Origin: Acidobacteriaceae bacterium
GTDB taxonomy: Bacteria; Acidobacteriota; Terriglobia; Terriglobales; Acidobacteriaceae
Assembly: GCA_027449545.1 (NCBI GenBank)
Contig: DAIDLI010000221.1
Coordinates: 1-64,000 of the forward strand
Reading direction: 5' to 3'
DNA: 64,000 nt
The notes under the pieces are model-generated. The model did no database searches and was not told the origin of the DNA. It was given only the letters and a program-made list of their open reading frames with translations. Positions 1 to 64,000 of the stretch are shown in pieces. The position numbers and the translations under genes were made by a program. The number at the start of each line of letters is the position of its first letter. Position 1 is the stretch's first letter.

Positions 1-350
1 ATGCCGCGCAAGCTCCATCTGCCACACCGCCGGGTGCCCCAGGTCTCGCTTTTGAGACCTGGGAAAGCACAACTCCCATGCCGCGCAAGCTCCATCTGCC
101 ACACCGCCGGGTGCCCCAGGTCCCCCGAAGGGACCTGGGAAAGCACAACTTCCATGCCGCGCAAGCTCCATCTGCCACACCGCCGGGTGCCCCAGGTCCT
201 CCGAAGGGGACCTGGGAAAGCACAACTCCCGTGGCGCGCAGGCGCCGTCTGCCGCACCGCAGGTGCCCGGGTGCCCCAGGTCCCCCGAAGGGACCTGGGA
301 AAGCACAACTCCCATGGCCCAAGCGCCGTCTGCCGCACGAGGTTGGGCCA
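1..350. repeat. Tandem palindromic repeat array, ~77-bp unit
   Basis: Four nearly complete units begin at about 1, 78, 153 and 231, and a truncated fifth begins at 314. Each unit carries the core GGGTGCCCCAGGTC and then the second arm GACCTGGGAAAGCACAACT, so each can fold into a stem with CCCAGG/CCTGGG at its base. Unit 1 has GTCTC/GAGAC at the stem top while units 2 and 4 have GTCCC/GGGAC, a paired change that keeps the stem. The array probably continues to the left of the window. Open frames across it are low-complexity translations of the repeat and are not genes. The same palindrome occurs inside the coding gene at 41828-43657. Confidence 0.85.
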
Positions 351-477
351 GCGGCTCGATCGATTCGCTTTCGGGTATCTCAGCAGCAGTGCCGCGGTGC
401 GGGGAATGGCGCTTGCGCGCCATAGGACGGATCCTCTTCCCGGTCCCAAAAGCGAGGCCGGGGCGGCTGGCCTAGCG

Positions 478-780
478 CTACTCGCTGCGCTCCGTAGTCT
501 CGTTCCCTGTTCCCTTGTTCCCTTGTTCCCTGCTCTTCCGCACTTCTTCCATCACCGACTGGATGAGGGCCTTCGCGCCCTCCATGCCGTTGAGGACGGC
601 CTGCAAATCGAGCGCCGGCACATTGGGATTGCGGTTGGAGGTGCAGTAGACGCCGTGCTGCCCCACCAGGATCAGCGAGTCGGTGAGCAGATCGAGCGCC
701 ACCGCCAGACGGCCCCGCTCCACGCCCATCATGAACTCGTGCTGTTCCAGCTCGGCGCGCTTCTCGTCGAAGACATTCAT
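478..780 (-). CDS. Small conserved-looking hypothetical protein (100 aa)
   Basis: I do not recognise a family. The first 80 residues look like a normal soluble mixed alpha/beta protein: a charged start (MNVFDEKRAELEQHEF), a hydrophobic stretch around ALDLLTDSLILVGQHG, and an amphipathic C-terminal helix (LQAVLNGMEGAKALIQSVMEEV). The last ~17 residues (REQGNKGTGNETTERSE) are encoded by a simple repeat of GGGAACAA type, so the gene seems to have read into a microsatellite and stops just past it. There is no signal peptide or membrane helix. It stands alone between the palindrome array and a palindrome-rich spacer. I trust that it is coding, but no function can be assigned. Confidence 0.6.
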   Translation of the reverse strand: MNVFDEKRAELEQHEFMMGVERGRLAVALDLLTDSLILVGQHGVYCTSNRNPNVPALDLQAVLNGMEGAKALIQSVMEEVRKSREQGNKGTGNETTERSE

Positions 781-954
781 AGCTTCAGCCTAACCGAAAC
801 GACGTGGGGAGCAGACCTCGGCAGTGGATCAGCTCCGTTCGCTGTCTTGCAGGGCATCTTCAACTTCTACATGCCCTCGCTCGCGACGCAAAGTGTACCC
901 CATGTCCCCGGTCTGTTCTGTTACCGCTCTGCCCGGTCTTGCCCCCCGTGTCAG

Positions 955-1170
955 GGCACAACTTCAGTTGTGCCGCAAACGCCGCAAAGAAAAACCTGGG
1001 CTTCAGCCCTTGCCGGAGGCTTTTCGGGTCATCTCCCGATTGCCGGCCATACAGCCGCGCCGGAGGCGCAGGATTTTTTAGCCCCGCGCTTCAGCGTGGG
1101 GTAAGAGAGGACACGCTTAGAAAGCCCTGTAGGGGCGCCGCGTCTTGAAAACGCACGGCTTCAGCCCCGT
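955..1170. repeat. Cluster of short palindromes with a CTTCAG core
   Basis: Four hairpin-forming sequences share the same apex CTTCAG: 955-974 (GGCACAACTTCAGTTGTGCC), 998-1009 (GGGCTTCAGCCC), 1082-1101 (CCCCGCGCTTCAGCGTGGGG) and 1155-1170 (ACGGCTTCAGCCCCGT). The arms differ while the apex is kept. The spacer 781-1394 that holds them has no convincing gene. I see no clear promoter for the lipoprotein gene downstream. Confidence 0.6.
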
Positions 1171-1394
1171 GGTGAGAGGCTACCTCTCCTCCTGCGCTCT
1201 CCGTGTGCATCAGGACTTTGTCCGCCGACGTGACTGCACGATCGAGACTCTCTGCGGAAATTCGATGCAATGGCCACAGGCGAGCCCCTACAAGGGGCAC
1301 ATCTTTCCACGGAGTCCTTGAGCCGAGTTCTCTCTACCTGGGCAGAATAAGCTGGGCATGGCGCATCTGTCGGGTACAGGCAGGAGTACGGCAT

Positions 1395-2552
1395 ATGCGG
1401 CTTTTCCTTTCCTTTGTGGGCTCACTCGCCTTCACTCTCCAGGTTCTGCTCATCGCCGGGTGCGGCGGTTCGGCTACCTCGAGGGCCAGCAACAACCCAG
1501 CCGGCGGTTCGAGCAGTGGCACCATTCCGACCATTGGCGCTTCGAATAATCCCAGTCCGGGATGCGGCGGAGCGGAATCGGGATATAACAACCAGAATGG
1601 CTCCATATCCGGCATCTGGTTGCAAAGCCCCGCACCCGGTGCGAATCCAACCAACGTCACGGTGAATGCAACCGCCTACGCCGCCGTTCCCATTACCCGG
1701 TGGACGGTCTGCCTCGACGGTCAGGCCGTATACCAGGCAAATAGCCCTGCAACTTCCATCTCTCAGGCCATTACCATTCCCACTGGCCAGCATCTTCTGT
1801 GGGCAAGCATCAAGGACTCCAAGAACGACTCCGACCGATCGGAGATCAGGCTGATCCAGGTTGGAACGCCGCCGGCGAGCAGTACGGCGCTGCCCACTCC
1901 GCCCGCCAATGCCAAGGTGCTGACGGAGATGCAGAATGTCCAGGCCAACTGGAGTATCTGCAGCGCGTGCGCGGCTGGGACGAATGTCACCAAGAATTAC
2001 ACCATGACCTTTGACCAGAGCCAGCCCTCGTTGAGCGGCAGCAGCATGGAGATGTATGCCGGCGGCCCGTCCTGGAGCAACGTCCTGTTCAAGGACATCA
2101 TGATGGGGACCACTCCCTATACCCATTTCCTGTGGGACTTCTGGGTCTACCACGACCCCGCTGCCGAATCCCACTTCTGGTCCTCGGAACTCGATTTCTA
2201 CGTGGTTCTCTCAGGCCATGAGTTTATGGCCGGCAGCCAGTGCGACTTTGGAGACGGCTACTGGGCCACCTGGGATAGCCAGGGCTCTCGGTGGCTTCTC
2301 GATCCGATCCCTTGCCCGCACTGGACCCCGGGCTGGCACCACATTCAGGAGTACGATGACCTCCCCAACTCCACGCAGTATCGCTACGATACGCTGGTCG
2401 TCGATGGAAAACCCTACGGGCTCAATCAGACTTGGACCACCAACAGCACCACCTGGCAAGATCAGGTTGGTCTCCAGTTCCAACTGGACCAGGACACCTC
2501 CGGTACGCCCCTTCACGAATGGGTCGACAACGTGACTCTGACGATGTGGTAA
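1395..2552 (+). CDS. Secreted lipoprotein with Ig-like and lectin-like regions, function unknown
   Basis: The start is ATG 1395, preceded by AGGAG at 1382. The protein of 385 aa opens with a signal sequence and lipobox (LLIAGCGG, acylated Cys about residue 22), so it should be anchored in the envelope. A low-complexity Ser/Gly/Asn linker follows, then an Ig-like segment (about residues 65-155, with the pattern ITRWTVCLDGQAVYQ seen in bacterial Ig domains). The C-terminal half is rich in Trp and aromatic residues and ends HEWVDNVTLTMW, like concanavalin-type beta sandwiches. Several Cys residues suggest disulfides. I cannot see catalytic residues. A carbohydrate-binding role is a guess from the fold-like features. 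It converges with the ABC permease gene, with 10 bp between stop codons. Confidence 0.7.
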   Translation: MRLFLSFVGSLAFTLQVLLIAGCGGSATSRASNNPAGGSSSGTIPTIGASNNPSPGCGGAESGYNNQNGSISGIWLQSPAPGANPTNVTVNATAYAAVPITRWTVCLDGQAVYQANSPATSISQAITIPTGQHLLWASIKDSKNDSDRSEIRLIQVGTPPASSTALPTPPANAKVLTEMQNVQANWSICSACAAGTNVTKNYTMTFDQSQPSLSGSSMEMYAGGPSWSNVLFKDIMMGTTPYTHFLWDFWVYHDPAAESHFWSSELDFYVVLSGHEFMAGSQCDFGDGYWATWDSQGSRWLLDPIPCPHWTPGWHHIQEYDDLPNSTQYRYDTLVVDGKPYGLNQTWTTNSTTWQDQVGLQFQLDQDTSGTPLHEWVDNVTLTMW

Positions 2553-2562
2553 AAGCGGCGCA

Positions 2563-3366
2563 TCAGCTCACGCTCTCCGCGCTGTAGCGCGCAATCAGTC
2601 CCGTCTTCACCGCGTAGCGGAAGACCGAGGCAAAGAACCAGTAGGCGAGCAGCACATAGACGAGCGCAAGGGCGCAGGCGCCGAAGAGGGCGGTTGCGTG
2701 AAACGCGCGGCCTGCTACGATCGCGCGCATGCCTTCGAACACATAGGAGGGCGGCAGCAGCCTGGCAATCCAGCGCATCCACTCCGGCAAGGTGGCGAGC
2801 GGGTAGTAGACGGCGGCGAAAGGCGAGAGCAGCGCCGGGATGGGCCAGACGAACCACTCCGCCGCCGGTCCCAGGCGCAGCACGATGGCGCTGCCCGCGA
2901 TGCCCAGCGCCAGGCCGAAGAGAAACAGCACCAGCACAAAGGGAATCGCCATGAAGCCGTAGACGGCGAAGGAGAGCCCGAAGGCGACGGTGGCAACCAG
3001 CACCATGAACACCAGGCCCACCAGGCTGGTGCCGATGCTGGAGACGAGGAGCCCGCCGATGTACTCCTGCGTGGTGATGGGGCTGGCGAAGACGTTGAGG
3101 AAGTTGCGCGACCACACATCCTCAAAGAACGCAGTAGTCACGCCCTGCATCACGCGCGACATGAGGTCCCAGAAGAGCACCGCGCCCAGCAGCGCAGGCA
3201 CGAACTGATAGCGGGAGCCGGTTACGGAGTTCAGATATTTGGTCATGAACCCCCACGGCACCATGTCAATGGTGACCCACGCAAAGAGCGGCAGAAACCG
3301 CGCGGCGCTGCCGCGCAGCAGGTAGAACTGGCGCAGGGCGATCGCAAAGAGGCGACGCAGATTCAT
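2563..3366 (-). CDS. ABC-2 type transporter permease
   Basis: A protein of 267 aa with six hydrophobic segments, beginning MNLRRLFAIALRQFYLLRG. The layout matches ABC-2 permeases, which export drugs, polysaccharides or lipids. A conserved loop region (VMQGVTTAFFEDVWSRNFLNVFASPIT) follows the second helix, and the later helices are dominated by Ala/Val/Leu. The start ATG at 3366 overlaps the stop of the ATPase gene as ATGA, so the two are translationally coupled and should form one exporter. Longer upstream reading in this frame runs antisense through the ATPase and is not coding. The substrate cannot be told from sequence. Confidence 0.9.
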   Translation of the reverse strand: MNLRRLFAIALRQFYLLRGSAARFLPLFAWVTIDMVPWGFMTKYLNSVTGSRYQFVPALLGAVLFWDLMSRVMQGVTTAFFEDVWSRNFLNVFASPITTQEYIGGLLVSSIGTSLVGLVFMVLVATVAFGLSFAVYGFMAIPFVLVLFLFGLALGIAGSAIVLRLGPAAEWFVWPIPALLSPFAAVYYPLATLPEWMRWIARLLPPSYVFEGMRAIVAGRAFHATALFGACALALVYVLLAYWFFASVFRYAVKTGLIARYSAESVS

Positions 3367-4124
3367 TGCGCCTCCCACTCCCATGGCTCGCGCGCCACGC
3401 TGATGAAGAGTTCCTCGAGCGTGCGCAGGCCGTGCTGGCCGGGCAGAGCCTTGGGATCGCCTTCGAGGATGATCTCGCCGTGCGAGAGAAACAGGACGCG
3501 GTCGCAGACCTCTTCGACTTCGTACATGTTGTGCGAGGTCCACAGCACGCCCACGCCGCTCTCGCGCACGAAGGTGCGGATGGTGTGGCGGATGTCGCGC
3601 GCGCTGGCCGGATCGATGGATGCGGTAGGCTCGTCGAGCAGCAATACGCAGGGCCGGTTGAGCATGGCCTTGGCCAGGCCTACGCGGGTCTGCTCGCCGG
3701 AGGAGAGCACGCCGCACTTGGTGTTGCGAAAGCGAGCGAGATCGAACTGCTCCAGCAGCGCCTCGGCGCGCTGGGCAAAGTTCCGCACCCCGTAGAGCAG
3801 TGAGAAGACGTGCAGGTTCTGGTAGACGGTGAGATTGCCGGGCAGCGGCGCATAGACCGCGGCGAAGTTGGTCTGCGCCAACGCGCGCGAGCGGTGCCGC
3901 GCCAGATCGATGCCGTTGATATGGATGGACCCGGAGGTCGGTTCGAGCACGCCCAGAATCATGCTGATGGTGGTGGTCTTGCCGGCGCCGTTCAGGCCCA
4001 GCAGGCCGACCACCTCGCCCGGGCAGACCTGGAAGTCAATGCCCTTCACCGCCTGCAACGAGCCGTAGTGCTTGCGCAGCTCTTGCACTACCAGAACGGG
4101 ATGGGAATTGAGATGGCCGGACAT
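3363..4124 (-). CDS. ABC transporter ATP-binding protein (ABC-2 exporter)
   Basis: The ATPase subunit partners the permease at 2563-3366. It has Walker A (GLNGAGKTT), Walker B (VLLLDEPTAS), an H-loop His (TSHNM) and the signature LSSGEQTR, which has Ser in place of the usual second Gly but is tolerated in this subfamily. It resembles ATPases of the CcmA/NodI/DrrA type. I chose ATG 4124 (MSGHLNSHPVLVVQEL) because the domain starts about 14 residues later. Upstream in-frame ATGs at 4148 and 4214 are possible but would overlap unrelated sequence. No strong ribosome binding site is visible, so the start is uncertain. Confidence 0.9.
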   Translation of the reverse strand: MSGHLNSHPVLVVQELRKHYGSLQAVKGIDFQVCPGEVVGLLGLNGAGKTTTISMILGVLEPTSGSIHINGIDLARHRSRALAQTNFAAVYAPLPGNLTVYQNLHVFSLLYGVRNFAQRAEALLEQFDLARFRNTKCGVLSSGEQTRVGLAKAMLNRPCVLLLDEPTASIDPASARDIRHTIRTFVRESGVGVLWTSHNMYEVEEVCDRVLFLSHGEIILEGDPKALPGQHGLRTLEELFISVAREPWEWEAQ

Positions 4125-4210
4125 GGCTGAGTCGATGCAAAGCAGCATTGTCGCAGACCGGTGCGGTCCGGGCGGCATGCAACTTGGATTCCGCAGAATC
4201 GACAGTAGGA

Positions 4211-4756
4211 TCAACCGCTGTAGTAATGCCAGCTGCGGTGATCTACGAAGCGCTTCAGATTGGAGGAAAGGACTTCCGGTGCATCCTTTCGATCAGGGAT
4301 CACGCCAAATCCATTGATCAACAGGAGCGCGAATTCTTCAAAAGCGATGCGGTCAGTTCGAAAATGGGCTTTCAGTATCTCGCTGCGAATACTCCTGCCA
4401 GCACCTGCTTTTATGTGGAGATGCGGAAAAAGAACATCCGGTGTAGTCTCCGGATGCCAATGAAATTGGAGAATCTCCTGATTCGATTCGTCTTCCAGGC
4501 CATAGATATATTCCCTAGTGCAGACTTTGAATCGGTTGAGAAGAGCTTTCTTCTCGATCTGAAAACTCTGCTGAAATGTGAGGTAGAGGATTTCCGATCG
4601 AGTGGTCAGCGGGAGAGGCTCTGGGATGGTGAGGAGAAGAAGAGTATTCGGCGCTTGCCCGCTTGAGCGAAGCACGACATTCCCGAAACAACTAATGGAC
4701 TGCTGAAGCCGCTCGACGTACGCTCTGAGTGCCTCAGCGGGATTTCTTCCTGGCAA
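4211..4756 (-). CDS. Hypothetical protein with FHWHP and PHLHI histidine motifs (module partner B)
   Basis: A soluble protein of 181 aa. The N-terminal half is beta-rich (NTLLLLTIPEPLPL, KVCTREYIYGLEDES). The centre has two histidine motifs, LQFHWHP and FPHLHIKAG, about 15 residues apart. The C-terminal half is helical and ends with an Arg/Trp-rich segment (FVDHRSWHYYSG). I recall similar proteins of unknown function downstream of a partner like the gene at 4734-4985, but cannot verify this here. The start ATG overlaps the end of that gene by 23 bp, so the two are co-translated. Base composition is near 50% GC, well below the surroundings, which suggests transfer. The His pairs could bind a metal. 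A toxin or nuclease role is only speculation. Confidence 0.75.
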   Translation of the reverse strand: MPGRNPAEALRAYVERLQQSISCFGNVVLRSSGQAPNTLLLLTIPEPLPLTTRSEILYLTFQQSFQIEKKALLNRFKVCTREYIYGLEDESNQEILQFHWHPETTPDVLFPHLHIKAGAGRSIRSEILKAHFRTDRIAFEEFALLLINGFGVIPDRKDAPEVLSSNLKRFVDHRSWHYYSG

Positions 4757-4985
4757 CTTTAGGACGCACCATTGGAATCAGCATCGCCACCATCGTCGCG
4801 CGGGTGTCGAGTTCTGGTCCCGTAAAATAACCAGAGTCCCAGCGACGGAGAAATTCGTCGCCAGTGATTCCAAGGTAGCGTTGAGCTGATGCATTGAAGA
4901 AGGAGAGGGACTCCTCCCGCGACATCGCATCAACTGAACCATTCTTGAATTGGGTATCCCGAAAGTCGGTTACGATAGTAGCCAT
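4734..4985 (-). CDS. Small hypothetical protein with FLRRWD motif (module partner A)
   Basis: An 83-aa protein starting MATIVTDFRD at ATG 4985, with GAGGGG about 8 nt upstream. An earlier in-frame start at 5066 lacks such a site. The core ITGDEFLRRWDSGYF is followed by ATMVAMLIPMVRP and a basic tail. The pattern (short helix, EFLRRWD, hydrophobic LIP strand) looks like a small adaptor or antitoxin-like protein, but I know no proven function. It overlaps the start of the 4211-4756 gene, so the two form a tight two-gene operon. It lies in the same lower-GC island and is divergent from the ATPase gene at 5206. Confidence 0.7.
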   Translation of the reverse strand: MATIVTDFRDTQFKNGSVDAMSREESLSFFNASAQRYLGITGDEFLRRWDSGYFTGPELDTRATMVAMLIPMVRPKVARKKSR

Positions 4986-5205
4986 TTGAGATCCCCTCTT
5001 TCTGGTTTGGCGACCAGTTTCCGAGGTGCAAAGGCTCCCTGTCAAGGAGAATTTACGCCCTACCAATAAGACGCGCCGAAACTAGTAATGGCTGCTCTTT
5101 TAGTTTATCTGCAAATCTGGGTCGATGTTCTGTGATACGGGACACCGAAATTGCCCTTTTGTATCATCTTCTTTTTACGATCAACCGTCCATTTACAATA
5201 GGCCT

Positions 5206-5979
5206 GTGTCCACTGACGGCGCAGCACCGATCATCCACGCGCAGAACGTAACCAAGGTCTACTCGGCGGGCCGGCTGGAAGTGCCGGCGGTGCGCGGCCT
5301 CTCTCTCGCTGTGGAGAAGGGTGAATTCGTCGCCATCGTCGGACCCTCGGGCTCAGGCAAATCCACGCTGTTTTACCTGCTGGGCGGATTGACCCGCGCC
5401 ACCAGCGGCCGCGTGATGATTGACGGAGTGGACTTTGCCACCCTGGAAGACGCCGAGCGCACCCGGCTGCGCCGGCATCGCATCGGGTTCGTCTTCCAGA
5501 AGTTCAACCTGCTGCCCACGCTGTCGGCCATGGGCAACATCGAGATTGCGTATGCTATTAGCGGCCGCAAGGATCCGATGGACCGGCAGTATCTGGAGCA
5601 CCTGAGCGCGCTGCTGTCGATTCAAGGGCGGCTCGACCACCGGCCGAGTGAACTGAGCGGCGGAGAGCAGCAGCGGGTAGCCATTGCTCGGGCGCTGATC
5701 ACGCGGCCGGCTATCGTGCTGGCGGATGAACCTACCGGCAACCTGGATACCAGGAACTCCGACGCGGTGCTGGAGATGCTGGTGCGCTCCAACCGCGAGC
5801 TCGGCCAGACCACCCTGATGATCACCCACAACCCGGAGGCGGCGGCGATCGCCGGGCGCATCCTGCACATGCGCGACGGCCAGATCGTGCGCGAGGAAAA
5901 GGGCCTGGGCAGCGTGCCGGCGGCGCGTCCTGTGAACCCCGGAAGTTCTGCTGCACAAACAACTTCGGGCGGTGTTTGA
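5206..5979 (+). CDS. ABC transporter ATP-binding protein, LolD/MacB type, orphan
   Basis: The ATPase has Walker A (GPSGSGKST), Q-loop (FVFQKFNLLPTLS), signature (LSGGEQQR), Walker B (IVLADEPTGNLD) and H-loop (ITHN). The DEPTGNLD string and the NLLPTL motif place it in the LolD/MacB/FtsE group, which powers mechanotransmission or lipoprotein release with an FtsX-like permease. No such permease is next to it, since the next genes are tRNAs, so its partner must be elsewhere. I chose GTG 5206 (M-STDGAAPIIHAQNV) because the domain begins about ten residues later. ATG 5125 would add 27 residues from AT-rich upstream sequence with no clear ribosome site. Confidence 0.88.
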   Translation: MSTDGAAPIIHAQNVTKVYSAGRLEVPAVRGLSLAVEKGEFVAIVGPSGSGKSTLFYLLGGLTRATSGRVMIDGVDFATLEDAERTRLRRHRIGFVFQKFNLLPTLSAMGNIEIAYAISGRKDPMDRQYLEHLSALLSIQGRLDHRPSELSGGEQQRVAIARALITRPAIVLADEPTGNLDTRNSDAVLEMLVRSNRELGQTTLMITHNPEAAAIAGRILHMRDGQIVREEKGLGSVPAARPVNPGSSAAQTTSGGV

Positions 5980-6115
5980 CCCAACATGGGTCGCCCGGTA
6001 TACTCAGAATTGCTCTGAAGCTTTTCAGGACCGGCAGGAGAGCGGGCTTTCGCAGACAGCCTCTCGCCGGCGAGCAACGGTACTCCTCGAGTGCCGCAAT
6101 ACCTGAAAATTGGAA

Positions 6116-6190
6116 GCGGGAGTAGCTCAGTGGTAGAGCATCGCCTTGCCAAGGCGAGGGTCGCGAGTTCAAGTCTCGTCTCCCGCTCCA
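6116..6190 (+). tRNA. tRNA-Gly (GCC)
   Basis: It folds as a full cloverleaf. The acceptor stem is GCGGGAG/CTCCCGC, the D arm contains AGCTCAGTGGTAGAGC, the anticodon stem-loop CGCCTTGCCAAGGCG has anticodon GCC, the T arm contains GTTCAAGTC, and the 3' CCA is encoded. It is 75 nt long. Confidence 0.97.
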
Positions 6191-6246
6191 AACCATCCCG
6201 GACCTGGGCAAATGGCCCGATGGTTTGGAACGACCCCCCACAAAAG

Positions 6247-6321
6247 GGCGCGGTACCCAAGTGGTAAGGGAGAGGTCTGCAAAACCTTTATGCGCCGGTT
6301 CGATCCCGGCCCGCGCCTCCA
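6247..6321 (+). tRNA. tRNA-Cys (GCA)
   Basis: It folds as a cloverleaf with acceptor GGCGCGG/CCGCGCC, anticodon loop CTGCAAA (anticodon GCA), T arm GCCGGTTCGATCCCGGC, U at the discriminator position as expected for cysteine tRNA, and an encoded CCA. It lies 56 bp after tRNA-Gly and is probably in the same transcript. Confidence 0.97.
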
Positions 6322-6595
6322 AATTCCATCCTCCATCCTCTTTCAAGTCGATTAGCAGATCGGGCTGTTTTCGACTGCGCTCGGCGTTGCTGTGTTTTGC
6401 GTCCGCTGCGCCAGGCTGAGCGCGAAGCAGCGTTTCCGTATTGAGAAATAATTCTTCTATTGACACTGGTTTCCGGCCGTCTCTATAGTTGCTCGCGTGC
6501 TCTGCGCCGGCAGTGTTCGCGGGGAATCCTGCGGGGTTCTGCGCCTCCGAAGTTCGCGCCCGGCACTCTGTACAGGGTCCTCAAGGAGCTCAACC

Positions 6596-8050
6596 ATGGT
6601 TCGCATCGTTCCTCGCCTGGCCGGCGTTGCCGCGTTGGCGGCCTTCCTGCTTTCGTCGGCGCACGCACAGAAACCCCAGGCCCCGCCCCACTCCTGGGTC
6701 GACAAGGACACCGGGCACCGGGTGATCCGGCTTACCGATGAGCCGGGCTCGTCCGGCTTTTACTTCAATGTGAATGCGTATTCGCCGGATGGCCGGCTGA
6801 TGGCCTACAACGCGCCGGACGGGATCCATGTGCTGGACTTGACCACCATGAAGACCCGCCTGCTGGTTGCGAATCCGCCGCGGCCAGCGGGCGCAGTTCG
6901 GGGCACACCCGCCTGGTGGGGCGGCATGGTCCATGCCATCGTGGTGGGCAAAAAGACGAACAGCGTCTTCTTCTCGAAGCTTGACGCGGCGACCAGGCTG
7001 ACCACGCTCTACAAGGCGGACATGTATAGCGGGAAGGTGACGAAGCTAGTCACGCTGCCGCCCCGCGCGATGGTGTCCACCATCAACGCCGATGAGACGC
7101 TGGGCGCCGGAACCTACGCGGAGACCGAGGCGGGAGCGGCGCAGGAGTATGGCCGGATGCGGCGTCCGGCGGCGTCGGGACCGGGCGCGCACTCCGGAGG
7201 CTTCCTGGTGCAGCCGGAGAACAAAGGGCAGATGATGGAGCGGCGGCTGGCGGCCCATATCCCGCTGGTTCTGTTCACCATCAATTTGAAGACAGGCGAG
7301 CAGAAGATTCTGCTGCACTCCACCGACTGGATCAACCACCTGCTGTTTTCTCCCGCGGACCCCACGCTGCTGATGTACTGCCACGAAGGTCCCTGGCAGA
7401 AGGTGAACCGCATCTGGACGATCCACACGGACGGCACCCACAACATGCTGGTGCACAAGCGGACGATGGCAATGGAGATCGCCGGGCACGAGTTCTGGGG
7501 GCTGGACGGGAAGACCATCTGGTATGACTGGCAGTATCCCAAGGGGCAGGTGTTCTACCTGGCCGGCTACGATCTCGCGACGGGCAAGCGCGTGGCCTAT
7601 CACATGAGCCGCAACGAGTGGTCCATTCACTTCAACCTGACCCAGGACGCATCGCTGTTCACCGGCGACGGGGGCGATCCGGGACAGGTGGCGCATGCGC
7701 CCGATGGCGAGTGGCTGGAGCTGTTCCATCCGGAGATGATTCCGCTGGATGGGGCGCTGAACTCACCCGACTATTGGCAGCCCGGCGTCTTCCATGCCGA
7801 GCACCTGGTGAACATGGCGCACCACAACTACCGTCTGGAGCCCAATGTGCGCTTTTCGCCGGACCGCAAGATGGTGATCTTCACCAGCAACATGTTCGGT
7901 CCGAGCTATGTTTTCGGCGTGGAGATCCAGAAGACGGCCGATGCGAAGGCGGCGGAGATTCACTCCACGCCCAAGCTGGCGGCACAGTTCAATCCCGTGA
8001 ATCCGACGCCCGTGAACGTGCCGGCAAAGAACCATCCTGCTGAATACTGA
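6596..8050 (+). CDS. ogl: Oligogalacturonate lyase-like secreted protein
   Basis: The start is ATG 6596, with AAGGAG about 8 nt upstream. The 484-aa protein opens with a signal peptide (MVRIVPRLAGVAALAAFLLSSAHAQ). The rest is a beta-propeller of the oligogalacturonate lyase family (pectate lyase family 22). Diagnostic stretches are NVNAYSPDGRLMAYNAPDG, GHEFWGLDGKTIWYDWQYP, HNYRLEPNVRFSPDRK and FTSNMFGPSYVFGVE. The family splits small pectin oligomers by beta-elimination using Mn and a His base. Together with the GH28 polygalacturonase at 24.9 kb it points to pectin use. A strong terminator follows. The assignment is by family resemblance; other secreted propellers of this family have unproven substrates. 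Confidence 0.85.
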   Translation: MVRIVPRLAGVAALAAFLLSSAHAQKPQAPPHSWVDKDTGHRVIRLTDEPGSSGFYFNVNAYSPDGRLMAYNAPDGIHVLDLTTMKTRLLVANPPRPAGAVRGTPAWWGGMVHAIVVGKKTNSVFFSKLDAATRLTTLYKADMYSGKVTKLVTLPPRAMVSTINADETLGAGTYAETEAGAAQEYGRMRRPAASGPGAHSGGFLVQPENKGQMMERRLAAHIPLVLFTINLKTGEQKILLHSTDWINHLLFSPADPTLLMYCHEGPWQKVNRIWTIHTDGTHNMLVHKRTMAMEIAGHEFWGLDGKTIWYDWQYPKGQVFYLAGYDLATGKRVAYHMSRNEWSIHFNLTQDASLFTGDGGDPGQVAHAPDGEWLELFHPEMIPLDGALNSPDYWQPGVFHAEHLVNMAHHNYRLEPNVRFSPDRKMVIFTSNMFGPSYVFGVEIQKTADAKAAEIHSTPKLAAQFNPVNPTPVNVPAKNHPAEY

Positions 8051-8107
8051 GTGGCAATTGCAGAGCGATAAGGGTGGAAGCGTTCCGCTCTTCAACCTGG
8101 AATGAGA

Positions 8108-8146
8108 ACAGCCGCTGGCGCGATGGAGCCCAGCGGCTGTTTTTTT
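8108..8146 (+). terminator. Rho-independent terminator after ogl
   Basis: The 11-bp stem ACAGCCGCTGG/CCAGCGGCTGT closes an 11-nt loop and is followed directly by a run of T. It lies 58 bp past the ogl stop and before the convergent PIG-L gene. Confidence 0.92.
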
Positions 8147-8174
8147 GTGGCGGGTTCGATTCGCGATTCCAGGA

Positions 8175-11030
8175 TTACTGCTTACCGTGGTAGCTGGGGT
8201 TCTGCGGAACGCTGATGAGGTTGGCGAAGATGCGGTAGGCCCCCGGGACGCCGAGCGGCAGCTCCCGGTAGAACGCATAGGCGGTATAGACCCAGACGCC
8301 GGAGCCGTAGCGCGCCACCAGCAGACCGCCCTTCTGAGGTGCCTGACCGGGATCGTGGGTTTCAATGGGTGCCTGATAGTGCTGATCCCAGGACTCCATG
8401 AACTTCGATCCGCGTTCCTCGATCCATCCCTGGAAGTCCTTGGTGGTGATCTTGTTGGGCCAGTTCAGCACGGGGCTGGAAGGCTCTTCGAAGACCATGG
8501 CGGAATTTTCGTCGGTGACCTCTTCCGGATCGCTGGTCATGCGGTAGGGATAGGGGCCGAAGTTATGGTCGAACTCGGGGGTCTGGTACTGCACAACTAC
8601 GGAGCCGCCGTGCTTCACGTAGTCCAGGAGGCGGCCGTTGTAGGTGCGCAGATCGGGACGCACGGCATAGGCGCGCACACCGACGAGGATCAGGTTGTAC
8701 TTGGAGAGATCGGCGCTGGCCAGATCTTCCGGCGCCAGGAAGTGCACGTGGATGCCCAGGTTTTCAAGGGAGGCCGGCACATCGTCGCCGCTGCCCTCGA
8801 TGTAAGCCACCTGCATGTCCTTGCCGACCTTCACGTCGGTGCCGGTGGTCTGGAAGTCGGCCTTGCTGTAATCAAAGTACGGGCGCAGGCCGGGATAGCC
8901 GACCTGCACATAGCCGGAGCTGTAGTCCTTGTTGTTGTAGCTGGCCACCGCGGTCAGATGGTAGACCTGCTGGGCGAGCTGGCTGGGATGGACCTGGAAG
9001 GTGACGATCTGCTCCTGGCCATCGGCGCGAAGGGAGAAGCTCTGGGTCGCGGGATCGGAGCTCCAGCCGGTGGGCATATCGAGGCGGACACTGCCCTGCG
9101 CTGCGCCTTTCACATTGCTGTGAATGCGCACGCTCACCGGGAATGCGGAGCGCCCGAGCGGGGTGATGGCGTCAGCCTGGACCATCGACACGGAGATTGC
9201 CGGGCCGATGGGCATGGGGCTGAAGACCATTCCGTAGCCGACCTCGCGCTGCACGGTCTGCACGGCTTCGGAGAGCTGGACCTGCACGTTCTGATAGGTC
9301 GCGGTCACCTGCGCCTCCAGCGGATAGGGCGCCTGGGGCAGGTTGCGGTACTGCTTTTCGTTCACGTTGTAGTAGGGCTGCTCGATGTTGGGCCGGCTGA
9401 AGTAGGGCTTGGTGTAGGCGGCGCTGTCGGGAATCTGCACTTCAAAGCGGCTGTCCATGACGCCGTTTCCGCTCAGATCGCCGGAGGTACTGCCCTGCGC
9501 CTGGATGTCAGAACCGCTTGCGCCCTGCATGTGGAGGGCAACGCTGTCGATCTTGACCGCGACGGGGCTGGCTTCGGCCACGTGGACGGCAACCGGGAAG
9601 CGCTGGCCGGGAATGGCCATCTGGAAGCTCGGCTGGATGCGCATGAAGCGTGCAAACATGCCGGTGGGCGGATGCTCCTGCGTGACGTAGGCGGTCATCG
9701 ACAGGCCGAGCGAGAGCGCAAGCGCGTTGTTGAACTGATGCTGCTTGGTGGTCAGTTCGTGCACGATGTTGTACTTGGCATCTTCGGAGAGGCTGCTGCT
9801 CTGCACCTGCTGGATCAGTTTGTTGGTGAGGGCCAGGCCCTGCGCCAGCGGCGGAGCGATGGCGCTGGGATCGTCGGCGGAGTAGGTGCGGATGGCCTGC
9901 TCGACCAGGGTGTTCATTTTATCGAGGCCGCTGGTGAGGAATCCGTGCGACTGGTTGCCGGCGAGGGTGGCGATGCCGGGCAGGGAGATATCGATGCCGT
10001 CGAAGAACGAGTTTTCGTGATCCTTGGCCGGAATTCTGGAACCGAAGCGGTGATAGGCGGAGGGCTCCGGGCCGGCCAGAGGAATCATGGGGCCGCCGTT
10101 CTGCGACTTCTGGAAGCCGAGGCCGGTGCGGGAGATCTGCTGGGCGCTTTCGCCATCCGCGGTGATGTAGGCGCCGTCGGGAATTTCGACGTTGGCCGGC
10201 ACCGCGCCCGGCTCCCATTTGCCGGAGATGTAGTTCTGCACGCCCGCCGGCCGCCAGTTATGGGTGGCGTAGTCGTACAGGCCCTTGGGAGAGACCTGTC
10301 CCTGCTCGAGCGAGAAGGGGACCCTGCCGTACTCCTTGAGGGGATTCCAGGGACGGAGACCGGCCTTGATCTGATCGGGGAAGACGTTGGGATCGCCGGC
10401 GGCCATGAAGACCTTCTGCGCCCACATGCCGGCGGCCTGGTGGTTGCCGTGACCATCCGAGGGACCGCCGACGAAGACCGAGGTGACGACCAGAGGCCGG
10501 GTGAGGCGGACGGCGCGCACGACGTCGTAGAAGATGCGGCCCTGCGGACCGCCCCACTTCTGCATGGCCTCATCGAGGCTCTTGGAGAAGCCGTAATCCG
10601 CGGCGGAGGTGAAGTACTGGGTGGCGCAGTAATAGCGGTCGGCTTGCAACAGCTCCTCGGTGCGCACCAGGCCGAGAGCGTCCCACAGGTCGGAGGACAT
10701 GACGTTGGCACCGCCGCCACCACGATTGAGCGTGAGCAGGTTGACCTGCGCTCCTACAGCGCGCGCCTCGTAGGCCAGGGCCGCGCCGTCTTCATCGTCA
10801 GGATGAGCGGTCATCATCAGGAGGGTGGCGCGCGTGTGCAGTTGCCGCAGCGCGACGGCCAGCGCCGCGGAGCCGCGGTTGGCTCCGATCGGCCACTGAT
10901 TCTGCCGTGCCGGCCCTTGCGCAATGCATGGGGAGGGCGACTGCGCCGATGCGGAGGCCCCGCCGCAGCACAGGAGCAAACCTGTCACCAAGCCTGTGAA
11001 TACCGTAGAAGCTTTCCTGCTCAATCCCAT
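8175..11030 (-). CDS. Secreted PIG-L/LmbE family deacetylase, multidomain
   Basis: A 951-aa exported protein with signal peptide MGLSRKASTVFTGLVTGLLLCCGGASASAQ. Residues about 68-300 form a PIG-L (LmbE-like) domain with the metal motif AHPDDE (H76, D78, D79) and the later GHGNHQAAG histidines. This family removes N-acetyl groups from GlcNAc-type sugars; classic members act on GlcNAc-phosphatidylinositol and on GlcNAc-inositol. The middle is beta-sandwich (NEW3-like) sequence. The C-terminus (about 720-940) resembles a class-I amidotransferase-like fold (LILVGVRAYAVRPDLRTYNGRLLDYVKHGG) found with such deacetylases in acidobacteria. It lies downstream of the TonB receptor on the same strand, with a perfect 12-bp hairpin between, so probably in the same operon. 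The substrate is unproven. Confidence 0.85.
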   Translation of the reverse strand: MGLSRKASTVFTGLVTGLLLCCGGASASAQSPSPCIAQGPARQNQWPIGANRGSAALAVALRQLHTRATLLMMTAHPDDEDGAALAYEARAVGAQVNLLTLNRGGGGANVMSSDLWDALGLVRTEELLQADRYYCATQYFTSAADYGFSKSLDEAMQKWGGPQGRIFYDVVRAVRLTRPLVVTSVFVGGPSDGHGNHQAAGMWAQKVFMAAGDPNVFPDQIKAGLRPWNPLKEYGRVPFSLEQGQVSPKGLYDYATHNWRPAGVQNYISGKWEPGAVPANVEIPDGAYITADGESAQQISRTGLGFQKSQNGGPMIPLAGPEPSAYHRFGSRIPAKDHENSFFDGIDISLPGIATLAGNQSHGFLTSGLDKMNTLVEQAIRTYSADDPSAIAPPLAQGLALTNKLIQQVQSSSLSEDAKYNIVHELTTKQHQFNNALALSLGLSMTAYVTQEHPPTGMFARFMRIQPSFQMAIPGQRFPVAVHVAEASPVAVKIDSVALHMQGASGSDIQAQGSTSGDLSGNGVMDSRFEVQIPDSAAYTKPYFSRPNIEQPYYNVNEKQYRNLPQAPYPLEAQVTATYQNVQVQLSEAVQTVQREVGYGMVFSPMPIGPAISVSMVQADAITPLGRSAFPVSVRIHSNVKGAAQGSVRLDMPTGWSSDPATQSFSLRADGQEQIVTFQVHPSQLAQQVYHLTAVASYNNKDYSSGYVQVGYPGLRPYFDYSKADFQTTGTDVKVGKDMQVAYIEGSGDDVPASLENLGIHVHFLAPEDLASADLSKYNLILVGVRAYAVRPDLRTYNGRLLDYVKHGGSVVVQYQTPEFDHNFGPYPYRMTSDPEEVTDENSAMVFEEPSSPVLNWPNKITTKDFQGWIEERGSKFMESWDQHYQAPIETHDPGQAPQKGGLLVARYGSGVWVYTAYAFYRELPLGVPGAYRIFANLISVPQNPSYHGKQ

Positions 11031-11092
11031 ACCTGCATGTCTCCCTCAAGATGCACGGACCCAGGTGGCCCGGTTCAGGCTGCCGCGCGGAA

Positions 11093-11120
11093 GGGCACAG
11101 GCGCTTGCGCGCCTGTGCCC
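11093..11120 (-). other. Perfect 12-bp stem-loop between TonB receptor and PIG-L gene
   Basis: GGGCACAGGCGC and GCGCCTGTGCCC flank the tetraloop TTGC. No T run follows on either strand, so it is more likely an RNA-stabilising or processing hairpin, or a partial attenuator, than a full terminator. It could also be a REP-like palindrome. Confidence 0.7.
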
Positions 11121-11155
11121 GGTAGTTCCCCCGAGTGGGGGGGTAACGGACAACG

Positions 11156-14100
11156 TCAGAAGAGGAATTTTCCGCTGAACTGAAGAACGCGCGGACTTGT
11201 GGTGGTGTTGGTGCTCTTGCCGAAGGCCGCGGGGAAAGAGATATTGCCCGCGGGGTTGGCGAAGTTGGGGTGGTTGAAGGCGTTGAAGAACTCCGCCCGG
11301 AATTGCAGGCTGCGTTCCGCGCCGACGGAGAAGTTCTTGAACAGGCTCAGGTTCTCGTCCTGGATGCCGGGGCCGTGGAACATGCGCGGGCGGCAGGTGC
11401 CGAAACCGCCCGTTGCCGGAATGGCAAAGGCGTTCGGGTTGATGAAGACTCCGGGGGCTTTGCTGCCCGCGTACTGGTGGTGGTCGGTGGTGGCGCCGCT
11501 ATAGGGGTTTCCGACGCAGTTCGGATATTCGGCATGGTTGGAGCCGGTGTCGCTCACGTCCGGTGCGGTGACGTTGAAGGGGATGCCGGTTTGCAGATTC
11601 ACGATGCCATTGAACTGCCATCCGCCAATCACGTTGGCCATCTTGCTGTTGTTGTTCATCACCAAGCCGCCCTTGCCGATGGGCAGCACGTAGGTGAAGG
11701 CACCGGTGAAGCGGGAGCGGACATCCTCCGGCGAGTTGCTCATTTCGTGAGCGTAGTCGTAGGCGTTCTGGGGGGTGGAAGTGCCGGTAAGGTTATCGAC
11801 GAAATCCGCCATGTTGTGCGACCAGGTGTAGCTGATTTGATACATCAACCCGTGGGTGAACTGGCGGTTGAGGTTGACTTCCAGAGCGTTGTAATCGGTG
11901 TTGCCGTCATTGGTGGCCAGTTCCAGAAACGCGTGCGTGCCTGCTCCCTTGAGCGCCGTGGTTTGAGTGTTGAGGTTGGCGTAGGGGAAGGTGACGATGG
12001 GGCCTGCGGGGCTGGAACTGGTGACGACGCCCTGGTTGGCATTGCGCAAGCGGTTCTCTTTCCTTGCCCAGTTGCCCACATAGTAGAGACTCAGCAGGGT
12101 GTTTCCACTGAGCTGAATCTCGGGACCGAAGCTGGCCTGTTCGACGTAGGCGGTGCGCTCATTGGGATCCTGAGCGCGGACCTGCAGCTTGGTCAGGTTC
12201 ACGCCCTGCGCCTTCAGGGTGGCGGCGGGGAATCCATTCTTCAACTGAAAGACCGGGGTGGTGCTACCCAGGGACTGCTGGACCGAGTCGTCGAGCAGGA
12301 AGGGCGGGTTGAGCTGGAGCATGGATTCGGATCCGATGCGATTGACGAACTGGTGGAAGATGCCGAATCCGCCGCGCAGAACCATGCGGTTCATGGGGTG
12401 GTAGGCAAAACCGATGCGGGGAGCCCAGTTGGCGTAATCGGGGTGAATGGTCGTGCGGCCATACCATCCATTGGAGGTTGCGGTCACGATCTGACCGCCG
12501 TTGGCGGGGCTGAAGTTGGCGGTCTGGTTCTTGCGATTGAGCCAGAAAGGAGGATAGAGCTCGTAACGCAGGCCGTAGTTGATGGTGAGATTGTTGCGGA
12601 TCCGCCAGGTGTCCTGTGCGTAGAAGGAGTTCCCGCGCATGTAGTTGTTCACTTCCAGCGCGGTTTCGTAGATCGCCCAGCCGATATCGCCGAGCATATA
12701 ATCGCCACCCGCAAAACCGGGCGTGTTGGTATAGATTCCGGTTGCCAGGATGGCGCCCTGGGGGGCCTCGAGATCGAAGAAGTTGAGGGAATTCTCGTGA
12801 TATTCGTAGCCGAGCTGGATACTATGTTTCCCGATCAGGCGGTAAAAGTCGTCGACAAACTGATAGACCTGTGCCACCTGGAACTGCGGGCGGTAGATGG
12901 AGGAGCCGATGGTCTGGAATCCGAAGATGTAGTTCGGCGGAAGACCAGCCGTCTCGGGCGTGACCGGGACGCCGGTGAGGCCGAACTTGGGAGCGTCGGA
13001 GGTGCCAAGCTGGAGATCAACCGGATCGCTGTGTGCGAAGTCGCGCAGGAAGCCGAAGTGGGCGGTGTTGACGGTATTGGAGGACGGAGTGAAGGTCCAG
13101 CCCAGCGCCAGCGACTGGTCGTGCAGGATGTACTGGGTGGAGAAGTTGCCGTTGCCGGCGATGGGATTGGAGGTCCACATCGGCGACTGGAAGTCGGAGA
13201 TATTGAGGGCATACCTTGCGAAGAGCTGATTCTTCGCATTGAGGGTATGGTCGACGCGCACGTCGAGTTGGCGGGTATTGTTGGGAACGCTCTCAACGTA
13301 CTGATAGTTCGGCGCTCCGGTGAAGACGTTGGGGTCGCCCAACTGAGGGCTGGGACTGGGATACAAATTGAAGATCGCGTGGCCCACGGGGTCGATGCAG
13401 GTGGGATTGATGACGTTTCCGGTGATGCAGCCGGACTGGCCGTTGGCCACGGCGGTCATGGGGTGGTTGGCAAGGACACTGGAAAAGTCGCCGTTGTGCA
13501 TGGCCGGCGTGGGCACGGTGGCGTAGGTGGTTTGCTGCTGGCTGCTCAGCAGTTGCTGGTAGGCAGCAAAGAAGAAGGTATGGTTCCGGACGATGGGACC
13601 GCCCAGCGTGCCGCCGAACTGATTCTGGTTGTACTGGCCTCTGGGGATGCCGCCGTATTTGTTGAACCAGGTGTTGGCGTCAAATACACCGTTCTGAACG
13701 TAATCCCACACGTCGCCGTGAAACTGATTGGTGCCCGACTTGGTGGAGGCGTTGATCACGGCTCCCGCCGAGGTTCCGAACTCCGCCGAGTAGGTTCTGG
13801 TCTGCACCGAAAACTCTCCCAGGGCGTCGGGGGGCGGAATCACTGCCTGGGTGGATTGCTCCTGGAGGTTCTCGGATCCGGTGTTGTTGTCGATGCCGTC
13901 CAACTGGAAGTAGTTCTGGAGCTCGAGATTGCCGTTGGAGCTGAAGCGGCCTTCCGCGGGGTTGGCCACTTCGACGCTCGGCATGTGATAGGTGCCGGGG
14001 GCAAGAAGCGCAAGCTGATCGTAGTTGCGGCCATTGAGCGGAAGCTGGTTCACCGCGCGGTTGGAGAGCACGGTGGCGACGTTAGCCGACTGCGTCTGGA

Positions 14101-14515
14101 GGTTGACGGCCGCGGAGGTCACGTGGACAACCTGCTGCACGGAGCCGACCTTCAGGGTGAAGTCCACTTCAACACGGCTCTGCACATTGACGGTCACGCT
14201 CTGGCGGATCTGGGTCTGATAGCCGGGACGGGTGACCTTGACCGCGTAGGTGCCGGGGATGAGCTGGAGGGCCTGGTATTGCCCGGCGGGGTTGGTCAGC
14301 AGGGTGCGCGTGACGTTGGTGGCGACGTTGGTTACGGCCACGTGCGCGCCGGGCACGATGCCGCTGGGATCGCGCACCGTTCCAACAATCGCGCCGGTAT
14401 CGGTTTGCGCCATGGCGGCCACGCCGGTCAACAGCAATACCGGGACCACCAGAATCAATAGCCGCACTGCCCTGAACCACTGGCTGGCAGTTTTACACTG
14501 GGAAACAGCACCCAT
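11156..14515 (-). CDS. TonB-dependent receptor, Oar-like (carbohydrate uptake)
   Basis: The start is ATG 14515 (MGAVSQCKTASQWFR), with GAGGAGG 5 nt upstream; an upstream ATG at 14563 lacks this. The 1,119-aa protein has a signal peptide ending AAMAQ. It is followed by a carboxypeptidase-regulatory-like domain (TGAIVGTVRDPSGIVPGAHVAVTN), a plug domain, and a large beta-barrel closing with an aromatic C-terminus (LQFSGKFLF). Acidobacteria use such receptors for outer-membrane uptake of oligosaccharides, driven by TonB. Its promoter carries a LacI-type operator identical in core to those before the kinase operon and iolB, so it is probably the uptake port of that regulon. The PIG-L deacetylase follows on the same strand. 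Confidence 0.93.
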   Translation of the reverse strand: MGAVSQCKTASQWFRAVRLLILVVPVLLLTGVAAMAQTDTGAIVGTVRDPSGIVPGAHVAVTNVATNVTRTLLTNPAGQYQALQLIPGTYAVKVTRPGYQTQIRQSVTVNVQSRVEVDFTLKVGSVQQVVHVTSAAVNLQTQSANVATVLSNRAVNQLPLNGRNYDQLALLAPGTYHMPSVEVANPAEGRFSSNGNLELQNYFQLDGIDNNTGSENLQEQSTQAVIPPPDALGEFSVQTRTYSAEFGTSAGAVINASTKSGTNQFHGDVWDYVQNGVFDANTWFNKYGGIPRGQYNQNQFGGTLGGPIVRNHTFFFAAYQQLLSSQQQTTYATVPTPAMHNGDFSSVLANHPMTAVANGQSGCITGNVINPTCIDPVGHAIFNLYPSPSPQLGDPNVFTGAPNYQYVESVPNNTRQLDVRVDHTLNAKNQLFARYALNISDFQSPMWTSNPIAGNGNFSTQYILHDQSLALGWTFTPSSNTVNTAHFGFLRDFAHSDPVDLQLGTSDAPKFGLTGVPVTPETAGLPPNYIFGFQTIGSSIYRPQFQVAQVYQFVDDFYRLIGKHSIQLGYEYHENSLNFFDLEAPQGAILATGIYTNTPGFAGGDYMLGDIGWAIYETALEVNNYMRGNSFYAQDTWRIRNNLTINYGLRYELYPPFWLNRKNQTANFSPANGGQIVTATSNGWYGRTTIHPDYANWAPRIGFAYHPMNRMVLRGGFGIFHQFVNRIGSESMLQLNPPFLLDDSVQQSLGSTTPVFQLKNGFPAATLKAQGVNLTKLQVRAQDPNERTAYVEQASFGPEIQLSGNTLLSLYYVGNWARKENRLRNANQGVVTSSSPAGPIVTFPYANLNTQTTALKGAGTHAFLELATNDGNTDYNALEVNLNRQFTHGLMYQISYTWSHNMADFVDNLTGTSTPQNAYDYAHEMSNSPEDVRSRFTGAFTYVLPIGKGGLVMNNNSKMANVIGGWQFNGIVNLQTGIPFNVTAPDVSDTGSNHAEYPNCVGNPYSGATTDHHQYAGSKAPGVFINPNAFAIPATGGFGTCRPRMFHGPGIQDENLSLFKNFSVGAERSLQFRAEFFNAFNHPNFANPAGNISFPAAFGKSTNTTTSPRVLQFSGKFLF

Positions 14516-14623
14516 CTCGACCTCCTCAAAATAGAGAGAAAGAACCCGCCCTGGAACGTCCACGTTGCCACGCCTGGGAAAGAGACAACGGAGTTTGAGG
14601 CAGAACTCTCCGAATGAGGAGGA

Positions 14624-14653
14624 ATGTTACGTTAGCGCTTATCTGAAAAGCAA
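14624..14653 (-). promoter_or_regulatory. Promoter with LacI-type operator in the spacer, TonB receptor gene
   Basis: On the minus strand TTGCTT and TAACAT stand 18 nt apart. The spacer contains TAAGCGCTAACG, whose centre TAGCGCTA-like sequence is near-palindromic. The same arrangement, with the same core, is found before iolB at 18593-18622. The ribosome site of the receptor lies about 100 nt downstream. Confidence 0.65.
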
Positions 14654-14886
14654 TAAAAAAATTCAAACAAATAGTGAAGAGGCCTCAAGAGCCGAAATCA
14701 GAGGGTGGTCAAGCTCGGGATGAGGCGTGCTGGGAGCGGCTTACCAGCGGCGAAAAAGATACGCTTCCATGCTGGATTTGAGCTGCCCCAGGCTTGACGA
14801 CCCGTGATAGATTTGGTCGAGGATGTCAACGGCCACAGCCCCGGAAGCGAGTCCCCTCCCGCCCCGGACCTCGTCGGCTGGAATCA

Positions 14887-14901
14887 GGTAACCGCTTACG
14901 T
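14887..14901 (+). promoter_or_regulatory. LacI-type operator upstream of the kinase-GH4-LacI operon
   Basis: The sequence GGTAACCGCTTACGT is the reverse complement of ACGTAAGCGGTTACC. It matches the iolB site (ACGTAAGCGGTAACG) at 12 of its first 13 positions. It lies 58 bp before the kinase start. Promoter boxes around it are weak. The rest of the spacer 14654-14886 holds nothing I recognise. Confidence 0.6.
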
Positions 14902-14958
14902 GATCTACTGCTTAGCAATCAAGCCCCGGCACGCGCGGGGCTTCGGCGAGGTGATGTG

Positions 14959-15927
14959 GTGACGACACCTGGGATCGGGAGAACGGACGCTCGCGAGGCC
15001 GTGCATAAGGCCTGGGATGTGGCCATCGCCGGCGAGATCTTCATCGATCATGTCTTCTCCGGGTTCGAGCGCTGGCCGCAGCCGGGGACGGAATATTTCA
15101 CCGACGACTATGTTCGCGAGGTGGGCGGCGGCGCGGCGATCACCTGCTGCGCGCTGGCGCGGCTGGGCGCGCGCGTGGCCATCTTCGGAGTGGTAGGCGA
15201 GCAAGACGACTGGCTGCGCCGGCGTTTGCAGGAGTATGGCGTGGGCCTGGATGGGCTTCAGCAGTCCGCATGCGGAACCGCCATATCGGTCAGCATCTCG
15301 ACGCGCGAGGATCGCTCCTTCCTGACCTGGCCTGGCGCAAATCGCGATCTGGAAGCGTATCTCAGCGATCGGCGCACGCATGATCGGCTGGCCCAGGCTC
15401 ACCACGTGCATCTCGCGCTGCCGCTGAAACGCAGCCTCGCGGCGGAGCTGATTCCGCGGCTGCGGGCGGCCCACTGCACGCTCTCTCTCGACGTGGGCCA
15501 CCAGCCGGAATGGCTGCGGGACCCGGCGAACCTTGCCACCTGCCGCGAGGTGGATTATTTTTTTCCAAATGAACTGGAAGGCCGCCTGATGACCGGGCTC
15601 ACCGAGCCGGAGGAGATTCTGCGCGAGCTCCGCAGCCGGGGTATTGAGGGTGCGGTGCTGAAGCTGGGACCAGCAGGAGCAGCGGCTCTGAACGGAGACG
15701 GAATCTGCCGCGCCACGCCGCCCCGGGTGGAAGCAGTGGACACGACCGGAGCGGGGGATGCGTTCGACGCCGGATTTCTGCGCGCGCTGGTCGAGGGATT
15801 ATCGCTCTCGGGCATGCTGCACTGCGGGTGCATCTGCGGAGCGCTCTCCACGCGCAGCGCGGGCGCATTGAGCGCACTGCCTTCGGCCGAGGAGTTCGGC
15901 AAGTACCAGACAACGGAGGAACGATGA
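14959..15927 (+). CDS. PfkB/ribokinase family sugar kinase
   Basis: A 322-aa kinase. PfkB signature 1 is seen as VGGGAAITCCALARLGARVAIFG and signature 2 as VDTTGAGDAFDAGFL, with catalytic Asp in GAGDA. The start is taken as GTG 14959, 7 nt after GAGG; GTG 14956 is equally possible and a start further upstream cannot be excluded. Sequences diagnostic of IolC (5-dehydro-2-deoxygluconate kinase) are not obvious, so the substrate is open, but an IolC role would fill a gap in the inositol pathway next door. The stop overlaps the start of the GH4 gene as ATGA, so the two are coupled. A LacI-type operator lies just upstream. Confidence 0.88.
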   Translation: MTTPGIGRTDAREAVHKAWDVAIAGEIFIDHVFSGFERWPQPGTEYFTDDYVREVGGGAAITCCALARLGARVAIFGVVGEQDDWLRRRLQEYGVGLDGLQQSACGTAISVSISTREDRSFLTWPGANRDLEAYLSDRRTHDRLAQAHHVHLALPLKRSLAAELIPRLRAAHCTLSLDVGHQPEWLRDPANLATCREVDYFFPNELEGRLMTGLTEPEEILRELRSRGIEGAVLKLGPAGAAALNGDGICRATPPRVEAVDTTGAGDAFDAGFLRALVEGLSLSGMLHCGCICGALSTRSAGALSALPSAEEFGKYQTTEER

Positions 15928-17300
15928 AGGTTGCACTGATCGGCGGCGGCGGAGTGCGTACTCCGCTGGTGATCTTCGGAATGCAGGAGGCGGCGCCGGC
16001 GCTGGGCACCGAGGAACTGGTTCTGTATGATCCCGATGGCGGCCGGGCCCGCATCATGGCAGAACTTGGCCGCGCCCTGGTGCAGCGCGAGGGCGGGAGC
16101 CTTCGCATCCGCGTGGCCGATTCGCCGGAAGATGCGATTCGAGGCGCTTCTTTTGTGTTGAACAGCATTCGCGTGGGCGGCATTGCCTCCCGCGCGGTGG
16201 ACGAGCGGACGGCCATCAGCGCCGGCTATCCGGGCCAGGAGACGACCGGCCCCGGCGGTGTGGCCATGGCGCTGCGCACGGTGCCCGCGGCGCTTGCATA
16301 CGCGCAACTAGTGGAGCGGCACGCGCCGGATGCGTGGCTGATCAACTTCACCAACCCCGCCGGGTTGGTCACGCAGGCTATCGCCCAAAACACGCGCGGC
16401 GCCAAGGTGGTGGGGATCTGCGATACGCCGGACGAGCTGTTCCATCGCATCGCGCTGGCGCTCGACGCCGCACCCGAACGGGTTCGCTGCGATTACCTCG
16501 GCCTGAACCACATGGGCTGGGTGCGGCGCGTGTATCTCGATGGCGCGGATGTTACCGACCGGCTGCTGGACGACCCTGCGAAACTGGTGCAGCTTTATCC
16601 CGACGGGCTGTTCGATCCAGAGATGATTCGCAGCCTGCGGTTGATTCCTACAGAGTACTTATTCTTTTATTACTGCCGCCGCAGAGCACTGGAAAACCAG
16701 CGCACCGTTGCCACGACGCGGGGAGAAGAGGTGGCCCGGCTGAACGAGCAGCTTCTCTCAAAGCTTGCGGAGGAGATCGCGGGCGGCAAGCTCGCGGCTG
16801 CTCTCGCGACTTATACTGCGTACATCAATCAGCGTTCGAACTCCTACATGAAGCTTGAGGCAAGCGGTGGATCGGCGTTTTCCGAGCAGGCGCAACCGGA
16901 CCAGGATCCGTTCCGGGCGGCAACCGGATACCATCGCATCGCGATCAGCGTGATGAAGGCACTTTCCGGAAGCGAGCCGCAGCGCATCATCGTGAACGTG
17001 GTCAACCGCGGGGCCATCGCGGAGGTGGCTGCGGAGGACGTGGTGGAGGTGCCCTGCGCGGTTTCGCGCAATTTGATCACGCCTGAGGCCTGCGGCAGTT
17101 TGCCGGAGGCGGTGCGCGGGCTGGTGCTGAGCGCAAAAGCGTACGAGGCGGCAGCCATTGAGGCGGCGAAGACCGGATCGGCATCGGCGGCGCGCAAGGC
17201 GATGCTGCTTTATCCCGCGATCGGAGAGTGGAAGCCGTCGGTAGAGCTGGTTGGCGAGATGGTGCGGCAGAATCCCTCGCTTGCCTATCTGAAGGAGTAA
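15924..17300 (+). CDS. Glycoside hydrolase family 4 (NAD-dependent)
   Basis: A 458-aa protein starting MKVALIGGGGVRTPL, a Rossmann NAD-binding motif, with GGAGGA just upstream of ATG 15924. The GH4 landmarks are NFTNPAGLVTQA, GICDTPDEL (metal-ligand Cys) and LNHMGWVRR (metal-ligand His). GH4 enzymes cleave alpha- or beta-glycosides by transient oxidation at C3, needing NAD and a divalent metal. Many prefer 6-phosphoglycosides, but unphosphorylated substrates are known. With a sugar kinase ahead and LacI and inositol genes behind, it may release inositol or a hexose from an imported glycoside. It is cytoplasmic, with no signal peptide. The precise substrate cannot be read from sequence. Confidence 0.9.
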   Translation: MKVALIGGGGVRTPLVIFGMQEAAPALGTEELVLYDPDGGRARIMAELGRALVQREGGSLRIRVADSPEDAIRGASFVLNSIRVGGIASRAVDERTAISAGYPGQETTGPGGVAMALRTVPAALAYAQLVERHAPDAWLINFTNPAGLVTQAIAQNTRGAKVVGICDTPDELFHRIALALDAAPERVRCDYLGLNHMGWVRRVYLDGADVTDRLLDDPAKLVQLYPDGLFDPEMIRSLRLIPTEYLFFYYCRRRALENQRTVATTRGEEVARLNEQLLSKLAEEIAGGKLAAALATYTAYINQRSNSYMKLEASGGSAFSEQAQPDQDPFRAATGYHRIAISVMKALSGSEPQRIIVNVVNRGAIAEVAAEDVVEVPCAVSRNLITPEACGSLPEAVRGLVLSAKAYEAAAIEAAKTGSASAARKAMLLYPAIGEWKPSVELVGEMVRQNPSLAYLKE

Positions 17301-17372
17301 CCTCCTGCGGCCGGGCAGAGCGAAGAACTCCGCGAGGTGAGGAGCGAAGGCGCAAGTTGGAGAGAAGCAGAC

Positions 17373-18503
17373 ATGCCGATCCGGCTTAAGGACATTGCGA
17401 AGGATCTTGGCGTCTCCGTCGTTACGGTATCCAAGGTGGTGCGCGGCCGCGGCGACATCGGCGAAAAGACCAGAAATCGCGTGCTCAAGCGCATGCGGGA
17501 GCTGAATTATCGCCCCAACATGATGGCCCGGGGCCTGGCCAGCGGCCGCACGTTCACGGTGGGGCTGGTGGTTCCGGACCTGGTGCAGCCGTACTTCGCG
17601 GAGCTGGCGCAGCACATCGGCGGAGTGCTTCGCGCCGCCAACCGCGCGCTGATTCTGGCCTCGTCCGAGGATGACCCGAACATCGAGCGGGATCAGATTC
17701 AGGCGCTGCTTGCGCGCGGCATCGACGTTCTGCTGCTGGCCTCCTGCCAGACGCGGGTGAAGCACCTGGAGGAGATCGAGGAGCAGCGCACGCCCTATAT
17801 CCTGCTGGACCGCAACTTTCCCCAGCTCTCCGCCAACTTTGTAGGCGTGGACGATTTTCGCGCGGGAGAGTTGGCCACGGAGCATCTCATCAGCCTGGGG
17901 AAGAAACGCATCGCGCATATCGGCGGCAAGCATATCCATCCCTCACTGGAGCGCATGCGCGGGTACCGCAGCGCGTTGGCATCCCACGGCCTCAGCATGC
18001 CGGAGGGTTACGTGAAGGAGCGCGAGCGGCTGGAGATGCAGGGTGACAAGGCCGGACACCATTGCATGCGCGAGTTGCTGCGCATGAAAGACCGCCCCGA
18101 TGCGGTGTTCTGCTACAACGATGCGTCGGCCGTAGGCGCGATGCACGCGGCGCTGGAGGCAGGGCTGCGGATTCCGGAAGACGTCGCGTTTGTGGGGTGC
18201 GGCAACGTGGGCTATTCGCAATATCTGCGCTGCCCTCTGACCAGCATCGACCAATCGATCCCGGAGCAGGGGCGGGTGGCCGGCGCACTGGCGCTGGGAT
18301 TGGATGGCGCCACCGAGCAGTCTCCGCGAACGGTTCTGCTAAAACCGCGCCTGATCATCCGGGAATCCACGGTGCGAGGCGCGGAGAGCGGGCGCGCGGC
18401 GTCCCCGCCGGTGAAGCCGGCAGGAACAGGGCACAATGCGCCGAAGCGCGCGGCCCAGGCGAGACGCCATGCGAGTGCCGCTGTGTCGCGCTTTTCCCTC
18501 TGA
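17373..18503 (+). CDS. LacI family transcriptional regulator
   Basis: A 376-aa repressor starting MPIRLKDIAKDLGVS. The helix-turn-helix (residues about 3-25, VSVVTVSKVVRG) and hinge helix (NMMARGLASGRT) are typical, followed by a periplasmic-binding-protein-like effector domain (VGLVVPDLVQPYFAELAQ to IREST). It lies in the kinase-GH4 operon, 72 bp after GH4. The tail after IREST (about 45 residues, Ala/Arg-rich) is longer than usual. Three near-identical operator sites in the neighbourhood (14630-14642, 14887-14901, 18603-18617) have the central-CG palindromic form expected for LacI proteins. This gene is therefore the natural candidate regulator of the receptor, kinase-GH4 and iol operons. 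Confidence 0.95.
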   Translation: MPIRLKDIAKDLGVSVVTVSKVVRGRGDIGEKTRNRVLKRMRELNYRPNMMARGLASGRTFTVGLVVPDLVQPYFAELAQHIGGVLRAANRALILASSEDDPNIERDQIQALLARGIDVLLLASCQTRVKHLEEIEEQRTPYILLDRNFPQLSANFVGVDDFRAGELATEHLISLGKKRIAHIGGKHIHPSLERMRGYRSALASHGLSMPEGYVKERERLEMQGDKAGHHCMRELLRMKDRPDAVFCYNDASAVGAMHAALEAGLRIPEDVAFVGCGNVGYSQYLRCPLTSIDQSIPEQGRVAGALALGLDGATEQSPRTVLLKPRLIIRESTVRGAESGRAASPPVKPAGTGHNAPKRAAQARRHASAAVSRFSL

Positions 18504-18592
18504 TCTCTTTTTTCGCGCGGCGCGAGCGCCGCTTCCCTGCACTGCGCCGTCTTCCATGCCATGGAAATTTCCACCTCCAGGAGAAAAATCTG

Positions 18593-18622
18593 TTGCGGTG
18601 AACGTAAGCGGTAACGTATATT
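18593..18622 (+). promoter_or_regulatory. iol operon promoter with LacI-type operator between the -35 and -10 boxes
   Basis: TTGCGG and TATATT are 18 nt apart, and the spacer contains ACGTAAGCGGTAACG (18603-18617). Aligned with the TonB receptor promoter, the shared pattern is TTGC..T..A..TAAGCG.TAACGTA. Binding there would occlude RNA polymerase, as in classic repression. The site is 110 bp before iolB. Confidence 0.7.
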
Positions 18623-18732
18623 CGCCTGTGTCGCGCATCCGGGCCTGCCGTGCCGGCGTCGCGGCGGAACCGAAGCCCTGGGTCCAAAATTCCCCGGCGC
18701 TCCCCATCACCGCTTCGAGGAAGGGCATAGCT

Positions 18733-19551
18733 ATGCAAAACCTGCTCGTTCGGCCCCAGGTCTTTGAGAACCGCGTGGCAGACATGGGCTGTGAGTTTCT
18801 TTCTTTTTCTGTGCGCAAGCTGAAGAAGGGGGAACGCTTCGCCGAGAACACCGCGGGGCGCGAACTCGCGATCGTGGTGCTCGGAGGCGTGATTTCGGTA
18901 GAAGCCGCGGGCGAATCGTGGTCGCGGATTGGCGGGCGAGCGACGGTTTTCGATGGGATGCCCTTTAGCGTTTACGTTCCGATCGGCGCCGAATACAGCC
19001 TGGTGGCGGATTCCGATTGCGATCTCGCGTTCTGCTACAGCCGGGCCGAGCAGCGTCACCCGGCGCGACTGATCACCCCCGCTGAGGTGGAGATTGAGAT
19101 TCGCGGAGGGGGCAACGCCACCCGGCAGATCAACAATATTTTGCCGCCTTCCTTCCCAGCCCACCGGCTCATTGTGGTGGAGGTATTCACTCCGGCGGGG
19201 AACTGGTCGAGCTACCCGCCGCATAAACACGACGTTCACAATCCCCCGGGCGAGGTGGATCTTGAAGAGATCTACTACTATCGCATTCAGCGCCCGGAAG
19301 GATATGCGGTGCAGAAGGTGTACACGCCCGACCGGAGAATCGACGAGACCCTCACCGTGCGGGACGGAGAACTGGTGCTGATCCCCGAGGGCTATCATCC
19401 GGTGGTGGCTGCCCACGGCTACAACGCTTACTACCTGAATGCGCTGGCAGGTTCGGCGCGCTCGCTGGCGGCCGCCGACGATCCGGACTACGCGTGGGTG
19501 CGGGGCGAGTGGCGCGACAAAGATCCCAGGCTGCCGATGGTCCGGAGGTAG
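18733..19551 (+). CDS. iolB: 5-deoxy-glucuronate isomerase
   Basis: A 272-aa bicupin protein. The start is ATG 18733, with GAGGAAGGG upstream. The IolB hallmark is seen as WSSYPPHKHDVHNPPGEVDLEEIYYY, giving the metal-binding His/His/Glu, followed by the second-cupin stretch DETLTVRDGELVLIPEGYHPVVAAHGY. IolB converts 5-deoxy-glucuronate to 2-deoxy-5-keto-gluconate in myo-inositol breakdown. It is the first gene of an iolB-iolD-iolE-iolG operon with very short or overlapping joints, transcribed from the LacI-operator promoter upstream. The DLEEIYYYRI motif and the 270-residue length separate it from the related KduI. Confidence 0.95.
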   Translation: MQNLLVRPQVFENRVADMGCEFLSFSVRKLKKGERFAENTAGRELAIVVLGGVISVEAAGESWSRIGGRATVFDGMPFSVYVPIGAEYSLVADSDCDLAFCYSRAEQRHPARLITPAEVEIEIRGGGNATRQINNILPPSFPAHRLIVVEVFTPAGNWSSYPPHKHDVHNPPGEVDLEEIYYYRIQRPEGYAVQKVYTPDRRIDETLTVRDGELVLIPEGYHPVVAAHGYNAYYLNALAGSARSLAAADDPDYAWVRGEWRDKDPRLPMVRR

Positions 19552-19560
19552 AGGCCCGAT

Positions 19561-21423
19561 ATGAAGACTTGCCGGCTGACAGCCGCCCAGGCGCTCATCC
19601 GCTTTCTCAAAAACCAGCAGGTCGAGCGGGACGGCCGGCAACAGCCATTTTTCGCGGGGATGCTGGGCATCTTCGGCCACGGCAATGTCTCCGGCATCGG
19701 CCAGGCGCTCCAGCAGAATCCGGATTTCCGCTACATTCCGGTTCGCAACGAGCAGGCGGGGGTGCACATCGCCACCGGCTTCGCCAAGGCCAGCCACCGC
19801 ATGCGGGCGATGGCCTGCACGTCTTCGATTGGTCCCGGCGCCACCAACATGATCACGGGCGCGGCGCTGGCTACGATCAACCGTCTGCCGGTGCTGCTGC
19901 TTCCCGGGGACATCTTCGCGCGCCGCAATGTGGCTCCAGTGCTGCAGCAGTTGGAATCGCCGGCGACCCAGGACATCAGCGTGAACGACGCGTTCAAGCC
20001 GGTGTCGCGCTACTGGGATCGCATCTATCGCCCGGAGCAGTTGATTACCGCTCTGCCCGAGGCGATGCGGGTGCTGACCTCGCCGGCGGAGTGCGGCGCG
20101 GTGACGCTGGCCCTGCCGCAGGATGTGCAGACCGAGGCGTTTGACTATCCGGAGGAACTGCTGGGGCCGCGGGTGTGGGTGATCCGCCGACCCGCGCCGG
20201 ATGCCGAATCGCTTCAGGAGGCGGTGCAGATGATCCGCTCGCGCCGGCGGCCGCTGATTGTCTGCGGCGGTGGCGTACTGATGAGCGAGGCATGGGATTC
20301 ACTGGACCGCTTCGCGACGGAGAGCGGCATTCCGGTAGCGGAAACGCAGGCCGGCAAGGGCGCCCTGCGCTGGGACCATCCGGCATGCGTGGGCGCTATA
20401 GGCGCGACGGGCAGCCTTGCCGCCAACCGTCTGGCGAAAGACGCCGACCTGGTAATCGGGATCGGCACGCGCTACTCGGATTTCACTTCGGCTTCGATGA
20501 GCGCTTTTGCCAACCCGGATGTGCGCTTCATCAACATCAACACGGCGGATTTTGATGCGGCCAAGTTGGGCGCGCTGGGTCTGGTGGGCGACGCCAAGGC
20601 AGCGCTGGATCAACTCGCCGCAGCGCTGCAAGGCTACCGGGTGGAAGACGCCTACGCGCGCGAGGTCGAATCGCTGCGGCAAGCGTGGAATGCCGAGGTG
20701 GACCGGCTGTTTCATCTCGGATCTTCGCAGCGCCCGGCGCAAAGTGAAGTGATCGGGGCGCTGTGGGAGCACAGCGGCGAGAACGGCGTCGTGGTCTCCG
20801 CCGCCGGCAGCCACCCCGGCGATCTGCACAAGCTCTGGCGCACCGCCGCGCCAGGCGGCTACCACATGGAATACGGCTATTCCTGCATGGGGTACGAGAT
20901 CCCCGCGGCGATCGGAGCCAAGCTGGCGTGCCCGGACCGCCCGGTGTACGCATTCATGGGCGACGGAACCTACCTCATGATGCCAACGGAGATCGTCACT
21001 GCGATCCAGGAGGGTGTGAAGATCACCATCGTGCTGGTAAACAATCACGGATATGCCAGCATCGGTTCCCTTAGCCGCTCACTGGGCCAGGCTGGATTCG
21101 GAACCCGGTCCGCCACCCGGGATGCGGGCACCGGAAACCTGGACGGACCGCCGATAGCAGTGGACTTCGTGCAGAATGCGGCCAGTCTGGGCGCGCACGC
21201 CTTTGCAGCACGGAATCTGACCGAGTTCAAGAGCGCGCTTGAGGAGGCGCGGCGCAGCGACCGCGTCTCGGTGGTGGTGATCGAAACCGATCCGGCCTTC
21301 GGGGTGCCTTCGTACGAATCCTGGTGGGATGTGCCGGTGGCAGAGACGTCCGCGATGGATACGGTGAATGAGGCACGCAAGCGGTACGAGGAAGCCCGCA
21401 AACGGCAACGCTATTACCTGTGA
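19561..21423 (+). CDS. iolD: 3D-(3,5/4)-trihydroxycyclohexane-1,2-dione hydrolase
   Basis: A 620-aa ThDP-dependent enzyme that opens the ring in inositol catabolism, giving 5-deoxy-glucuronate. The N-terminal region MLGIFGHGNVSGIGQAL and RNEQAGVHIATGFAKA contains the catalytic Glu. The ThDP/Mg motif is GDGTYLMMPTEIVTAIQEG with Asn in NNHGYAS. The length matches the family. It starts 9 bp after iolB, and its stop overlaps an alternative GTG start of iolE. Confidence 0.97.
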   Translation: MKTCRLTAAQALIRFLKNQQVERDGRQQPFFAGMLGIFGHGNVSGIGQALQQNPDFRYIPVRNEQAGVHIATGFAKASHRMRAMACTSSIGPGATNMITGAALATINRLPVLLLPGDIFARRNVAPVLQQLESPATQDISVNDAFKPVSRYWDRIYRPEQLITALPEAMRVLTSPAECGAVTLALPQDVQTEAFDYPEELLGPRVWVIRRPAPDAESLQEAVQMIRSRRRPLIVCGGGVLMSEAWDSLDRFATESGIPVAETQAGKGALRWDHPACVGAIGATGSLAANRLAKDADLVIGIGTRYSDFTSASMSAFANPDVRFININTADFDAAKLGALGLVGDAKAALDQLAAALQGYRVEDAYAREVESLRQAWNAEVDRLFHLGSSQRPAQSEVIGALWEHSGENGVVVSAAGSHPGDLHKLWRTAAPGGYHMEYGYSCMGYEIPAAIGAKLACPDRPVYAFMGDGTYLMMPTEIVTAIQEGVKITIVLVNNHGYASIGSLSRSLGQAGFGTRSATRDAGTGNLDGPPIAVDFVQNAASLGAHAFAARNLTEFKSALEEARRSDRVSVVVIETDPAFGVPSYESWWDVPVAETSAMDTVNEARKRYEEARKRQRYYL

Positions 21424-21449
21424 GACCGGGCGGGGATGTTGAGGCCAAG

Positions 21450-22409
21450 ATGACGAGCAGATTCAAAGTCGGCAATGCTCCTTGTTCCTGGGGTACGCTC
21501 GAGTTCGAGTCCGCGCAATGCGAGCAGATTCCGTTCGATCGGATGCTCGACGAGCTGCGCGACACCGGCTATACGGGAACCGAATTGGGCGACTGGGGCT
21601 ATATGCCCACCGATGCCGCAGCATTGCGCGGGGAACTCCAGCGGCGCGACCTGGTGATGCTGGGCGCCTTTGTCCCGGTTTCGCTGCGCGATTCCGCGGC
21701 CCATGCGCCCGGCGTCGCTACCGCGGTGAAAACAGCGCGGCTGCTTGCCGCGGTGGCAACGCAGCCCGCCCCCTACCTGGTGCTTGCGGACAATAACGGA
21801 ACCGATGCGGTCCGTACGCGGCTGGCGGGGCGCGTCCCTGCGGATGCGGGCCTATCCGCGCAGGAATGGACGACATTTGCACGCGGGGCGGAGCAGATCG
21901 CCAGGAGTGTGCTGGAGGAGACCGGAATTCGCACGGTGTTCCACCACCATTGCGCCGGATTTGTGGAGCGGCCGGAGGAGATTGCGCGGCTGCTGGAGAT
22001 GACCGATCCCAAACTGCTGGGGCTGGTCTTCGATACCGGGCATTACACTTACGGGTCCGGCACCACCGAGGCGGATGTGCGGGATGGGCTGCGACGCTTT
22101 GCCGACCGGATCTGGTACCTGCACTTGAAGGACTGCGACCCGCGCGTGGCGCGCAGCGCCCGCGAACAGGAGTGGGACTATTTCACGGCGCTGCGGCACG
22201 GAGTTTTCTGCGAACTGGGCAAGGGACAGGTGGATTTCCGCGCCGTATTCGAATGGATACGCGAACACCACTACGAAGGATATGTGCTGGTTGAGCAGGA
22301 CGTGCTGCCGGGAATGGGCTCGCCTGCTGAAAGCGCACGACGCAACCGCGAATACCTCCGCAGCCTGGAACCGGTGTTCGCGCAGACAGCGGCAGAGGGG
22401 GCAAAGTGA
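21450..22409 (+). CDS. iolE: Inosose dehydratase
   Basis: A 319-aa TIM-barrel protein starting MTSRFKVGNAPCSWGTLEFE, the IolE signature. ATG 21450 is preceded by GAGG at 21441; GTG 21420, overlapping the iolD stop as GTGA, is an alternative. Metal-site residues are visible in GYTGTELGDWGYM, VFDTGHYTYG and HLKDCDP. It dehydrates scyllo-inosose to the dione that IolD hydrolyses. It precedes iolG, whose GTG start overlaps its stop by 4 nt. Confidence 0.96.
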   Translation: MTSRFKVGNAPCSWGTLEFESAQCEQIPFDRMLDELRDTGYTGTELGDWGYMPTDAAALRGELQRRDLVMLGAFVPVSLRDSAAHAPGVATAVKTARLLAAVATQPAPYLVLADNNGTDAVRTRLAGRVPADAGLSAQEWTTFARGAEQIARSVLEETGIRTVFHHHCAGFVERPEEIARLLEMTDPKLLGLVFDTGHYTYGSGTTEADVRDGLRRFADRIWYLHLKDCDPRVARSAREQEWDYFTALRHGVFCELGKGQVDFRAVFEWIREHHYEGYVLVEQDVLPGMGSPAESARRNREYLRSLEPVFAQTAAEGAK

Positions 22410-23416
22410 GGAACGGGTCCATTCGGATTGGAATCATCGGTGCGGGACGGATCGGCAAAGTGCATGCGCAGAACATCACGTTCCGGATTCCTGGTGCGGA
22501 GATTGCGGCGATCACAGATATGGACCGCGCGGCCGCCGAGGCGGTAGCGCAGTCCTGCTCGATTCCGGCGGTGGCCGGCTCGGCGGCCGAGATCTTCGAG
22601 AATCCGGCCATTGATGCGGTGCTGATCTGTTCGCCTACCAACACTCACCCCGAGTTGATTGCCGAGGCAGCGCGGCACGGCAAACACATTTTCTGCGAGA
22701 AGCCGATTGCCCTCACGCTGGAGGAGATCGACCGCGCGCTGGAGGCGGTGAAGGCAGCAGGGGTGCAGTTGCAGGTGGGGTTCAACCGGCGATTCGACGC
22801 AAACTTCGCCCGTGTGCGCCAGGCCATTGCAGGGTCGGAGATCGGGCAGCCGAGCCTGCTGCACATCATCAGCCGCGATCCCGCGCCGCCGCCTATCTCC
22901 TATGTCCGCAGCTCCGGGGGCATCTTTCTGGACATGACGATTCACGATTTCGACATGGTCCGTTTTCTGCTGGCGGAGGAGCCGCAGGAGATCTACGCTG
23001 CGGGCGCGGTGATGATCGATCCGCAGATTGGAAGCGCCGGCGACCTGGACACCGCGGTGACGCTTCTCCGCTTTCCCAGCGGGGCGACAGCGGTCATCGA
23101 CAACAGCAGGAAGGCGACTTACGGCTACGACCAGCGGGTCGAGGTTCTCGGGCATCTGGGCAAGATCGAGACGATGAATTGCTTCCCGAACCAGGCCATC
23201 GTCAGCGACGATCAATCCGTTCGCCGCGATCTGCCGCTCAACTTTTTCATGGACCGATATACGGAGAGCTTTGTCGCCGAGATGAGCGCGTTTATTGCGG
23301 CTCTTCGCGAGGAGCGTCCTACCCCGGTCTCGGGTCACGATGGGCGGATGGCGGTGGTGATGGCTCTCGCCGCGCGGCAATCGTACCTGGAGCGACGGCC
23401 GGTTTCGATTCAGTAG
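22406..23416 (+). CDS. iolG: Inositol 2-dehydrogenase, Gfo/Idh/MocA family
   Basis: A 336-aa NAD-dependent oxidoreductase. The Rossmann motif is GIIGAGRIGKVHA, the conserved EKP is in HIFCEKPIALT, and the catalytic Asp/His pair is in MTIHDFDMVRFL. These are typical of inositol dehydrogenases, the first step of the pathway. The start is GTG 22406, embedded in the iolE stop (GTGA). As the last gene of the operon, a 14-bp hairpin follows. Gfo/Idh enzymes have many substrates, so the inositol role rests mainly on the iolBDE context. Confidence 0.92.
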   Translation: MRNGSIRIGIIGAGRIGKVHAQNITFRIPGAEIAAITDMDRAAAEAVAQSCSIPAVAGSAAEIFENPAIDAVLICSPTNTHPELIAEAARHGKHIFCEKPIALTLEEIDRALEAVKAAGVQLQVGFNRRFDANFARVRQAIAGSEIGQPSLLHIISRDPAPPPISYVRSSGGIFLDMTIHDFDMVRFLLAEEPQEIYAAGAVMIDPQIGSAGDLDTAVTLLRFPSGATAVIDNSRKATYGYDQRVEVLGHLGKIETMNCFPNQAIVSDDQSVRRDLPLNFFMDRYTESFVAEMSAFIAALREERPTPVSGHDGRMAVVMALAARQSYLERRPVSIQ

Positions 23417-23435
23417 ATCCGCGCAAAACAGGAAT

Positions 23436-23481
23436 GTATCGCGCTTGCCGCACGGCGCCACCTCGGAGGCGAGCGCGATAC
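23436..23481. terminator. Bidirectional terminator between iolG and the SIS-domain gene
   Basis: GTATCGCGCTTGCC pairs with GGCGAGCGCGATAC (14 pairs, one G-T) around an 18-nt loop. It sits between two convergent stops. Confidence 0.75.
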
Positions 23482-23486
23482 GCAGT

Positions 23487-24602
23487 CTACTTTTCCACGA
23501 CCGCTTTGGAGAGGTTGCGCGGCCGGTCTACATCCACCTCGTGCTCAAGGGCCATGAAGTACGCGAATAGCTGCAGGGGAACCACTTCGAGAAGCGGCAG
23601 CAGATACTCACTTGCGGGCGGCACCTCCACGCAGTTGCTGACGAGAGCTGCTACCTGCTGATCGCCTTCATTCGCCAAGGCTATGACCTTGGCTCCTTGC
23701 GCCTTCATGTCGGCCAGCAGTTGGAGCGTTTTTTCATAGCGCAGGACCGACGCGTCGAGCGAGCGATCCACCGTAGCCAGGACGACCAGCGGAACCCGCT
23801 CGCTGACCAGGGCGTTGGGGCCGTGCTTGAGTTCGCCCACCGGGTACCCCTCCGCATGCACGTAAGAACTCTCCTTGAGTTTGAGAGCGCCTTCGCGCGC
23901 GATGGCGTAATGGATGCCGCGGCCGAGATAAAGAAAGGTTGCTGCCGAACGATACAGGCGAGCCAATTCCGCGGTCTGCGCGCGCCAGCGGTCGAGAGAT
24001 GCCGCCAAGGCGGCGGGCAAGGCGCGGACCGCGCGAATGTAGGCGGGGACGGCATCGGCATGGATGCGGCCCAGCCGCTTGCCCTCATAGATCGCGAGCA
24101 GGTAAAGGACGGCGAGCTGACAGGTAAAGCTTTTGATGGCCGGGATCGCCTTCTCCTGGCCTGCGGCGAGGGGCATTGAAACATCCGCCGTTGTGGCCAT
24201 GGTGGAAGAAGCCACATTGGTGATGGCCAGGGTGCGATGGCCCTGGCGGCGCGCCTCGGCCAGCGCAGCCAGAGTGTCGGAGGTTTCGCCGGATTGCGAA
24301 AGCACCAGCACGCTGGACTTTCGCATGTCCACGCTGCCCCGGCAACTGTACTCGCTGGCGTATTCCACATCCACGGCCAGACCGCACAGGTCCTCGAGCA
24401 GAATCTCGCCATATAATCCGCTGTGCCGGCTTGATCCGCTGGCTGCAATCAGAATCTCGCCGGCCGCGTTCGGCCAACTAGCCAGCCGCTGCGCGACCTC
24501 GGCCTTCAGGCTAGCCTCGTCGAGGTAAAGCTCAAGCGTGCGCAACAGAGCCTGGGGCTGCTCGTAAATCTCGCGCAGCATTTCGTGATCAAAGGTGGTC
24601 AT
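23487..24602 (-). CDS. Stand-alone GlmS-type SIS-domain sugar isomerase (possible glucosamine-6-P deaminase)
   Basis: A 371-aa protein with two SIS domains. The first has ASGSSRHSGLYGEILLEDL and VLVLSQSGETSDTLAAL, the second has LGRGIHYAIAREGALKLKESSYVHAEGYPVGELKHGP. The C-terminus DVDRPRNLSKAVVEK is the catalytic tail of GlmS. The glutaminase half with its N-terminal Cys is missing: the protein begins MTTFDHEMLREIYEQPQALL, exactly where the GlmS isomerase domain starts. So it cannot use glutamine and could work as an ammonia-using isomerase or, in reverse, as a glucosamine-6-phosphate deaminase like NagB-II. It is convergent with the iol operon and divergent from GH28. Amino-sugar breakdown would fit the PIG-L deacetylase. 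Confidence 0.85.
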   Translation of the reverse strand: MTTFDHEMLREIYEQPQALLRTLELYLDEASLKAEVAQRLASWPNAAGEILIAASGSSRHSGLYGEILLEDLCGLAVDVEYASEYSCRGSVDMRKSSVLVLSQSGETSDTLAALAEARRQGHRTLAITNVASSTMATTADVSMPLAAGQEKAIPAIKSFTCQLAVLYLLAIYEGKRLGRIHADAVPAYIRAVRALPAALAASLDRWRAQTAELARLYRSAATFLYLGRGIHYAIAREGALKLKESSYVHAEGYPVGELKHGPNALVSERVPLVVLATVDRSLDASVLRYEKTLQLLADMKAQGAKVIALANEGDQQVAALVSNCVEVPPASEYLLPLLEVVPLQLFAYFMALEHEVDVDRPRNLSKAVVEK

Positions 24603-24871
24603 AGATCCCCAAAAGAGCGCATCAACGGCAAGACTGCGGCTCTTTGACGATGATACTGATGCGGCTTCGCCCCTGGACAGCCACTTCCGACGAGCAGATA
24701 GCGGCGGCTCGGTGACAGGCGATCCGCTACCGGTGAACTGGTCGGACCTCACTTCTGCGAAACAACAAGGAGGTGTTCGCGGAGAATGGAAAGTGCCGAA
24801 TGAATTCTCCCGAACGTGCCGATTCGCGTGCTACTCTGGTCAGACCACAACACTACCGAGGTTCCGCACAC

Positions 24872-26239
24872 ATGAAACTTCGCCTGTCGGCCCTGCTGTT
24901 GCTATCGGCATTGGTGGTTCCCGCAATTGCACAGGATCGTCGCACCGTGACGGAGCCGAAGGTTCCGCCGGTCTGCGCCACGTTGGACGCACAGCTCGCT
25001 TCGTCTGGTCACACGCTGGCATCGGCAGACGAAAGGAAGCTCGATACCGCCCGCATTCAACATGCCATCGACCAGTGCGGCAAAGGCCACGGCGTGCTGC
25101 TGGCGGCTCACGGTTCTCACGATGCATTCCTCTCCGGTCCGCTTCAGCTTCGGGCCGGGGTCGCGCTGATCGTCGGCAAAGGCGTAACGCTGTTTGCTTC
25201 GCGCGATGCCTCGCTTTACGCGGTTTCGCCGGGCAGTTGCGGCATCGTTCGCCACGGGACCGGGCCGCGTGGATGCAAACCGCTGATCTCTGTGGATCAT
25301 GCCGATGCTTCGGCGGTGATGGGAGATGGCACCATCGACGGCCGCGGGGGCGAAAAGATTCTGGGATCCCCCTACTCGTGGTGGAATCTGGCCGAACAGG
25401 CTCGCGCAGGCGGAGCGCAGCAATGCTTCCGGCTGATTGTCGCGCAACATTCCAACAATTTCACGCTGTACCGGATCACCCTCAAGAACTCGCCTAATTT
25501 TCACGTTACCTACGGTTATGGCGATGGCTTCACGGTGTGGGGGCTGAAGATCGACACGCCCCAGCGCCTGGCGCGCAACACAGATGGGGTTGACCCCGGA
25601 CCGGATGCGCGCGACATCACCATCACGCACAGCTATCTTCGCGAAGGGGATGACAATGTAGCCATCAAGGGAGGTCTTCCCGGAGGCGTCCGTTACGTCA
25701 CCGTCAGCCACGATCACTTCTATTGGGGCCACGGCATGTCAATTGGCAGCGAGACGAACGGCGGCGTGAGCAAGGTGCGTGTCTTCGACCTGTCGCTGGA
25801 TGGGCCCGACAACGGCATTCGCATCAAGTCGAATGGATCGCGGGGCGGCCTGACGCAGGATGTGGTGTACGACAACATCTGCATCCGGAACTCGCCCAAC
25901 CCCATCACGCTGGATACTGCGTACACGGCGGCGGGGACGCTCAAGGGGAATTCGCCACCCAGCATGCGCGACATCACGCTGCACAACGTCCGGGTTTCGG
26001 GCGGCGGCAAGATCACCTTCAACGGCTACGATTCCGCCCACCGCATTGCCGTCACCCTGGACGGAATCCAGATCACAGACAAGGCGGACTACCGGTACAA
26101 GGTAGCGCACGCCGATATCACGCTCGGACCGGAGCCGACCAACCTGAAGCTGCCGCAGGGACCGGATTCCACCATTCACGGAGATCCGAAAGAGGGCCAT
26201 CCGCCTGCCTGCGCCGCGATGTTTGTGCCTTTTCCGTAG
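24872..26239 (+). CDS. GH28 polygalacturonase-family glycosidase, secreted
   Basis: A 455-aa protein with signal peptide MKLRLSALLLLSALVVPAIAQ. The right-handed beta-helix has the GH28 catalytic set: NTDGVDPG (D238/D241), GDDNVAIKGG (D260, D261), GHGMSIGSE (H287) and RIKSN (R317, K319). This inverting enzyme hydrolyses galacturonan or related uronides outside the cytoplasm. The start ATG 24872 is chosen because it begins the signal peptide; about 33 upstream codons in frame look non-coding. It complements the oligogalacturonate lyase at 6.6 kb. A GC-rich hairpin follows. Some GH28 members act on rhamnogalacturonan or xylogalacturonan instead. Confidence 0.93.
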   Translation: MKLRLSALLLLSALVVPAIAQDRRTVTEPKVPPVCATLDAQLASSGHTLASADERKLDTARIQHAIDQCGKGHGVLLAAHGSHDAFLSGPLQLRAGVALIVGKGVTLFASRDASLYAVSPGSCGIVRHGTGPRGCKPLISVDHADASAVMGDGTIDGRGGEKILGSPYSWWNLAEQARAGGAQQCFRLIVAQHSNNFTLYRITLKNSPNFHVTYGYGDGFTVWGLKIDTPQRLARNTDGVDPGPDARDITITHSYLREGDDNVAIKGGLPGGVRYVTVSHDHFYWGHGMSIGSETNGGVSKVRVFDLSLDGPDNGIRIKSNGSRGGLTQDVVYDNICIRNSPNPITLDTAYTAAGTLKGNSPPSMRDITLHNVRVSGGGKITFNGYDSAHRIAVTLDGIQITDKADYRYKVAHADITLGPEPTNLKLPQGPDSTIHGDPKEGHPPACAAMFVPFP

Positions 26240-26262
26240 AGCGTTAGCGCGGCAAGAACCAA

Positions 26263-26286
26263 GGGGCGCGGCGTATGCCGCGCCCC
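26263..26286. terminator. Hairpin between convergent GH28 and glgP genes
   Basis: A perfect 10-bp stem GGGGCGCGGC/GCCGCGCCCC has loop GTAT. It is a probable bidirectional terminator, though no long T run follows. Confidence 0.7.
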
Positions 26287-26336
26287 CTGCCATGTAGGTA
26301 CGAATGCCGCTTAGAACGGGTTCTGTGCGCCCTTTT

Positions 26337-28790
26337 CTAAATCCCTTCCACATTCCAGATTTGCTCTGCATATTCGCGGATGGCGCGGTCGCTGGAAAAG
26401 TCGCCGATGCGGGCCACGTTGTGGATCGACATGCGCGTCCAGCGCTCGCGATCGACAAAAGCCGCGCTCACCGCCGCTTGCGCATCCAGATAGGCGGGAA
26501 GGTCGCCGAGGTGCAGGTATTCGTCTGCCGAGTCGAGCAAGAGGCCCAAGACCCATGCGCAGAAGCCAGGCTCGTGCCGGCACAATAGTCCGGAGCGCAG
26601 GGCATCGACCACGCGGGCAACGCGGGCATCGCGATCGCAGATTTCCTGGGGGCGATACGATTTCTGCGCCCAGAGCGCGCGGGCAGCCTCGGCCTGGAGT
26701 CCGAAGAGGAAGGCGTTCTCCTCGCCTACGGCGCGGCAGATGTCGAGGTTGGTGCCGTCGTAGGTGCCGATCATGACGGCTCCGTTGAGCGCCTGCTTCA
26801 TATTGCCGGTTCCGGAGGCTTCCTTGCCCGCAGTCGAAATCTGCTCGCTCAGGTCGGCGGCGGGAATGATCTTCTCCGCGACTGAGACGCGGTAGTCGGG
26901 AATAAACACGACTTTCATCAAGCTTCTACTGCGCGGATCGGTATTGATCACCTCGCTCACATTGTGGATCAGCTTGATGATCTGCTTTGCCAGCCAGTAG
27001 CCCGGGGCAGCCTTGCCCGCGAGAATGTAGGTGCGCGGACATAGAGGAATGGTTCCGTCTTCAACGACGCCGAGGTATTCATGGACGATGTGGAGGACGT
27101 TTAAGAGCTGGCGTTTGTAGGCATGGATGCGCTTGATCTGCACGTCGAAGAGCGATTCGGGATCGAGCGTCTCATGCAGAAGGTCTTTGACATAGGCGCC
27201 CAGGCAGGCCTTGTTGTGCCGCTTGACGTCGCGGAAGGCGGTGCGGAAAGAAGCGTCCTCGGCCAGCGGATCGAGCCGGCGCAGTTCGTTGAGATCGGTG
27301 ATCCAGCCCTGGCCGATGGACGCGGAGACCAACTGCGCCAGCGCGGGATTGGCGTGGAGCAGCCAGCGGCGCGGGCTGATGCCGTTGGTCTTGTTGTTGA
27401 ATCGCTCCGGCCAGAGCTGATGAAAGTCGGAGAGAAGAGCGGTGCTGAGCAGGTGGCTGTGAATGGGCGAGACACCATTGATGGAGTGACTGCCCACAAC
27501 CGCCAGATTGACCATACGCACCTGGTGCGCCGGTTCGGATTCGTCCACGAGGGTTAAGCGGCGCGCACGCGTGGCATCGCCGGGAAAGATCCTGGTCAGA
27601 TGCTCGAGAAATCTTCGGTTGATCTCCTGAATCAGCTGGAGGTGGCGCGGCAGAACGCGATTGAGCAAGGAGACCGGCCATCTTTCCAGGGCCTCTTCGG
27701 AGAGAGTGTGGTTGGTATAGCCGAAGGTCGCCTGCGTGATCTCCCAGGCTTCATCCCAGGAAAGATCCTTCTCATCGATCAGTACGCGCATCAGCTCGAC
27801 AACCGCCAATACGGGGTGCGTGTCGTTGAGCTGAATCGCCACCTTTGAAGAAAACTCGTGAAAGTTGCCGTGATCCTTTTCATATCTGCGCACGATGTCG
27901 CGAATCGAGCAGGAAACGAGGAAGTACTCCTGCGCCAGGCGCAGTTCTCTGCCGCCGAGCACTGCATCGGAGGGATAGAGCACCTTGGAGATCATCTCCG
28001 ACTGGATCTTTTCTTCGACGGCCTTCAGGTAGTCGCCGTCGTTGAAGATGCGCATATCGAACTCGCGCGAGGCGCGCGCTGAGTAGAGGCGCAGGAAGTT
28101 TACAGTTCGGCCGCCGTAGCCAGGGATCAGCATGTCATAGGGCAGCCCGATGAGGGCCTTCCAGTCCATCCACATGGGGTTGTATTCGCCGCGTCGATCT
28201 ACAGAATGCTCGATGCGTCCATAGATGGGAACCATGCAGACTTCGTCGGAACGCGCGATCAGCCAGGGCGTTCCCAGCGCCTGCCAGTTATCGGGCAGCT
28301 CATGCTGTTCGCCGTTGTCGATCTGCTGTTTGAAGAGCCCGAACTCGTAGTTGATTCCATAGCCGTTGCCAGGAATATTCAAGGTCGCGAGCGAATCGAG
28401 GAAGCAGGCGGCGAGCCGTCCGAGGCCGCCGTTGCCAAGCGCTGCGTCGGGCTCGACCGCCTCGATCTCCGGCAGGCTGCTGCCGAGGCTTTTGAGCGCG
28501 TGCGCGCAGGCTGGATAAAGCCCCAGGCTTCGCAGGTTGGCGCCGAGCGATTGACCGATGAGGTATTCGATGGAGAGGTAGTAGACGCGCTTTGCCTGGT
28601 TCCGGGCGTAGCGTTCCTCGGTTTCGAGAAGACGGTCCATCATGCGGTCGCGCACCGCCAGGGCAACGGCAGTAAAGCGGCCGTAAGGAGTAAGGGAGTT
28701 CCACGATCTGCCCAGGGAATGAGTTCCATGCCAGCGAATCGACTCCTCGAGCTCAAATGCAACTTCGGGCGCCACGACGGACGGGCTCAT
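26337..28790 (-). CDS. glgP: Glycogen/starch phosphorylase
   Basis: An 817-aa GT35 phosphorylase that releases glucose-1-phosphate from alpha-1,4-glucans. Landmarks are YYLSIEYLIGQSLGANLRSLG, ALGNGGLGRLAACFLDSLATL, QLNDTHPVLAVVELMR, KRIHAYKRQLLN and the PLP site EASGTGNMKQALNGA with Lys about 665. The start is ATG 28790, with GAGG 5 nt upstream, 13 bp after the STAS gene. Longer upstream reading is antisense-like and rejected. The full length matches the family. Its place directly after a PP2C/STAS partner-switching pair suggests that glycogen use is tied to that signalling unit. Confidence 0.97.
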   Translation of the reverse strand: MSPSVVAPEVAFELEESIRWHGTHSLGRSWNSLTPYGRFTAVALAVRDRMMDRLLETEERYARNQAKRVYYLSIEYLIGQSLGANLRSLGLYPACAHALKSLGSSLPEIEAVEPDAALGNGGLGRLAACFLDSLATLNIPGNGYGINYEFGLFKQQIDNGEQHELPDNWQALGTPWLIARSDEVCMVPIYGRIEHSVDRRGEYNPMWMDWKALIGLPYDMLIPGYGGRTVNFLRLYSARASREFDMRIFNDGDYLKAVEEKIQSEMISKVLYPSDAVLGGRELRLAQEYFLVSCSIRDIVRRYEKDHGNFHEFSSKVAIQLNDTHPVLAVVELMRVLIDEKDLSWDEAWEITQATFGYTNHTLSEEALERWPVSLLNRVLPRHLQLIQEINRRFLEHLTRIFPGDATRARRLTLVDESEPAHQVRMVNLAVVGSHSINGVSPIHSHLLSTALLSDFHQLWPERFNNKTNGISPRRWLLHANPALAQLVSASIGQGWITDLNELRRLDPLAEDASFRTAFRDVKRHNKACLGAYVKDLLHETLDPESLFDVQIKRIHAYKRQLLNVLHIVHEYLGVVEDGTIPLCPRTYILAGKAAPGYWLAKQIIKLIHNVSEVINTDPRSRSLMKVVFIPDYRVSVAEKIIPAADLSEQISTAGKEASGTGNMKQALNGAVMIGTYDGTNLDICRAVGEENAFLFGLQAEAARALWAQKSYRPQEICDRDARVARVVDALRSGLLCRHEPGFCAWVLGLLLDSADEYLHLGDLPAYLDAQAAVSAAFVDRERWTRMSIHNVARIGDFSSDRAIREYAEQIWNVEGI

Positions 28791-28803
28791 AACCGCCTCG
28801 CTT

Positions 28804-29142
28804 TCAGCTGTTGAATGCGTGCATTGCATCATCCCTGGTTTCGAAGATGTCGAAGACCCGGTGCATGCGGACCAGTTCGAACGCGGTACGCACCTGGCGC
28901 GACATGCTGCACAGCTTGAGATCGCCGCTGCGCGCGGCGGCCTGACGCAGGCAGGAGAGGATGGCTCCCAATCCTGAGCTATCGACAAACTGCATCTGCC
29001 TGAGGTCGAGCACTACCTTCGCGGAGCGCTCGAGAATTGGCGTCATGGCGGCCTTGAGATCGCCAGCGTTACTCGCATCCAATTCCTTCACCGGAACTTC
29101 GGCAAAGGTCACGCCGTGTGAGATTTCGACGGGAATATCCAT
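28804..29142 (-). CDS. STAS-domain anti-sigma factor antagonist
   Basis: A 112-aa protein of the SpoIIAA/RsbV type. The phosphorylation site is the DSSG in LRQMQFVDSSGLGAILSCLR. The hydrophobic beta/alpha alternation and length are typical of single-domain STAS proteins. Such proteins are phosphorylated by a HATPase kinase, dephosphorylated by a PP2C phosphatase, and sequester the kinase when bare. Both activities are in the preceding gene product. Its start overlaps the end of that gene by 34 bp. Confidence 0.93.
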   Translation of the reverse strand: MDIPVEISHGVTFAEVPVKELDASNAGDLKAAMTPILERSAKVVLDLRQMQFVDSSGLGAILSCLRQAAARSGDLKLCSMSRQVRTAFELVRMHRVFDIFETRDDAMHAFNS

Positions 29143-31787
29143 GACGTCTCGCTTTCGTGGGTTGCTTGCCGGTCTGCCAGCTTGGTGAGGGAGATGCAGC
29201 TTCTCCCGTGCTCGTCGTGCGCGTACTCAATGTCGTCTACGCATTGGGAAACCATGTAAAGTCCGAGCCCGGACTCGCGGGGAATGTCCGCGGGAAGCTG
29301 GGCGGGCGTATTCGGGAGAAAAGGGCTGCCGGTGTGATGAAGACGAATGGTAACGTGCCCTGGAAACGCCTCAGCCTGGATGTGAACGCCATGATCTGCA
29401 CGGCCGCGATAGGCGTGCTTGATGATGTTGCTCAAGGTTTCATTCACAGCCAGAGCAAGGGCGGCGATGCTGACTTCGCCGAGGGGGGCGCCCGGCAGAT
29501 GCTGGCAAAAGGAGCGGGTGAAGGCACGCGCCTCGCGCAGTTGCGACAGATCGGCGGCGATGTGTATCTCCGCGCGGGCGATGGGATTGCCGATTTTCTC
29601 CACATGCACCGCGACCATGGTGACATCGTCCGCAAGGTGGCTGGAGCGGCAATAGGTAATGACCGCCCCGCGAATCGCCTCCACCAGATCTTCCGGCTCA
29701 AGCCGATGCTGGTTCTCGATGCACTGCTCCAGGCGCTCTATCCCGAAGACTTCGCCCTGCTCATTGCGGGCCTCGGTGATGCCGTCGGAAAAGAGGATCA
29801 GCGAGTCACCCGCCTCCAGCGGAAAGGTACATTGCCGATAGGCTTCGTCGACGCGGACACCGAGAGGAAGATTGTCGCCGCGGCGCAGCTCGGCCCTTCC
29901 CGATCTGTGGTGCAGTTGAATGATGCCGGTGTGCCCGCAGTCGACCATTTCGACCACGGCGTTGGCTGGGTCGATTCGCGCGTAACACAAGGTGACGAAG
30001 CTCTCCAGCGCGATGAGCTGGCGAACGATAGCGGAGTGCGTCCGCGCGATGATGGCCACCGGAGATGGGAACTCGCCCGCGGACGACGGGACGGAGAGTT
30101 GGCCGATCGCCTTGAGCAGGTGAGCCTTGGCGGCTGCTCCCACCAGCGCGGCGGCAATTCCCTTGCCCATCACATCGCCGACGGCGACATCAAAGCTGGA
30201 GGCGTGCGGTTCGGTGAACAGGACGAAGTCGCCATCGACGCGCTGGGTGGGCAGCGCCAGAGCGGCGATGGATACGCCTGGCACCTGCGCGGGCGGGCGA
30301 TCGAGCAGCAGCGTCTGCTGGATGCGGGAACCGATCTGGAATTCGTGCTCGCGGGCCTGCTGCAGCTCACTGGTGCGGGCCAGCACGCGCCGTTCGAGTT
30401 CGGCGTTCAGGGTGCGCAGGTCCTCCTCCGCCTTGGCCTGTGCGGCGCGGGCGCGCAGCACGGACAGGCCAAAGGCCAGATCGTCGGCCAGTTCGGTCAG
30501 CAGCCGCACTTCCTCGGCGTCAAACGCGTCGGGCTCACCAGCATAGATGCTGAGGGAACCGAAGGTCTCGCTGGCGATCACGAGCGGAATGGCAAGAATC
30601 GATGCATATCCATGGGCCTGAGCGGCAGCGCGCCAGGGCGCCATTTCCATGGATGAGGCGACATCGCGGACGGTGACGACCCGGCCGGTGCGGATGGATG
30701 TGCCTGTGGGACCGCGGCCTCGCTCCTCGTCAGCCCAGGTGATGCCGAGGGAGGCGGTGTAGCCGGAGTTATGGCCTGTCTGGGCAATGACCTTGACGGT
30801 CTTGGCTTCATCCTGCATGGCCTGGCCGACCCAGCAGAAGGGATAGCCCGCATCGCGGACGATGATATCGCAGATATGGGCCAGGAGAGCACTCTCGTCC
30901 ACCGCACGAATCAAGGTCTGATTGCAGCGGGTGAGGGCGCGGTTGGCCCGATTGACCTTTTGCAACAGGCGCTCGGCCTCGCGGCGCTCGCGGATATCCC
31001 GAGCGAAGATCTGCCAGCGGTGGTCCGGGAAGATTTTGGCGCTAATCTCGACGGGAAGAATCCGTCCATCCTGGCGGCGCAGATTCCATTCCGCGATGTG
31101 GGTGCCACCCGCCAGCAGGAGCTCTTTCAGCTGCCAGAAGGCGGGAATGTTCGCAGAGTCGAGAAAGGCTTCAAAGGACTGGCCGATGATCTGGTCGCGC
31201 TCCTCACAGGAGTGCCCTAACATGCGGCAGGCCGCGGCGTTCACCTCACGAAGGTGGCCATTGAGGTCGGCGACAAAGATACCGTCGGAAGCTTGTTCGA
31301 CGAACCCGGCGATCTTGCCGTGAGCGGCTTGGAGGCGGGTGGCGCCGAGGCGGGTCTGTTCCAGTGCATTCTCGATCTGCCGAGTTGAGCGCTTCAGCCG
31401 CCCCTGAACCACGCTGAAGACGATGCCGACGAGCAGGAAGACAGCGGCAGAGAGCGATGAGCGGAGATCCTGCGTGTCAAAAATCTGGTCCCGCGGGACA
31501 GCCAGCCACAAGGCAAGCAGGGTGGAGAGCAGCGTGGCAGCCAGACCGCCGGCGGTTCCGGAGATCCAGGCGCAGAGCAGCACGCCCGGATAGAAGAGGA
31601 AGAAGGCGAACGGGTGCAGCCAAGGCGCGAGGAGAGACTGCACCAGGGCCGTGAGCACGGGAACCAGGAGGGGAGCGAGAATCGCCACCGGCCTCCAGCG
31701 CATCTGCCCAGAGGGTCTAGCGCTGGTCTGCTGGGGAGCCGGATCTCCGGCGCTCCCACCTTGCCACGGTCTTGCGTCTCCCACCAT
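29109..31787 (-). CDS. Membrane sensor with PAS, GAF, PP2C (RsbU) and HATPase (RsbW) domains
   Basis: An 892-aa signalling protein. Residues about 30-130 hold four hydrophobic segments resembling a DUF4118 membrane anchor. A PAS domain (about 158-270, FVEQASDGIFVADLNGHLREVN) and a GAF domain (about 290-450) follow. A coiled linker leads to a SpoIIE/RsbU PP2C phosphatase (about 500-740, with GDVMGKGIAAALVGAAAKAH and LILFSDGITEARN). A C-terminal GHKL kinase domain (about 755-870) has N-box NETLSNIIKHAY and G-box ESGLGLYMV. It therefore carries both the phosphatase and the kinase of a partner switch on one chain. The start is ATG 31787; ATG 31703 is an alternative. It forms an operon with the STAS gene and glgP. 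The sigma factor or other target is not in the window. Confidence 0.92.
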   Translation of the reverse strand: MVGDARPWQGGSAGDPAPQQTSARPSGQMRWRPVAILAPLLVPVLTALVQSLLAPWLHPFAFFLFYPGVLLCAWISGTAGGLAATLLSTLLALWLAVPRDQIFDTQDLRSSLSAAVFLLVGIVFSVVQGRLKRSTRQIENALEQTRLGATRLQAAHGKIAGFVEQASDGIFVADLNGHLREVNAAACRMLGHSCEERDQIIGQSFEAFLDSANIPAFWQLKELLLAGGTHIAEWNLRRQDGRILPVEISAKIFPDHRWQIFARDIRERREAERLLQKVNRANRALTRCNQTLIRAVDESALLAHICDIIVRDAGYPFCWVGQAMQDEAKTVKVIAQTGHNSGYTASLGITWADEERGRGPTGTSIRTGRVVTVRDVASSMEMAPWRAAAQAHGYASILAIPLVIASETFGSLSIYAGEPDAFDAEEVRLLTELADDLAFGLSVLRARAAQAKAEEDLRTLNAELERRVLARTSELQQAREHEFQIGSRIQQTLLLDRPPAQVPGVSIAALALPTQRVDGDFVLFTEPHASSFDVAVGDVMGKGIAAALVGAAAKAHLLKAIGQLSVPSSAGEFPSPVAIIARTHSAIVRQLIALESFVTLCYARIDPANAVVEMVDCGHTGIIQLHHRSGRAELRRGDNLPLGVRVDEAYRQCTFPLEAGDSLILFSDGITEARNEQGEVFGIERLEQCIENQHRLEPEDLVEAIRGAVITYCRSSHLADDVTMVAVHVEKIGNPIARAEIHIAADLSQLREARAFTRSFCQHLPGAPLGEVSIAALALAVNETLSNIIKHAYRGRADHGVHIQAEAFPGHVTIRLHHTGSPFLPNTPAQLPADIPRESGLGLYMVSQCVDDIEYAHDEHGRSCISLTKLADRQATHESETSWIFPSKSHTA

Positions 31788-31915
31788 CGAGCCACGCTCA
31801 CTTGCTGCCTGGCAACCGGAAAACTTCCTGGCACGGACAGATTCTACTGCCGTTTTGGAACTATGGTTGTGACTTGAATCGCACGCCTGGGTGAGCTGGA
31901 GGGACCCAGACGCGC

Positions 31916-31945
31916 AAAAAGCCCCGCTTGAGAGGCGGGGCTTTT
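31916..31945. terminator. Strong bidirectional terminator
   Basis: The stem GCCCCGC/GCGGGGC (loop TTGAGAG) is flanked by A runs on the left and T runs on the right, so it works on both strands. It ends the minus-strand gene 31970-32464. Confidence 0.9.
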
Positions 31946-31969
31946 CAGGGGTTCGGGGACGGCTTGTTG

Positions 31970-32464
31970 CTAACGGCTGCCCAGATACTGAGGCGCCAAC
32001 CCGCCGGCGTTCACCGGCAGCAGGCCGGTCATTCGAGCCGTCATCTCGCGGTAGAGGGAAGCGGCGCGGTAGACGTTGGAGGAGATGCCTTCGTTGAGCT
32101 GGTGGAGGGCGTACTTGGCCAGTGCGCCGGCGACCAGCACACGGATCTGCAAGGCGTCACTGCGGAGATTGGCGAGCAGTTCGATGTCCATGGCTCCGGT
32201 GTTCCGGGCCGCGTAGTCGGCCATCTCCAGCATGACCTTTGCATTCTGATACATGGCCCAGAGCCCGTGGGCTCCGCCGAGCTGCTGCCAGCGCTCCTCG
32301 GGCGAGGCGGACTGATTGAGGTCGGGGATGGTCCAGTCGGGCTGGAAGCGGGAGACGATGGATTCCCAGGATTGCTGATTACGGCGGCGGGCTTTGGCAG
32401 AGGAGCGGAGCAGAACGGCTAGCGCAGCGCCAACGGCAAGCACAAGGCAAGCAAGGTACAACAT
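31970..32464 (-). CDS. Small membrane-anchored hypothetical protein
   Basis: A 164-aa protein starting MLYLACLVLAVGAALAVLLRSS, a single N-terminal membrane helix. ATG 32464 is preceded by AGAGGA 8 nt upstream. The rest is cytoplasmic-looking and helical: QSWESIVSRFQPDWTIPDL, ERWQQLGGAHGLWAMYQNAKVMLEMADYA, then ALAKYALHQLNEGISSNVYRAASLYREMTARM. I recognise no family. Helical repeats suggest a scaffold or sensor. It is isolated, with its own terminator. Confidence 0.75.
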   Translation of the reverse strand: MLYLACLVLAVGAALAVLLRSSAKARRRNQQSWESIVSRFQPDWTIPDLNQSASPEERWQQLGGAHGLWAMYQNAKVMLEMADYAARNTGAMDIELLANLRSDALQIRVLVAGALAKYALHQLNEGISSNVYRAASLYREMTARMTGLLPVNAGGLAPQYLGSR

Positions 32465-33020
32465 GGTTGAAATCCTCTCGGACAACTAAGAAATTGGCCG
32501 CGGATTCCGGGGAGAGGAAAGGGGTGAGGCCTGATCAAAATCCTTTAGTCAATACTGCCGAACAGTGTGCCGGGCGCGGGTCGGGAGGATCAATACAACT
32601 TTAGGGGAAGGCGCCAGGCCGAGGCAGCCCGCTGCCACCTGTGAGGATAGCTGGTCTGTTTCCTCACCGCAAACGTGTGACAGCCAAGCACTGCGGGAGA
32701 TTGCCGCTCTGCGCAGATCCGGTTGCAGCGCGCCTCTTCTGCCGGGAATGCTTCGTGGGAGCTGCAAGCTGAATGATGCCTCCATGAAGGCGGCGTCATG
32801 TTAGCACGGAGCTGTTTCATCTCGTGACGCGCGCACCGGCCATGCGCGGACTTTTCATCGCAGGTTCAAAAGAATGCAACACGCGGTGCCGAAAATCCCT
32901 GATTAGCAAGACCGCTTCCCCTATCGGCCAGATTCGCTGCGTTCGCGCCGCAGTGAAGCGATTCGGCTGTTTCCCACCCGCGCCAGTGACCCCGAAAACC
33001 CGTTGACTGTGAGGATCCTC
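32465..33020. other. Gene-free stretch before a TonB receptor gene
   Basis: About 555 bp with no supported gene. I looked for a cobalamin or TPP-type riboswitch, since it precedes a TonB receptor, and found no recognisable conserved box. On the minus strand TTGACT (32547-32552) resembles a -35 box for the 31970-32464 gene, without a clear -10. The ribosome site GAGGATCCTC of the receptor gene ends at 33020. Confidence 0.5.
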
Positions 33021-35651
33021 ATGAAGGTGCTGCGCAGCCTTATGGCTGGTTTCACGTTCTTTTGCGTAATCACGCTCCTGCAACCTGCGCTTCTTCTTGG
33101 CCAGACCAGTGCGTCTTTGCACGTTACTACCGCGAACTCTGCCGGCACACCCATTCCCGGTGCAACCGCGGCGCTTGCCAACGAGCAATCCGGCGCAGTG
33201 CTCAAATCAGTGACGGCCGCCGATGGAGCCTTCGATCTGTCCGGTATTACCCCCGGAGTCTACGATCTGACGATCACCTTGCAGGGCTTCGATGACTACC
33301 GGCAGGCCGGCATCACTCTGGCGTCCGGTCAGTCGCTCCGTTTCACCGTGACCCTGCGTCCGAAGAGCGTGGTTCAATCGGTCACCGTGACAGCGGAGGG
33401 ATCGCCGGAGACGTCGGTGACGGAGGCGTCCATTTCGCGCGCTGAAATCAAGGGCGTGGCTGGTCCCTTCGGCAGTGCGGCCCAGGCGCTGACCGCTGCT
33501 CCCGGCGTTTTCGTCTACGGCTACGGCGGCGTCGCGGCCACGGCCCGCAGCGAGGTGGTGCTGCGCGGCGTGAAGGGCGGCTGGAGCAGCGTGAACGGCG
33601 ACATTCTGCGCAACGGCATCGCCTTCCTGTTCGACGGCATTCCGATGAACAACATGATCGCCAACAATGGGCAGTGGCAAACCACGCAAATCCCGATCAC
33701 CGACATGATCGCTAACATCAATGTGAACTACGGCCCTGGCGCGCCCTCCAACCGCTGGTTCGACAGCCTCGGCGGCACCGTGAACTATATACCCTACCAG
33801 CCCAAGATGACGCCCGGCGGGGCCATCTCCGCCGGCACCGATTACGGCAGTTACAACACGTCGATCACGCATTTCATGGCGAGCACCGGGATGCGCAACG
33901 GCTGGTCGGCGCTGCTCGCGTTTGGCTACGCGACGAATGACACCTTCCGCGTAGGCACAATCGGCGCACCCACCTTTGCCGCGCCGTCCTCGGGCTACGC
34001 CGCGCATTTCAAGCTGCTCCGGCAATTCTCCAACGGCACGTTCAGCATTGCCTACTATCACAGCCGCAACACGGAGTTCCGGCCTAATTTTCTTCCGCTG
34101 GTTCCCATCACACCTGCTTCCAACAACAACTATGGAGATGCGGTAACCACGACCGGCATCTACGGTACAGATGCGGGCACCCCCGTACCGGCCAATGCGC
34201 AGTACTACAGCGAGACCAGCAGCGGTTTCTACTCCTCCCTCGCCGAGAGCGTCTGGAAGAAGCAAATCAAGACACAGAGCGACATTCTCTACGGAAAGCT
34301 TCTGCTGGCTCTTTCGCCACGGCTGACTTTCAACTCCGCGTCCTGGTACCGGCACGGTTACCGGTTGCACAACCGGGTGGTGAACTTCTACGGAGCGAAT
34401 AACGGATACAGCCACGAATGGTACGACCCCGCCTCCAATACCATCGGCAACAGCAGCTCCATTGCATTGACCGCGCCGCACAACACCATCACCTTTGGTG
34501 GCTACTGGATGCACGGCGACTATCACAATCCTGTAGCGCTGTTTAATCCAGCAATCGGCACCAGTAAATCCGTCCCCACCTTCTTCAATTCCGACCGCCT
34601 TTACAACGACTACGGTTTCCTTTACCTGCAAGACCGCGTGGATATGTTTCACCAGCGCCTCATTCTTACGCCCGGCGCAGCGGAACAGCTCTTCCGCACC
34701 GACTACTACAACACCGGCCTCACCGACTTCCCCAACGGGAACCCCTCCAATGATGTCGAGCTCGCTCCCTCGACGCACAAGAACTTTCTGGAGTTTGCGC
34801 CATCGCTGGGAGTGCAGGGCATGGTCACAGACTGGCTGACCCTGCACGGCAACTTCGCCATCACCTACGAGAACCCGACGGATTCGGCATTCGGCGCGAA
34901 TCGGCCCGCCAACGGCGTCAATATTGGTCAGCTAAAAGCCGTGAAGAGCACGAATGTGGAGGGGGGCTTCCTGGTGACGAAATGCCCAGCCGCTTTCCTG
35001 CGTGAATGTTCGCTGGATGCGACGTATTTCCATGACAAACTGAGCAATGTGAACGTGGTCACCCAGACGGCCCAGCTCAGCCTGCCCGCCGCTGTAGCGC
35101 TGGCCTCGAGCATGAATAATGGGGTCTCCATCAACTTCGACAACGCGCCGGCGCGGTGGCTCCAGATCCACGGCAACGCTATCATCCAGCACAACTACTT
35201 TCTCTCCTACATTCCGAGCGGGTCCAACCAGGACTTCGGCAGGTATCCCATCTCCAACAACCCCAAGTACTCCACCAACCTAGGGGTTACCACCGCCTAT
35301 CATTCCGGCGACCACCGCTTCAATCTCAACCCCGGCCTGTGGTGGCAGTATGTGGGGGTTCGCTACCTATTCAGCAACGTGAATAACGCGCCCACCACCC
35401 AGACCGCGCCGGGCTATGGCGTCGTAAACTTCAACACCGATGGAACGATCAACCGCCTGTTGCCGGGGCGGCTCCAGGACGTGCCGGTTGAACTTTCTCT
35501 GGGGATCGAGAATCTGTTCAACCGGGAGTACAATCCAACCGCTTACATCACCAGCGGCGGCTACTTCGGCACCAGCTTCGGAGGTTACACCCTGGTCGAT
35601 CCTGGCGCTCCACGCGAATACATCGGCTCCTTGAAATTCAGCTTTAAGTAA
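33021..35651 (+). CDS. TonB-dependent receptor with N-terminal carboxypeptidase-regulatory-like domain
   Basis: The start is ATG 33021 (MKVLRSLMAG), with GAGGA 7 nt upstream. The 876-aa protein has a signal peptide ending LLLGQ and a carboxypeptidase-regulatory-like domain (about residues 30-115, GTPIPGATAALANEQSG, GAFDLSGITPGVYDLTITLQGF). The plug (FDGIPMNNMIANNG) and a 22-strand-type barrel follow, ending YIGSLKFSF with the C-terminal Phe close to the end. At under 900 residues and with a classical plug, it is closer to FecA-type receptors than to the 1,100-residue Oar-like ones here. An iron-chelate or small organic substrate is possible. No regulatory partner is adjacent: the Lrp gene downstream is convergent and has its own target operon. 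Confidence 0.92.
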   Translation: MKVLRSLMAGFTFFCVITLLQPALLLGQTSASLHVTTANSAGTPIPGATAALANEQSGAVLKSVTAADGAFDLSGITPGVYDLTITLQGFDDYRQAGITLASGQSLRFTVTLRPKSVVQSVTVTAEGSPETSVTEASISRAEIKGVAGPFGSAAQALTAAPGVFVYGYGGVAATARSEVVLRGVKGGWSSVNGDILRNGIAFLFDGIPMNNMIANNGQWQTTQIPITDMIANINVNYGPGAPSNRWFDSLGGTVNYIPYQPKMTPGGAISAGTDYGSYNTSITHFMASTGMRNGWSALLAFGYATNDTFRVGTIGAPTFAAPSSGYAAHFKLLRQFSNGTFSIAYYHSRNTEFRPNFLPLVPITPASNNNYGDAVTTTGIYGTDAGTPVPANAQYYSETSSGFYSSLAESVWKKQIKTQSDILYGKLLLALSPRLTFNSASWYRHGYRLHNRVVNFYGANNGYSHEWYDPASNTIGNSSSIALTAPHNTITFGGYWMHGDYHNPVALFNPAIGTSKSVPTFFNSDRLYNDYGFLYLQDRVDMFHQRLILTPGAAEQLFRTDYYNTGLTDFPNGNPSNDVELAPSTHKNFLEFAPSLGVQGMVTDWLTLHGNFAITYENPTDSAFGANRPANGVNIGQLKAVKSTNVEGGFLVTKCPAAFLRECSLDATYFHDKLSNVNVVTQTAQLSLPAAVALASSMNNGVSINFDNAPARWLQIHGNAIIQHNYFLSYIPSGSNQDFGRYPISNNPKYSTNLGVTTAYHSGDHRFNLNPGLWWQYVGVRYLFSNVNNAPTTQTAPGYGVVNFNTDGTINRLLPGRLQDVPVELSLGIENLFNREYNPTAYITSGGYFGTSFGGYTLVDPGAPREYIGSLKFSFK

Positions 35652-35661
35652 ACAACCGAAC

Positions 35662-35700
35662 AGGAATATCTCCGCCGTGCCATGCGGCGGAGATATTCCT
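35662..35700. terminator. 16-bp perfect hairpin, bidirectional terminator overlapping the Lrp stop codon
   Basis: AGGAATATCTCCGCCG pairs perfectly with CGGCGGAGATATTCCT around loop TGCCATG. The right arm includes two bases of the TAG stop of the minus-strand Lrp gene, so the last codons of that gene form part of the stem. Confidence 0.8.
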
Positions 35701-36199
35701 ACAGGTGGCGGGTGAAGGCCTGCACCTCTGCTCCGCGGTAGTCGCGCCGCTCAACCGGGGAGGACAATACGGTCGAGGTCTCCGTGGCGCCCAGCCCGGA
35801 GAGCCGATCGATCAGCCCCTCCAGGTGTCGGATGGAAGCCACGTTGGCCTCCAGCACAAACGACTCCGCGCCGGTGATGCGGTGGCATCGGCCGATCTCC
35901 GGCATTTCACGCATGGCCGCCACCGCCCTGGCCACCAGCGTGTCCCCACCATGGATCGTCAGGCGCACCAGCACGCGGATGGGCAAGCCCAGCCGGCCCA
36001 GGTTCACTGTGGCGTGGTAGCCGGTAATGATGCCTGCCTCCTCCAGGCGGCGCACCCGCTCGGAGGCCGCGGGAGTCGAAAGGCCCACCTTCCGTCCCAG
36101 CTCCGCGAAGGTGAACCGGGCGTTCTGCTGCAACAGTTCCAGTATCTTCCAGGAGATCGCGTCCATCTCCAGTGCGTTTGGGGCGGTACGGTGACTCAT
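35699..36199 (-). CDS. Lrp/AsnC family transcriptional regulator
   Basis: A 166-aa regulator. The helix-turn-helix domain spans about residues 12-60 (MDAISWKILELLQQNARFTFAELGRKVGLSTPAASERVRRLEEAGIITGY), followed by an RAM-type ligand domain (VRLTIHGGDTLVARAVAAM, PEIGRCHRITGAESFVLEA). ATG 36199 is preceded by AAGGAG. It is divergent from hppD, with 167 bp between, and the spacer holds a 6+6 bp inverted repeat near the regulator's own start. Members often sense an amino acid. Tyrosine, phenylalanine or leucine are logical ligands given the operon it faces. Confidence 0.95.
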   Translation of the reverse strand: MSHRTAPNALEMDAISWKILELLQQNARFTFAELGRKVGLSTPAASERVRRLEEAGIITGYHATVNLGRLGLPIRVLVRLTIHGGDTLVARAVAAMREMPEIGRCHRITGAESFVLEANVASIRHLEGLIDRLSGLGATETSTVLSSPVERRDYRGAEVQAFTRHL

Positions 36200-36232
36200 G
36201 CCCGTGACTCCTTAAGCCGACTGCACCATTAT

Positions 36233-36249
36233 GCTTAATTTCTTTAAGC
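36233..36249. promoter_or_regulatory. Candidate Lrp-family operator
   Basis: GCTTAA and TTAAGC are separated by 5 nt (TTTCT). A further CTTAAG lies at 36211-36216, directly upstream of the regulator gene. The AT-rich, spaced half-sites in the divergent spacer suit an AsnC/Lrp protein controlling itself and hppD. Confidence 0.55.
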
Positions 36250-36366
36250 CAAGACAGCCGGTTTTGGTTTCATTCCCCATTCTCTTCCGCATCCAAACAG
36301 ACCTAAGCTAGTCGGAAGCCGGTCGCGCGGCCCCCGCCTGCGCCCGGCGCAAGAGGAACTGAATCT

Positions 36367-37521
36367 ATGGCTTCCCCGCGTCTTGTCTCCGGAGGCCCGG
36401 CATCACAGGTGCTTGCCGAGCCGTCCGCTGAAACCGACTTTCTGCCCCTCAAAGGCACCGATCACGTTGAATTCTATGTAGGCAATGCCCGCCAGGCCGC
36501 CTACTTTTACCGAGCTGCCTTCGGGTTCTCTCTCGTTGCGTACGCCGGACCTGAAACCGGCCAGCGGGATCGCGCCTCCTATGTGGTCCAGCAGGGCAAG
36601 ATCCGCTTTGTGCTGACCACTCCACTGCGCAGCGACCACCCTATTGCGGGACATATCCACAAACATGGGGACGGAGTGCGTGCCGTGGGTCTGTGGGTAG
36701 ACGATGCCCGTGCCGCCTGGAGGGAGACGACCCGTCGGGGCGCCGTCAGCGCGGCCGAGCCGCAGGAGCTGAAGGACGAGCATGGAACCGCAATCGTCTC
36801 AAGTATCTGCACGTATGGCGACACCATCCACACCTTCGTGGAGCGCGGCGCCTACGCCGGCCCGTTTTTGCCCGGCTTCCGTGCGGTGGGCTCGGACCCG
36901 GTGGCCCGCCCCGTGGGCCTTCTGCACGTGGATCACATGGTAGGCAACGTGGGCTGGAACCAGATGAACACCTGGGTGGACTTCTACGCCCGGGTGATGG
37001 GCTTCTCGCTCTACCAGCACTTCGACGACAAGGACATCTCCACCGAATACTCGGCGCTGATGTCCAAGGTGATGTCGAACGGCAACGGCTACGTGAAATT
37101 CCCGATCAATGAGCCTGCCCAAGGTAAAAAGAAGTCGCAGGTGGAGGAGTATCTCGACTTCTATCCCGGCCCGGGGGTGCAGCACATCGCCATGGCCACC
37201 CACGACATCCTGACCACGGTGAACAAGCTGCGGCAGCAGGGAGTCGAGTTCCTGCGGGTTCCGCACACCTATTACACCGAGTTGCAGGAGCGGGTGGGCA
37301 GGATCGACGAGCCCATCGACGAGCTCGAGAGGCTGGGCATTCTGGTCGATCGCGACAACGAGGGCTACATGCTGCAGATCTTCACGCGGCCCGTGGAAGA
37401 CCGCCCCACGCTGTTCTTCGAGATCATTCAGCGCAAGGGCAGCCGCAGCTTCGGCAAGGGCAACTTCAAGGCGCTCTTCGAGGCGATCGAAAGGGAGCAG
37501 CGGGAGAGAGGAAATTTGTGA
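36367..37521 (+). CDS. hppD: 4-hydroxyphenylpyruvate dioxygenase
   Basis: A 384-aa dioxygenase converting 4-hydroxyphenylpyruvate to homogentisate. Two vicinal-oxygen-chelate halves are visible. Iron ligands are H190 in LLHVDHMVGN, H273 in GVQHIAMAT and E352 in TLFFEIIQRKG. The C-terminal helix GKGNFKALFEAIEREQRERG is typical. It is the first gene of the aromatic amino-acid operon, divergent from the Lrp regulator. No tyrosine aminotransferase is in the window. Confidence 0.97.
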   Translation: MASPRLVSGGPASQVLAEPSAETDFLPLKGTDHVEFYVGNARQAAYFYRAAFGFSLVAYAGPETGQRDRASYVVQQGKIRFVLTTPLRSDHPIAGHIHKHGDGVRAVGLWVDDARAAWRETTRRGAVSAAEPQELKDEHGTAIVSSICTYGDTIHTFVERGAYAGPFLPGFRAVGSDPVARPVGLLHVDHMVGNVGWNQMNTWVDFYARVMGFSLYQHFDDKDISTEYSALMSKVMSNGNGYVKFPINEPAQGKKKSQVEEYLDFYPGPGVQHIAMATHDILTTVNKLRQQGVEFLRVPHTYYTELQERVGRIDEPIDELERLGILVDRDNEGYMLQIFTRPVEDRPTLFFEIIQRKGSRSFGKGNFKALFEAIEREQRERGNL

Positions 37522-37613
37522 GGGTGCGTTGAGAGTGCTGCTCTTCAGGTCTAACCGGAGAAAGGCGCGGTCAGGGCTGGGCACCCGGAGCCTGTAGCGC
37601 CGAGAGGATCGTC

Positions 37614-38366
37614 ATGCAAACCGCAACGCTTTCCGTCGCCGCGCCTTACCTTATCGAGCAAGACTACACGGCCTACAGTGCCGAGCAGCACGCGGTCTGG
37701 GCGGAGCTGGTATCCCGCGCCTGGCCTGAGCTGGAGCGCCACGCCGCCCGCGAGTATCTGGAAGGCTTCTCGATCATCGGGCTCGAGCCCGATCGCCTCC
37801 CCAGGCTGGCGGCCATCAGCGCGCGGCTGGAGCCGCGCACTGGCTGGAACGCCACGCCGGTCAGCGGCTTTCTGCCCGCGCCGGCGTTCTTCGAGATGCT
37901 GGCGGCGCGGCGCTTTCCTACCACCACCTGGCTGCGCAGCCGCGACTCGCTCGAATACACGCCCGAGCCCGACATCTTTCACGACGTCTTCGGTCACGTG
38001 CCGATGCATGCGCACGCCGTGTTTGCCGACTTCCTGGCCCACTACGGCCGGGTCTGCGCATCCATCCAGGATGCCGGGGTGCTGGAACGACTGGGGCGGC
38101 TGTTCTGGTATACGGTGGAGTTCGGCCTAATCCGCCAGGACGGCGAGATCAAGGTCTACGGCAGCGGCCTGATCAGCTCGCACGGCGAGTGCAAGAACGT
38201 GATCGAGGGCGGGTGCGCGGTTCATGACTTCACGCTTGACGAGGTAGTAAACACGCCGGTGAAAGTGGATGAATTTCAGCGGCTCCTGTTCGCGGTGAGC
38301 AGCTTCGACCAGATCTACGACGCCATGCACGCGGCGGAAAAACGCGCGGCCGAGGGCCGCCTGTGA
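37614..38366 (+). CDS. phhA: Phenylalanine 4-monooxygenase
   Basis: A 250-aa pterin- and iron-dependent hydroxylase making tyrosine from phenylalanine. The iron ligands are in [13 protein letters not shown] (two His) and YTVEFGL (Glu), and the N-terminal residues [15 protein letters not shown] match bacterial forms. It is a little shorter than most bacterial members (about 260-300). The ribosome site GAGAGGA lies before ATG 37614. A pterin-carbinolamine dehydratase gene, often a neighbour, is absent here. Its stop overlaps a possible GTG start of hmgA. Confidence 0.96.
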
Positions 38367-38380
38367 AAGGCGCACACGCC

Positions 38381-39700
38381 ATGCCCGATTCCCTTCCCTG
38401 CCAATCCGGTTTCGGCAACGAATTCGCCACCGAGGCCGTTGCCGGCGCTCTTCCCGCCGGACAGAACGCCCCGCAGGACCATCCCCTCGGGCTTTACACC
38501 GAGCAGATGAGCGGAACGCCGTTCACGGCGCCGCGGGCGGTCAACCGGCGGACCTGGACGTACCGCATCCGGCCGTCCGTAACGCATCGCCCTTACGAAG
38601 AGACTCCCACGGGCCTGCTGCGCAGCGGTCCATTCAACGAGGTTCCGCCCTCCCCCAACCAGCTCCGCTGGGACCCGCTGCCGATTCCTGAAGAGGCTAC
38701 CGACTTCGTGCGGGGCCTGGTTACGATGGGCGGCAACGGCGATCCCGCGGTCCAGAGCGGCATCGCCATCCACATCTACGCCGCCAATGAGTCGATGCAC
38801 GACAGGTTCTTCGCCAATGCCGATGGGGAGATGCTCATCGTTCCACAGCTCGGAGCGCTGCGCTTCCACACCGAGATGGGCGTTCTCGACGCCGCCCCGG
38901 GGGAGATCTGCGTGATTCCGCGCGGCATCAAGTTCCGGGTGGTCCTGCTCGACAGGCAGGCGCGCGGGTACATCTGCGAGAACTACGGCCTCGCCTTCCG
39001 GCTGCCGGAGCTCGGGCCGATAGGAGCGAATGGACTGGCGAATCCGCGCGATTTTCTCGCCCCGGTCGCCGCGTTCGAAGACCGCGAGGGCAGTTTTCAT
39101 CTCGTCACCAAGTTCATGGGGAGGCTGTGGCAGGCACAGATCGACCATTCACCTCTCGACGTGGTTGCGTGGCACGGCAACTACACGCCTTACAAGTACG
39201 ATCTGGCGCGCTTCAACTGCATCAACACTGTCTCCTTCGACCATCCTGACCCTTCTATTTACACCGTGCTCAGCGCTCCCTCCACCGTGCCCGGCACAGC
39301 CAACTGCGACTTCGCCATCTTTCCGCCACGCTGGCTGGTGGCGGAGCACAGCTTCCGTCCGCCCTGGTTCCACCGCAACCTGATGAACGAGTTCATGGGT
39401 CTGGTCTTTGGGGCCTACGACGCCAAGGCGGAGGGCTTTGTGCCCGGCGGGGCCAGCCTGCACAACTGCATGGCGGGCCACGGACCGGACGCCGAGACGT
39501 TCGAGCGCGCCTCCACCGCCAGCCTCAAGCCCGTTTACCTGGCAAATACCCTGGCCTTCATGTTCGAGACGCAGTTTGTCGTCCGTTCTACTGCGTTCGC
39601 GATGAGCACCCGCATCCTACAGCACGAGTACTTCGAGTGCTGGCAAGGGCTCAAAAAGCGCTTCGCCCCCGAAGGAGTCGCGGAGAGCAAAAACGGATGA
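38381..39700 (+). CDS. hmgA: Homogentisate 1,2-dioxygenase
   Basis: A 439-aa ring-cleaving enzyme giving maleylacetoacetate. It starts [19 protein letters not shown] at ATG 38381; GTG 38363, overlapping the phhA stop as GTGA, is an alternative. Iron ligands are in [16 protein letters not shown] (His, Glu) and in the later [11 protein letters not shown] (His). The length matches the family. Its stop overlaps the start of the next, unknown gene as ATGA. Confidence 0.97.
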
Positions 39701-40548
39701 TCGCTATCGAAGCACTGCTCGCGGACACGATCGACTACGCGGGCCTCTATCCCCCGGCCGGTCTGGATATGCACACGGCGGTGCGCAACTACCTCGAATA
39801 CAGCCGCAGCGCCCGGCGGCGCGTTCTCGGCCGCTTCGTCATTGATCTTGACCGCTTCCCCTATCTTTGGGACGCAGCCGGAGACTATGTTCGCGGCATG
39901 CGCCTGAGCGTTCTCGCCAATCCTGAGTCGGATTGGGACGATCTCCGCCGCCTGGCCGACAAGGGCTACGTCATCGAAGCCGTCGAGATCAAGACCGGCG
40001 CTCCGGATGAGATCGCGCGGCTGGCGACGCACGTTCCCGACGGCATTGCAGCGTACTTCGAGGTTCCGATCGGCGCCTCCGTTGAAGCCCTGGATGCTGT
40101 CGAGGCCGCGGGGGCACGCATCAAGCTGCGGATGGGCGGTGTCGCTGCCGAGGCCTTCCCTTCCACGCAGGCAGTGGCGCACATGCTGGACCAGATCGCC
40201 CGGCGCCGGCTGATCTTCAAAGCCACCGCCGGCCTGCACCATCCGGTGCGCGGTAACTATGCGCTCACCAGCGCGCCCGCCAGCCCAGCGGCCACGATGC
40301 ATGGCTTCATCAATCTCGCCACTGCCGCCGCCGTGCTACACTTTGGCGGCGACGTAGCCGATGCCTTCGAATCTCTGGAAGAGCTGCAGCCAGACGCCTG
40401 GCGGGTGGGGGATAACGCCATCCTGTGGCGCGAGTACGGCTGGAACGCCGATGAGCTTTGCGAGGTGCGCCGCCAGTTCTTCGCCGGCTTCGGCTCCTGT
40501 TCCTTCGAAGATCCCATTCACGATTTGGAGGCGCTGGCATGGCTCTGA
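39697..40548 (+). CDS. Unknown protein inside the tyrosine-degradation operon
   Basis: A 283-aa soluble protein, [26 protein letters not shown] do not recognise the family with certainty. The repeating beta/alpha pattern ([58 protein letters not shown]) suggests a TIM-barrel or related fold. The LHHPVRG segment and several Arg/Lys on strand ends could form an anion-binding site. It overlaps hmgA by 4 nt (ATGA) and fahA by 10 nt, so it is translated with them. The pathway lacks a maleylacetoacetate isomerase in this operon, exactly at this position. A role there is possible but is context inference only. Confidence 0.85.
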
Positions 40549-41831
40549 AAAGCTGGTTGACCTCCGCCAACGATCCGCAGTGCGAGTTCCCCCTGGCCAA
40601 CCTGCCCTGGGGTATCTTCCGCAATGGCGGAGAGGCACGGATTGGTGTTGCACTCGGGGACCGTGTTCTGGATCTTCGCGCCTGCGCGGAGAATGGGCTG
40701 CTCGCCGGGCTGAATGCCAATCTGCTGGATGCCTGCCGCGCGCCACTGCTCAACGACTTGATGGCGCTGGGCTACGACTCCTGGCACGAACTGCGCGCCC
40801 ATGTGACCGGCCTGCTTGAAGAAGGCGCGCCCGGCTCGACCCGGTCTCGTGTCGAGCCGCTGCTGCTCCCCATCGATAAGGTCGAGATGCAGCTTCCGGC
40901 GCGGATCGGCGATTACACCGACTTCTACTCCTCGATTCATCACGCCACGCGCGTAGGACGCCGCTTCCGCCCCGACAACCCGCTGCTGCCCAACTACAAG
41001 TACGTTCCGATCGGCTACCATGGCCGCGCCTCGTCGATCGTGGTCAGCGGCACGCCGGTGCGCCGCCCCTGCGGCCAGATCAAGCAGCACGATGCGCCGC
41101 CGGTCTTTCTTCACACCCGGGCGCTGGATTACGAGCTGGAAGTGGGCGCGTTTATCGGCCCCGGCAATCATCAAGGGGAGCCGATTCGCATTGCCGCCGC
41201 CGATCACCAGATCTTCGGCCTGTGCCTGGTCAACGACTGGTCGGCGCGGGACATCCAGGCCGGGGAGTACCAGCCTCTCGGCCCGTTCCTTTCGAAGAGT
41301 TTCGCCACTACCGTCTCGCCGTGGATTGTTCCGCTCGAAGCGCTGGAGCCCTATCGCGTGGCGGCTGCCGAACGCCCGCCCGGCGATCCCGCGCCGCTGC
41401 CCTACCTCACCTCGCTGGCGGATGCGCTGGACGCCTTCGATGTGACCCTCGAGGTTCACCTTCAGTCCAAGCAGATGCGGGAGGCAGGCATGGAGCCGAT
41501 ATGCGTCAGTCGCGGCAATCTTCGCGATCTGTACTGGACAATTGCCCAGCTCATCGCGCACCATGCGGGGAATGGCTGCAATCTGCGCCCCGGCGACCTG
41601 CTCGCCACCGGCACGATCTCCGGCCCGAATCCCGGCTCGGAGGGGTGCCTGCTCGAGAAGCAATGCGACGGGGAAGCTCTTCGCCTGCCCAGCGGCGAAC
41701 CGCGCAAGTTCCTCGAAGATGGCGATAGTGTTCTCTTCCGCGCCTGGGCGGAGAAGCCCGGGCTGCCGCGCATCGGCTTCGGCACATGCACCGGCACCGT
41801 AGTTCCAAGCGATCAACATACGACGCGATGA
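40539..41831 (+). CDS. fahA: Fumarylacetoacetase
   Basis: A 430-aa hydrolase splitting fumarylacetoacetate into fumarate and acetoacetate. The two-domain FAH layout starts [25 protein letters not shown]. The active-site stretches are DYTDFYSSIHHATRVGRRFR, YHGRASSIVVSGTPVRRPCGQ, LDYELEVGAFIGPGN and NDWSARDIQAGEYQPLGPFLSKSF. ATG 40539 overlaps the end of the unknown gene. Its stop overlaps the ATG of the carboxyltransferase. Confidence 0.97.
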   Translation: MALKSWLTSANDPQCEFPLANLPWGIFRNGGEARIGVALGDRVLDLRACAENGLLAGLNANLLDACRAPLLNDLMALGYDSWHELRAHVTGLLEEGAPGSTRSRVEPLLLPIDKVEMQLPARIGDYTDFYSSIHHATRVGRRFRPDNPLLPNYKYVPIGYHGRASSIVVSGTPVRRPCGQIKQHDAPPVFLHTRALDYELEVGAFIGPGNHQGEPIRIAAADHQIFGLCLVNDWSARDIQAGEYQPLGPFLSKSFATTVSPWIVPLEALEPYRVAAAERPPGDPAPLPYLTSLADALDAFDVTLEVHLQSKQMREAGMEPICVSRGNLRDLYWTIAQLIAHHAGNGCNLRPGDLLATGTISGPNPGSEGCLLEKQCDGEALRLPSGEPRKFLEDGDSVLFRAWAEKPGLPRIGFGTCTGTVVPSDQHTTR

Positions 41832-43657
41832 TTCACGAGGAGATCACGGACGACGAGATGAGCGAAACCCTCAAACTGGACAATGAACTCGGCTCCCCCA
41901 TCGACATTCAAACCTCGCGCGCCGTGGGAAATCGCGACGCGCTGCTTCAGTTGCTGGCTGAGGTACGCGACCAGGAGCACAGCATTCGCCAGGGCGGCGG
42001 CGCCAAAGCCATTGAGGCGCAGCATGGCAAGGGCCGGCTCACCGCCCGCGAGCGCATCCGCCTGCTTCTCGATGAAGGCGGCGAGCTCTTCGAGCTGGGC
42101 CTGTGGGCCGCGCACGACATGTACGCCGAATATGGCGGCGCGCCCGGCGCGGGCGTGGTCACCGGACTGGGCCGGGTTAGCGGCAGGCTTTGCATGATCG
42201 TGGCCAATGACGCCACGGTGAAGGCAGGGGCCTTCTTTCCCATGACCGCCAAGAAGGTTCTCCGGGCGCAGACCATCGCCATGGAGAACCGCATCCCCAC
42301 GCTTTACCTGGTGGACTCCGCGGGCGTGTTCCTTCCTCTGCAAGAGGACGTCTTCCCCGACAACGACGACTTCGGCCGCATCTTCCGCAACAACGCCGTA
42401 ATGAGCGCGATGGGCATTCCCCAGATTACGGCCATCATGGGCATGTGCGTGGCCGGCGGCGCCTATCTGCCAGTTATGACCGACACCGTGCTGATGACGG
42501 AAGGCTCCGGGTTGTTTCTCGCCGGACCCTCGCTGGTGCAGGCTGCGATCGGGCAGAAGACCGACGCCGAAGAACTGGGCGGCGAAGCCATGCATGCGGA
42601 GATCTCCGGGACCGTGGACTTCAAGGAGCCTGACGATAACGCGTGTATCGCGCGGATCCGGTCTCTGGTGGAGAAGATGGGCTCGCGTAGATTCCTTCCC
42701 AGGTCCGCTACGCGGGACCTGGGGCACCCGGACCGGGGGTGCCCGGACTCAGAACAGCCAGGGGCGAGTGGAGATGCGATCTTCCGGAAGCGGGAGTACC
42801 AGGCTGAGCGCGATGGGCCACGCTTCCCCGCCGAAGACCTCTATGCGCTCGTGAATCCGGCACCCGGCGCCACCAATCTTTACGACATGCGCCAGGTTAT
42901 CGCCCGTATTGTCGACCGCAGCGAGTTCGACGAGTACAAGCAGGAGTACGGCCGCACCCTGATCTGCGGCTATGCCTGGATCGGCGGCCACGCGGTGGGC
43001 ATTGTCGCCAACCAGAAAATCAACCAGCGCGACACGGTGGCGATGGGCCCGGCGGCGGGGGCCATGAAGATCGAAGTGGGCGGCGTGATCTACACCGAAG
43101 CCGCGCAGAAGGCCGCGCGCTTCATCATGGACTGCAATCAGAACCTCGTGCCGCTCATCTTTCTCCATGATGTCAACGGGTTCATGGTTGGAAAAGACGC
43201 AGAGTGGTCGGGCATCATCCGTGCGGGCGCCAAGATGGTGACCGCCGTCAGCACCAGCGTGGTGCCCAAGATCGCGGTCATCCTCGGCGGCAGCTTCGGC
43301 GCGGGCCACTATGCCATGTGCGGCAAGGCCTACGATCCGCGCTTTCTGTTCGCGTGGCCCACCGCGCGTTACGCGGTGATGAGCGGAGCATCGGCAGCGG
43401 CGACGCTGGCCGAGGTCCGTGCCAGGCAGCTCGAACGGAGCGGCAAAAAGCTGTCCGAGCAGGAGAAGGCGGCCATCCACGAGGAGATTCGCGCCACCTA
43501 CGACGCGCAGGCCGACCCGCGCTATGGCGCGGCCCGCCTGTGGGTGGATGCCATCATCGATCCGGCGCAGACGCGGGAGGTGCTGCTCAACGCCCTCGAA
43601 GCGTGTTCGCTCAACCCTAACGTTCCGCCGTACAACCCCGGTGTGATCCAGACGTAG
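41828..43657 (+). CDS. Acyl-CoA carboxylase carboxyltransferase subunit (methylcrotonyl-CoA type) with an in-frame palindrome
   Basis: A 609-aa biotin-dependent carboxyltransferase. The crotonase-like halves show the acyl-CoA and carboxybiotin sites ([35 protein letters not shown]). Its place beside an acyl-CoA dehydrogenase favours leucine breakdown (3-methylcrotonyl-CoA), but the biotin-carrying partner is not in the window. The linker between the halves is abnormally long: residues about 285-325 include [17 protein letters not shown], encoded by a double hairpin (42698-42744). The two halves keep the same frame on both sides, so the protein may still work. ATG 41828 overlaps the fahA stop; ATG 41861 (MSETLKL) is an alternative. 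Confidence 0.92.
42698..42744. repeat. Palindromic element inserted in-frame in the carboxyltransferase gene
   Basis: Hairpin 1 is CCCAGGTCC/GGACCTGGG (42698-42706 with 42715-42723). Hairpin 2 is GGGCACCC/GGGTGCCC (42722-42729 with 42737-42744). The string GGACCTGGGGCACCC is the reverse complement of GGGTGCCCCAGGTCC, the core of the tandem repeats at 1-350. The element lies in the linker between protein domains. Confidence 0.85.
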
Positions 43658-43724
43658 CGCAGTCGCAGTAACGGTCTCCAGACCGGCAGCAAGGCTCAAG
43701 CAATTTCGCATCCAGGAGCAAGCC

Positions 43725-44915
43725 ATGGCCGTACAACTTGAGATGGTCGAAAGCCTTTATCCCTTCGTTCTGACTGAAGAGCAGGAACAGCTCCGTCGCG
43801 AGATCCGCGCGTTTGCCGCGCGCGAGATCGCGCCCAACCTGATGAAGTGGGACGAAGCCGGCGAGTTCCCTCTGGAGGCGGTCAAGAAGCTCGGCCAGAT
43901 GGGGCTGCTGGGCATCATCTTCCCGCCTGAATACGGCGGCGCAGGCTTGGGCTACGTGGATTACGTGCTGGCCGTTGAGGAACTCTCCGCCGTGGATGGC
44001 TCGATCGGCATCACCGTGGCCGCGCACAATTCGCTGGGCAGCAACCACATCTTCCTGGCCGGCAATGAGGACCAGCGGCGGAAGTACATTCCGCTGCTGG
44101 CCAGCGGCGAGTGGCTGGCCGCCTGGGGACTGACGGAGCCGGGCTCCGGCTCCGACGCCAGCAACGCCCGCACCACCGCCGTCAAGAAAGGCGATCGCTA
44201 CATTCTGAACGGCAACAAGACCTTCATCACCAATGGCCATTATGCCGATGTGGCCGTGGTGATCGCGGTGACGGACAAGAGCAAAGGCACGCACGGGCTC
44301 TCCGCGTTCGTGGTCGAGAAGGGCACGAAGGGGTTCCGCCCGGGCAAGAAGGAGAACAAGCTCGGCCTGCGGGCCAGCGACACCAGCGAGCTGATCTTCG
44401 AAGACTGCGAGATTCCCGCAGAGAATCTGCTGGGTAACGAGGGGGAAGGCTTCGTCGACGCCATGCGTGTGCTCGACGGCGGCCGCATCTCCATTGCCGC
44501 GCTCTCGCTGGGTATTGGCCGCGGCGCGCTCGACGCCGCGCTGGCCTACGTGAAGGAGCGCCGCCAGTTCGGCAAGGCCATCGCCGAGTTCCAGGGGATC
44601 CAGTGGAAGCTTGCCGACATGGCTACCGAACTGGATGCCGCACGCCTGCTCACGCAGCGCGCCGCGGTACTGAAGGACTCAGGGCGCAAGGTCACCCGCG
44701 AGTCCTCGATGGCCAAGCTGTTCGCCAGCGAAGCCGCCGTCCACATCTGCAACGAAGCGGTGCAGCTCTTCGGGGGCTATGGCTTCATCAAGGACTACCC
44801 GGCGGAGAAGTTTTACCGCGACGTCAAGCTGTGCACGATCGGCGAAGGCACCAGCGAGATCCAACGCATGGTGATCGCCCGCGAGATTCTGAAGGTGTAT
44901 CCCTCGCGAGGCTGA
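43725..44915 (+). CDS. Acyl-CoA dehydrogenase (short/branched chain)
   Basis: A 396-aa FAD enzyme with the family signatures [18 protein letters not shown] and [22 protein letters not shown]. Its catalytic Glu is in CTIGEGTSE (about E374), the position of short-chain and butyryl-type members; isovaleryl-CoA dehydrogenases use a different Glu. So isovaleryl-CoA is plausible from context (beside a methylcrotonyl-type carboxylase), but a butyryl- or 2-methylbutyryl-CoA substrate fits the residues at least as well. ATG 43725 has AGGAG upstream. Confidence 0.95.
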
Positions 44916-45006
44916 AGCAGCGAACCCGAGGCGGCCGCGGTCCCATGCAGTGGACTGGGAGACCACTGCGACAGCCGCCTGCGCTGATAAACTTCAATCT
45001 GGATTC

Positions 45007-46278
45007 ATGCTGAAAAAATGGTATGCAGCGCGGATGTACAGCTGGGAGACGCGGCTGACGACGCGCGATGAAAATCGTGTGATTCGCCCCCTGGAATGGG
45101 GCTTTGAGTGGCTGACGCCGTTTCTTGCGTCCCACGGGTTTGCCGAGGCCATTCCGGCCGCGGGCATCGAAAGAGATCCCGCCGCGGCCGAAGCTGCAAT
45201 GGTTCGCATCAACCAGCTCCTCATCGAGCACAGCGACCGATATTTTGGGTATGAGCGGCCCACCGACTTCCGCCTGGAAGAGCGGGCGCCGCAGCTGTTC
45301 CCCACCAACGTGCGGCCGGAGACGCTGGCCCGCGACGCCGAGCTGCGTGAGCAGGCTGCCAACGGCTCGCTGCCGCCGGCGCAGTTTCTGCGCTTTACCT
45401 CGCCGGAGCGCACGCCGTATCCCGAGAACGACCTGGTCAACGCGCGCTGGTATCCCGCGCCCGCACACAAGGACCCGCGGCGGCCCAAACAGGCGATTGT
45501 GGTGATGCCGCAATGGAACGCCGATGCTTTCAGCCATAACGCCCTGTGCGCGATGTTCAACCGCATGGGAATCTCGGCGCTGCGGCTCTCGAAGCCGTAT
45601 CACGACATCCGCCGTCCGGCAGAGCTGGAGCGCTCCGATTACGCGGTCAGCGCCAACATCGGCCGCACCATCTCCGCCTGCCGCCAGGCGGTGGTGGACA
45701 TCCGCTGCTGTCTCGACTGGCTCGAGGAGCAGGGCTACGAACACTTTGGCGTGCTCGGCACGAGCCTCGGCTCCTGCTACGCCTTCCTGGCCAGCGCGCA
45801 CGATCCGCGCCTGCGGGTGAACGCCTTCAATCACGCTTCGACGGCGTTTGGCGATGTGGTGTGGGCGGGCCAGAGCACGCGGCACATCCGCGCGGGCCTG
45901 GAACAGGCCGGGCTCACGCAGGAGCGCCTGCGCGCGCTGTGGGCCGCGGTCAGCCCGGTCAACTACTATGCGAAGTTTGCCGGACCCGAGGCCAACGGCG
46001 CAGCCAAGAACTCCCTGCTGGTGTACGCCGACTACGACCTGACCTTCCCGCGCGAGTACTCGGTGCAGGTGGTGGAGGCCTTCCGCCGCCACGGGGTGCG
46101 CTTTGAACCGCACGTGCTGCCCTGCGGCCATTACACCACCGGCGAAACGCCCTACAAGTTCATCGACGGCTGGCACATGGGGTGGTTCGTTTATCGCGCC
46201 TTCAAAGCCCTGCGCACTGAAAAGGCACGAGCCGAGTTGCAGGCCGGCAGCGCCGAGAAAGAAAGTGCGCTGCGCTGA
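45007..46278 (+). CDS. Alpha/beta hydrolase, ABHD18-like
   Basis: A 423-aa hydrolase. The nucleophile elbow is GTSLGS (S253), and a later His is in PCGHYTTGETPYKF. The N-terminal region, with VIRPLEWGFEWL and a long insertion before the fold, is typical of the ABHD18 (DUF2048) group, whose substrates are poorly known. It is the last gene of the aromatic/leucine operon, 91 bp after the dehydrogenase. ATG 45007 is chosen as the first Met of the conserved region; no clear ribosome site is visible. It has no signal peptide, so it is cytoplasmic. It may release a CoA or ester product, but this is a guess. Confidence 0.8.
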   Translation: MLKKWYAARMYSWETRLTTRDENRVIRPLEWGFEWLTPFLASHGFAEAIPAAGIERDPAAAEAAMVRINQLLIEHSDRYFGYERPTDFRLEERAPQLFPTNVRPETLARDAELREQAANGSLPPAQFLRFTSPERTPYPENDLVNARWYPAPAHKDPRRPKQAIVVMPQWNADAFSHNALCAMFNRMGISALRLSKPYHDIRRPAELERSDYAVSANIGRTISACRQAVVDIRCCLDWLEEQGYEHFGVLGTSLGSCYAFLASAHDPRLRVNAFNHASTAFGDVVWAGQSTRHIRAGLEQAGLTQERLRALWAAVSPVNYYAKFAGPEANGAAKNSLLVYADYDLTFPREYSVQVVEAFRRHGVRFEPHVLPCGHYTTGETPYKFIDGWHMGWFVYRAFKALRTEKARAELQAGSAEKESALR

Positions 46279-46326
46279 GGCCACGGCGCTCTGCCGAAGC
46301 GCGGCGGACTAGCAGCGGGTCGCCCT

Positions 46327-47598
46327 CTAAGCGGCTTTGGCGAAGTGGAAGATGCAGTGGACCTGGTGGGTGGCAGCATCGGGCTTGAAATCAAAGGTTG
46401 TCGTCATGGTTCGCATCCACTTCGCCAGAGCCTTGTCTTTCTTTTGCGCCTGCGCCGCGAAGCTATCCAGGTAGCTCTCGTCGAACACATCCCCGGGGGC
46501 CATCTTCCAGGCGCGCTTCAGGCGGCTGGCGATGGCGTCGGGGGCACCCTCGAATGTGACGGAGGCGAACCGGTACTGCGCACCCGGAGCGATTTCGAGG
46601 CTGTAGTTCACGATGTGAGCGTCGTCGTTCAACTGAGGGTGCAGAACAACCGAGCAATCGAGATAGCCGCGCGCGGCGTAGGCATCGCGGACCGCCAGCA
46701 CAAACAGATCCAGCGGGCGCCCGGCGCCTCGCGGTGTTTTGGAGAGCTTTTTCTTGATTTCGGCGCGGGTGACCAGCGCATTGACGGGAAGATCGATCTT
46801 TCCGAGCTTGTAGATTGCGCCTTCGTGGACTGTCACCGAATAGGGGACGTCGATGGACCCAGCGGCCATGACAGGAGCGCCCTGGGCAACATCGACGTGG
46901 GCGGCCGCATAGCCTTGATCGTGGTACAGCTCTTCAAAGGCGCGCTTGAGGCCGACGGTGGTGTTCTCGGTATCGAAGCCGTTGCCGGTTTGTCCTTTGG
47001 CCAGAAGGCTGACCTTGGGCTGCATAGCGGGGGAGACGCCGGCGAGCTGAATCGGACCGATGTGCACAGGCGGGGAAACGGTGAAGTTGACCTCGGTGAG
47101 CTTCTGCGGGCCCAGGCCGCTGGTGAGTGTGGCTTTCGCGCTGGCCTTAACGCCCTTCGCCGCCAGCATCTCCTCGAACAGGCGGCAAATCCCATCGTTC
47201 ATGGAACCGCTGGGCGGCAGCAGGCCGTGGTAAAGCGGAAAGCGGGCGTGGAGCTGGGCGTCGAGCGCCTTGCCCGGCGTGAGCGGCAGGTTTTCCAGGT
47301 GCATGGGGTAGAGGCGGGTAGTCGGGGTCAGGGTAAAGAGCAGTCCCCTCCTGGCCGCCCTGAATTTCACCTCGCTGAACATTCCGGTATCGTTGAGCTG
47401 CCGCGCATGGGCCTTCACGGCGGCTGCGGTGAGGCGGGTGGTGGTGTTCAGGCCAGAGGCCGCGAGGAGTTCCTGCTGGGTGTATTGCGGCGCTCCGGCA
47501 AAGCGGACGGCCAGGGGTCTGGCTTTTCTCTGCGCGGGCAGGGAAAGGGAAGATAGCAAAAGCAGAAAGAGGGTGAGGGAGACCCGCCGTTTGGTCAT
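46327..47598 (-). CDS. Periplasmic POTRA-repeat protein without a barrel
   Basis: A 423-aa exported protein: signal peptide MTKRRVSLTLFLLLLSSLSLPAQ, then repeated POTRA-like modules. These are visible as VRFAGAPQYTQQELLAASGL, FEELYHDQGYAAAHVDVAQG, YKLGKIDLPVNALVTRAEI and YRFASVTFEGAPDAIASRLKRAW. In BamA, TamA and FhaC such modules precede a membrane beta-barrel. Here the chain ends after the repeats (HCIFHFAKAA), so it must act as a soluble or partner-bound chaperone for outer-membrane assembly. It is convergent with the hydrolase gene. I see no frameshift that would have removed a barrel. Confidence 0.82.
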   Translation of the reverse strand: MTKRRVSLTLFLLLLSSLSLPAQRKARPLAVRFAGAPQYTQQELLAASGLNTTTRLTAAAVKAHARQLNDTGMFSEVKFRAARRGLLFTLTPTTRLYPMHLENLPLTPGKALDAQLHARFPLYHGLLPPSGSMNDGICRLFEEMLAAKGVKASAKATLTSGLGPQKLTEVNFTVSPPVHIGPIQLAGVSPAMQPKVSLLAKGQTGNGFDTENTTVGLKRAFEELYHDQGYAAAHVDVAQGAPVMAAGSIDVPYSVTVHEGAIYKLGKIDLPVNALVTRAEIKKKLSKTPRGAGRPLDLFVLAVRDAYAARGYLDCSVVLHPQLNDDAHIVNYSLEIAPGAQYRFASVTFEGAPDAIASRLKRAWKMAPGDVFDESYLDSFAAQAQKKDKALAKWMRTMTTTFDFKPDAATHQVHCIFHFAKAA

Positions 47599-47706
47599 GA
47601 CTGCGCAAGATTACCAAACGAGTCCATATACGGCTAGTCAGGTGCGACGAAGGTCGAGCTGTTGGGAGCGCCGGCACTCCGCGCCGGTCGCGGGGGAATT
47701 CGCAGC

Positions 47707-48597
47707 CTAGTGCACTACGCTCAGGTTCATCCGCAGCAGCTTAGCGGGATCGAGATGGGCGTTCTCCCAGCGCACCTCCCAATGCAGGTGGGGTCCGGTA
47801 ACGCGGCCGGTGGCTCCGCTGAGGCCGAGAAGTTGGCCCCTGGCCACGTGCTGGCCCTCGCGGACGTCGATGCGGCTGAGGTGCATGACGACCGTATAGA
47901 GCCCGAGTCCGTGGTCGAGCACGACGCAGTTGCCCTCGAAGTAGAGCTTGCGCGCCAACAGCACGACCCCGGCGTTCGAGGCATGCACGGGGGTGCCCAC
48001 GCGGGCGCGGAAGTCCATGCCATTGTGCACGCTGGCCAGCTTGCCGTTGAAGGTGCGGCGAGTGCCGAAGCTGGCTGTGGGCGTGGCCTTGACCGGAGCG
48101 CGGAAGTTGCCGGACCACAGCGGCTGGGGCGCGCTCACGGCGAAGACCTTCTTCTTGAGCGCGATCTCCGCCTCAATGGCGGCTAGCTCAGAAGGCGTGG
48201 GATTGATGAACCGTGGCGCTACGCTCAGCCTGCCGGTGCGGTAGTGGGCGGGGTGAATCTGGATAGTCTGCCCGAGGTCGCGCACTCCACCGCCGGCGAG
48301 GGTTTCAGTGATCGCAAGTGTGGACGGGCCGGTGGGCGCCTGAACGTCCACGCCAGCCAGTGCCACCCAGGAGTGGCCCGAGCGGAAGAACTCGATCTTC
48401 TGGCCGAGCCATTCGCCATGAAGCGTGGCGGCGGCGGGCGCGGCAACGCGGATCAACTCCGGAGAGCCGGCCACAACGACAGAGGGTGTGAGGGTGACGG
48501 CGGAAGGCTGGGCAGCCACGGCCTGCCCGAGCAACAGCGCGGCAACGAAGGCGAAGAGGAAGGTGACGGGGCGGCGCAGGCCTGTTTCTGAATTCAT
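47707..48597 (-). CDS. M23 family metallopeptidase, secreted
   Basis: A 296-aa protein with signal peptide ending AVAAQ. An Ig-like N-terminal domain (VTLTPSVVVAGSPELIRVAAP) and a LysM-free linker are followed by the M23 (LytM) domain. The zinc site is HNGMDF (His, Asp) plus HLHWEV (HxH), so it looks active. Such enzymes cut peptidoglycan cross-bridges for growth or division. It has the same strand as its neighbours 46327 and 48608, with short spacers on both sides (108 bp and 10 bp). Confidence 0.93.
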   Translation of the reverse strand: MNSETGLRRPVTFLFAFVAALLLGQAVAAQPSAVTLTPSVVVAGSPELIRVAAPAAATLHGEWLGQKIEFFRSGHSWVALAGVDVQAPTGPSTLAITETLAGGGVRDLGQTIQIHPAHYRTGRLSVAPRFINPTPSELAAIEAEIALKKKVFAVSAPQPLWSGNFRAPVKATPTASFGTRRTFNGKLASVHNGMDFRARVGTPVHASNAGVVLLARKLYFEGNCVVLDHGLGLYTVVMHLSRIDVREGQHVARGQLLGLSGATGRVTGPHLHWEVRWENAHLDPAKLLRMNLSVVH

Positions 48598-48607
48598 TCC
48601 TTTGGTG

Positions 48608-49252
48608 TTAGTGCGCGCTCTTGGCCTTCAGATACTTGTTGAACGGGACCTGGAACGGGAAGAGTTGCTGTCCGTCGGCGTTACGCAGCTCGTAGAGATA
48701 GAGATCGGCGCCCTTCAGAGGATCACTGGTTCCGGGCAGGACGTAGAAGAGGAATCCAGCGCGGGTGGTATGCGGCTCGACGGCGAGGGCCTGATACTCG
48801 AAGGTGTCGAAGTCTTGTTCAATCTGCTTGTTGTGGTTCTTGTGGTGGAAGTGAATCCCAGGAATCGGCGTCGGAACGCCCATCATCGGCCGGGGATCGT
48901 AGTTGCCCATGAGCCGTTCCACGTCCTGCGGTTCGGCGGCCTGCACGCGCTGGCCGCTGGCGGTCTCGAAGAGGATCCGCGCGTCGCGCAGGTTGATGGG
49001 CTTGTCGCCGTTATTGGTGATGATGAGGCGAACCGGCATCACGCCGTATTTGTAGTAGTCGTGAAAGTTGAAGAGCTGCTGTTTTTCCTTGGTTTCGTAG
49101 GGCTCGACGGCGATGGCAACCTGCTCCTTCTTGTGGACCTCGACGGCCGGGAAGGAGGTGGCCGGAGTGACCGGAGGTGCGCTATGCTCCGCGCCCAGCG
49201 CGGGCAGAGTGAGCCCGAGCAGCAGAAACGGAAGCAGGCGGAGGTTCGTCAT
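48608..49252 (-). CDS. Secreted hypothetical protein
   Basis: A 214-aa protein with signal peptide MTNLRLLPFLLLGLTLPALGA. The mature part is beta-rich (VAIAVEPYETKEKQQLFNFHDYYKYGVMPVRLIITNNGDKPINLRDARI), like an Ig or immunoglobulin-related sandwich seen in periplasmic proteins that contact others. A low-complexity His segment (PGIHFHHKNHNKQI) lies in the middle. ATG 49270 is an alternative start. It sits 10 bp before the M23 peptidase, so a joint envelope role is likely. I cannot name a family. Confidence 0.8.
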   Translation of the reverse strand: MTNLRLLPFLLLGLTLPALGAEHSAPPVTPATSFPAVEVHKKEQVAIAVEPYETKEKQQLFNFHDYYKYGVMPVRLIITNNGDKPINLRDARILFETASGQRVQAAEPQDVERLMGNYDPRPMMGVPTPIPGIHFHHKNHNKQIEQDFDTFEYQALAVEPHTTRAGFLFYVLPGTSDPLKGADLYLYELRNADGQQLFPFQVPFNKYLKAKSAH

Positions 49253-49308
49253 CGCACGCAACTGTATCATTTTAAGGTTAGACAGCGCGAAGGCGGATTC
49301 CGTTACGC

Positions 49309-50601
49309 ATGATCCTGTTTTTCTACAACCTGGCGCTGGCAGTGGCGCTGGTAGCCAGCGCGCCCTGGTGGCTGTGGAAGATGGCGACCACGCACAAATA
49401 CCGCCAGGGCCTGCGGGAGCGGCTGGGGCGGGTGCCGCAGCGCCTGCTGGGGGACCGGCGGCCGGTGATCTGGCTGCACGCGGTATCGGTGGGCGAGGTA
49501 CTGGCGGTGACCCGGCTGGTGAGCGATCTGGACGGGGCCTTCCCCGGGCACCGGGTAATGATCTCAACCACGACCCGGACCGGGCAGGAGCTGGCCCAGA
49601 AGCGCTTTGGAGCGGAGCGCGTCTTCTATTGCCCGCTCGACCTGGGCTGGGCGGTGCGGGCGTATCTGAACGCGCTGCAACCGCGGCTGCTGATCCTGGC
49701 TGAAACCGAGTTCTGGCCCAACCTGCTGAGCGGCTGCTTTCGCCGCGGGATTCCGGTGACGGTGGTGAATGCGCGCATCTCGGACCGTTCCTGGCCGCGC
49801 TATCTGCGCCTGCGGCGGCTGTGGCGGCCGTTTCTGCGGCGGCTGGAGCGGGTGCTGGCGCAGAGTGAGACCGACGCGGCCCGGCTGACGGCGCTGGGGT
49901 GCGATCGCGAGCGGGTGAGCGTTGCCGGGAATCTGAAGTTCGATGTGCGCGCGGCCCAGGAGGCGGAGATCACGCGGCTGCTGCGAGCGAAGATTGGAGG
50001 ACTGCGGTTCGTGGTAGCGGGCAGCACATTGGAGGGTGAAGAAGCCGCCCTGGTGGAAGCCTGGCCCGATTTGCTGGCTGCCGATCCGGAACTTGTGCTG
50101 GTGCTGGCGCCGCGGCATCCGGAACGCTTTGCCGCGGTGGCAGCGCTGCTGGAGCACGCCGGAGCAGCGTGGATGCGGCGCTCGGAGTGGGGGATTGCAC
50201 CGCGACCGCTGAAGGCGGGCGAGATTTTGCTGCTCGACACAATCGGCGAGCTCGCCTCCGTGTACTCGCTCGCCGCGGTAGCTTTTGTGGGCGGCAGCCT
50301 GATTCCGGCCGGTGGGCACAACCCGCTGGAGCCGGCGCAGTTCGGCGTGCCTATCGTCATGGGGCCGCACTACGCCAACTTCCGCGCTATCACCGACGAC
50401 CTGCGTAGCCGCGATGCTCTGCGGATTACAGAGCAGTCTGCGCTGACCCGGACTCTGCTTGAGCTGCTGCTCGATCGCACCGAGGCGGATCGCATGGGTG
50501 TTCGCGCGCTGGAAGTGTTCGATGAGCAGGCGGGGGCAACCAGCCGCTGCGTAACGGCAGTTCGGGCGGTCCTTGCCGCCAGCGGCGAGCGCACGGTATG
50601 A
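49309..50601 (+). CDS. waaA: 3-deoxy-D-manno-octulosonic acid transferase
   Basis: A 430-aa glycosyltransferase adding Kdo to lipid A precursor. The N-terminal membrane anchor (MILFFYNLALAVALVASAPWW) is followed by the family motifs RQGLRERLG, IWLHAVSVGEV, ISTTTRTGQELAQ, ILAETEFWPNLL and FVGGSLIPAGGHNPLEPA. It is divergent from the 48608 gene with a very short spacer and overlaps lpxK by 4 nt (ATGA), so both lipid A genes are coupled. Confidence 0.96.
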   Translation: MILFFYNLALAVALVASAPWWLWKMATTHKYRQGLRERLGRVPQRLLGDRRPVIWLHAVSVGEVLAVTRLVSDLDGAFPGHRVMISTTTRTGQELAQKRFGAERVFYCPLDLGWAVRAYLNALQPRLLILAETEFWPNLLSGCFRRGIPVTVVNARISDRSWPRYLRLRRLWRPFLRRLERVLAQSETDAARLTALGCDRERVSVAGNLKFDVRAAQEAEITRLLRAKIGGLRFVVAGSTLEGEEAALVEAWPDLLAADPELVLVLAPRHPERFAAVAALLEHAGAAWMRRSEWGIAPRPLKAGEILLLDTIGELASVYSLAAVAFVGGSLIPAGGHNPLEPAQFGVPIVMGPHYANFRAITDDLRSRDALRITEQSALTRTLLELLLDRTEADRMGVRALEVFDEQAGATSRCVTAVRAVLAASGERTV

Positions 50602-51569
50602 GCAACGCTGGGGCCGTTCGCCGCCTGTTGCTGCCGCTGGTGCCGCTCTACCGGCTGGGCGTGGCATTGCAGGGATGGCGGCTGGGCAACGAGAAGGTAC
50701 AGCGGCTCGGCCGGCCGGTGATCAGCATCGGCAATCTCTCGACGGGCGGTGCAGGCAAGACGCCGCTGACGATTGCACTGGCGCGGGCCTTCGCTGCTCG
50801 CGGTCTACGCGTGGATGTGCTCTCGCGGGGCTATGGGCGACGCGCTGCTCAGCCGCTTGTGGTGAATCCCGCCGGCACTGCCGAGGAGTGTGGTGACGAG
50901 CCGCTGGTGATCGCCCGGGAAGCCGGCGTCCCTGTGTATGTGGCGGCGCGACGCTATGAAGCGGGTCTGCTGGCAGAGGCGGGAGGAGATGCGCGGCTCC
51001 ATTTGCTCGACGACGGTTTCCAGCACCGCCGGCTTCACCGCGACGTGAATCTTCTGTTGCTGAACCGGCAGGACTGGAGCGACACGCTGCTGCCCGCGGG
51101 CAATCTGCGCGAGCCGCTCCCCGCCATCCGCCGCGCCGACGCGATCCTGATTCCCGCCGAAGAGGCAGAGCTGGAAGCCCTGTTGCGCGCCCGCGGTTTC
51201 AGCGGCCCGGTGTGGCAGGTGCGTCGGCGCATGCAGCCGCCGAGGGTGCAGGGTCCGGTGGTCGCCTTCTGCGGCATCGCCCGCCCCGGGCAATTCTTCG
51301 CCGGCCTGGAAGCCGGAGGCGTGCAGGTTGCCAGCCGGGTGGCATTCCGCGATCATCATCGCTATATCCCGCACGATATCGACTGCCTGCGTGATGCGGC
51401 GCGTGCTGTAAACGCGGCCGCATTCGTAACTACCGAAAAGGACCGGGTGCGGCTGGGGGGCCTGGAGCCGGCTCTGGTTGCCAGTGCGCCGTTGTTCACG
51501 GCGGGCTTAGACCTGGAGATCGTGGACCAGTCCGGCGTGCTGAATTGGCTGGTGGCGCGGATCACCTAA
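50598..51569 (+). CDS. lpxK: Tetraacyldisaccharide 4'-kinase
   Basis: A 323-aa lipid A kinase. An N-terminal membrane-associated stretch is followed by the P-loop GNLSTGGAGKTP (residues 45-56), then VLSRGYGRRAAQ, GDEPLVIAR and the family's LLDDGFQHRRLHRDVNLLLLN. The C-terminal VTTEKDRVRL is also typical. It supplies the 4'-phosphate on lipid IVA at the inner membrane. Confidence 0.96.
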   Translation: MSNAGAVRRLLLPLVPLYRLGVALQGWRLGNEKVQRLGRPVISIGNLSTGGAGKTPLTIALARAFAARGLRVDVLSRGYGRRAAQPLVVNPAGTAEECGDEPLVIAREAGVPVYVAARRYEAGLLAEAGGDARLHLLDDGFQHRRLHRDVNLLLLNRQDWSDTLLPAGNLREPLPAIRRADAILIPAEEAELEALLRARGFSGPVWQVRRRMQPPRVQGPVVAFCGIARPGQFFAGLEAGGVQVASRVAFRDHHRYIPHDIDCLRDAARAVNAAAFVTTEKDRVRLGGLEPALVASAPLFTAGLDLEIVDQSGVLNWLVARIT

Positions 51570-51697
51570 TTTGGACTGCGCGGGGGCTTTTCGAGCGAAG
51601 CAGGGGGCAGCAATCCTGTTGGTGAAAAATGCGATCCAGCTTCCTGCCTGAGGAGGCCATAAGCTGCTAAACTCCCCCTTTTAAGGAAAGAGTGAGC

Positions 51698-53911
51698 ATG
51701 ACAACACCCGTTCTCCCAACGCAGAAGGGCACGACTGAGTTTCAGCCGTTTGTGCCGGCCGATCAACGCCCACCCGAGTTCACGCTGCGCGCCGTGGTTC
51801 TGGGCGCGATCTTCGGAATTATCTTCGGCGCCGTCACGGTTTACGTGGGTCTGCGAGCCGGACTGACGGTTGCCGCTTCGATCCCAATCGCCGTCATCTC
51901 CATCAGCCTGCTGCGCAAAGATGGCAAGGTCTCGATCCTGGAGTGCATCATCGTGCAGACGACCGGCAACGCCGGCCAGTCGATTGCGGCGGGCGTGATC
52001 TTCACGCTGCCGGCGTTGATCTTCCTGGGCTTCGATCTGCAATACGCACGGATCTTCATGCTGGCGCTGATCGGCGGTTATCTGGGCGTGCTGTTCATGG
52101 TGCCGCTGCGTCGGCCGCTGATCGTGGAGGAGCACGGCAACCTACAGTTTCCTGAGGGCACGGCGTGCGCGGATGTGCTGATGGCGGGCGCCAAAGGCGG
52201 GACGTTCGCCAGCCGCGTCTTCTTTGGGCTGGGCCTGGGCGCGCTCTACACCTTCTTCCAGAACGAGAACCTCTTCAACGCATGGCCCGCATCGCCGGAG
52301 TATCAGCCGGACTTGGGATTGCAGCATGTGATGAAGGGCGCTTCGATCAAGGCGGACGCTACTCCCGAGTACCTGGGCGTGGGCTACATCATCGGCGCGC
52401 GCACGGCGGGAACGATGTTTGCCGGGGGCGTCTTCTCCTGGCTGGTGGTGATGCCGCTGATCTACTTCTTCGGCAAGGACCTTCCACATGCCGTCTATCC
52501 GGGAACGGTGCCCATTTCGCAGATGGGGCCCGGCGATCTGTGGATCACCTACATCCGACCGATGGGCGCTGGAGCGGTGGCGGCGGCCGGACTCATCACT
52601 TTGCTGAAGACACTCCCCACCATCTGGGGAGCGCTGAAGGGCGGTTTTCAGCACATGCGCGGGCGCACGGTGGCAGCGACCCAGCCCAGCCGCACAGAGA
52701 ATGATCTGTCTGTAGGAACGGCGGTGATTGGCTCGATCGCCCTGGTTGTGCTGATGTTCTTCTTCCTGTGGTTCAAGCCGGTGCCGGGCGCGCAGGTGGG
52801 CTGGTTCGGCAACCTGGCGGCGTCGATTCTGGTGGTCGCCTTCGGCTTCCTGTTTGTCACCGTCAGTTCGCGCATTGTGGGCCTGATCGGAAGCTCGGCG
52901 AATCCCATCTCGGGGATGACGATTGCCACGCTGATGGCCACGGCGGCAATCTTCCTGGTGAGCGGATGGACAGCGCCGGCCTTTGGCGCGCTGGCGATCA
53001 CGATCGGCGGGGTGGTGTGCATTGCGTCCGCTGAGGCCGGAGATACCTCGCAGGACCTCAAGACCGGCTTTCTAGTGGGCGCGACGCCGCGGATGCAGCG
53101 CTTCGCATTCCTGATCGGCATTGCGGTTTCGACGGTGGCGATCGGCTTCACGCTGCAACTCATGAACCAGAGCCTGCAGACCTTCCGGGCCGCGCCGCAG
53201 CCGTGGAACATCAACGCGCCGCACCCGGGCGTGCAGATCCAGCACGATACGGCGAGTCTCATCAACGAGTTTCCGGTCATCGCTCCGGACGGCTCCACGA
53301 CCATTCATCACAAGAGCGAGTACATCGTGCTGAATGCGATCGGGTCCACGGAGCTGGCGAACGGCAAGTATCTCTACTCGCCCAAGACGGGCGAGATCGA
53401 GGTGCATTGGATACCGGGCATCGGCAGCGAGAAGGCGGCGGCCCCGCAGGCACAGCTCATGGCCACGGTCATTAACGGCATCCTGAGCCGCAAGCTGCCC
53501 TGGGGACTGGTGATGCTGGGGGTGTTCCTGGTGATTGCGATTGAGTTGCTTGGGGTGCGCTCGCTGTCGCTGGCGGTGGGCGCTTATCTCTCCATCGGAA
53601 CGACGCTGGCCATCTTCGTGGGCGGCGTGGTGCGCTGGCTGGTGGATTCGGCGGTGGCGCGCGCCGGCGGGGATCCCGAAGCCGAGGGCGACGTTTCGCC
53701 CGGCTCGCTGTATGCCTCCGGCCTAATCGCAGCAGGCGGCATCGTGGGCCTGATCGGCGTGGCGCTGCGCGGCTATGAGACCTTCTTCGAAAAGGAGAAT
53801 CCGATTGCCTGGCCGCACACCTTCCTGTACCACGACTGGGTGTCAGTGCTGGCCTTTGCGGCCCTGGCGTACTCGCTCTACTACTTCGCGCGCAAGCCGC
53901 TGAAGAAGTAG
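51698..53911 (+). CDS. OPT family oligopeptide transporter
   Basis: A 737-aa membrane protein with about 14-16 hydrophobic helices. The OPT motifs are FTLRAVVLGAIFGIIFGAVTVYVGLRAGLTVAASIPIAV near the N-terminus, VQTTGNAGQSIAAGVIFTLPALIF, and EEHGNLQFPEGTACADVL. Bacterial OPT proteins import oligopeptides or metal chelates with protons. ATG 51698 is chosen, with AAGGA upstream; GTG 51692 is also in frame. A long periplasmic/extracellular loop lies around NINAPHPGVQIQHDTASLINEF. It ends with a strong terminator and has no obvious operon partner. Confidence 0.94.
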   Translation: MTTPVLPTQKGTTEFQPFVPADQRPPEFTLRAVVLGAIFGIIFGAVTVYVGLRAGLTVAASIPIAVISISLLRKDGKVSILECIIVQTTGNAGQSIAAGVIFTLPALIFLGFDLQYARIFMLALIGGYLGVLFMVPLRRPLIVEEHGNLQFPEGTACADVLMAGAKGGTFASRVFFGLGLGALYTFFQNENLFNAWPASPEYQPDLGLQHVMKGASIKADATPEYLGVGYIIGARTAGTMFAGGVFSWLVVMPLIYFFGKDLPHAVYPGTVPISQMGPGDLWITYIRPMGAGAVAAAGLITLLKTLPTIWGALKGGFQHMRGRTVAATQPSRTENDLSVGTAVIGSIALVVLMFFFLWFKPVPGAQVGWFGNLAASILVVAFGFLFVTVSSRIVGLIGSSANPISGMTIATLMATAAIFLVSGWTAPAFGALAITIGGVVCIASAEAGDTSQDLKTGFLVGATPRMQRFAFLIGIAVSTVAIGFTLQLMNQSLQTFRAAPQPWNINAPHPGVQIQHDTASLINEFPVIAPDGSTTIHHKSEYIVLNAIGSTELANGKYLYSPKTGEIEVHWIPGIGSEKAAAPQAQLMATVINGILSRKLPWGLVMLGVFLVIAIELLGVRSLSLAVGAYLSIGTTLAIFVGGVVRWLVDSAVARAGGDPEAEGDVSPGSLYASGLIAAGGIVGLIGVALRGYETFFEKENPIAWPHTFLYHDWVSVLAFAALAYSLYYFARKPLKK

Positions 53912-53952
53912 GCGGAGATTGTCGGGGCAGGTTTGCGTCTCCTGGAATACAT

Positions 53953-53993
53953 GGGCCGAAACTCTTCGATAGAGTTTCGGCCCATTTGTGTTT
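53953..53993 (+). terminator. Strong rho-independent terminator after the OPT gene
   Basis: A perfect 13-bp stem GGGCCGAAACTCT/AGAGTTTCGGCCC (loop TCGAT) is followed by ATTTGTGTTT. The other side has no A run, so it mainly ends the OPT transcript. Confidence 0.92.
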
Positions 53994-54082
53994 CCGCCAT
54001 CCATTCTGCCTGTCGCTTTCCTCACAAGCGCGTGAGAAAGGGGGAGTTTCTCACGCCGGCGCAAGTTGTCTTTCCCAGCGCA

Positions 54083-54970
54083 TCACTGCGAGATCGCGGG
54101 ACTCGGCAAACGGTAGACGTGCACGTAATCGACCAGCATGGTGGCAGGAAAGCGCGTGCTTGCGTCCGGATCGCCAGGCCAATAGCCTCCCACCGCCAGG
54201 TTCAGCACAACGTAGAAGGGGTGATCGAAGGCCCAATGCTTGCCGGGGGGCAGACTGCTAGCCTTCTGGGTCTCGTAAAGAGAGCCGTCCACGTAGAAGC
54301 GGATCTCTTTAGGCTCCCATTCGATGGCGAAGACGTGAAAGCCGTCGCTGAAGCGGGTGTTCCCGGGCAGCGAATAGGCAGCGCTGAGGGGATTGGCTCC
54401 CGAGTAGCCCGGGCCGTGCAGACTGCCATGCACGGTGAACGGCTCGAATCCGACGTTTTCCATGATGTCGATTTCGCCACAGGCCGGCCAGCCGGTGCTG
54501 GCGTAGTCGCTGCCCAGCAACCAGAAGGCCGGCCAGAGGCCTTTGCCTGCGGGAAGCTTGATGCGCGCCTCGATGCGTCCGTACTGGACATCAAACAGGC
54601 CGCGTGACTCAATGCGCGCAGAGGTATAGGCGCGGGTCTGACCATCCGGCCCGGTGAAGGATTCGCGCTGGGCGGTGATGACAAGGTGGCCGTCTTCCTC
54701 GTGGATATTGGAGGTGCGCGGGGTGTAGTATTCGAGCTCGCGGTTGCCGTAACCGGAACCGTTGGTGACCACCGCCCATTTTTTGGGATCGGGCATGCTG
54801 TTGCGGGGGCCGTTGAAATCGTCGCCCCACAGGAGGGTGCGGTTGGCTGCGGTGGATGCGGTCTTAACGACCGGGTGCTGACCCGCGCCCTGGCAGACGC
54901 CTGCTGGCAGAAGCAACATAGCCGCCAGCGAAAGTGCGAGTATTTCAACGCGGCATTTGTCTCGTAACAT
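54083..54970 (-). CDS. GH16 beta-glucanase (laminarinase-like), secreted
   Basis: A 295-aa secreted enzyme with signal peptide ending GVCQGAG. The GH16 fold (LWGDDFNGPRNSMPDPKKWAVV) has the intact catalytic E-x-D-x-x-E in CGEIDIMENVG (E166, D168, E171). The aromatic subsites (LWPAFWLLGSDYASTGWPACG) and the IDIMEN form point to endo-beta-1,3- or mixed-linkage glucan. AAGGA lies 8 nt before ATG 54970. It is the last gene of the receptor-lipoprotein-GH16 operon. The bulge type suggests laminarin-like substrates; agar and carrageenan types differ. Confidence 0.95.
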   Translation of the reverse strand: MLRDKCRVEILALSLAAMLLLPAGVCQGAGQHPVVKTASTAANRTLLWGDDFNGPRNSMPDPKKWAVVTNGSGYGNRELEYYTPRTSNIHEEDGHLVITAQRESFTGPDGQTRAYTSARIESRGLFDVQYGRIEARIKLPAGKGLWPAFWLLGSDYASTGWPACGEIDIMENVGFEPFTVHGSLHGPGYSGANPLSAAYSLPGNTRFSDGFHVFAIEWEPKEIRFYVDGSLYETQKASSLPPGKHWAFDHPFYVVLNLAVGGYWPGDPDASTRFPATMLVDYVHVYRLPSPAISQ

Positions 54971-55049
54971 GGGGCTTATCCTTAGCGCTCTTAAATTGAT
55001 GGCGGTTCACCGGGCCGCCGGCCCGAATTGCAGGTTCACGATCGGAGCT

Positions 55050-56180
55050 TCAGTTGGTGTACACGCGCACATAGTCCACGAGCATCTGGGCGGGGAACAC
55101 GGTGCTGGAGTTTGGGCTCCCCGGCCACGCGCCGCCCACTGCAAGGTTGATGAGGATGTAGTTCGCGCCCGCATTGAAGGGCCAGACCGCGCCGCTCAAA
55201 CTGCTGAGGCTTGAGGGGGTGTAGGTGACGTAGGGGTTGGCGGGATCGTCGATGTAGTAAGAGATCTTGTCCTTACTCCAGATCATGCCGTAGGTGTGCC
55301 AGCCAGCCGCGGTCTGGCCGTTGGTGAAGTTGTAGATGGTCCCCAGATCCGTACCGGTGAATCCGGTGCCGTGAATGGAGCCTTTATTCCAATCGGGATT
55401 GGTGGCGGCATTCACACGCTCCAGTACATCCATCTCTCCGCACGCGGGCCAGTTCACCTTGGCAACGTTGTTTCCGAGGAGCCAGAAGGCGGGCCACAGC
55501 CCCTGCTCTTCCGGCACCTGCGCGCGAACTTCCACCCGGCCATACTGAAAACTGAAGAGGCCCTGAGTTTTGAGCCGGCCGGAGGTGTAGACACCTGCGG
55601 AAGGTTGCTGCGCAACAACGTGCAGATAGCCGTCTTTGCCCACATACGCATTGGGACTGGCAGTACTACATGGGGCAGCAGAGGCATTCCATGCGCAGTA
55701 GGTTTCCAACTCGCCGTTGCCCCAGCCGCCGCCCCCGGCATCGAAGGCCCACACCTGCGGGTCAGGTTGTGCATTGGCGCCGCTGCTGTTGTTGAATTCG
55801 TCGGACCAGACCAGCGTGCCCGACGGGATGCTTAAAGAAAATGCCTGGCTGGCGACAGCGCTTGTGGCTTCGCCCGAGGCTGTGGCAATCGCGTTCACGG
55901 TGACATTGGAAGCGACGAGAAAGGGTGCGGTGTAGACCTGCGAGGAAGTGGTTGGAGCAGATCCATCCAGCGTGTAGTAGATGGTGGCTCCGGAGGTGCT
56001 GGTTGTGAGGGTTACGATCTTGGCGCCGTTCTGGGCTGAGGTGGAGCTGATGACGGGGGTTGAAGCCTGCTGCGCCGAACCGGAACTGGTGGTGCTGGCG
56101 CCGCCACCGCCGCAACCGGCGAAGATCAACGCGCCTGCAAGAAAGAAGGCAGAGATGCGCGAACACAGGAGATAAATCAC
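55050..56180 (-). CDS. GH16 beta-glucanase lipoprotein with a chitobiase-like N-terminal domain
   Basis: A 376-aa lipoprotein: a signal peptide of type VIYLLCSRISAFFLAGALIFAGC (Cys23 acylated), a Ser/Thr-rich linker, then a CHB/HEX-like domain (VTLTTSTSGATIYYTLDGSAPTTSSQVYTAPF). A GH16 domain with intact E-x-D-x-x-E in CGEMDVLERVN (E249, D251, E254) follows. It should display the enzyme on the cell surface beside the TonB receptor. GTG 56180 has GAGGA upstream and begins the signal peptide; GTG 56225 would add 15 polar residues. No ATG is suitable. It follows the receptor gene after a short spacer. Confidence 0.92.
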   Translation of the reverse strand: MIYLLCSRISAFFLAGALIFAGCGGGGASTTSSGSAQQASTPVISSTSAQNGAKIVTLTTSTSGATIYYTLDGSAPTTSSQVYTAPFLVASNVTVNAIATASGEATSAVASQAFSLSIPSGTLVWSDEFNNSSGANAQPDPQVWAFDAGGGGWGNGELETYCAWNASAAPCSTASPNAYVGKDGYLHVVAQQPSAGVYTSGRLKTQGLFSFQYGRVEVRAQVPEEQGLWPAFWLLGNNVAKVNWPACGEMDVLERVNAATNPDWNKGSIHGTGFTGTDLGTIYNFTNGQTAAGWHTYGMIWSKDKISYYIDDPANPYVTYTPSSLSSLSGAVWPFNAGANYILINLAVGGAWPGSPNSSTVFPAQMLVDYVRVYTN

Positions 56181-56282
56181 AGAGAGCTTTTCCTCGGGCT
56201 GAATTCTGCTGGACTGCTTTGGCACGGGTGAATCGAGGCTCCAGGCGGCTGTGTACGGCCGCCTGGAGCGTGACCGGATCGA

Positions 56283-59200
56283 TCAATAGGTGAAGCGCGC
56301 GCCGAACTGACCGACACGCCCGCCCAATCCTCCGTAGTTGAGGATCTTGCCGAAGTTGGGGTCGGCCATGTTGGTGTCCGGACCGGCCAGTTGATTGCGG
56401 TTGAACATGTTGAAGAACTCGAAACGCATGGTGAGGTTATAGCGCCCCTCAGGGCCCATGCTGACGCTCTTGTGCAGCCCGATGTCCTCCGTTGCCAGGC
56501 CAGGATTACGCACCTGGGAGAGGAAGTTACCGGCTGTGCCGAGTTGCCCCGGCGCGGGATTCTGGAAGCAGCTTGTATTGAGCCAGCTCTTATAGAGTGT
56601 CCGGCTTCCACTGGTCAGCTTGCAGTTGGGCGCCAGGTTCACGTAGACGGAATTGAAGCCCGGATAGGAGTTGGTGGAGTGTACCTGGACTGGGGTGCCG
56701 GTGTTGTAGTGGAAGTCTCCGTTGAGACTCCAACCGTTCACCACATTGTTAACAACCGGACCGGCATTGCCGAGCAGGGCGTGACCACGCCCGAAGGGCA
56801 GGTTATAGATGTAGTATCCCTTCACGATGTGGGTGATATCGAAGTCAGAGATGTTCTTTGCCTCGTTCTTGAGGTCGTAGATGTTCTGCAGGCTGCCGGT
56901 CGACCAAAGCTCTTCAAACGCCGTATCCACGTCGCCGTGAACGCGCGCCCACGCGTAGCTTCCCTGTAACGCGAGACCATGCACGGAGCGCCGCGTGACG
57001 CTGAATTGCAGGCTCTTGTAGTCGGAGTTGCCAAGTGGAGATCCGACGCTGAACAAAGGGCCATAGGAGACGGCCACCTGCGGATAGGGCGTAATACCCT
57101 GCCACCCGGGGCCGCCGTAGCCCCAATACGGGTTGGCGACGTAGGAGTCAGGAAACTTGCCGTTCAGAACGTAGTTCTGCATGTTGGCGACGGTGGGCTG
57201 GTTGGTAAGCAGGGTGCCGCTCTGGAGGTGGTAGCTGTGGCTCTGGATCCAGTCCACATCGAAGCGGGTGCTGGCATCCAGCTCGCGCTGTACGCCCACG
57301 CTGTATTGCTGGGTGTTTCCCGGGGTGAGCGAGCGCGGATCGATGCTGACCACGCCCCACTGCGTGTAGTCAGGGGTCTTCACCTGAGACAGCACGGGCT
57401 GGTAGCCGCTATCCCAGTTGAAATTGGACTCGGAGCTGTGCTGGTAATAGCCGGGATTACCGGTTTGCTGGTAGGGAATGCCTCCCCAGGTATTCATATT
57501 CAGCGGCGTGAAGAAGATGTCGAAGTTGCCGCGGAGCACGGTCTTGGGAGTCACCATGTAGGCTGCCCCGACGTGCGGCGCGTAGTTGTACCAGTCTTGG
57601 CGGCGCTCGAAGGATTGGCTGCCGCTGGTCAGGTATTCGTATTGGCCCATTTCTCCGGTGACGGTGTTTTTGTCGTTGATCTCAAAGCTCGACCAGTGTC
57701 CGTACTTTTCCTTGTAGGGGTTGTTGAAGTCCCAGCGCAGACTCATGTTCATGGTGAGCCGCGAATTCACCTTGAAGTCGTCCATGGCATACCAGGAGAA
57801 TGCCTTGCGACGACCGTACTGAGGATCGTTGGGCATTTCCGTGGCCAGGTAAACGTCGCCGAGCAGGAAGCTGGCAAAGGCGTTGCCGATCATGTTGTAG
57901 GCGTTGAAGTCATACCAGGCGGAAGCCGTGGAGGTGGGGTCGAAGGTAATGTTGTTGAAGGTACCCTGGTCGGGGTGGCTGTTGAACTGCATGGCGCGGA
58001 ATTCAACGCCCAGCTTCAGGTTGTGGCGTCCGCGGTTCCAGGTGACCTGATCGCTGTAGATGTACGTGTTGCCGGCATACACGTCGTTGAACTGGCTGCC
58101 TAAACCGGAGAAGTTCCAGCCGTTCTGGTAATTGCCGCCGTTGGTAAACATGCCACTGCTGAAGACGACCAGCGGGAAGTTACCCGCGCCGTTATTGATC
58201 CCCAGCGTCCGATCCCAGCTGTTTGCCTGCGAGATAGCGATGCTGGGATTGCGGAAACGGTTAAAGGTGGCGTAGACCGTGTTCACCAGATTGGGCGAAA
58301 AGATGTAGGTGTCGCTGAGGCGCGCACCCGCGGCGGTGGTGTTGTGCCAATAGGCGTTGGCCATGGGGCCGCCGTACTGCGCGGTCGGCGACCACACGCC
58401 CCCCTGGTCGGCGTTGATGCGGGGATAGTTGTCGTAGTAATACGAGCCCGCGATGTGCTGATTGTTGCTGAGGTTGTAGTCAACCTTGACGCTGCTCTGG
58501 GTGTTGTGGAACCAGGGGTCGGGATTGTAAGCGGGTCCGGCCTGGTTGGGAATGAGCGAAGTTTGCGGCTGGTAATACTTGTGAAAGAGCTGCAAGATCT
58601 GCGCGGAGGTCTTGCTGATCAGGTTGGTGGGAATCTGGTTGTTGACGAAGACGCAGCCGAATTTTCCGCCGGTCGCGGTGGCGGGGTTCACAATGGCGCC
58701 GCGGTAGATGGGATTGCCGCAATCGTCATAGGCAGGGGCGCCACCATAGGTCAGCACCGGAACACCCGGCGAGAGCATGGGGCTCAGGTCCGCATAGGGT
58801 GTTGCGTTGCCGCTGGAATCGAGGCCCATCATGGCGTCGGTGGGGACGGTGCGGGAGTTGGGGCCCAGCGCCCACATGGCCTGCATGTAGCGCTCCAGAG
58901 CGGCATAGTAGAAGAGCTTGTTCTTGAGGACGGGACCGCCGACGCCGCCACCCCAGTCGGAGAGGGAGTCGCTCTTGCGCAGGTAAGCAGGCGCATTGGC
59001 GGGATCGGTGATGGCCGCCAGGTGGTTCGCGGCGCTCAGCGCATCCAGGCCGGTGGAATGCATAAAGCCGAAGAGCGAGCCATGCATCTGGTTGGTGCCG
59101 GACTTCATTTCATAGCGGAAGACACCGCCGCCGCTGCGGCCGGCGTCGGCACTGATGCCGGCTGTATCAGCCTCGAACTCCTGCACGGCCTCCATTGGTG

Positions 59201-59813
59201 GCTGCGACTCGCTGATGTAGCCACCGAGTTGCGAGACCGCGGAAGTTCCATCGATCAGCACTTCCTTGGTCATCGCCATGCTGCCGTCGATGTGGGAACT
59301 GTAGTCGGTTCCTTCCGCTCCCGGAACATAGGCGAAGATGAAGTTGGAAAGATTGCGGCTGCCCTGAACGTTGAGTGGCAACTCGCTCACCGCCTGGCTG
59401 TTGAGGTTTGCGCCGATCGCGGTGTCCTGGGTTTCCAGGATCGGAGCCGCAGAGGTTACTTCCACGGTTTCCATAGCGCCGCCGACTTGCAGGGTGGCAT
59501 CGATTTCCGCAACCTGGCTGATCAGCAGGGTAATGCCGGTGCGATCGAGGTTCTTAAAGCCGGGCTTGGAAAAGTTGACGACATAGTGGCCGATGGGAAG
59601 GCTTCCGACCCGGTAAGATCCTGTGTCGTCGGTCTTGACGATTTGTGTAGCATTCGTCCCGACATTGGTGACGTGAACTTCGACTCCCGGCAGAACAGCC
59701 CCGGACGAATCTTTTACGGTCCCGGTGATCGTTGCACGATCCGATTGCGCCAGGACAGGCACGGCTAAAACCAGGGCGATCAGCGCCACCAGCTGCAAAC
59801 ACCTTTTCAACAT
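56283..59813 (-). CDS. TonB-dependent receptor, Oar-like (beta-glucan uptake)
   Basis: A 1,176-aa receptor with signal peptide ending VPVLAQ, a carboxypeptidase-regulatory-like domain (ATITGTVKDSSGAVLPGVEVHVTN), a plug (KEVLIDGTSAVSQLGGYISES) and a large barrel with Asn/Tyr/Gly-rich loops. It ends GRVGQFGARFTY, and ATG 59813 has GGAGGA 6 nt upstream. It is first in an operon with two GH16 glucanases, matching a surface degradation-and-uptake system for a glucan. The spacer before it (59814-60489) has candidate operators, and the next gene upstream encodes the GH16-sensor regulator. Confidence 0.95.
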   Translation of the reverse strand: MLKRCLQLVALIALVLAVPVLAQSDRATITGTVKDSSGAVLPGVEVHVTNVGTNATQIVKTDDTGSYRVGSLPIGHYVVNFSKPGFKNLDRTGITLLISQVAEIDATLQVGGAMETVEVTSAAPILETQDTAIGANLNSQAVSELPLNVQGSRNLSNFIFAYVPGAEGTDYSSHIDGSMAMTKEVLIDGTSAVSQLGGYISESQPPMEAVQEFEADTAGISADAGRSGGGVFRYEMKSGTNQMHGSLFGFMHSTGLDALSAANHLAAITDPANAPAYLRKSDSLSDWGGGVGGPVLKNKLFYYAALERYMQAMWALGPNSRTVPTDAMMGLDSSGNATPYADLSPMLSPGVPVLTYGGAPAYDDCGNPIYRGAIVNPATATGGKFGCVFVNNQIPTNLISKTSAQILQLFHKYYQPQTSLIPNQAGPAYNPDPWFHNTQSSVKVDYNLSNNQHIAGSYYYDNYPRINADQGGVWSPTAQYGGPMANAYWHNTTAAGARLSDTYIFSPNLVNTVYATFNRFRNPSIAISQANSWDRTLGINNGAGNFPLVVFSSGMFTNGGNYQNGWNFSGLGSQFNDVYAGNTYIYSDQVTWNRGRHNLKLGVEFRAMQFNSHPDQGTFNNITFDPTSTASAWYDFNAYNMIGNAFASFLLGDVYLATEMPNDPQYGRRKAFSWYAMDDFKVNSRLTMNMSLRWDFNNPYKEKYGHWSSFEINDKNTVTGEMGQYEYLTSGSQSFERRQDWYNYAPHVGAAYMVTPKTVLRGNFDIFFTPLNMNTWGGIPYQQTGNPGYYQHSSESNFNWDSGYQPVLSQVKTPDYTQWGVVSIDPRSLTPGNTQQYSVGVQRELDASTRFDVDWIQSHSYHLQSGTLLTNQPTVANMQNYVLNGKFPDSYVANPYWGYGGPGWQGITPYPQVAVSYGPLFSVGSPLGNSDYKSLQFSVTRRSVHGLALQGSYAWARVHGDVDTAFEELWSTGSLQNIYDLKNEAKNISDFDITHIVKGYYIYNLPFGRGHALLGNAGPVVNNVVNGWSLNGDFHYNTGTPVQVHSTNSYPGFNSVYVNLAPNCKLTSGSRTLYKSWLNTSCFQNPAPGQLGTAGNFLSQVRNPGLATEDIGLHKSVSMGPEGRYNLTMRFEFFNMFNRNQLAGPDTNMADPNFGKILNYGGLGGRVGQFGARFTY

Positions 59814-60489
59814 GGCTCATCCTCCAAAATGCTGCACGATCCATTTGCTTCCGCGCGCATTGTCAAACGTCGGCTCTGAGGCCTTCGCCGGACAGTTGGA
59901 GCTTCGTTGCTCAAAAAGGACAGCTTTCGGCCTTTTGAGGAAAGCCGCTCTCCCGCTTCTCCGCAGATCGCCTTGTGAGCTGAGCTGCCGAAGCGGAGCG
60001 CACCCGCGTATGCTTCACATCGGCTCCCGGCCTGAGACATCACAACATGCCCGCAGGAATCCTGGAACTTTGCGTATTGGAAGCTTCACGCGGAATCTCT
60101 GAAAAGTAAGGATGCGATAAATTTACACGTTACCCTCGCGGCGCATCCGCAAGGAGGGGAGCGGAGGCCGCCGCGTCGGGACGAACGATCTTCCCTGTCA
60201 TCCGCACGCGGTTCGATGGCCGCTGACACGAAACCGCCGCGGGGAACCTGCCGGCCACAACGGCGGCATGGGGCCATCGCGAGGCAGGGACTTGAGATAC
60301 GTTCAGCAGCTTGAACCGGAACTTGGTTCAACGGCAGGAAGACGGGGAAACGCGGAGAGGCACAGTCCTGCGAGTTTCCGTAGGCAAGGGGGGCATGCTG
60401 CCAGGGGACCGGTACGAGCGGGTTCGCGGGCGCAATTTACGACGTAAATCGAGCGTAAATCGGACTCGATTTACCCCTGGAGGGGCCGT
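59814..60489. other. Gene-free spacer between receptor operon and regulator gene
   Basis: It is 676 bp without a supported gene. It contains paired inverted repeats at 60435-60474 and a further ATTTACAC at 60121-60128. A GC-rich CCCCTGGAGGGG hairpin at 60474-60485 follows the regulator's stop and could end its transcript. A clear promoter for the receptor gene could not be chosen by eye. Confidence 0.6.
60435..60474. promoter_or_regulatory. Two adjacent inverted repeats, candidate operators
   Basis: The first is ATTTACG-A-CGTAAAT (60435-60449). Five bases later comes GTAAATCG-GACT-CGATTTAC (60455-60474). Both are perfect and use the same GTAAAT half-site, giving four half-sites in 40 bp. They stand out as AT-rich in a GC-rich spacer. 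They are just behind the regulator's stop codon, about 620 bp upstream of the receptor start. Confidence 0.6.
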
Positions 60490-62259
60490 TTAGCTTCCAG
60501 CCTTAACCTGAAAGGGCACAGTGAGCTGGGAGCGATCACCGCTGATCGTGGTGGCGGTAATGGTCACTTTATATTGTCCGGGCTGGGCCACCGTCCGTCC
60601 TTTCTCGGAGAAAGATTCCGTGGAGAGAGTGAGCGTGTCTTCCTGGGAGAGGGTGTCGGAGAAGTTCACCACCGAGGTGGCGAGCGAGCAGGCGGCCGTG
60701 GCGGGCTGGGCCGAGCAGGTCAAAAGCACCCGCCCTGAGTATTGCCGGGCCTGCAGGGTGACAATGCTGGCAGCGGAGGCACCAGCCTTTACCTGAACAG
60801 GCTGCCATTGGATGGACGGCGCCGGAATGGGAGGGATCCTGTAAACCCGCACGTAGTCCACAACCATGTCGGCCGGATTGGGGGTTGCGGCGGTGGGAGC
60901 ACCGGGCCAGTCGCCCCCGACGGCGAGGTTCAGGATCAGCGAGAAGGGGCGATCGAAGACCCACTCGCCGCCGGCGGGAATATCGTTGGCATCCTGGACA
61001 AAATAGACATTGGACGGATCATCCACATAGAACTGGATCATGCCGGGCGACCACACGATGCCATAGGTATGGAAGCTGCTGTCGTTGACGCGCGCCCCAC
61101 CGGGCAACTTGTAGTCGTGCCACAGCCCGTTTGCCCCGTAATAGCGGGGCCCGTGCACGGTGGCGCGAATCATCTCCGGTCCGAGGCCGTTGGTGCGCTG
61201 GGTGAGCGAGACATTCTCGGCAACGGAGACAGAACCCGAGGCGGGCCATCCGACTTTGGGGAAATCGGTTCCGAGCATCCAGAAGGAGGGCCAAAGACCG
61301 GCCCCGACGGGAAGCTTCATGCGGGCCTCGATGCGCCCATACTGGAAACCCTTGAGTCCGCTGGTGGTGATTCGGGCAGAGGTCCAGTTCCCCTCTGCGT
61401 TGCGCTCGGCGCGGAGGACCAGGTGGCCGGCGCCATCCAGAAACGCATTCGGACGCCGCGGGTTGCAACCGCGAGGATTTGCGCTGCCGGGGGCGCAGTA
61501 GATCTCCTCCTCGTGGTTCCCCCACCCATTCTGATTGCCGGTGTCGTAGGTCCATTTGGACGGGTCCGGGGTTTGCTGGGCTGCTCCATCAAAATCGTCG
61601 CTCCAAATGGGCTCACCCCAATCCGGAGAACTGCTGGCGGCGGGGGCGGGGTGCTTGACGCGCTGTCCTAGCAGATATCCGGCGACGAAAACGGTCGCGA
61701 CGGCAAGCAGGGCCGCGGCGGATTGAAAAATCAGCTTCCGCTTACCGGCGAACGGTTTGCGCAGGTTCGCCGCTAGAGCTTCAGCAGAGCTACTCTCGCG
61801 CTCCACGACCGGCTCGGCCGATTGCAATTGTTCGGCGGGCGTGTCCTCCTGCTGAGCACGCGCGAACCGAGGGACGTAATTCCCGACGGGCAAGACGATC
61901 TGGATGGGGCGGTCTTTCCCGTCGGCGGAGTAGATCTCGGCCAGTTTCTTGCGCAGGGCCCGCGCGGTTACGCGCACGATAGGGTCGATGTGGGAGTCGA
62001 AGTTTGCCGGCTTGCGGCCAAGCGCCTCAACCGCAATGGAATACTCGCGGATTTCTCCTGATTCGCCTTCGAAGTAGCGGTTACAAATAAAGGAGAGAAA
62101 GCGCACCAGGTTCGCGGATCGGACCATCTCCGGGTGGCGGAGCAGCCAGTCCAACTCCTCGCGTTCCTGCTGAAATTTGATTGGGGAGGGTTCCGCGAGG
62201 CCGGCGTCCTGTCCTTGTGCTTCTGACAGTCGATCTGAATGTACGCCCCGCGCCTCCAC
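60490..62259 (-). CDS. Transmembrane one-component regulator with a degenerate GH16 sensor domain
   Basis: A 589-aa protein. GTG 62259 is chosen because AGGAGG lies 7 nt upstream. Residues about 32-135 (NLVRFLSFICNRYFEG, EYSIAVEALG, DPIVRVTARALRKKLAEIY, LPVGNYVPRF) resemble the winged-helix-like N-terminal domain that acidobacteria and rhizobia place before membrane sensors. A single helix follows at about 176-198 (LIFQSAAALLAVATVFVAGYLLG). A GH16 domain spans 216-474 and an Ig-like domain 482-587. The GH16 fold is well kept (SDDFDGAAQQTPDPSKW, LWPSFWMLGTDF), but the catalytic E-x-D-x-x-E is SVSVAE: S343 and S345 replace the nucleophile and Asp, and only E348 remains. Topology should be N-in, C-periplasmic, as in CadC or ToxR. 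I infer a glucan-sensing transcription factor for the adjacent receptor/GH16 operon. Confidence 0.85.
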   Translation of the reverse strand: MEARGVHSDRLSEAQGQDAGLAEPSPIKFQQEREELDWLLRHPEMVRSANLVRFLSFICNRYFEGESGEIREYSIAVEALGRKPANFDSHIDPIVRVTARALRKKLAEIYSADGKDRPIQIVLPVGNYVPRFARAQQEDTPAEQLQSAEPVVERESSSAEALAANLRKPFAGKRKLIFQSAAALLAVATVFVAGYLLGQRVKHPAPAASSSPDWGEPIWSDDFDGAAQQTPDPSKWTYDTGNQNGWGNHEEEIYCAPGSANPRGCNPRRPNAFLDGAGHLVLRAERNAEGNWTSARITTSGLKGFQYGRIEARMKLPVGAGLWPSFWMLGTDFPKVGWPASGSVSVAENVSLTQRTNGLGPEMIRATVHGPRYYGANGLWHDYKLPGGARVNDSSFHTYGIVWSPGMIQFYVDDPSNVYFVQDANDIPAGGEWVFDRPFSLILNLAVGGDWPGAPTAATPNPADMVVDYVRVYRIPPIPAPSIQWQPVQVKAGASAASIVTLQARQYSGRVLLTCSAQPATAACSLATSVVNFSDTLSQEDTLTLSTESFSEKGRTVAQPGQYKVTITATTISGDRSQLTVPFQVKAGS

Positions 62260-62493
62260 CTTCAATCCTCCTAAGCAGAACCATGCGCCTTCGGTGCCCC
62301 GGAGCTCTTTAAGGAATCCTTCCTTTGGGAAGGAGAAGCTCAGAGGTTTATCGTGGACGAAGGTGGAGAAATCATAGCATCCCGCGGGGTGTTCCGGCGC
62401 TCCATGCTCCGGCTCGAGCAGGAGCGCGGGGCGGACAAACGCCCGCCGGGCGGCTGTTCGTGATGGCCTGTCGCGCATCCCTCGAAAGGGGCT

Positions 62494-64000
62494 TCAGTAA
62501 CGGGCCAGCAATCCCGAGGGGGGCCGGTCCGCTGCCTGGGTGGCCCAGCTCTTGTTCGGCTTATCGCTCATGCGGAAGCGCAGTTCGCCACCGGCCATAA
62601 TGTCGGCATGCGTGAACCAGCAGCGATGGAGCGGTCTCCCATTCAACTGCACGCTCTCCACGTAGATGTTGCGATCAGAATTGTTCTCGGCAACGATGCT
62701 GAAGGTTGTGCCGGCATGAGGGTTGCGGAGCACGGCGCGATTCACGAGCGGACTGCCAAGCACATACACACCCGTGACTGCATTCACCGGATAAAAGCCC
62801 AGCGCGGCGAAGTTGAACCAGGTGGAGATCTGGCCGCAGTCGTCATTGCCGGGCACGCCCGCCGGGGTGTTCTTGTAGATCCGCGCCACCTGGCGCACGC
62901 GCTCCTGGGTCTTCCAGGGCGCGCCGGCGAAAGCATACAGATACGGGATATGGTTGCTGGGCTCGTTTCCCTGCGCATCCTGGCCGATCATGCCGCTGAT
63001 ATCGGGAGGCGAATTGAGGATATTCGAGGGGGCAGAGAAGAGGGCATCGAGCTTGGCGACGAAGGCCTGGTCGCCACCGAAAAGATCGATCAGACCCTGC
63101 ACGTCCTGCATCACGTTGAAGGTCGCCTGCCAGGCGTCGGACTCGGTGTAGTCGGTCCAGTACTGCTGATCGGGACGAAAGGGCTCGCGCCACTTGCCAT
63201 GTTCCGTTTTGCCGCGCATAAAGCCTGTTGTGCGATCGAAGAGGTTTCTGTAGTTCTGGCCGAGCTTGTAGAACATGGCTGCGTCGTCGTGGCGGCCGAG
63301 CAAGTCGGCCATGGCGCCCACGCACCAATAGTCGTAGGCGAAATCGAGCGTCCGCGACACCGATTGCCGACCTGGGCCGCTTGCGACGTAGCCCAAGCTG
63401 CGGAACTGCTCCTGCAGGGACTTATTGTCGTTGGCGGTGGCGCCGACCATCGCCGTATCGCGCATCGCGTTGTAGGCAGCTTCCACATCAAAGTCCCGCA
63501 GCCCGCGCGTGTAGGCGCCCACGATCAGGCCGACGACATGGAATCCGGTCATGCACCAGGTCTCATTGCCCCAGAGCGGCCATACCGGAAGCGAGTGCTG
63601 ACCGAGCTGACGATAATCGGCCAGCATGGTCTTCACGATGTCGCCGATGCGTTGCGGCTGCATCAGGCAGAGGAAGGGAAATTCTCCCCGGTAGATATCC
63701 CAAATCGAGAGGGTGGTGTATTTCGTGAAGCCTGGGTTGGGATAGTTTTTGTGGTCCTGTCCGCGGTAGGCGCCATCCACGTCGTTGAAGGTGGCGGGCG
63801 CCACCATTCCGTGGTAGGCGGCGGTCGCAAAGACCTGCTGCAGCTTGGGATCGGGCAGCGTGGCGTTGAGAGGGCTGAGCGTATGGTTCCACTGCTGTTG
63901 ATTGTGACGCCGCGTCGCTTCAAAATCCCACTGCTGGATCTCGGCCGCCAGATTCTTGGCGGCGCCCTCCACGCTCGTGCCTGAGATTCCCACACGCACA
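62494..64000 (-). CDS. GH92 alpha-mannosidase, partial (N-terminus outside the window)
   Basis: The last 501 residues of a GH92 protein. Landmarks are FTKYTTLSIWDIYRGEFPFLCLMQP, GYVASGPGRQSVSRTLDFAYDYWCVG, QYWTDYTESDAWQATFNVMQDVQG, EPSNHIPYLYAFAG and GVPGNDDCGQISTWFNFAALGFYPVN, with the acid residue expected in the NEPSNHIPY region. GH92 are Ca-dependent exo-alpha-mannosidases acting on mannans or N-glycans, usually secreted. The coding frame is open through the right edge, so the start and signal peptide lie beyond it. It shares strand with the glucan regulator. Confidence 0.95.
   Translation of the reverse strand, partial: VRVGISGTSVEGAAKNLAAEIQQWDFEATRRHNQQQWNHTLSPLNATLPDPKLQQVFATAAYHGMVAPATFNDVDGAYRGQDHKNYPNPGFTKYTTLSIWDIYRGEFPFLCLMQPQRIGDIVKTMLADYRQLGQHSLPVWPLWGNETWCMTGFHVVGLIVGAYTRGLRDFDVEAAYNAMRDTAMVGATANDNKSLQEQFRSLGYVASGPGRQSVSRTLDFAYDYWCVGAMADLLGRHDDAAMFYKLGQNYRNLFDRTTGFMRGKTEHGKWREPFRPDQQYWTDYTESDAWQATFNVMQDVQGLIDLFGGDQAFVAKLDALFSAPSNILNSPPDISGMIGQDAQGNEPSNHIPYLYAFAGAPWKTQERVRQVARIYKNTPAGVPGNDDCGQISTWFNFAALGFYPVNAVTGVYVLGSPLVNRAVLRNPHAGTTFSIVAENNSDRNIYVESVQLNGRPLHRCWFTHADIMAGGELRFRMSDKPNKSWATQAADRPPSGLLARY

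Follow-up and report, generated by a model that had tools for sequence, protein, structure and literature searches.

Membrane-bound regulators with periplasmic sensors

CadC/ToxR-like regulators combine an N-terminal OmpR-type winged helix, one transmembrane helix and a periplasmic sensor with AT-rich paired sites on the DNA (PMC5430869, PMC10269533), and the OmpR-type domain of CadC uses AT-rich paired half-sites (PMC5430869). A survey of transmembrane transcription regulators describes them as common, with some enrichment in Acidobacteriae; its main text contains none of the terms 'hydrolase', 'glycos' or 'sugar' (PMC10269533). In Bacteroides, SusR is a one-component periplasmic polysaccharide sensor, a membrane activator of a SusC-type polysaccharide locus (PMC3878776). 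RsgI6-GH10 of Clostridium thermocellum is an anti-sigma factor that uses a glycosidase domain of very low activity as its sensor (PMC4711584), and RsgI signals by proteolytic release (PMC12203970). We found no report of a glycosidase domain, dead or otherwise, on a DNA-binding membrane regulator in a literature search that left most subscription papers outside.

We analyzed a window of 64,000 nucleotides (the whole stretch of DNA), which encodes a putative sensor with the following features.

62267..62272, (-) strand: ribosome binding site AGGAGG, seven bases 5' of the GTG start
60490..62259, (-) strand: sensor gene, predicted membrane transcription regulator with a pseudo-GH16 domain, 589 aa, GTG start at 62259
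61855..62175, (-) strand: N-terminal domain, predicted divergent OmpR/PhoB-type (Trans_reg_C) winged helix, about residues 29-135
61660..61740, (-) strand: single transmembrane helix, within residues 174-200
60835..61617, (-) strand: pseudo-GH16 domain, residues 215-475, from Pfam and PDB sequence search
61213..61239, (-) strand: dead catalytic motif SGSVSVAEN, residues 341-349, the lost nucleophile being position 343
60493..60834, (-) strand: C-terminal Ig-like beta domain, common to some secreted GH16 relatives

The original prediction had placed a winged-helix-like N-domain, one transmembrane helix, a GH16 domain and an Ig-like domain on one chain, and this was confirmed for 60490-62259. 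The reading frame extends 5' to 62478, but no extension past the GTG is needed. A GH92 family gene (62494-63999) lies directly upstream on the same strand.

As in CadC and ToxR, a winged helix of predicted OmpR/PhoB type is N-terminal and a single helix, probably oriented N-in, separates it from a periplasmic domain. Unlike theirs, the winged helix is much diverged and here escapes the Pfam model, and the sensing part is a pseudo-GH16 plus an Ig-like domain. The protein resembles RsgI6 in keeping a glycoside hydrolase domain, there for polysaccharide binding, on a membrane-spanning regulator, whereas RsgI6 acts via a sigma factor rather than DNA, carries GH10 rather than GH16 and is Gram-positive (PMC4711584). 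In the present family the nucleophile itself is gone in every ortholog seen, and the RsgI N-terminal anti-sigma domain had no Pfam match in the sensor at E <= 1. With SusR it would share a membrane-bound one-component design with a periplasmic sensor at a SusC-type locus, but SusR has been described from Bacteroidetes only, with its helix-turn-helix near the C-terminus (PMC3878776). The C-terminus here is predicted to be all-beta and the DNA-binding-type domain is N-terminal.

A divergent winged helix and a GH16 domain without its nucleophile

Sensor orthologs were collected from two sources. A full-length match was found in 17 of 149 related genomes, the window's own included, and a match in two pieces in one more (G090). 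In a named collection, 25 loci carried the N-domain and 21 (L038-L058) the full architecture; these 21 and the window's own protein make up the 22 orthologs compared below. Seventeen of the 21 are assemblies also present in the 149-genome search, the other four being L042, L046, L051 and L056. The cultured Terracidiphilus gabretensis S55 is among the carriers, and its record shares the same contig with G005, which identifies the genus as Terracidiphilus. A wider sample of 299 genomes of the class yielded the full architecture, as a single match, in only three, all of the same genus; a protein split into two weaker matches would have escaped this survey. The design is thus narrow as far as sampled: Terracidiphilus, a single genome from another genus in the family (G081) and a single genome from elsewhere in the order (G090).

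The N-domain had no match in a Pfam scan of the sensor protein. Its predicted fold, with blocks above 90 pLDDT, consists of five helices followed by a beta hairpin, and its best matches are winged-helix DNA-binding domains, in agreement with the DNA-binding-type fold that had been expected. Against the PDB, Foldseek returned nothing at E <= 0.001 and a profile search of PDB sequences returned only a chance ferritin match. A profile comparison with Trans_reg_C was unsuccessful with 18 sequences and succeeded only with a broader set of 96, the match probability being 63.5% once two bridging members were removed. These profiles place the N-domain among the OmpR/PhoB (Trans_reg_C) winged helices as a divergent member, with homology at the family level.

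A hydrophobic segment between the N-domain and the GH16 domain was found in all 22 orthologs (weak in L058, 1.27), and the GH16 domain begins 15-24 residues after the helix. Lysine and arginine are richer before this segment than after it in 15 of 22, so the N-in orientation rests partly on the types of domain. The GH16 domain had been proposed to lie at the cell surface. Cells of this phylum are diderm, and with this topology the domain is instead expected to face the periplasm, where it would read glucan fragments that have already crossed the outer membrane.

The GH16 fold was recognised by sequence (Pfam 5.6e-13; PDB laminarinases 3atg and 2hyk, E about 1e-61); the full-length predicted structure was too poor for the cleft to be read. 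At the position of the catalytic E-x-D-x-x-E, the sensor has SGSVSVAEN where 3atg and 2hyk have SGEIDIMEN. The motif is intact in both neighbouring GH16 enzymes (GEIDIMEN, GEMDVLER), as had been noted. The accompanying statement that two of the three catalytic acids are Ser describes the version of this species: the invariant change across the orthologs is loss of the first Glu, which is absent from all 22 and replaced by Ser in 20, Ala in one and Thr in one. The Asp is retained in seven sensors and the last Glu in 20, with Gln in L039 and L058.

The sensors were compared with 36 related GH16 domains that lack the regulator part and all have the Glu and Asp. Columns were called conserved when at least 90% of these 36 share one residue, and kept when at least 80% of the sensors have it. 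Fifty-eight of 66 conserved columns are kept. Of the eight that are not, two hold the first and second catalytic residues, and the other six (an Ile, Ala, Val, Pro, Met and Leu in the related domains) show mostly mild substitutions; among conserved columns the nucleophile alone is missing from every sensor. The search for similar proteins and alignment of their catalytic positions, proposed as a check, thus found the nucleophile lost throughout and the rest of the domain conserved. By this alignment the domain is one in which the fold is kept and catalysis lost.

In a tree of 58 GH16 domains, all 22 sensors fall on one branch (100/98), near secreted GH16s, some of which also bear this Ig-like domain and keep the motif intact. 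The simplest history would be one fusion to a secreted enzyme, with the nucleophile lost before the family spread. One genome (G023) has a second copy of the GH16-Ig part at a contig end (C103:1-783).

The receptor operon and its promoter

The proposed target lies on the same strand as the sensor gene.

60434..60474, (-) strand: operator-like element 1, four GTAAATY half-sites in the order > < < >
60106..60126, (-) strand: operator-like element 2, GTAAATTTATC-N6-TTAC
60076..60105, (-) strand: conserved weak core promoter, -35 TTTTCA, 18-nt spacer, -10 TCCAAT
56283..59813, (-) strand: TonB-dependent-receptor-type protein (CarboxypepD_reg + OMP_b-brl_4), proposed target
55050..56225, (-) strand: GH16b, active-type GH16, GEMDVLER
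54083..54970, (-) strand: GH16a, active-type GH16, GEIDIMEN

In 14 of 22 loci the sensor shares a strand with this receptor (at least 62% identical to the window's). Both GH16 genes are present in these 14, except in L038 and L048, which are cut by a contig end. The sensor comes first in the window, L038, L040, L041, L043 and L048, and last in L045, L046, L049, L052-L055 and L057. The T. gabretensis locus (L044) contains GH16a and a GH3, together with a receptor of just 33% identity. GH81 lies beside the sensor at three loci and GH3 at one; at the former (L042, L051:2842-8055, L056:9912-15191) the GH81 adjoining the sensor ortholog is large and includes fn3 and Ig domains. L039 is truncated by a contig end, and in L047 and L050 the sensor has no such neighbours within 8 kb and the receptor cluster is on a different contig. 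Beyond the sensor, the receptor and these hydrolases, no real gene recurs widely around the sensors; other recurring frames were judged by eye to be shadows of the same genes.

Receptor orthologs (E <= 1e-250) were found in 18 of 149 genomes, 16 of them with the sensor. G017 and G068 have the receptor without the sensor, and G005 and G090 the sensor without that receptor. The co-occurrence gives a Fisher p of about 2e-18 to 2e-17, overstated by relatedness among the genomes.

At sensor-first loci the two elements are preserved in the gap upstream of the receptor, while the remaining gap sequence is much diverged. Across genomes, element 2 reads GTAAATTTATC-N5/6-TTAC and the half-sites of element 1 form a GTAAATC cluster. 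We counted GTAAAT sites in the 14 genomes that have both the sensor and this receptor, with at least 700 nt of sequence before the latter. Three to six sites were found in the 716-800 nt before the receptor, against a mean of 0.1-0.3 in shuffles; the count was never reached by shuffles in 13 genomes and by 2 of 300 in G051. The half-sites precede the receptor even where the sensor is last or elsewhere. Element 1 was also considered as a terminator of the sensor gene and ruled out, since it precedes the receptor even if the sensor gene comes after the receptor or sits on a separate contig.

In 15 genomes element 2, in variant form in G023, G025 and G046, is followed by TTTCCA (or TTTTCA, TATTCA, TTTCTT), 18 nt and TTSAAT or TCCAAT; here the -10 was located with a pattern that sets its letters, whereas the constant distance was not imposed. 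G063 and L046 show further variants of the same layout. An operator-like element, strict or variant, is flush with a weak -35 in 17 of 17 sensor genomes with a readable promoter, a count that leaves out G071 (contig end behind the sensor) and G081 (no upstream sequence). Among the 149 genomes, 12 have a single copy of the strict form GTAAATTTATC-N4-7-TTAC, and every one of these 12 has the sensor; the reversed pattern, used as a control, occurs in none of the 149.

Both elements stand before the different receptor of T. gabretensis, so their presence goes with the regulator rather than with the receptor. Against such a link, neither was found near the sensor in L042, L051 or L056. No half-site cluster that would point to autoregulation was found where the sensor gene begins. 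In L058, the most distant ortholog, one relaxed element-2 match (L058:10102) lies about 230 nt before a GH3 frame, without the usual -10; it was excluded from the promoter count. Fourteen of the 149 genomes contain the exact palindrome ATTTACNNGTAAAT: nine with the sensor, at the receptor promoter, and five without (G024, G035, G040, G047, G135). By eye, nothing like the receptor or glucan genes was seen at the five sensor-less loci (L082-L085, L092). The window's own genome has no exact ATTTACNNGTAAAT (spacing 3) and one near match elsewhere.

LacI-family regulators are expected to be soluble sensors of imported sugar. In both genomes that have the receptor without the sensor, a divergent LacI-family gene (Pfam; L096:6141-7223 and L097:13143-14264) stands beside the orthologous receptor and GH16b genes. 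These regulators share the neighbours of the sensor but differ in their expected solubility and in a promoter without the GTAAATC elements: the two receptor promoters have zero GTAAAT half-sites and no element 2. Regulator and operator have apparently been exchanged together, naturally, in G017 and G068.

Proposed mechanism, rival readings and the wider class

The core reading, a factor of CadC/ToxR topology with a dead GH16 domain as glucan sensor and the neighbouring receptor/GH16 operon as target, is supported by the winged-helix homology, the nucleophile loss in 22 of 22, the linkage to beta-1,3-glucan genes and the tracking of the sensor by the elements. We give a probability of about 0.72 to a one-component transmembrane activator whose pseudo-GH16 domain binds glucan uncut and whose N-domain acts on the GTAAATC elements of the receptor operon. 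The OmpR/PhoB-like winged helix would be cytoplasmic and the single helix would span the inner membrane. Beta-1,3-glucan fragments, the ligand suggested by the fold, the conserved domain and the neighbours, would arrive via the outer-membrane receptor, bind to the nucleophile-less fold in the periplasm without being cut and shift the sensor, probably by dimerisation or reorientation. Signalling might follow the example of CadC, with dimerisation in the membrane, or that of RsgI, with proteolytic release. The DNA-binding domains would then occupy the half-sites, element 2 beside the poor -35 and element 1 further upstream, and RNA polymerase would be recruited to the receptor/GH16b/GH16a operon. 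In this soil bacterium the protein would thereby probably turn on genes for feeding on beta-1,3-glucan from fungi or algae. A class II activator needs a site flush against a poor -35 and further upstream sites, which fits this promoter. AT-rich paired half-sites also suit an OmpR-type helix, as in CadC (PMC5430869).

The same protein might act on the same sites as a repressor, keeping the promoter closed in the absence of glucan and leaving it once glucan is bound. The position of element 2, right beside the -35, would suit a repressor as well, and several upstream half-sites could support looping. We consider this unlikely, as the core promoter is far from the familiar sigma-70 consensus in the genomes read, which is expected if it is activated, and the nearest working models, CadC and SusR, are activators. 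DNA binding by the N-domain is itself deduced, and G063 and G016 keep the elements though sensor and receptor cluster are on different contigs, both of which would suit a membrane-anchored periplasmic glucan-binding protein or scaffold, with the elements owned by another, unlinked regulator. Against this stand the relation of the cytoplasmic domain to Trans_reg_C, elements whose presence goes with the sensor and that are missing from the promoters next to a LacI regulator, and the lack of any other regulator recurring nearby; we regard the scaffold as quite improbable.

Two further alternatives concern the periplasmic part. Pseudoenzymes often act via protein contacts and the Ig-like domain has no known ligand, so the domain might sense a protein partner, either a GH16 enzyme or the plug of the receptor. 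Orthologs not linked to the receptor, however, adjoin GH81 or GH3, the common theme being beta-glucan, and a protein ligand seems very unlikely. The acid/base Glu kept in 20 of 22 and the conservation of the rest of the domain would also suit a domain that still hydrolyses glucan by another route, the regulator sensing its own product. The retaining mechanism of GH16 needs the nucleophile, which is replaced in all 22, and the acid/base is also lost in two; we consider hydrolysis barely credible. For the activator reading, we infer binding of the sensor to the elements, and activation over repression.

Acidobacteria are among the most abundant soil bacteria and little is known of their polysaccharide sensing. 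If the activator reading is true, the locus would provide a complete polysaccharide switch in Acidobacteria (sensor, ligand class, operator and target) and a clean case of an enzyme turned receptor, together with a natural regulator exchange on one operon. The cultured T. gabretensis S55, whose ortholog is on NZ_LAIJ01000009.1, gives direct experimental access. A broader reading seems somewhat better than an even bet: a single capture of a laminarinase-type domain from a secreted GH16 with an Ig-like domain, and loss of its nucleophile, gave rise to the periplasmic sensor of a ToxR-like activator that apparently has one target promoter per genome and is interchangeable with LacI. It would be one branch of a large and hardly described class of transmembrane regulators in Acidobacteria, in which one divergent winged helix is combined with exchangeable sensors (pseudo-GH16, malectin pairs, beta-propellers, TPR and an unnamed domain).

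Several other proteins share the N-domain. Many survey members, together with L003, L005, L006 and L007, join it to a recurring C-terminal domain of about 280 aa, which had no match in a Pfam scan of L005-L007. One protein (L144:588-2123) has the N-domain, a transmembrane helix and a match to a lambda-carrageenase beta-propeller (PF25292, 2e-6), and may be a second enzyme-derived sensor. A paralog in the window's own genome (L002 / L099:12085-13662) has the same N-domain and transmembrane helix with malectin domains in two stretches, and is possibly another carbohydrate sensor of the same class. Malectin C-termini were found in 8 of 78 surveyed relatives.
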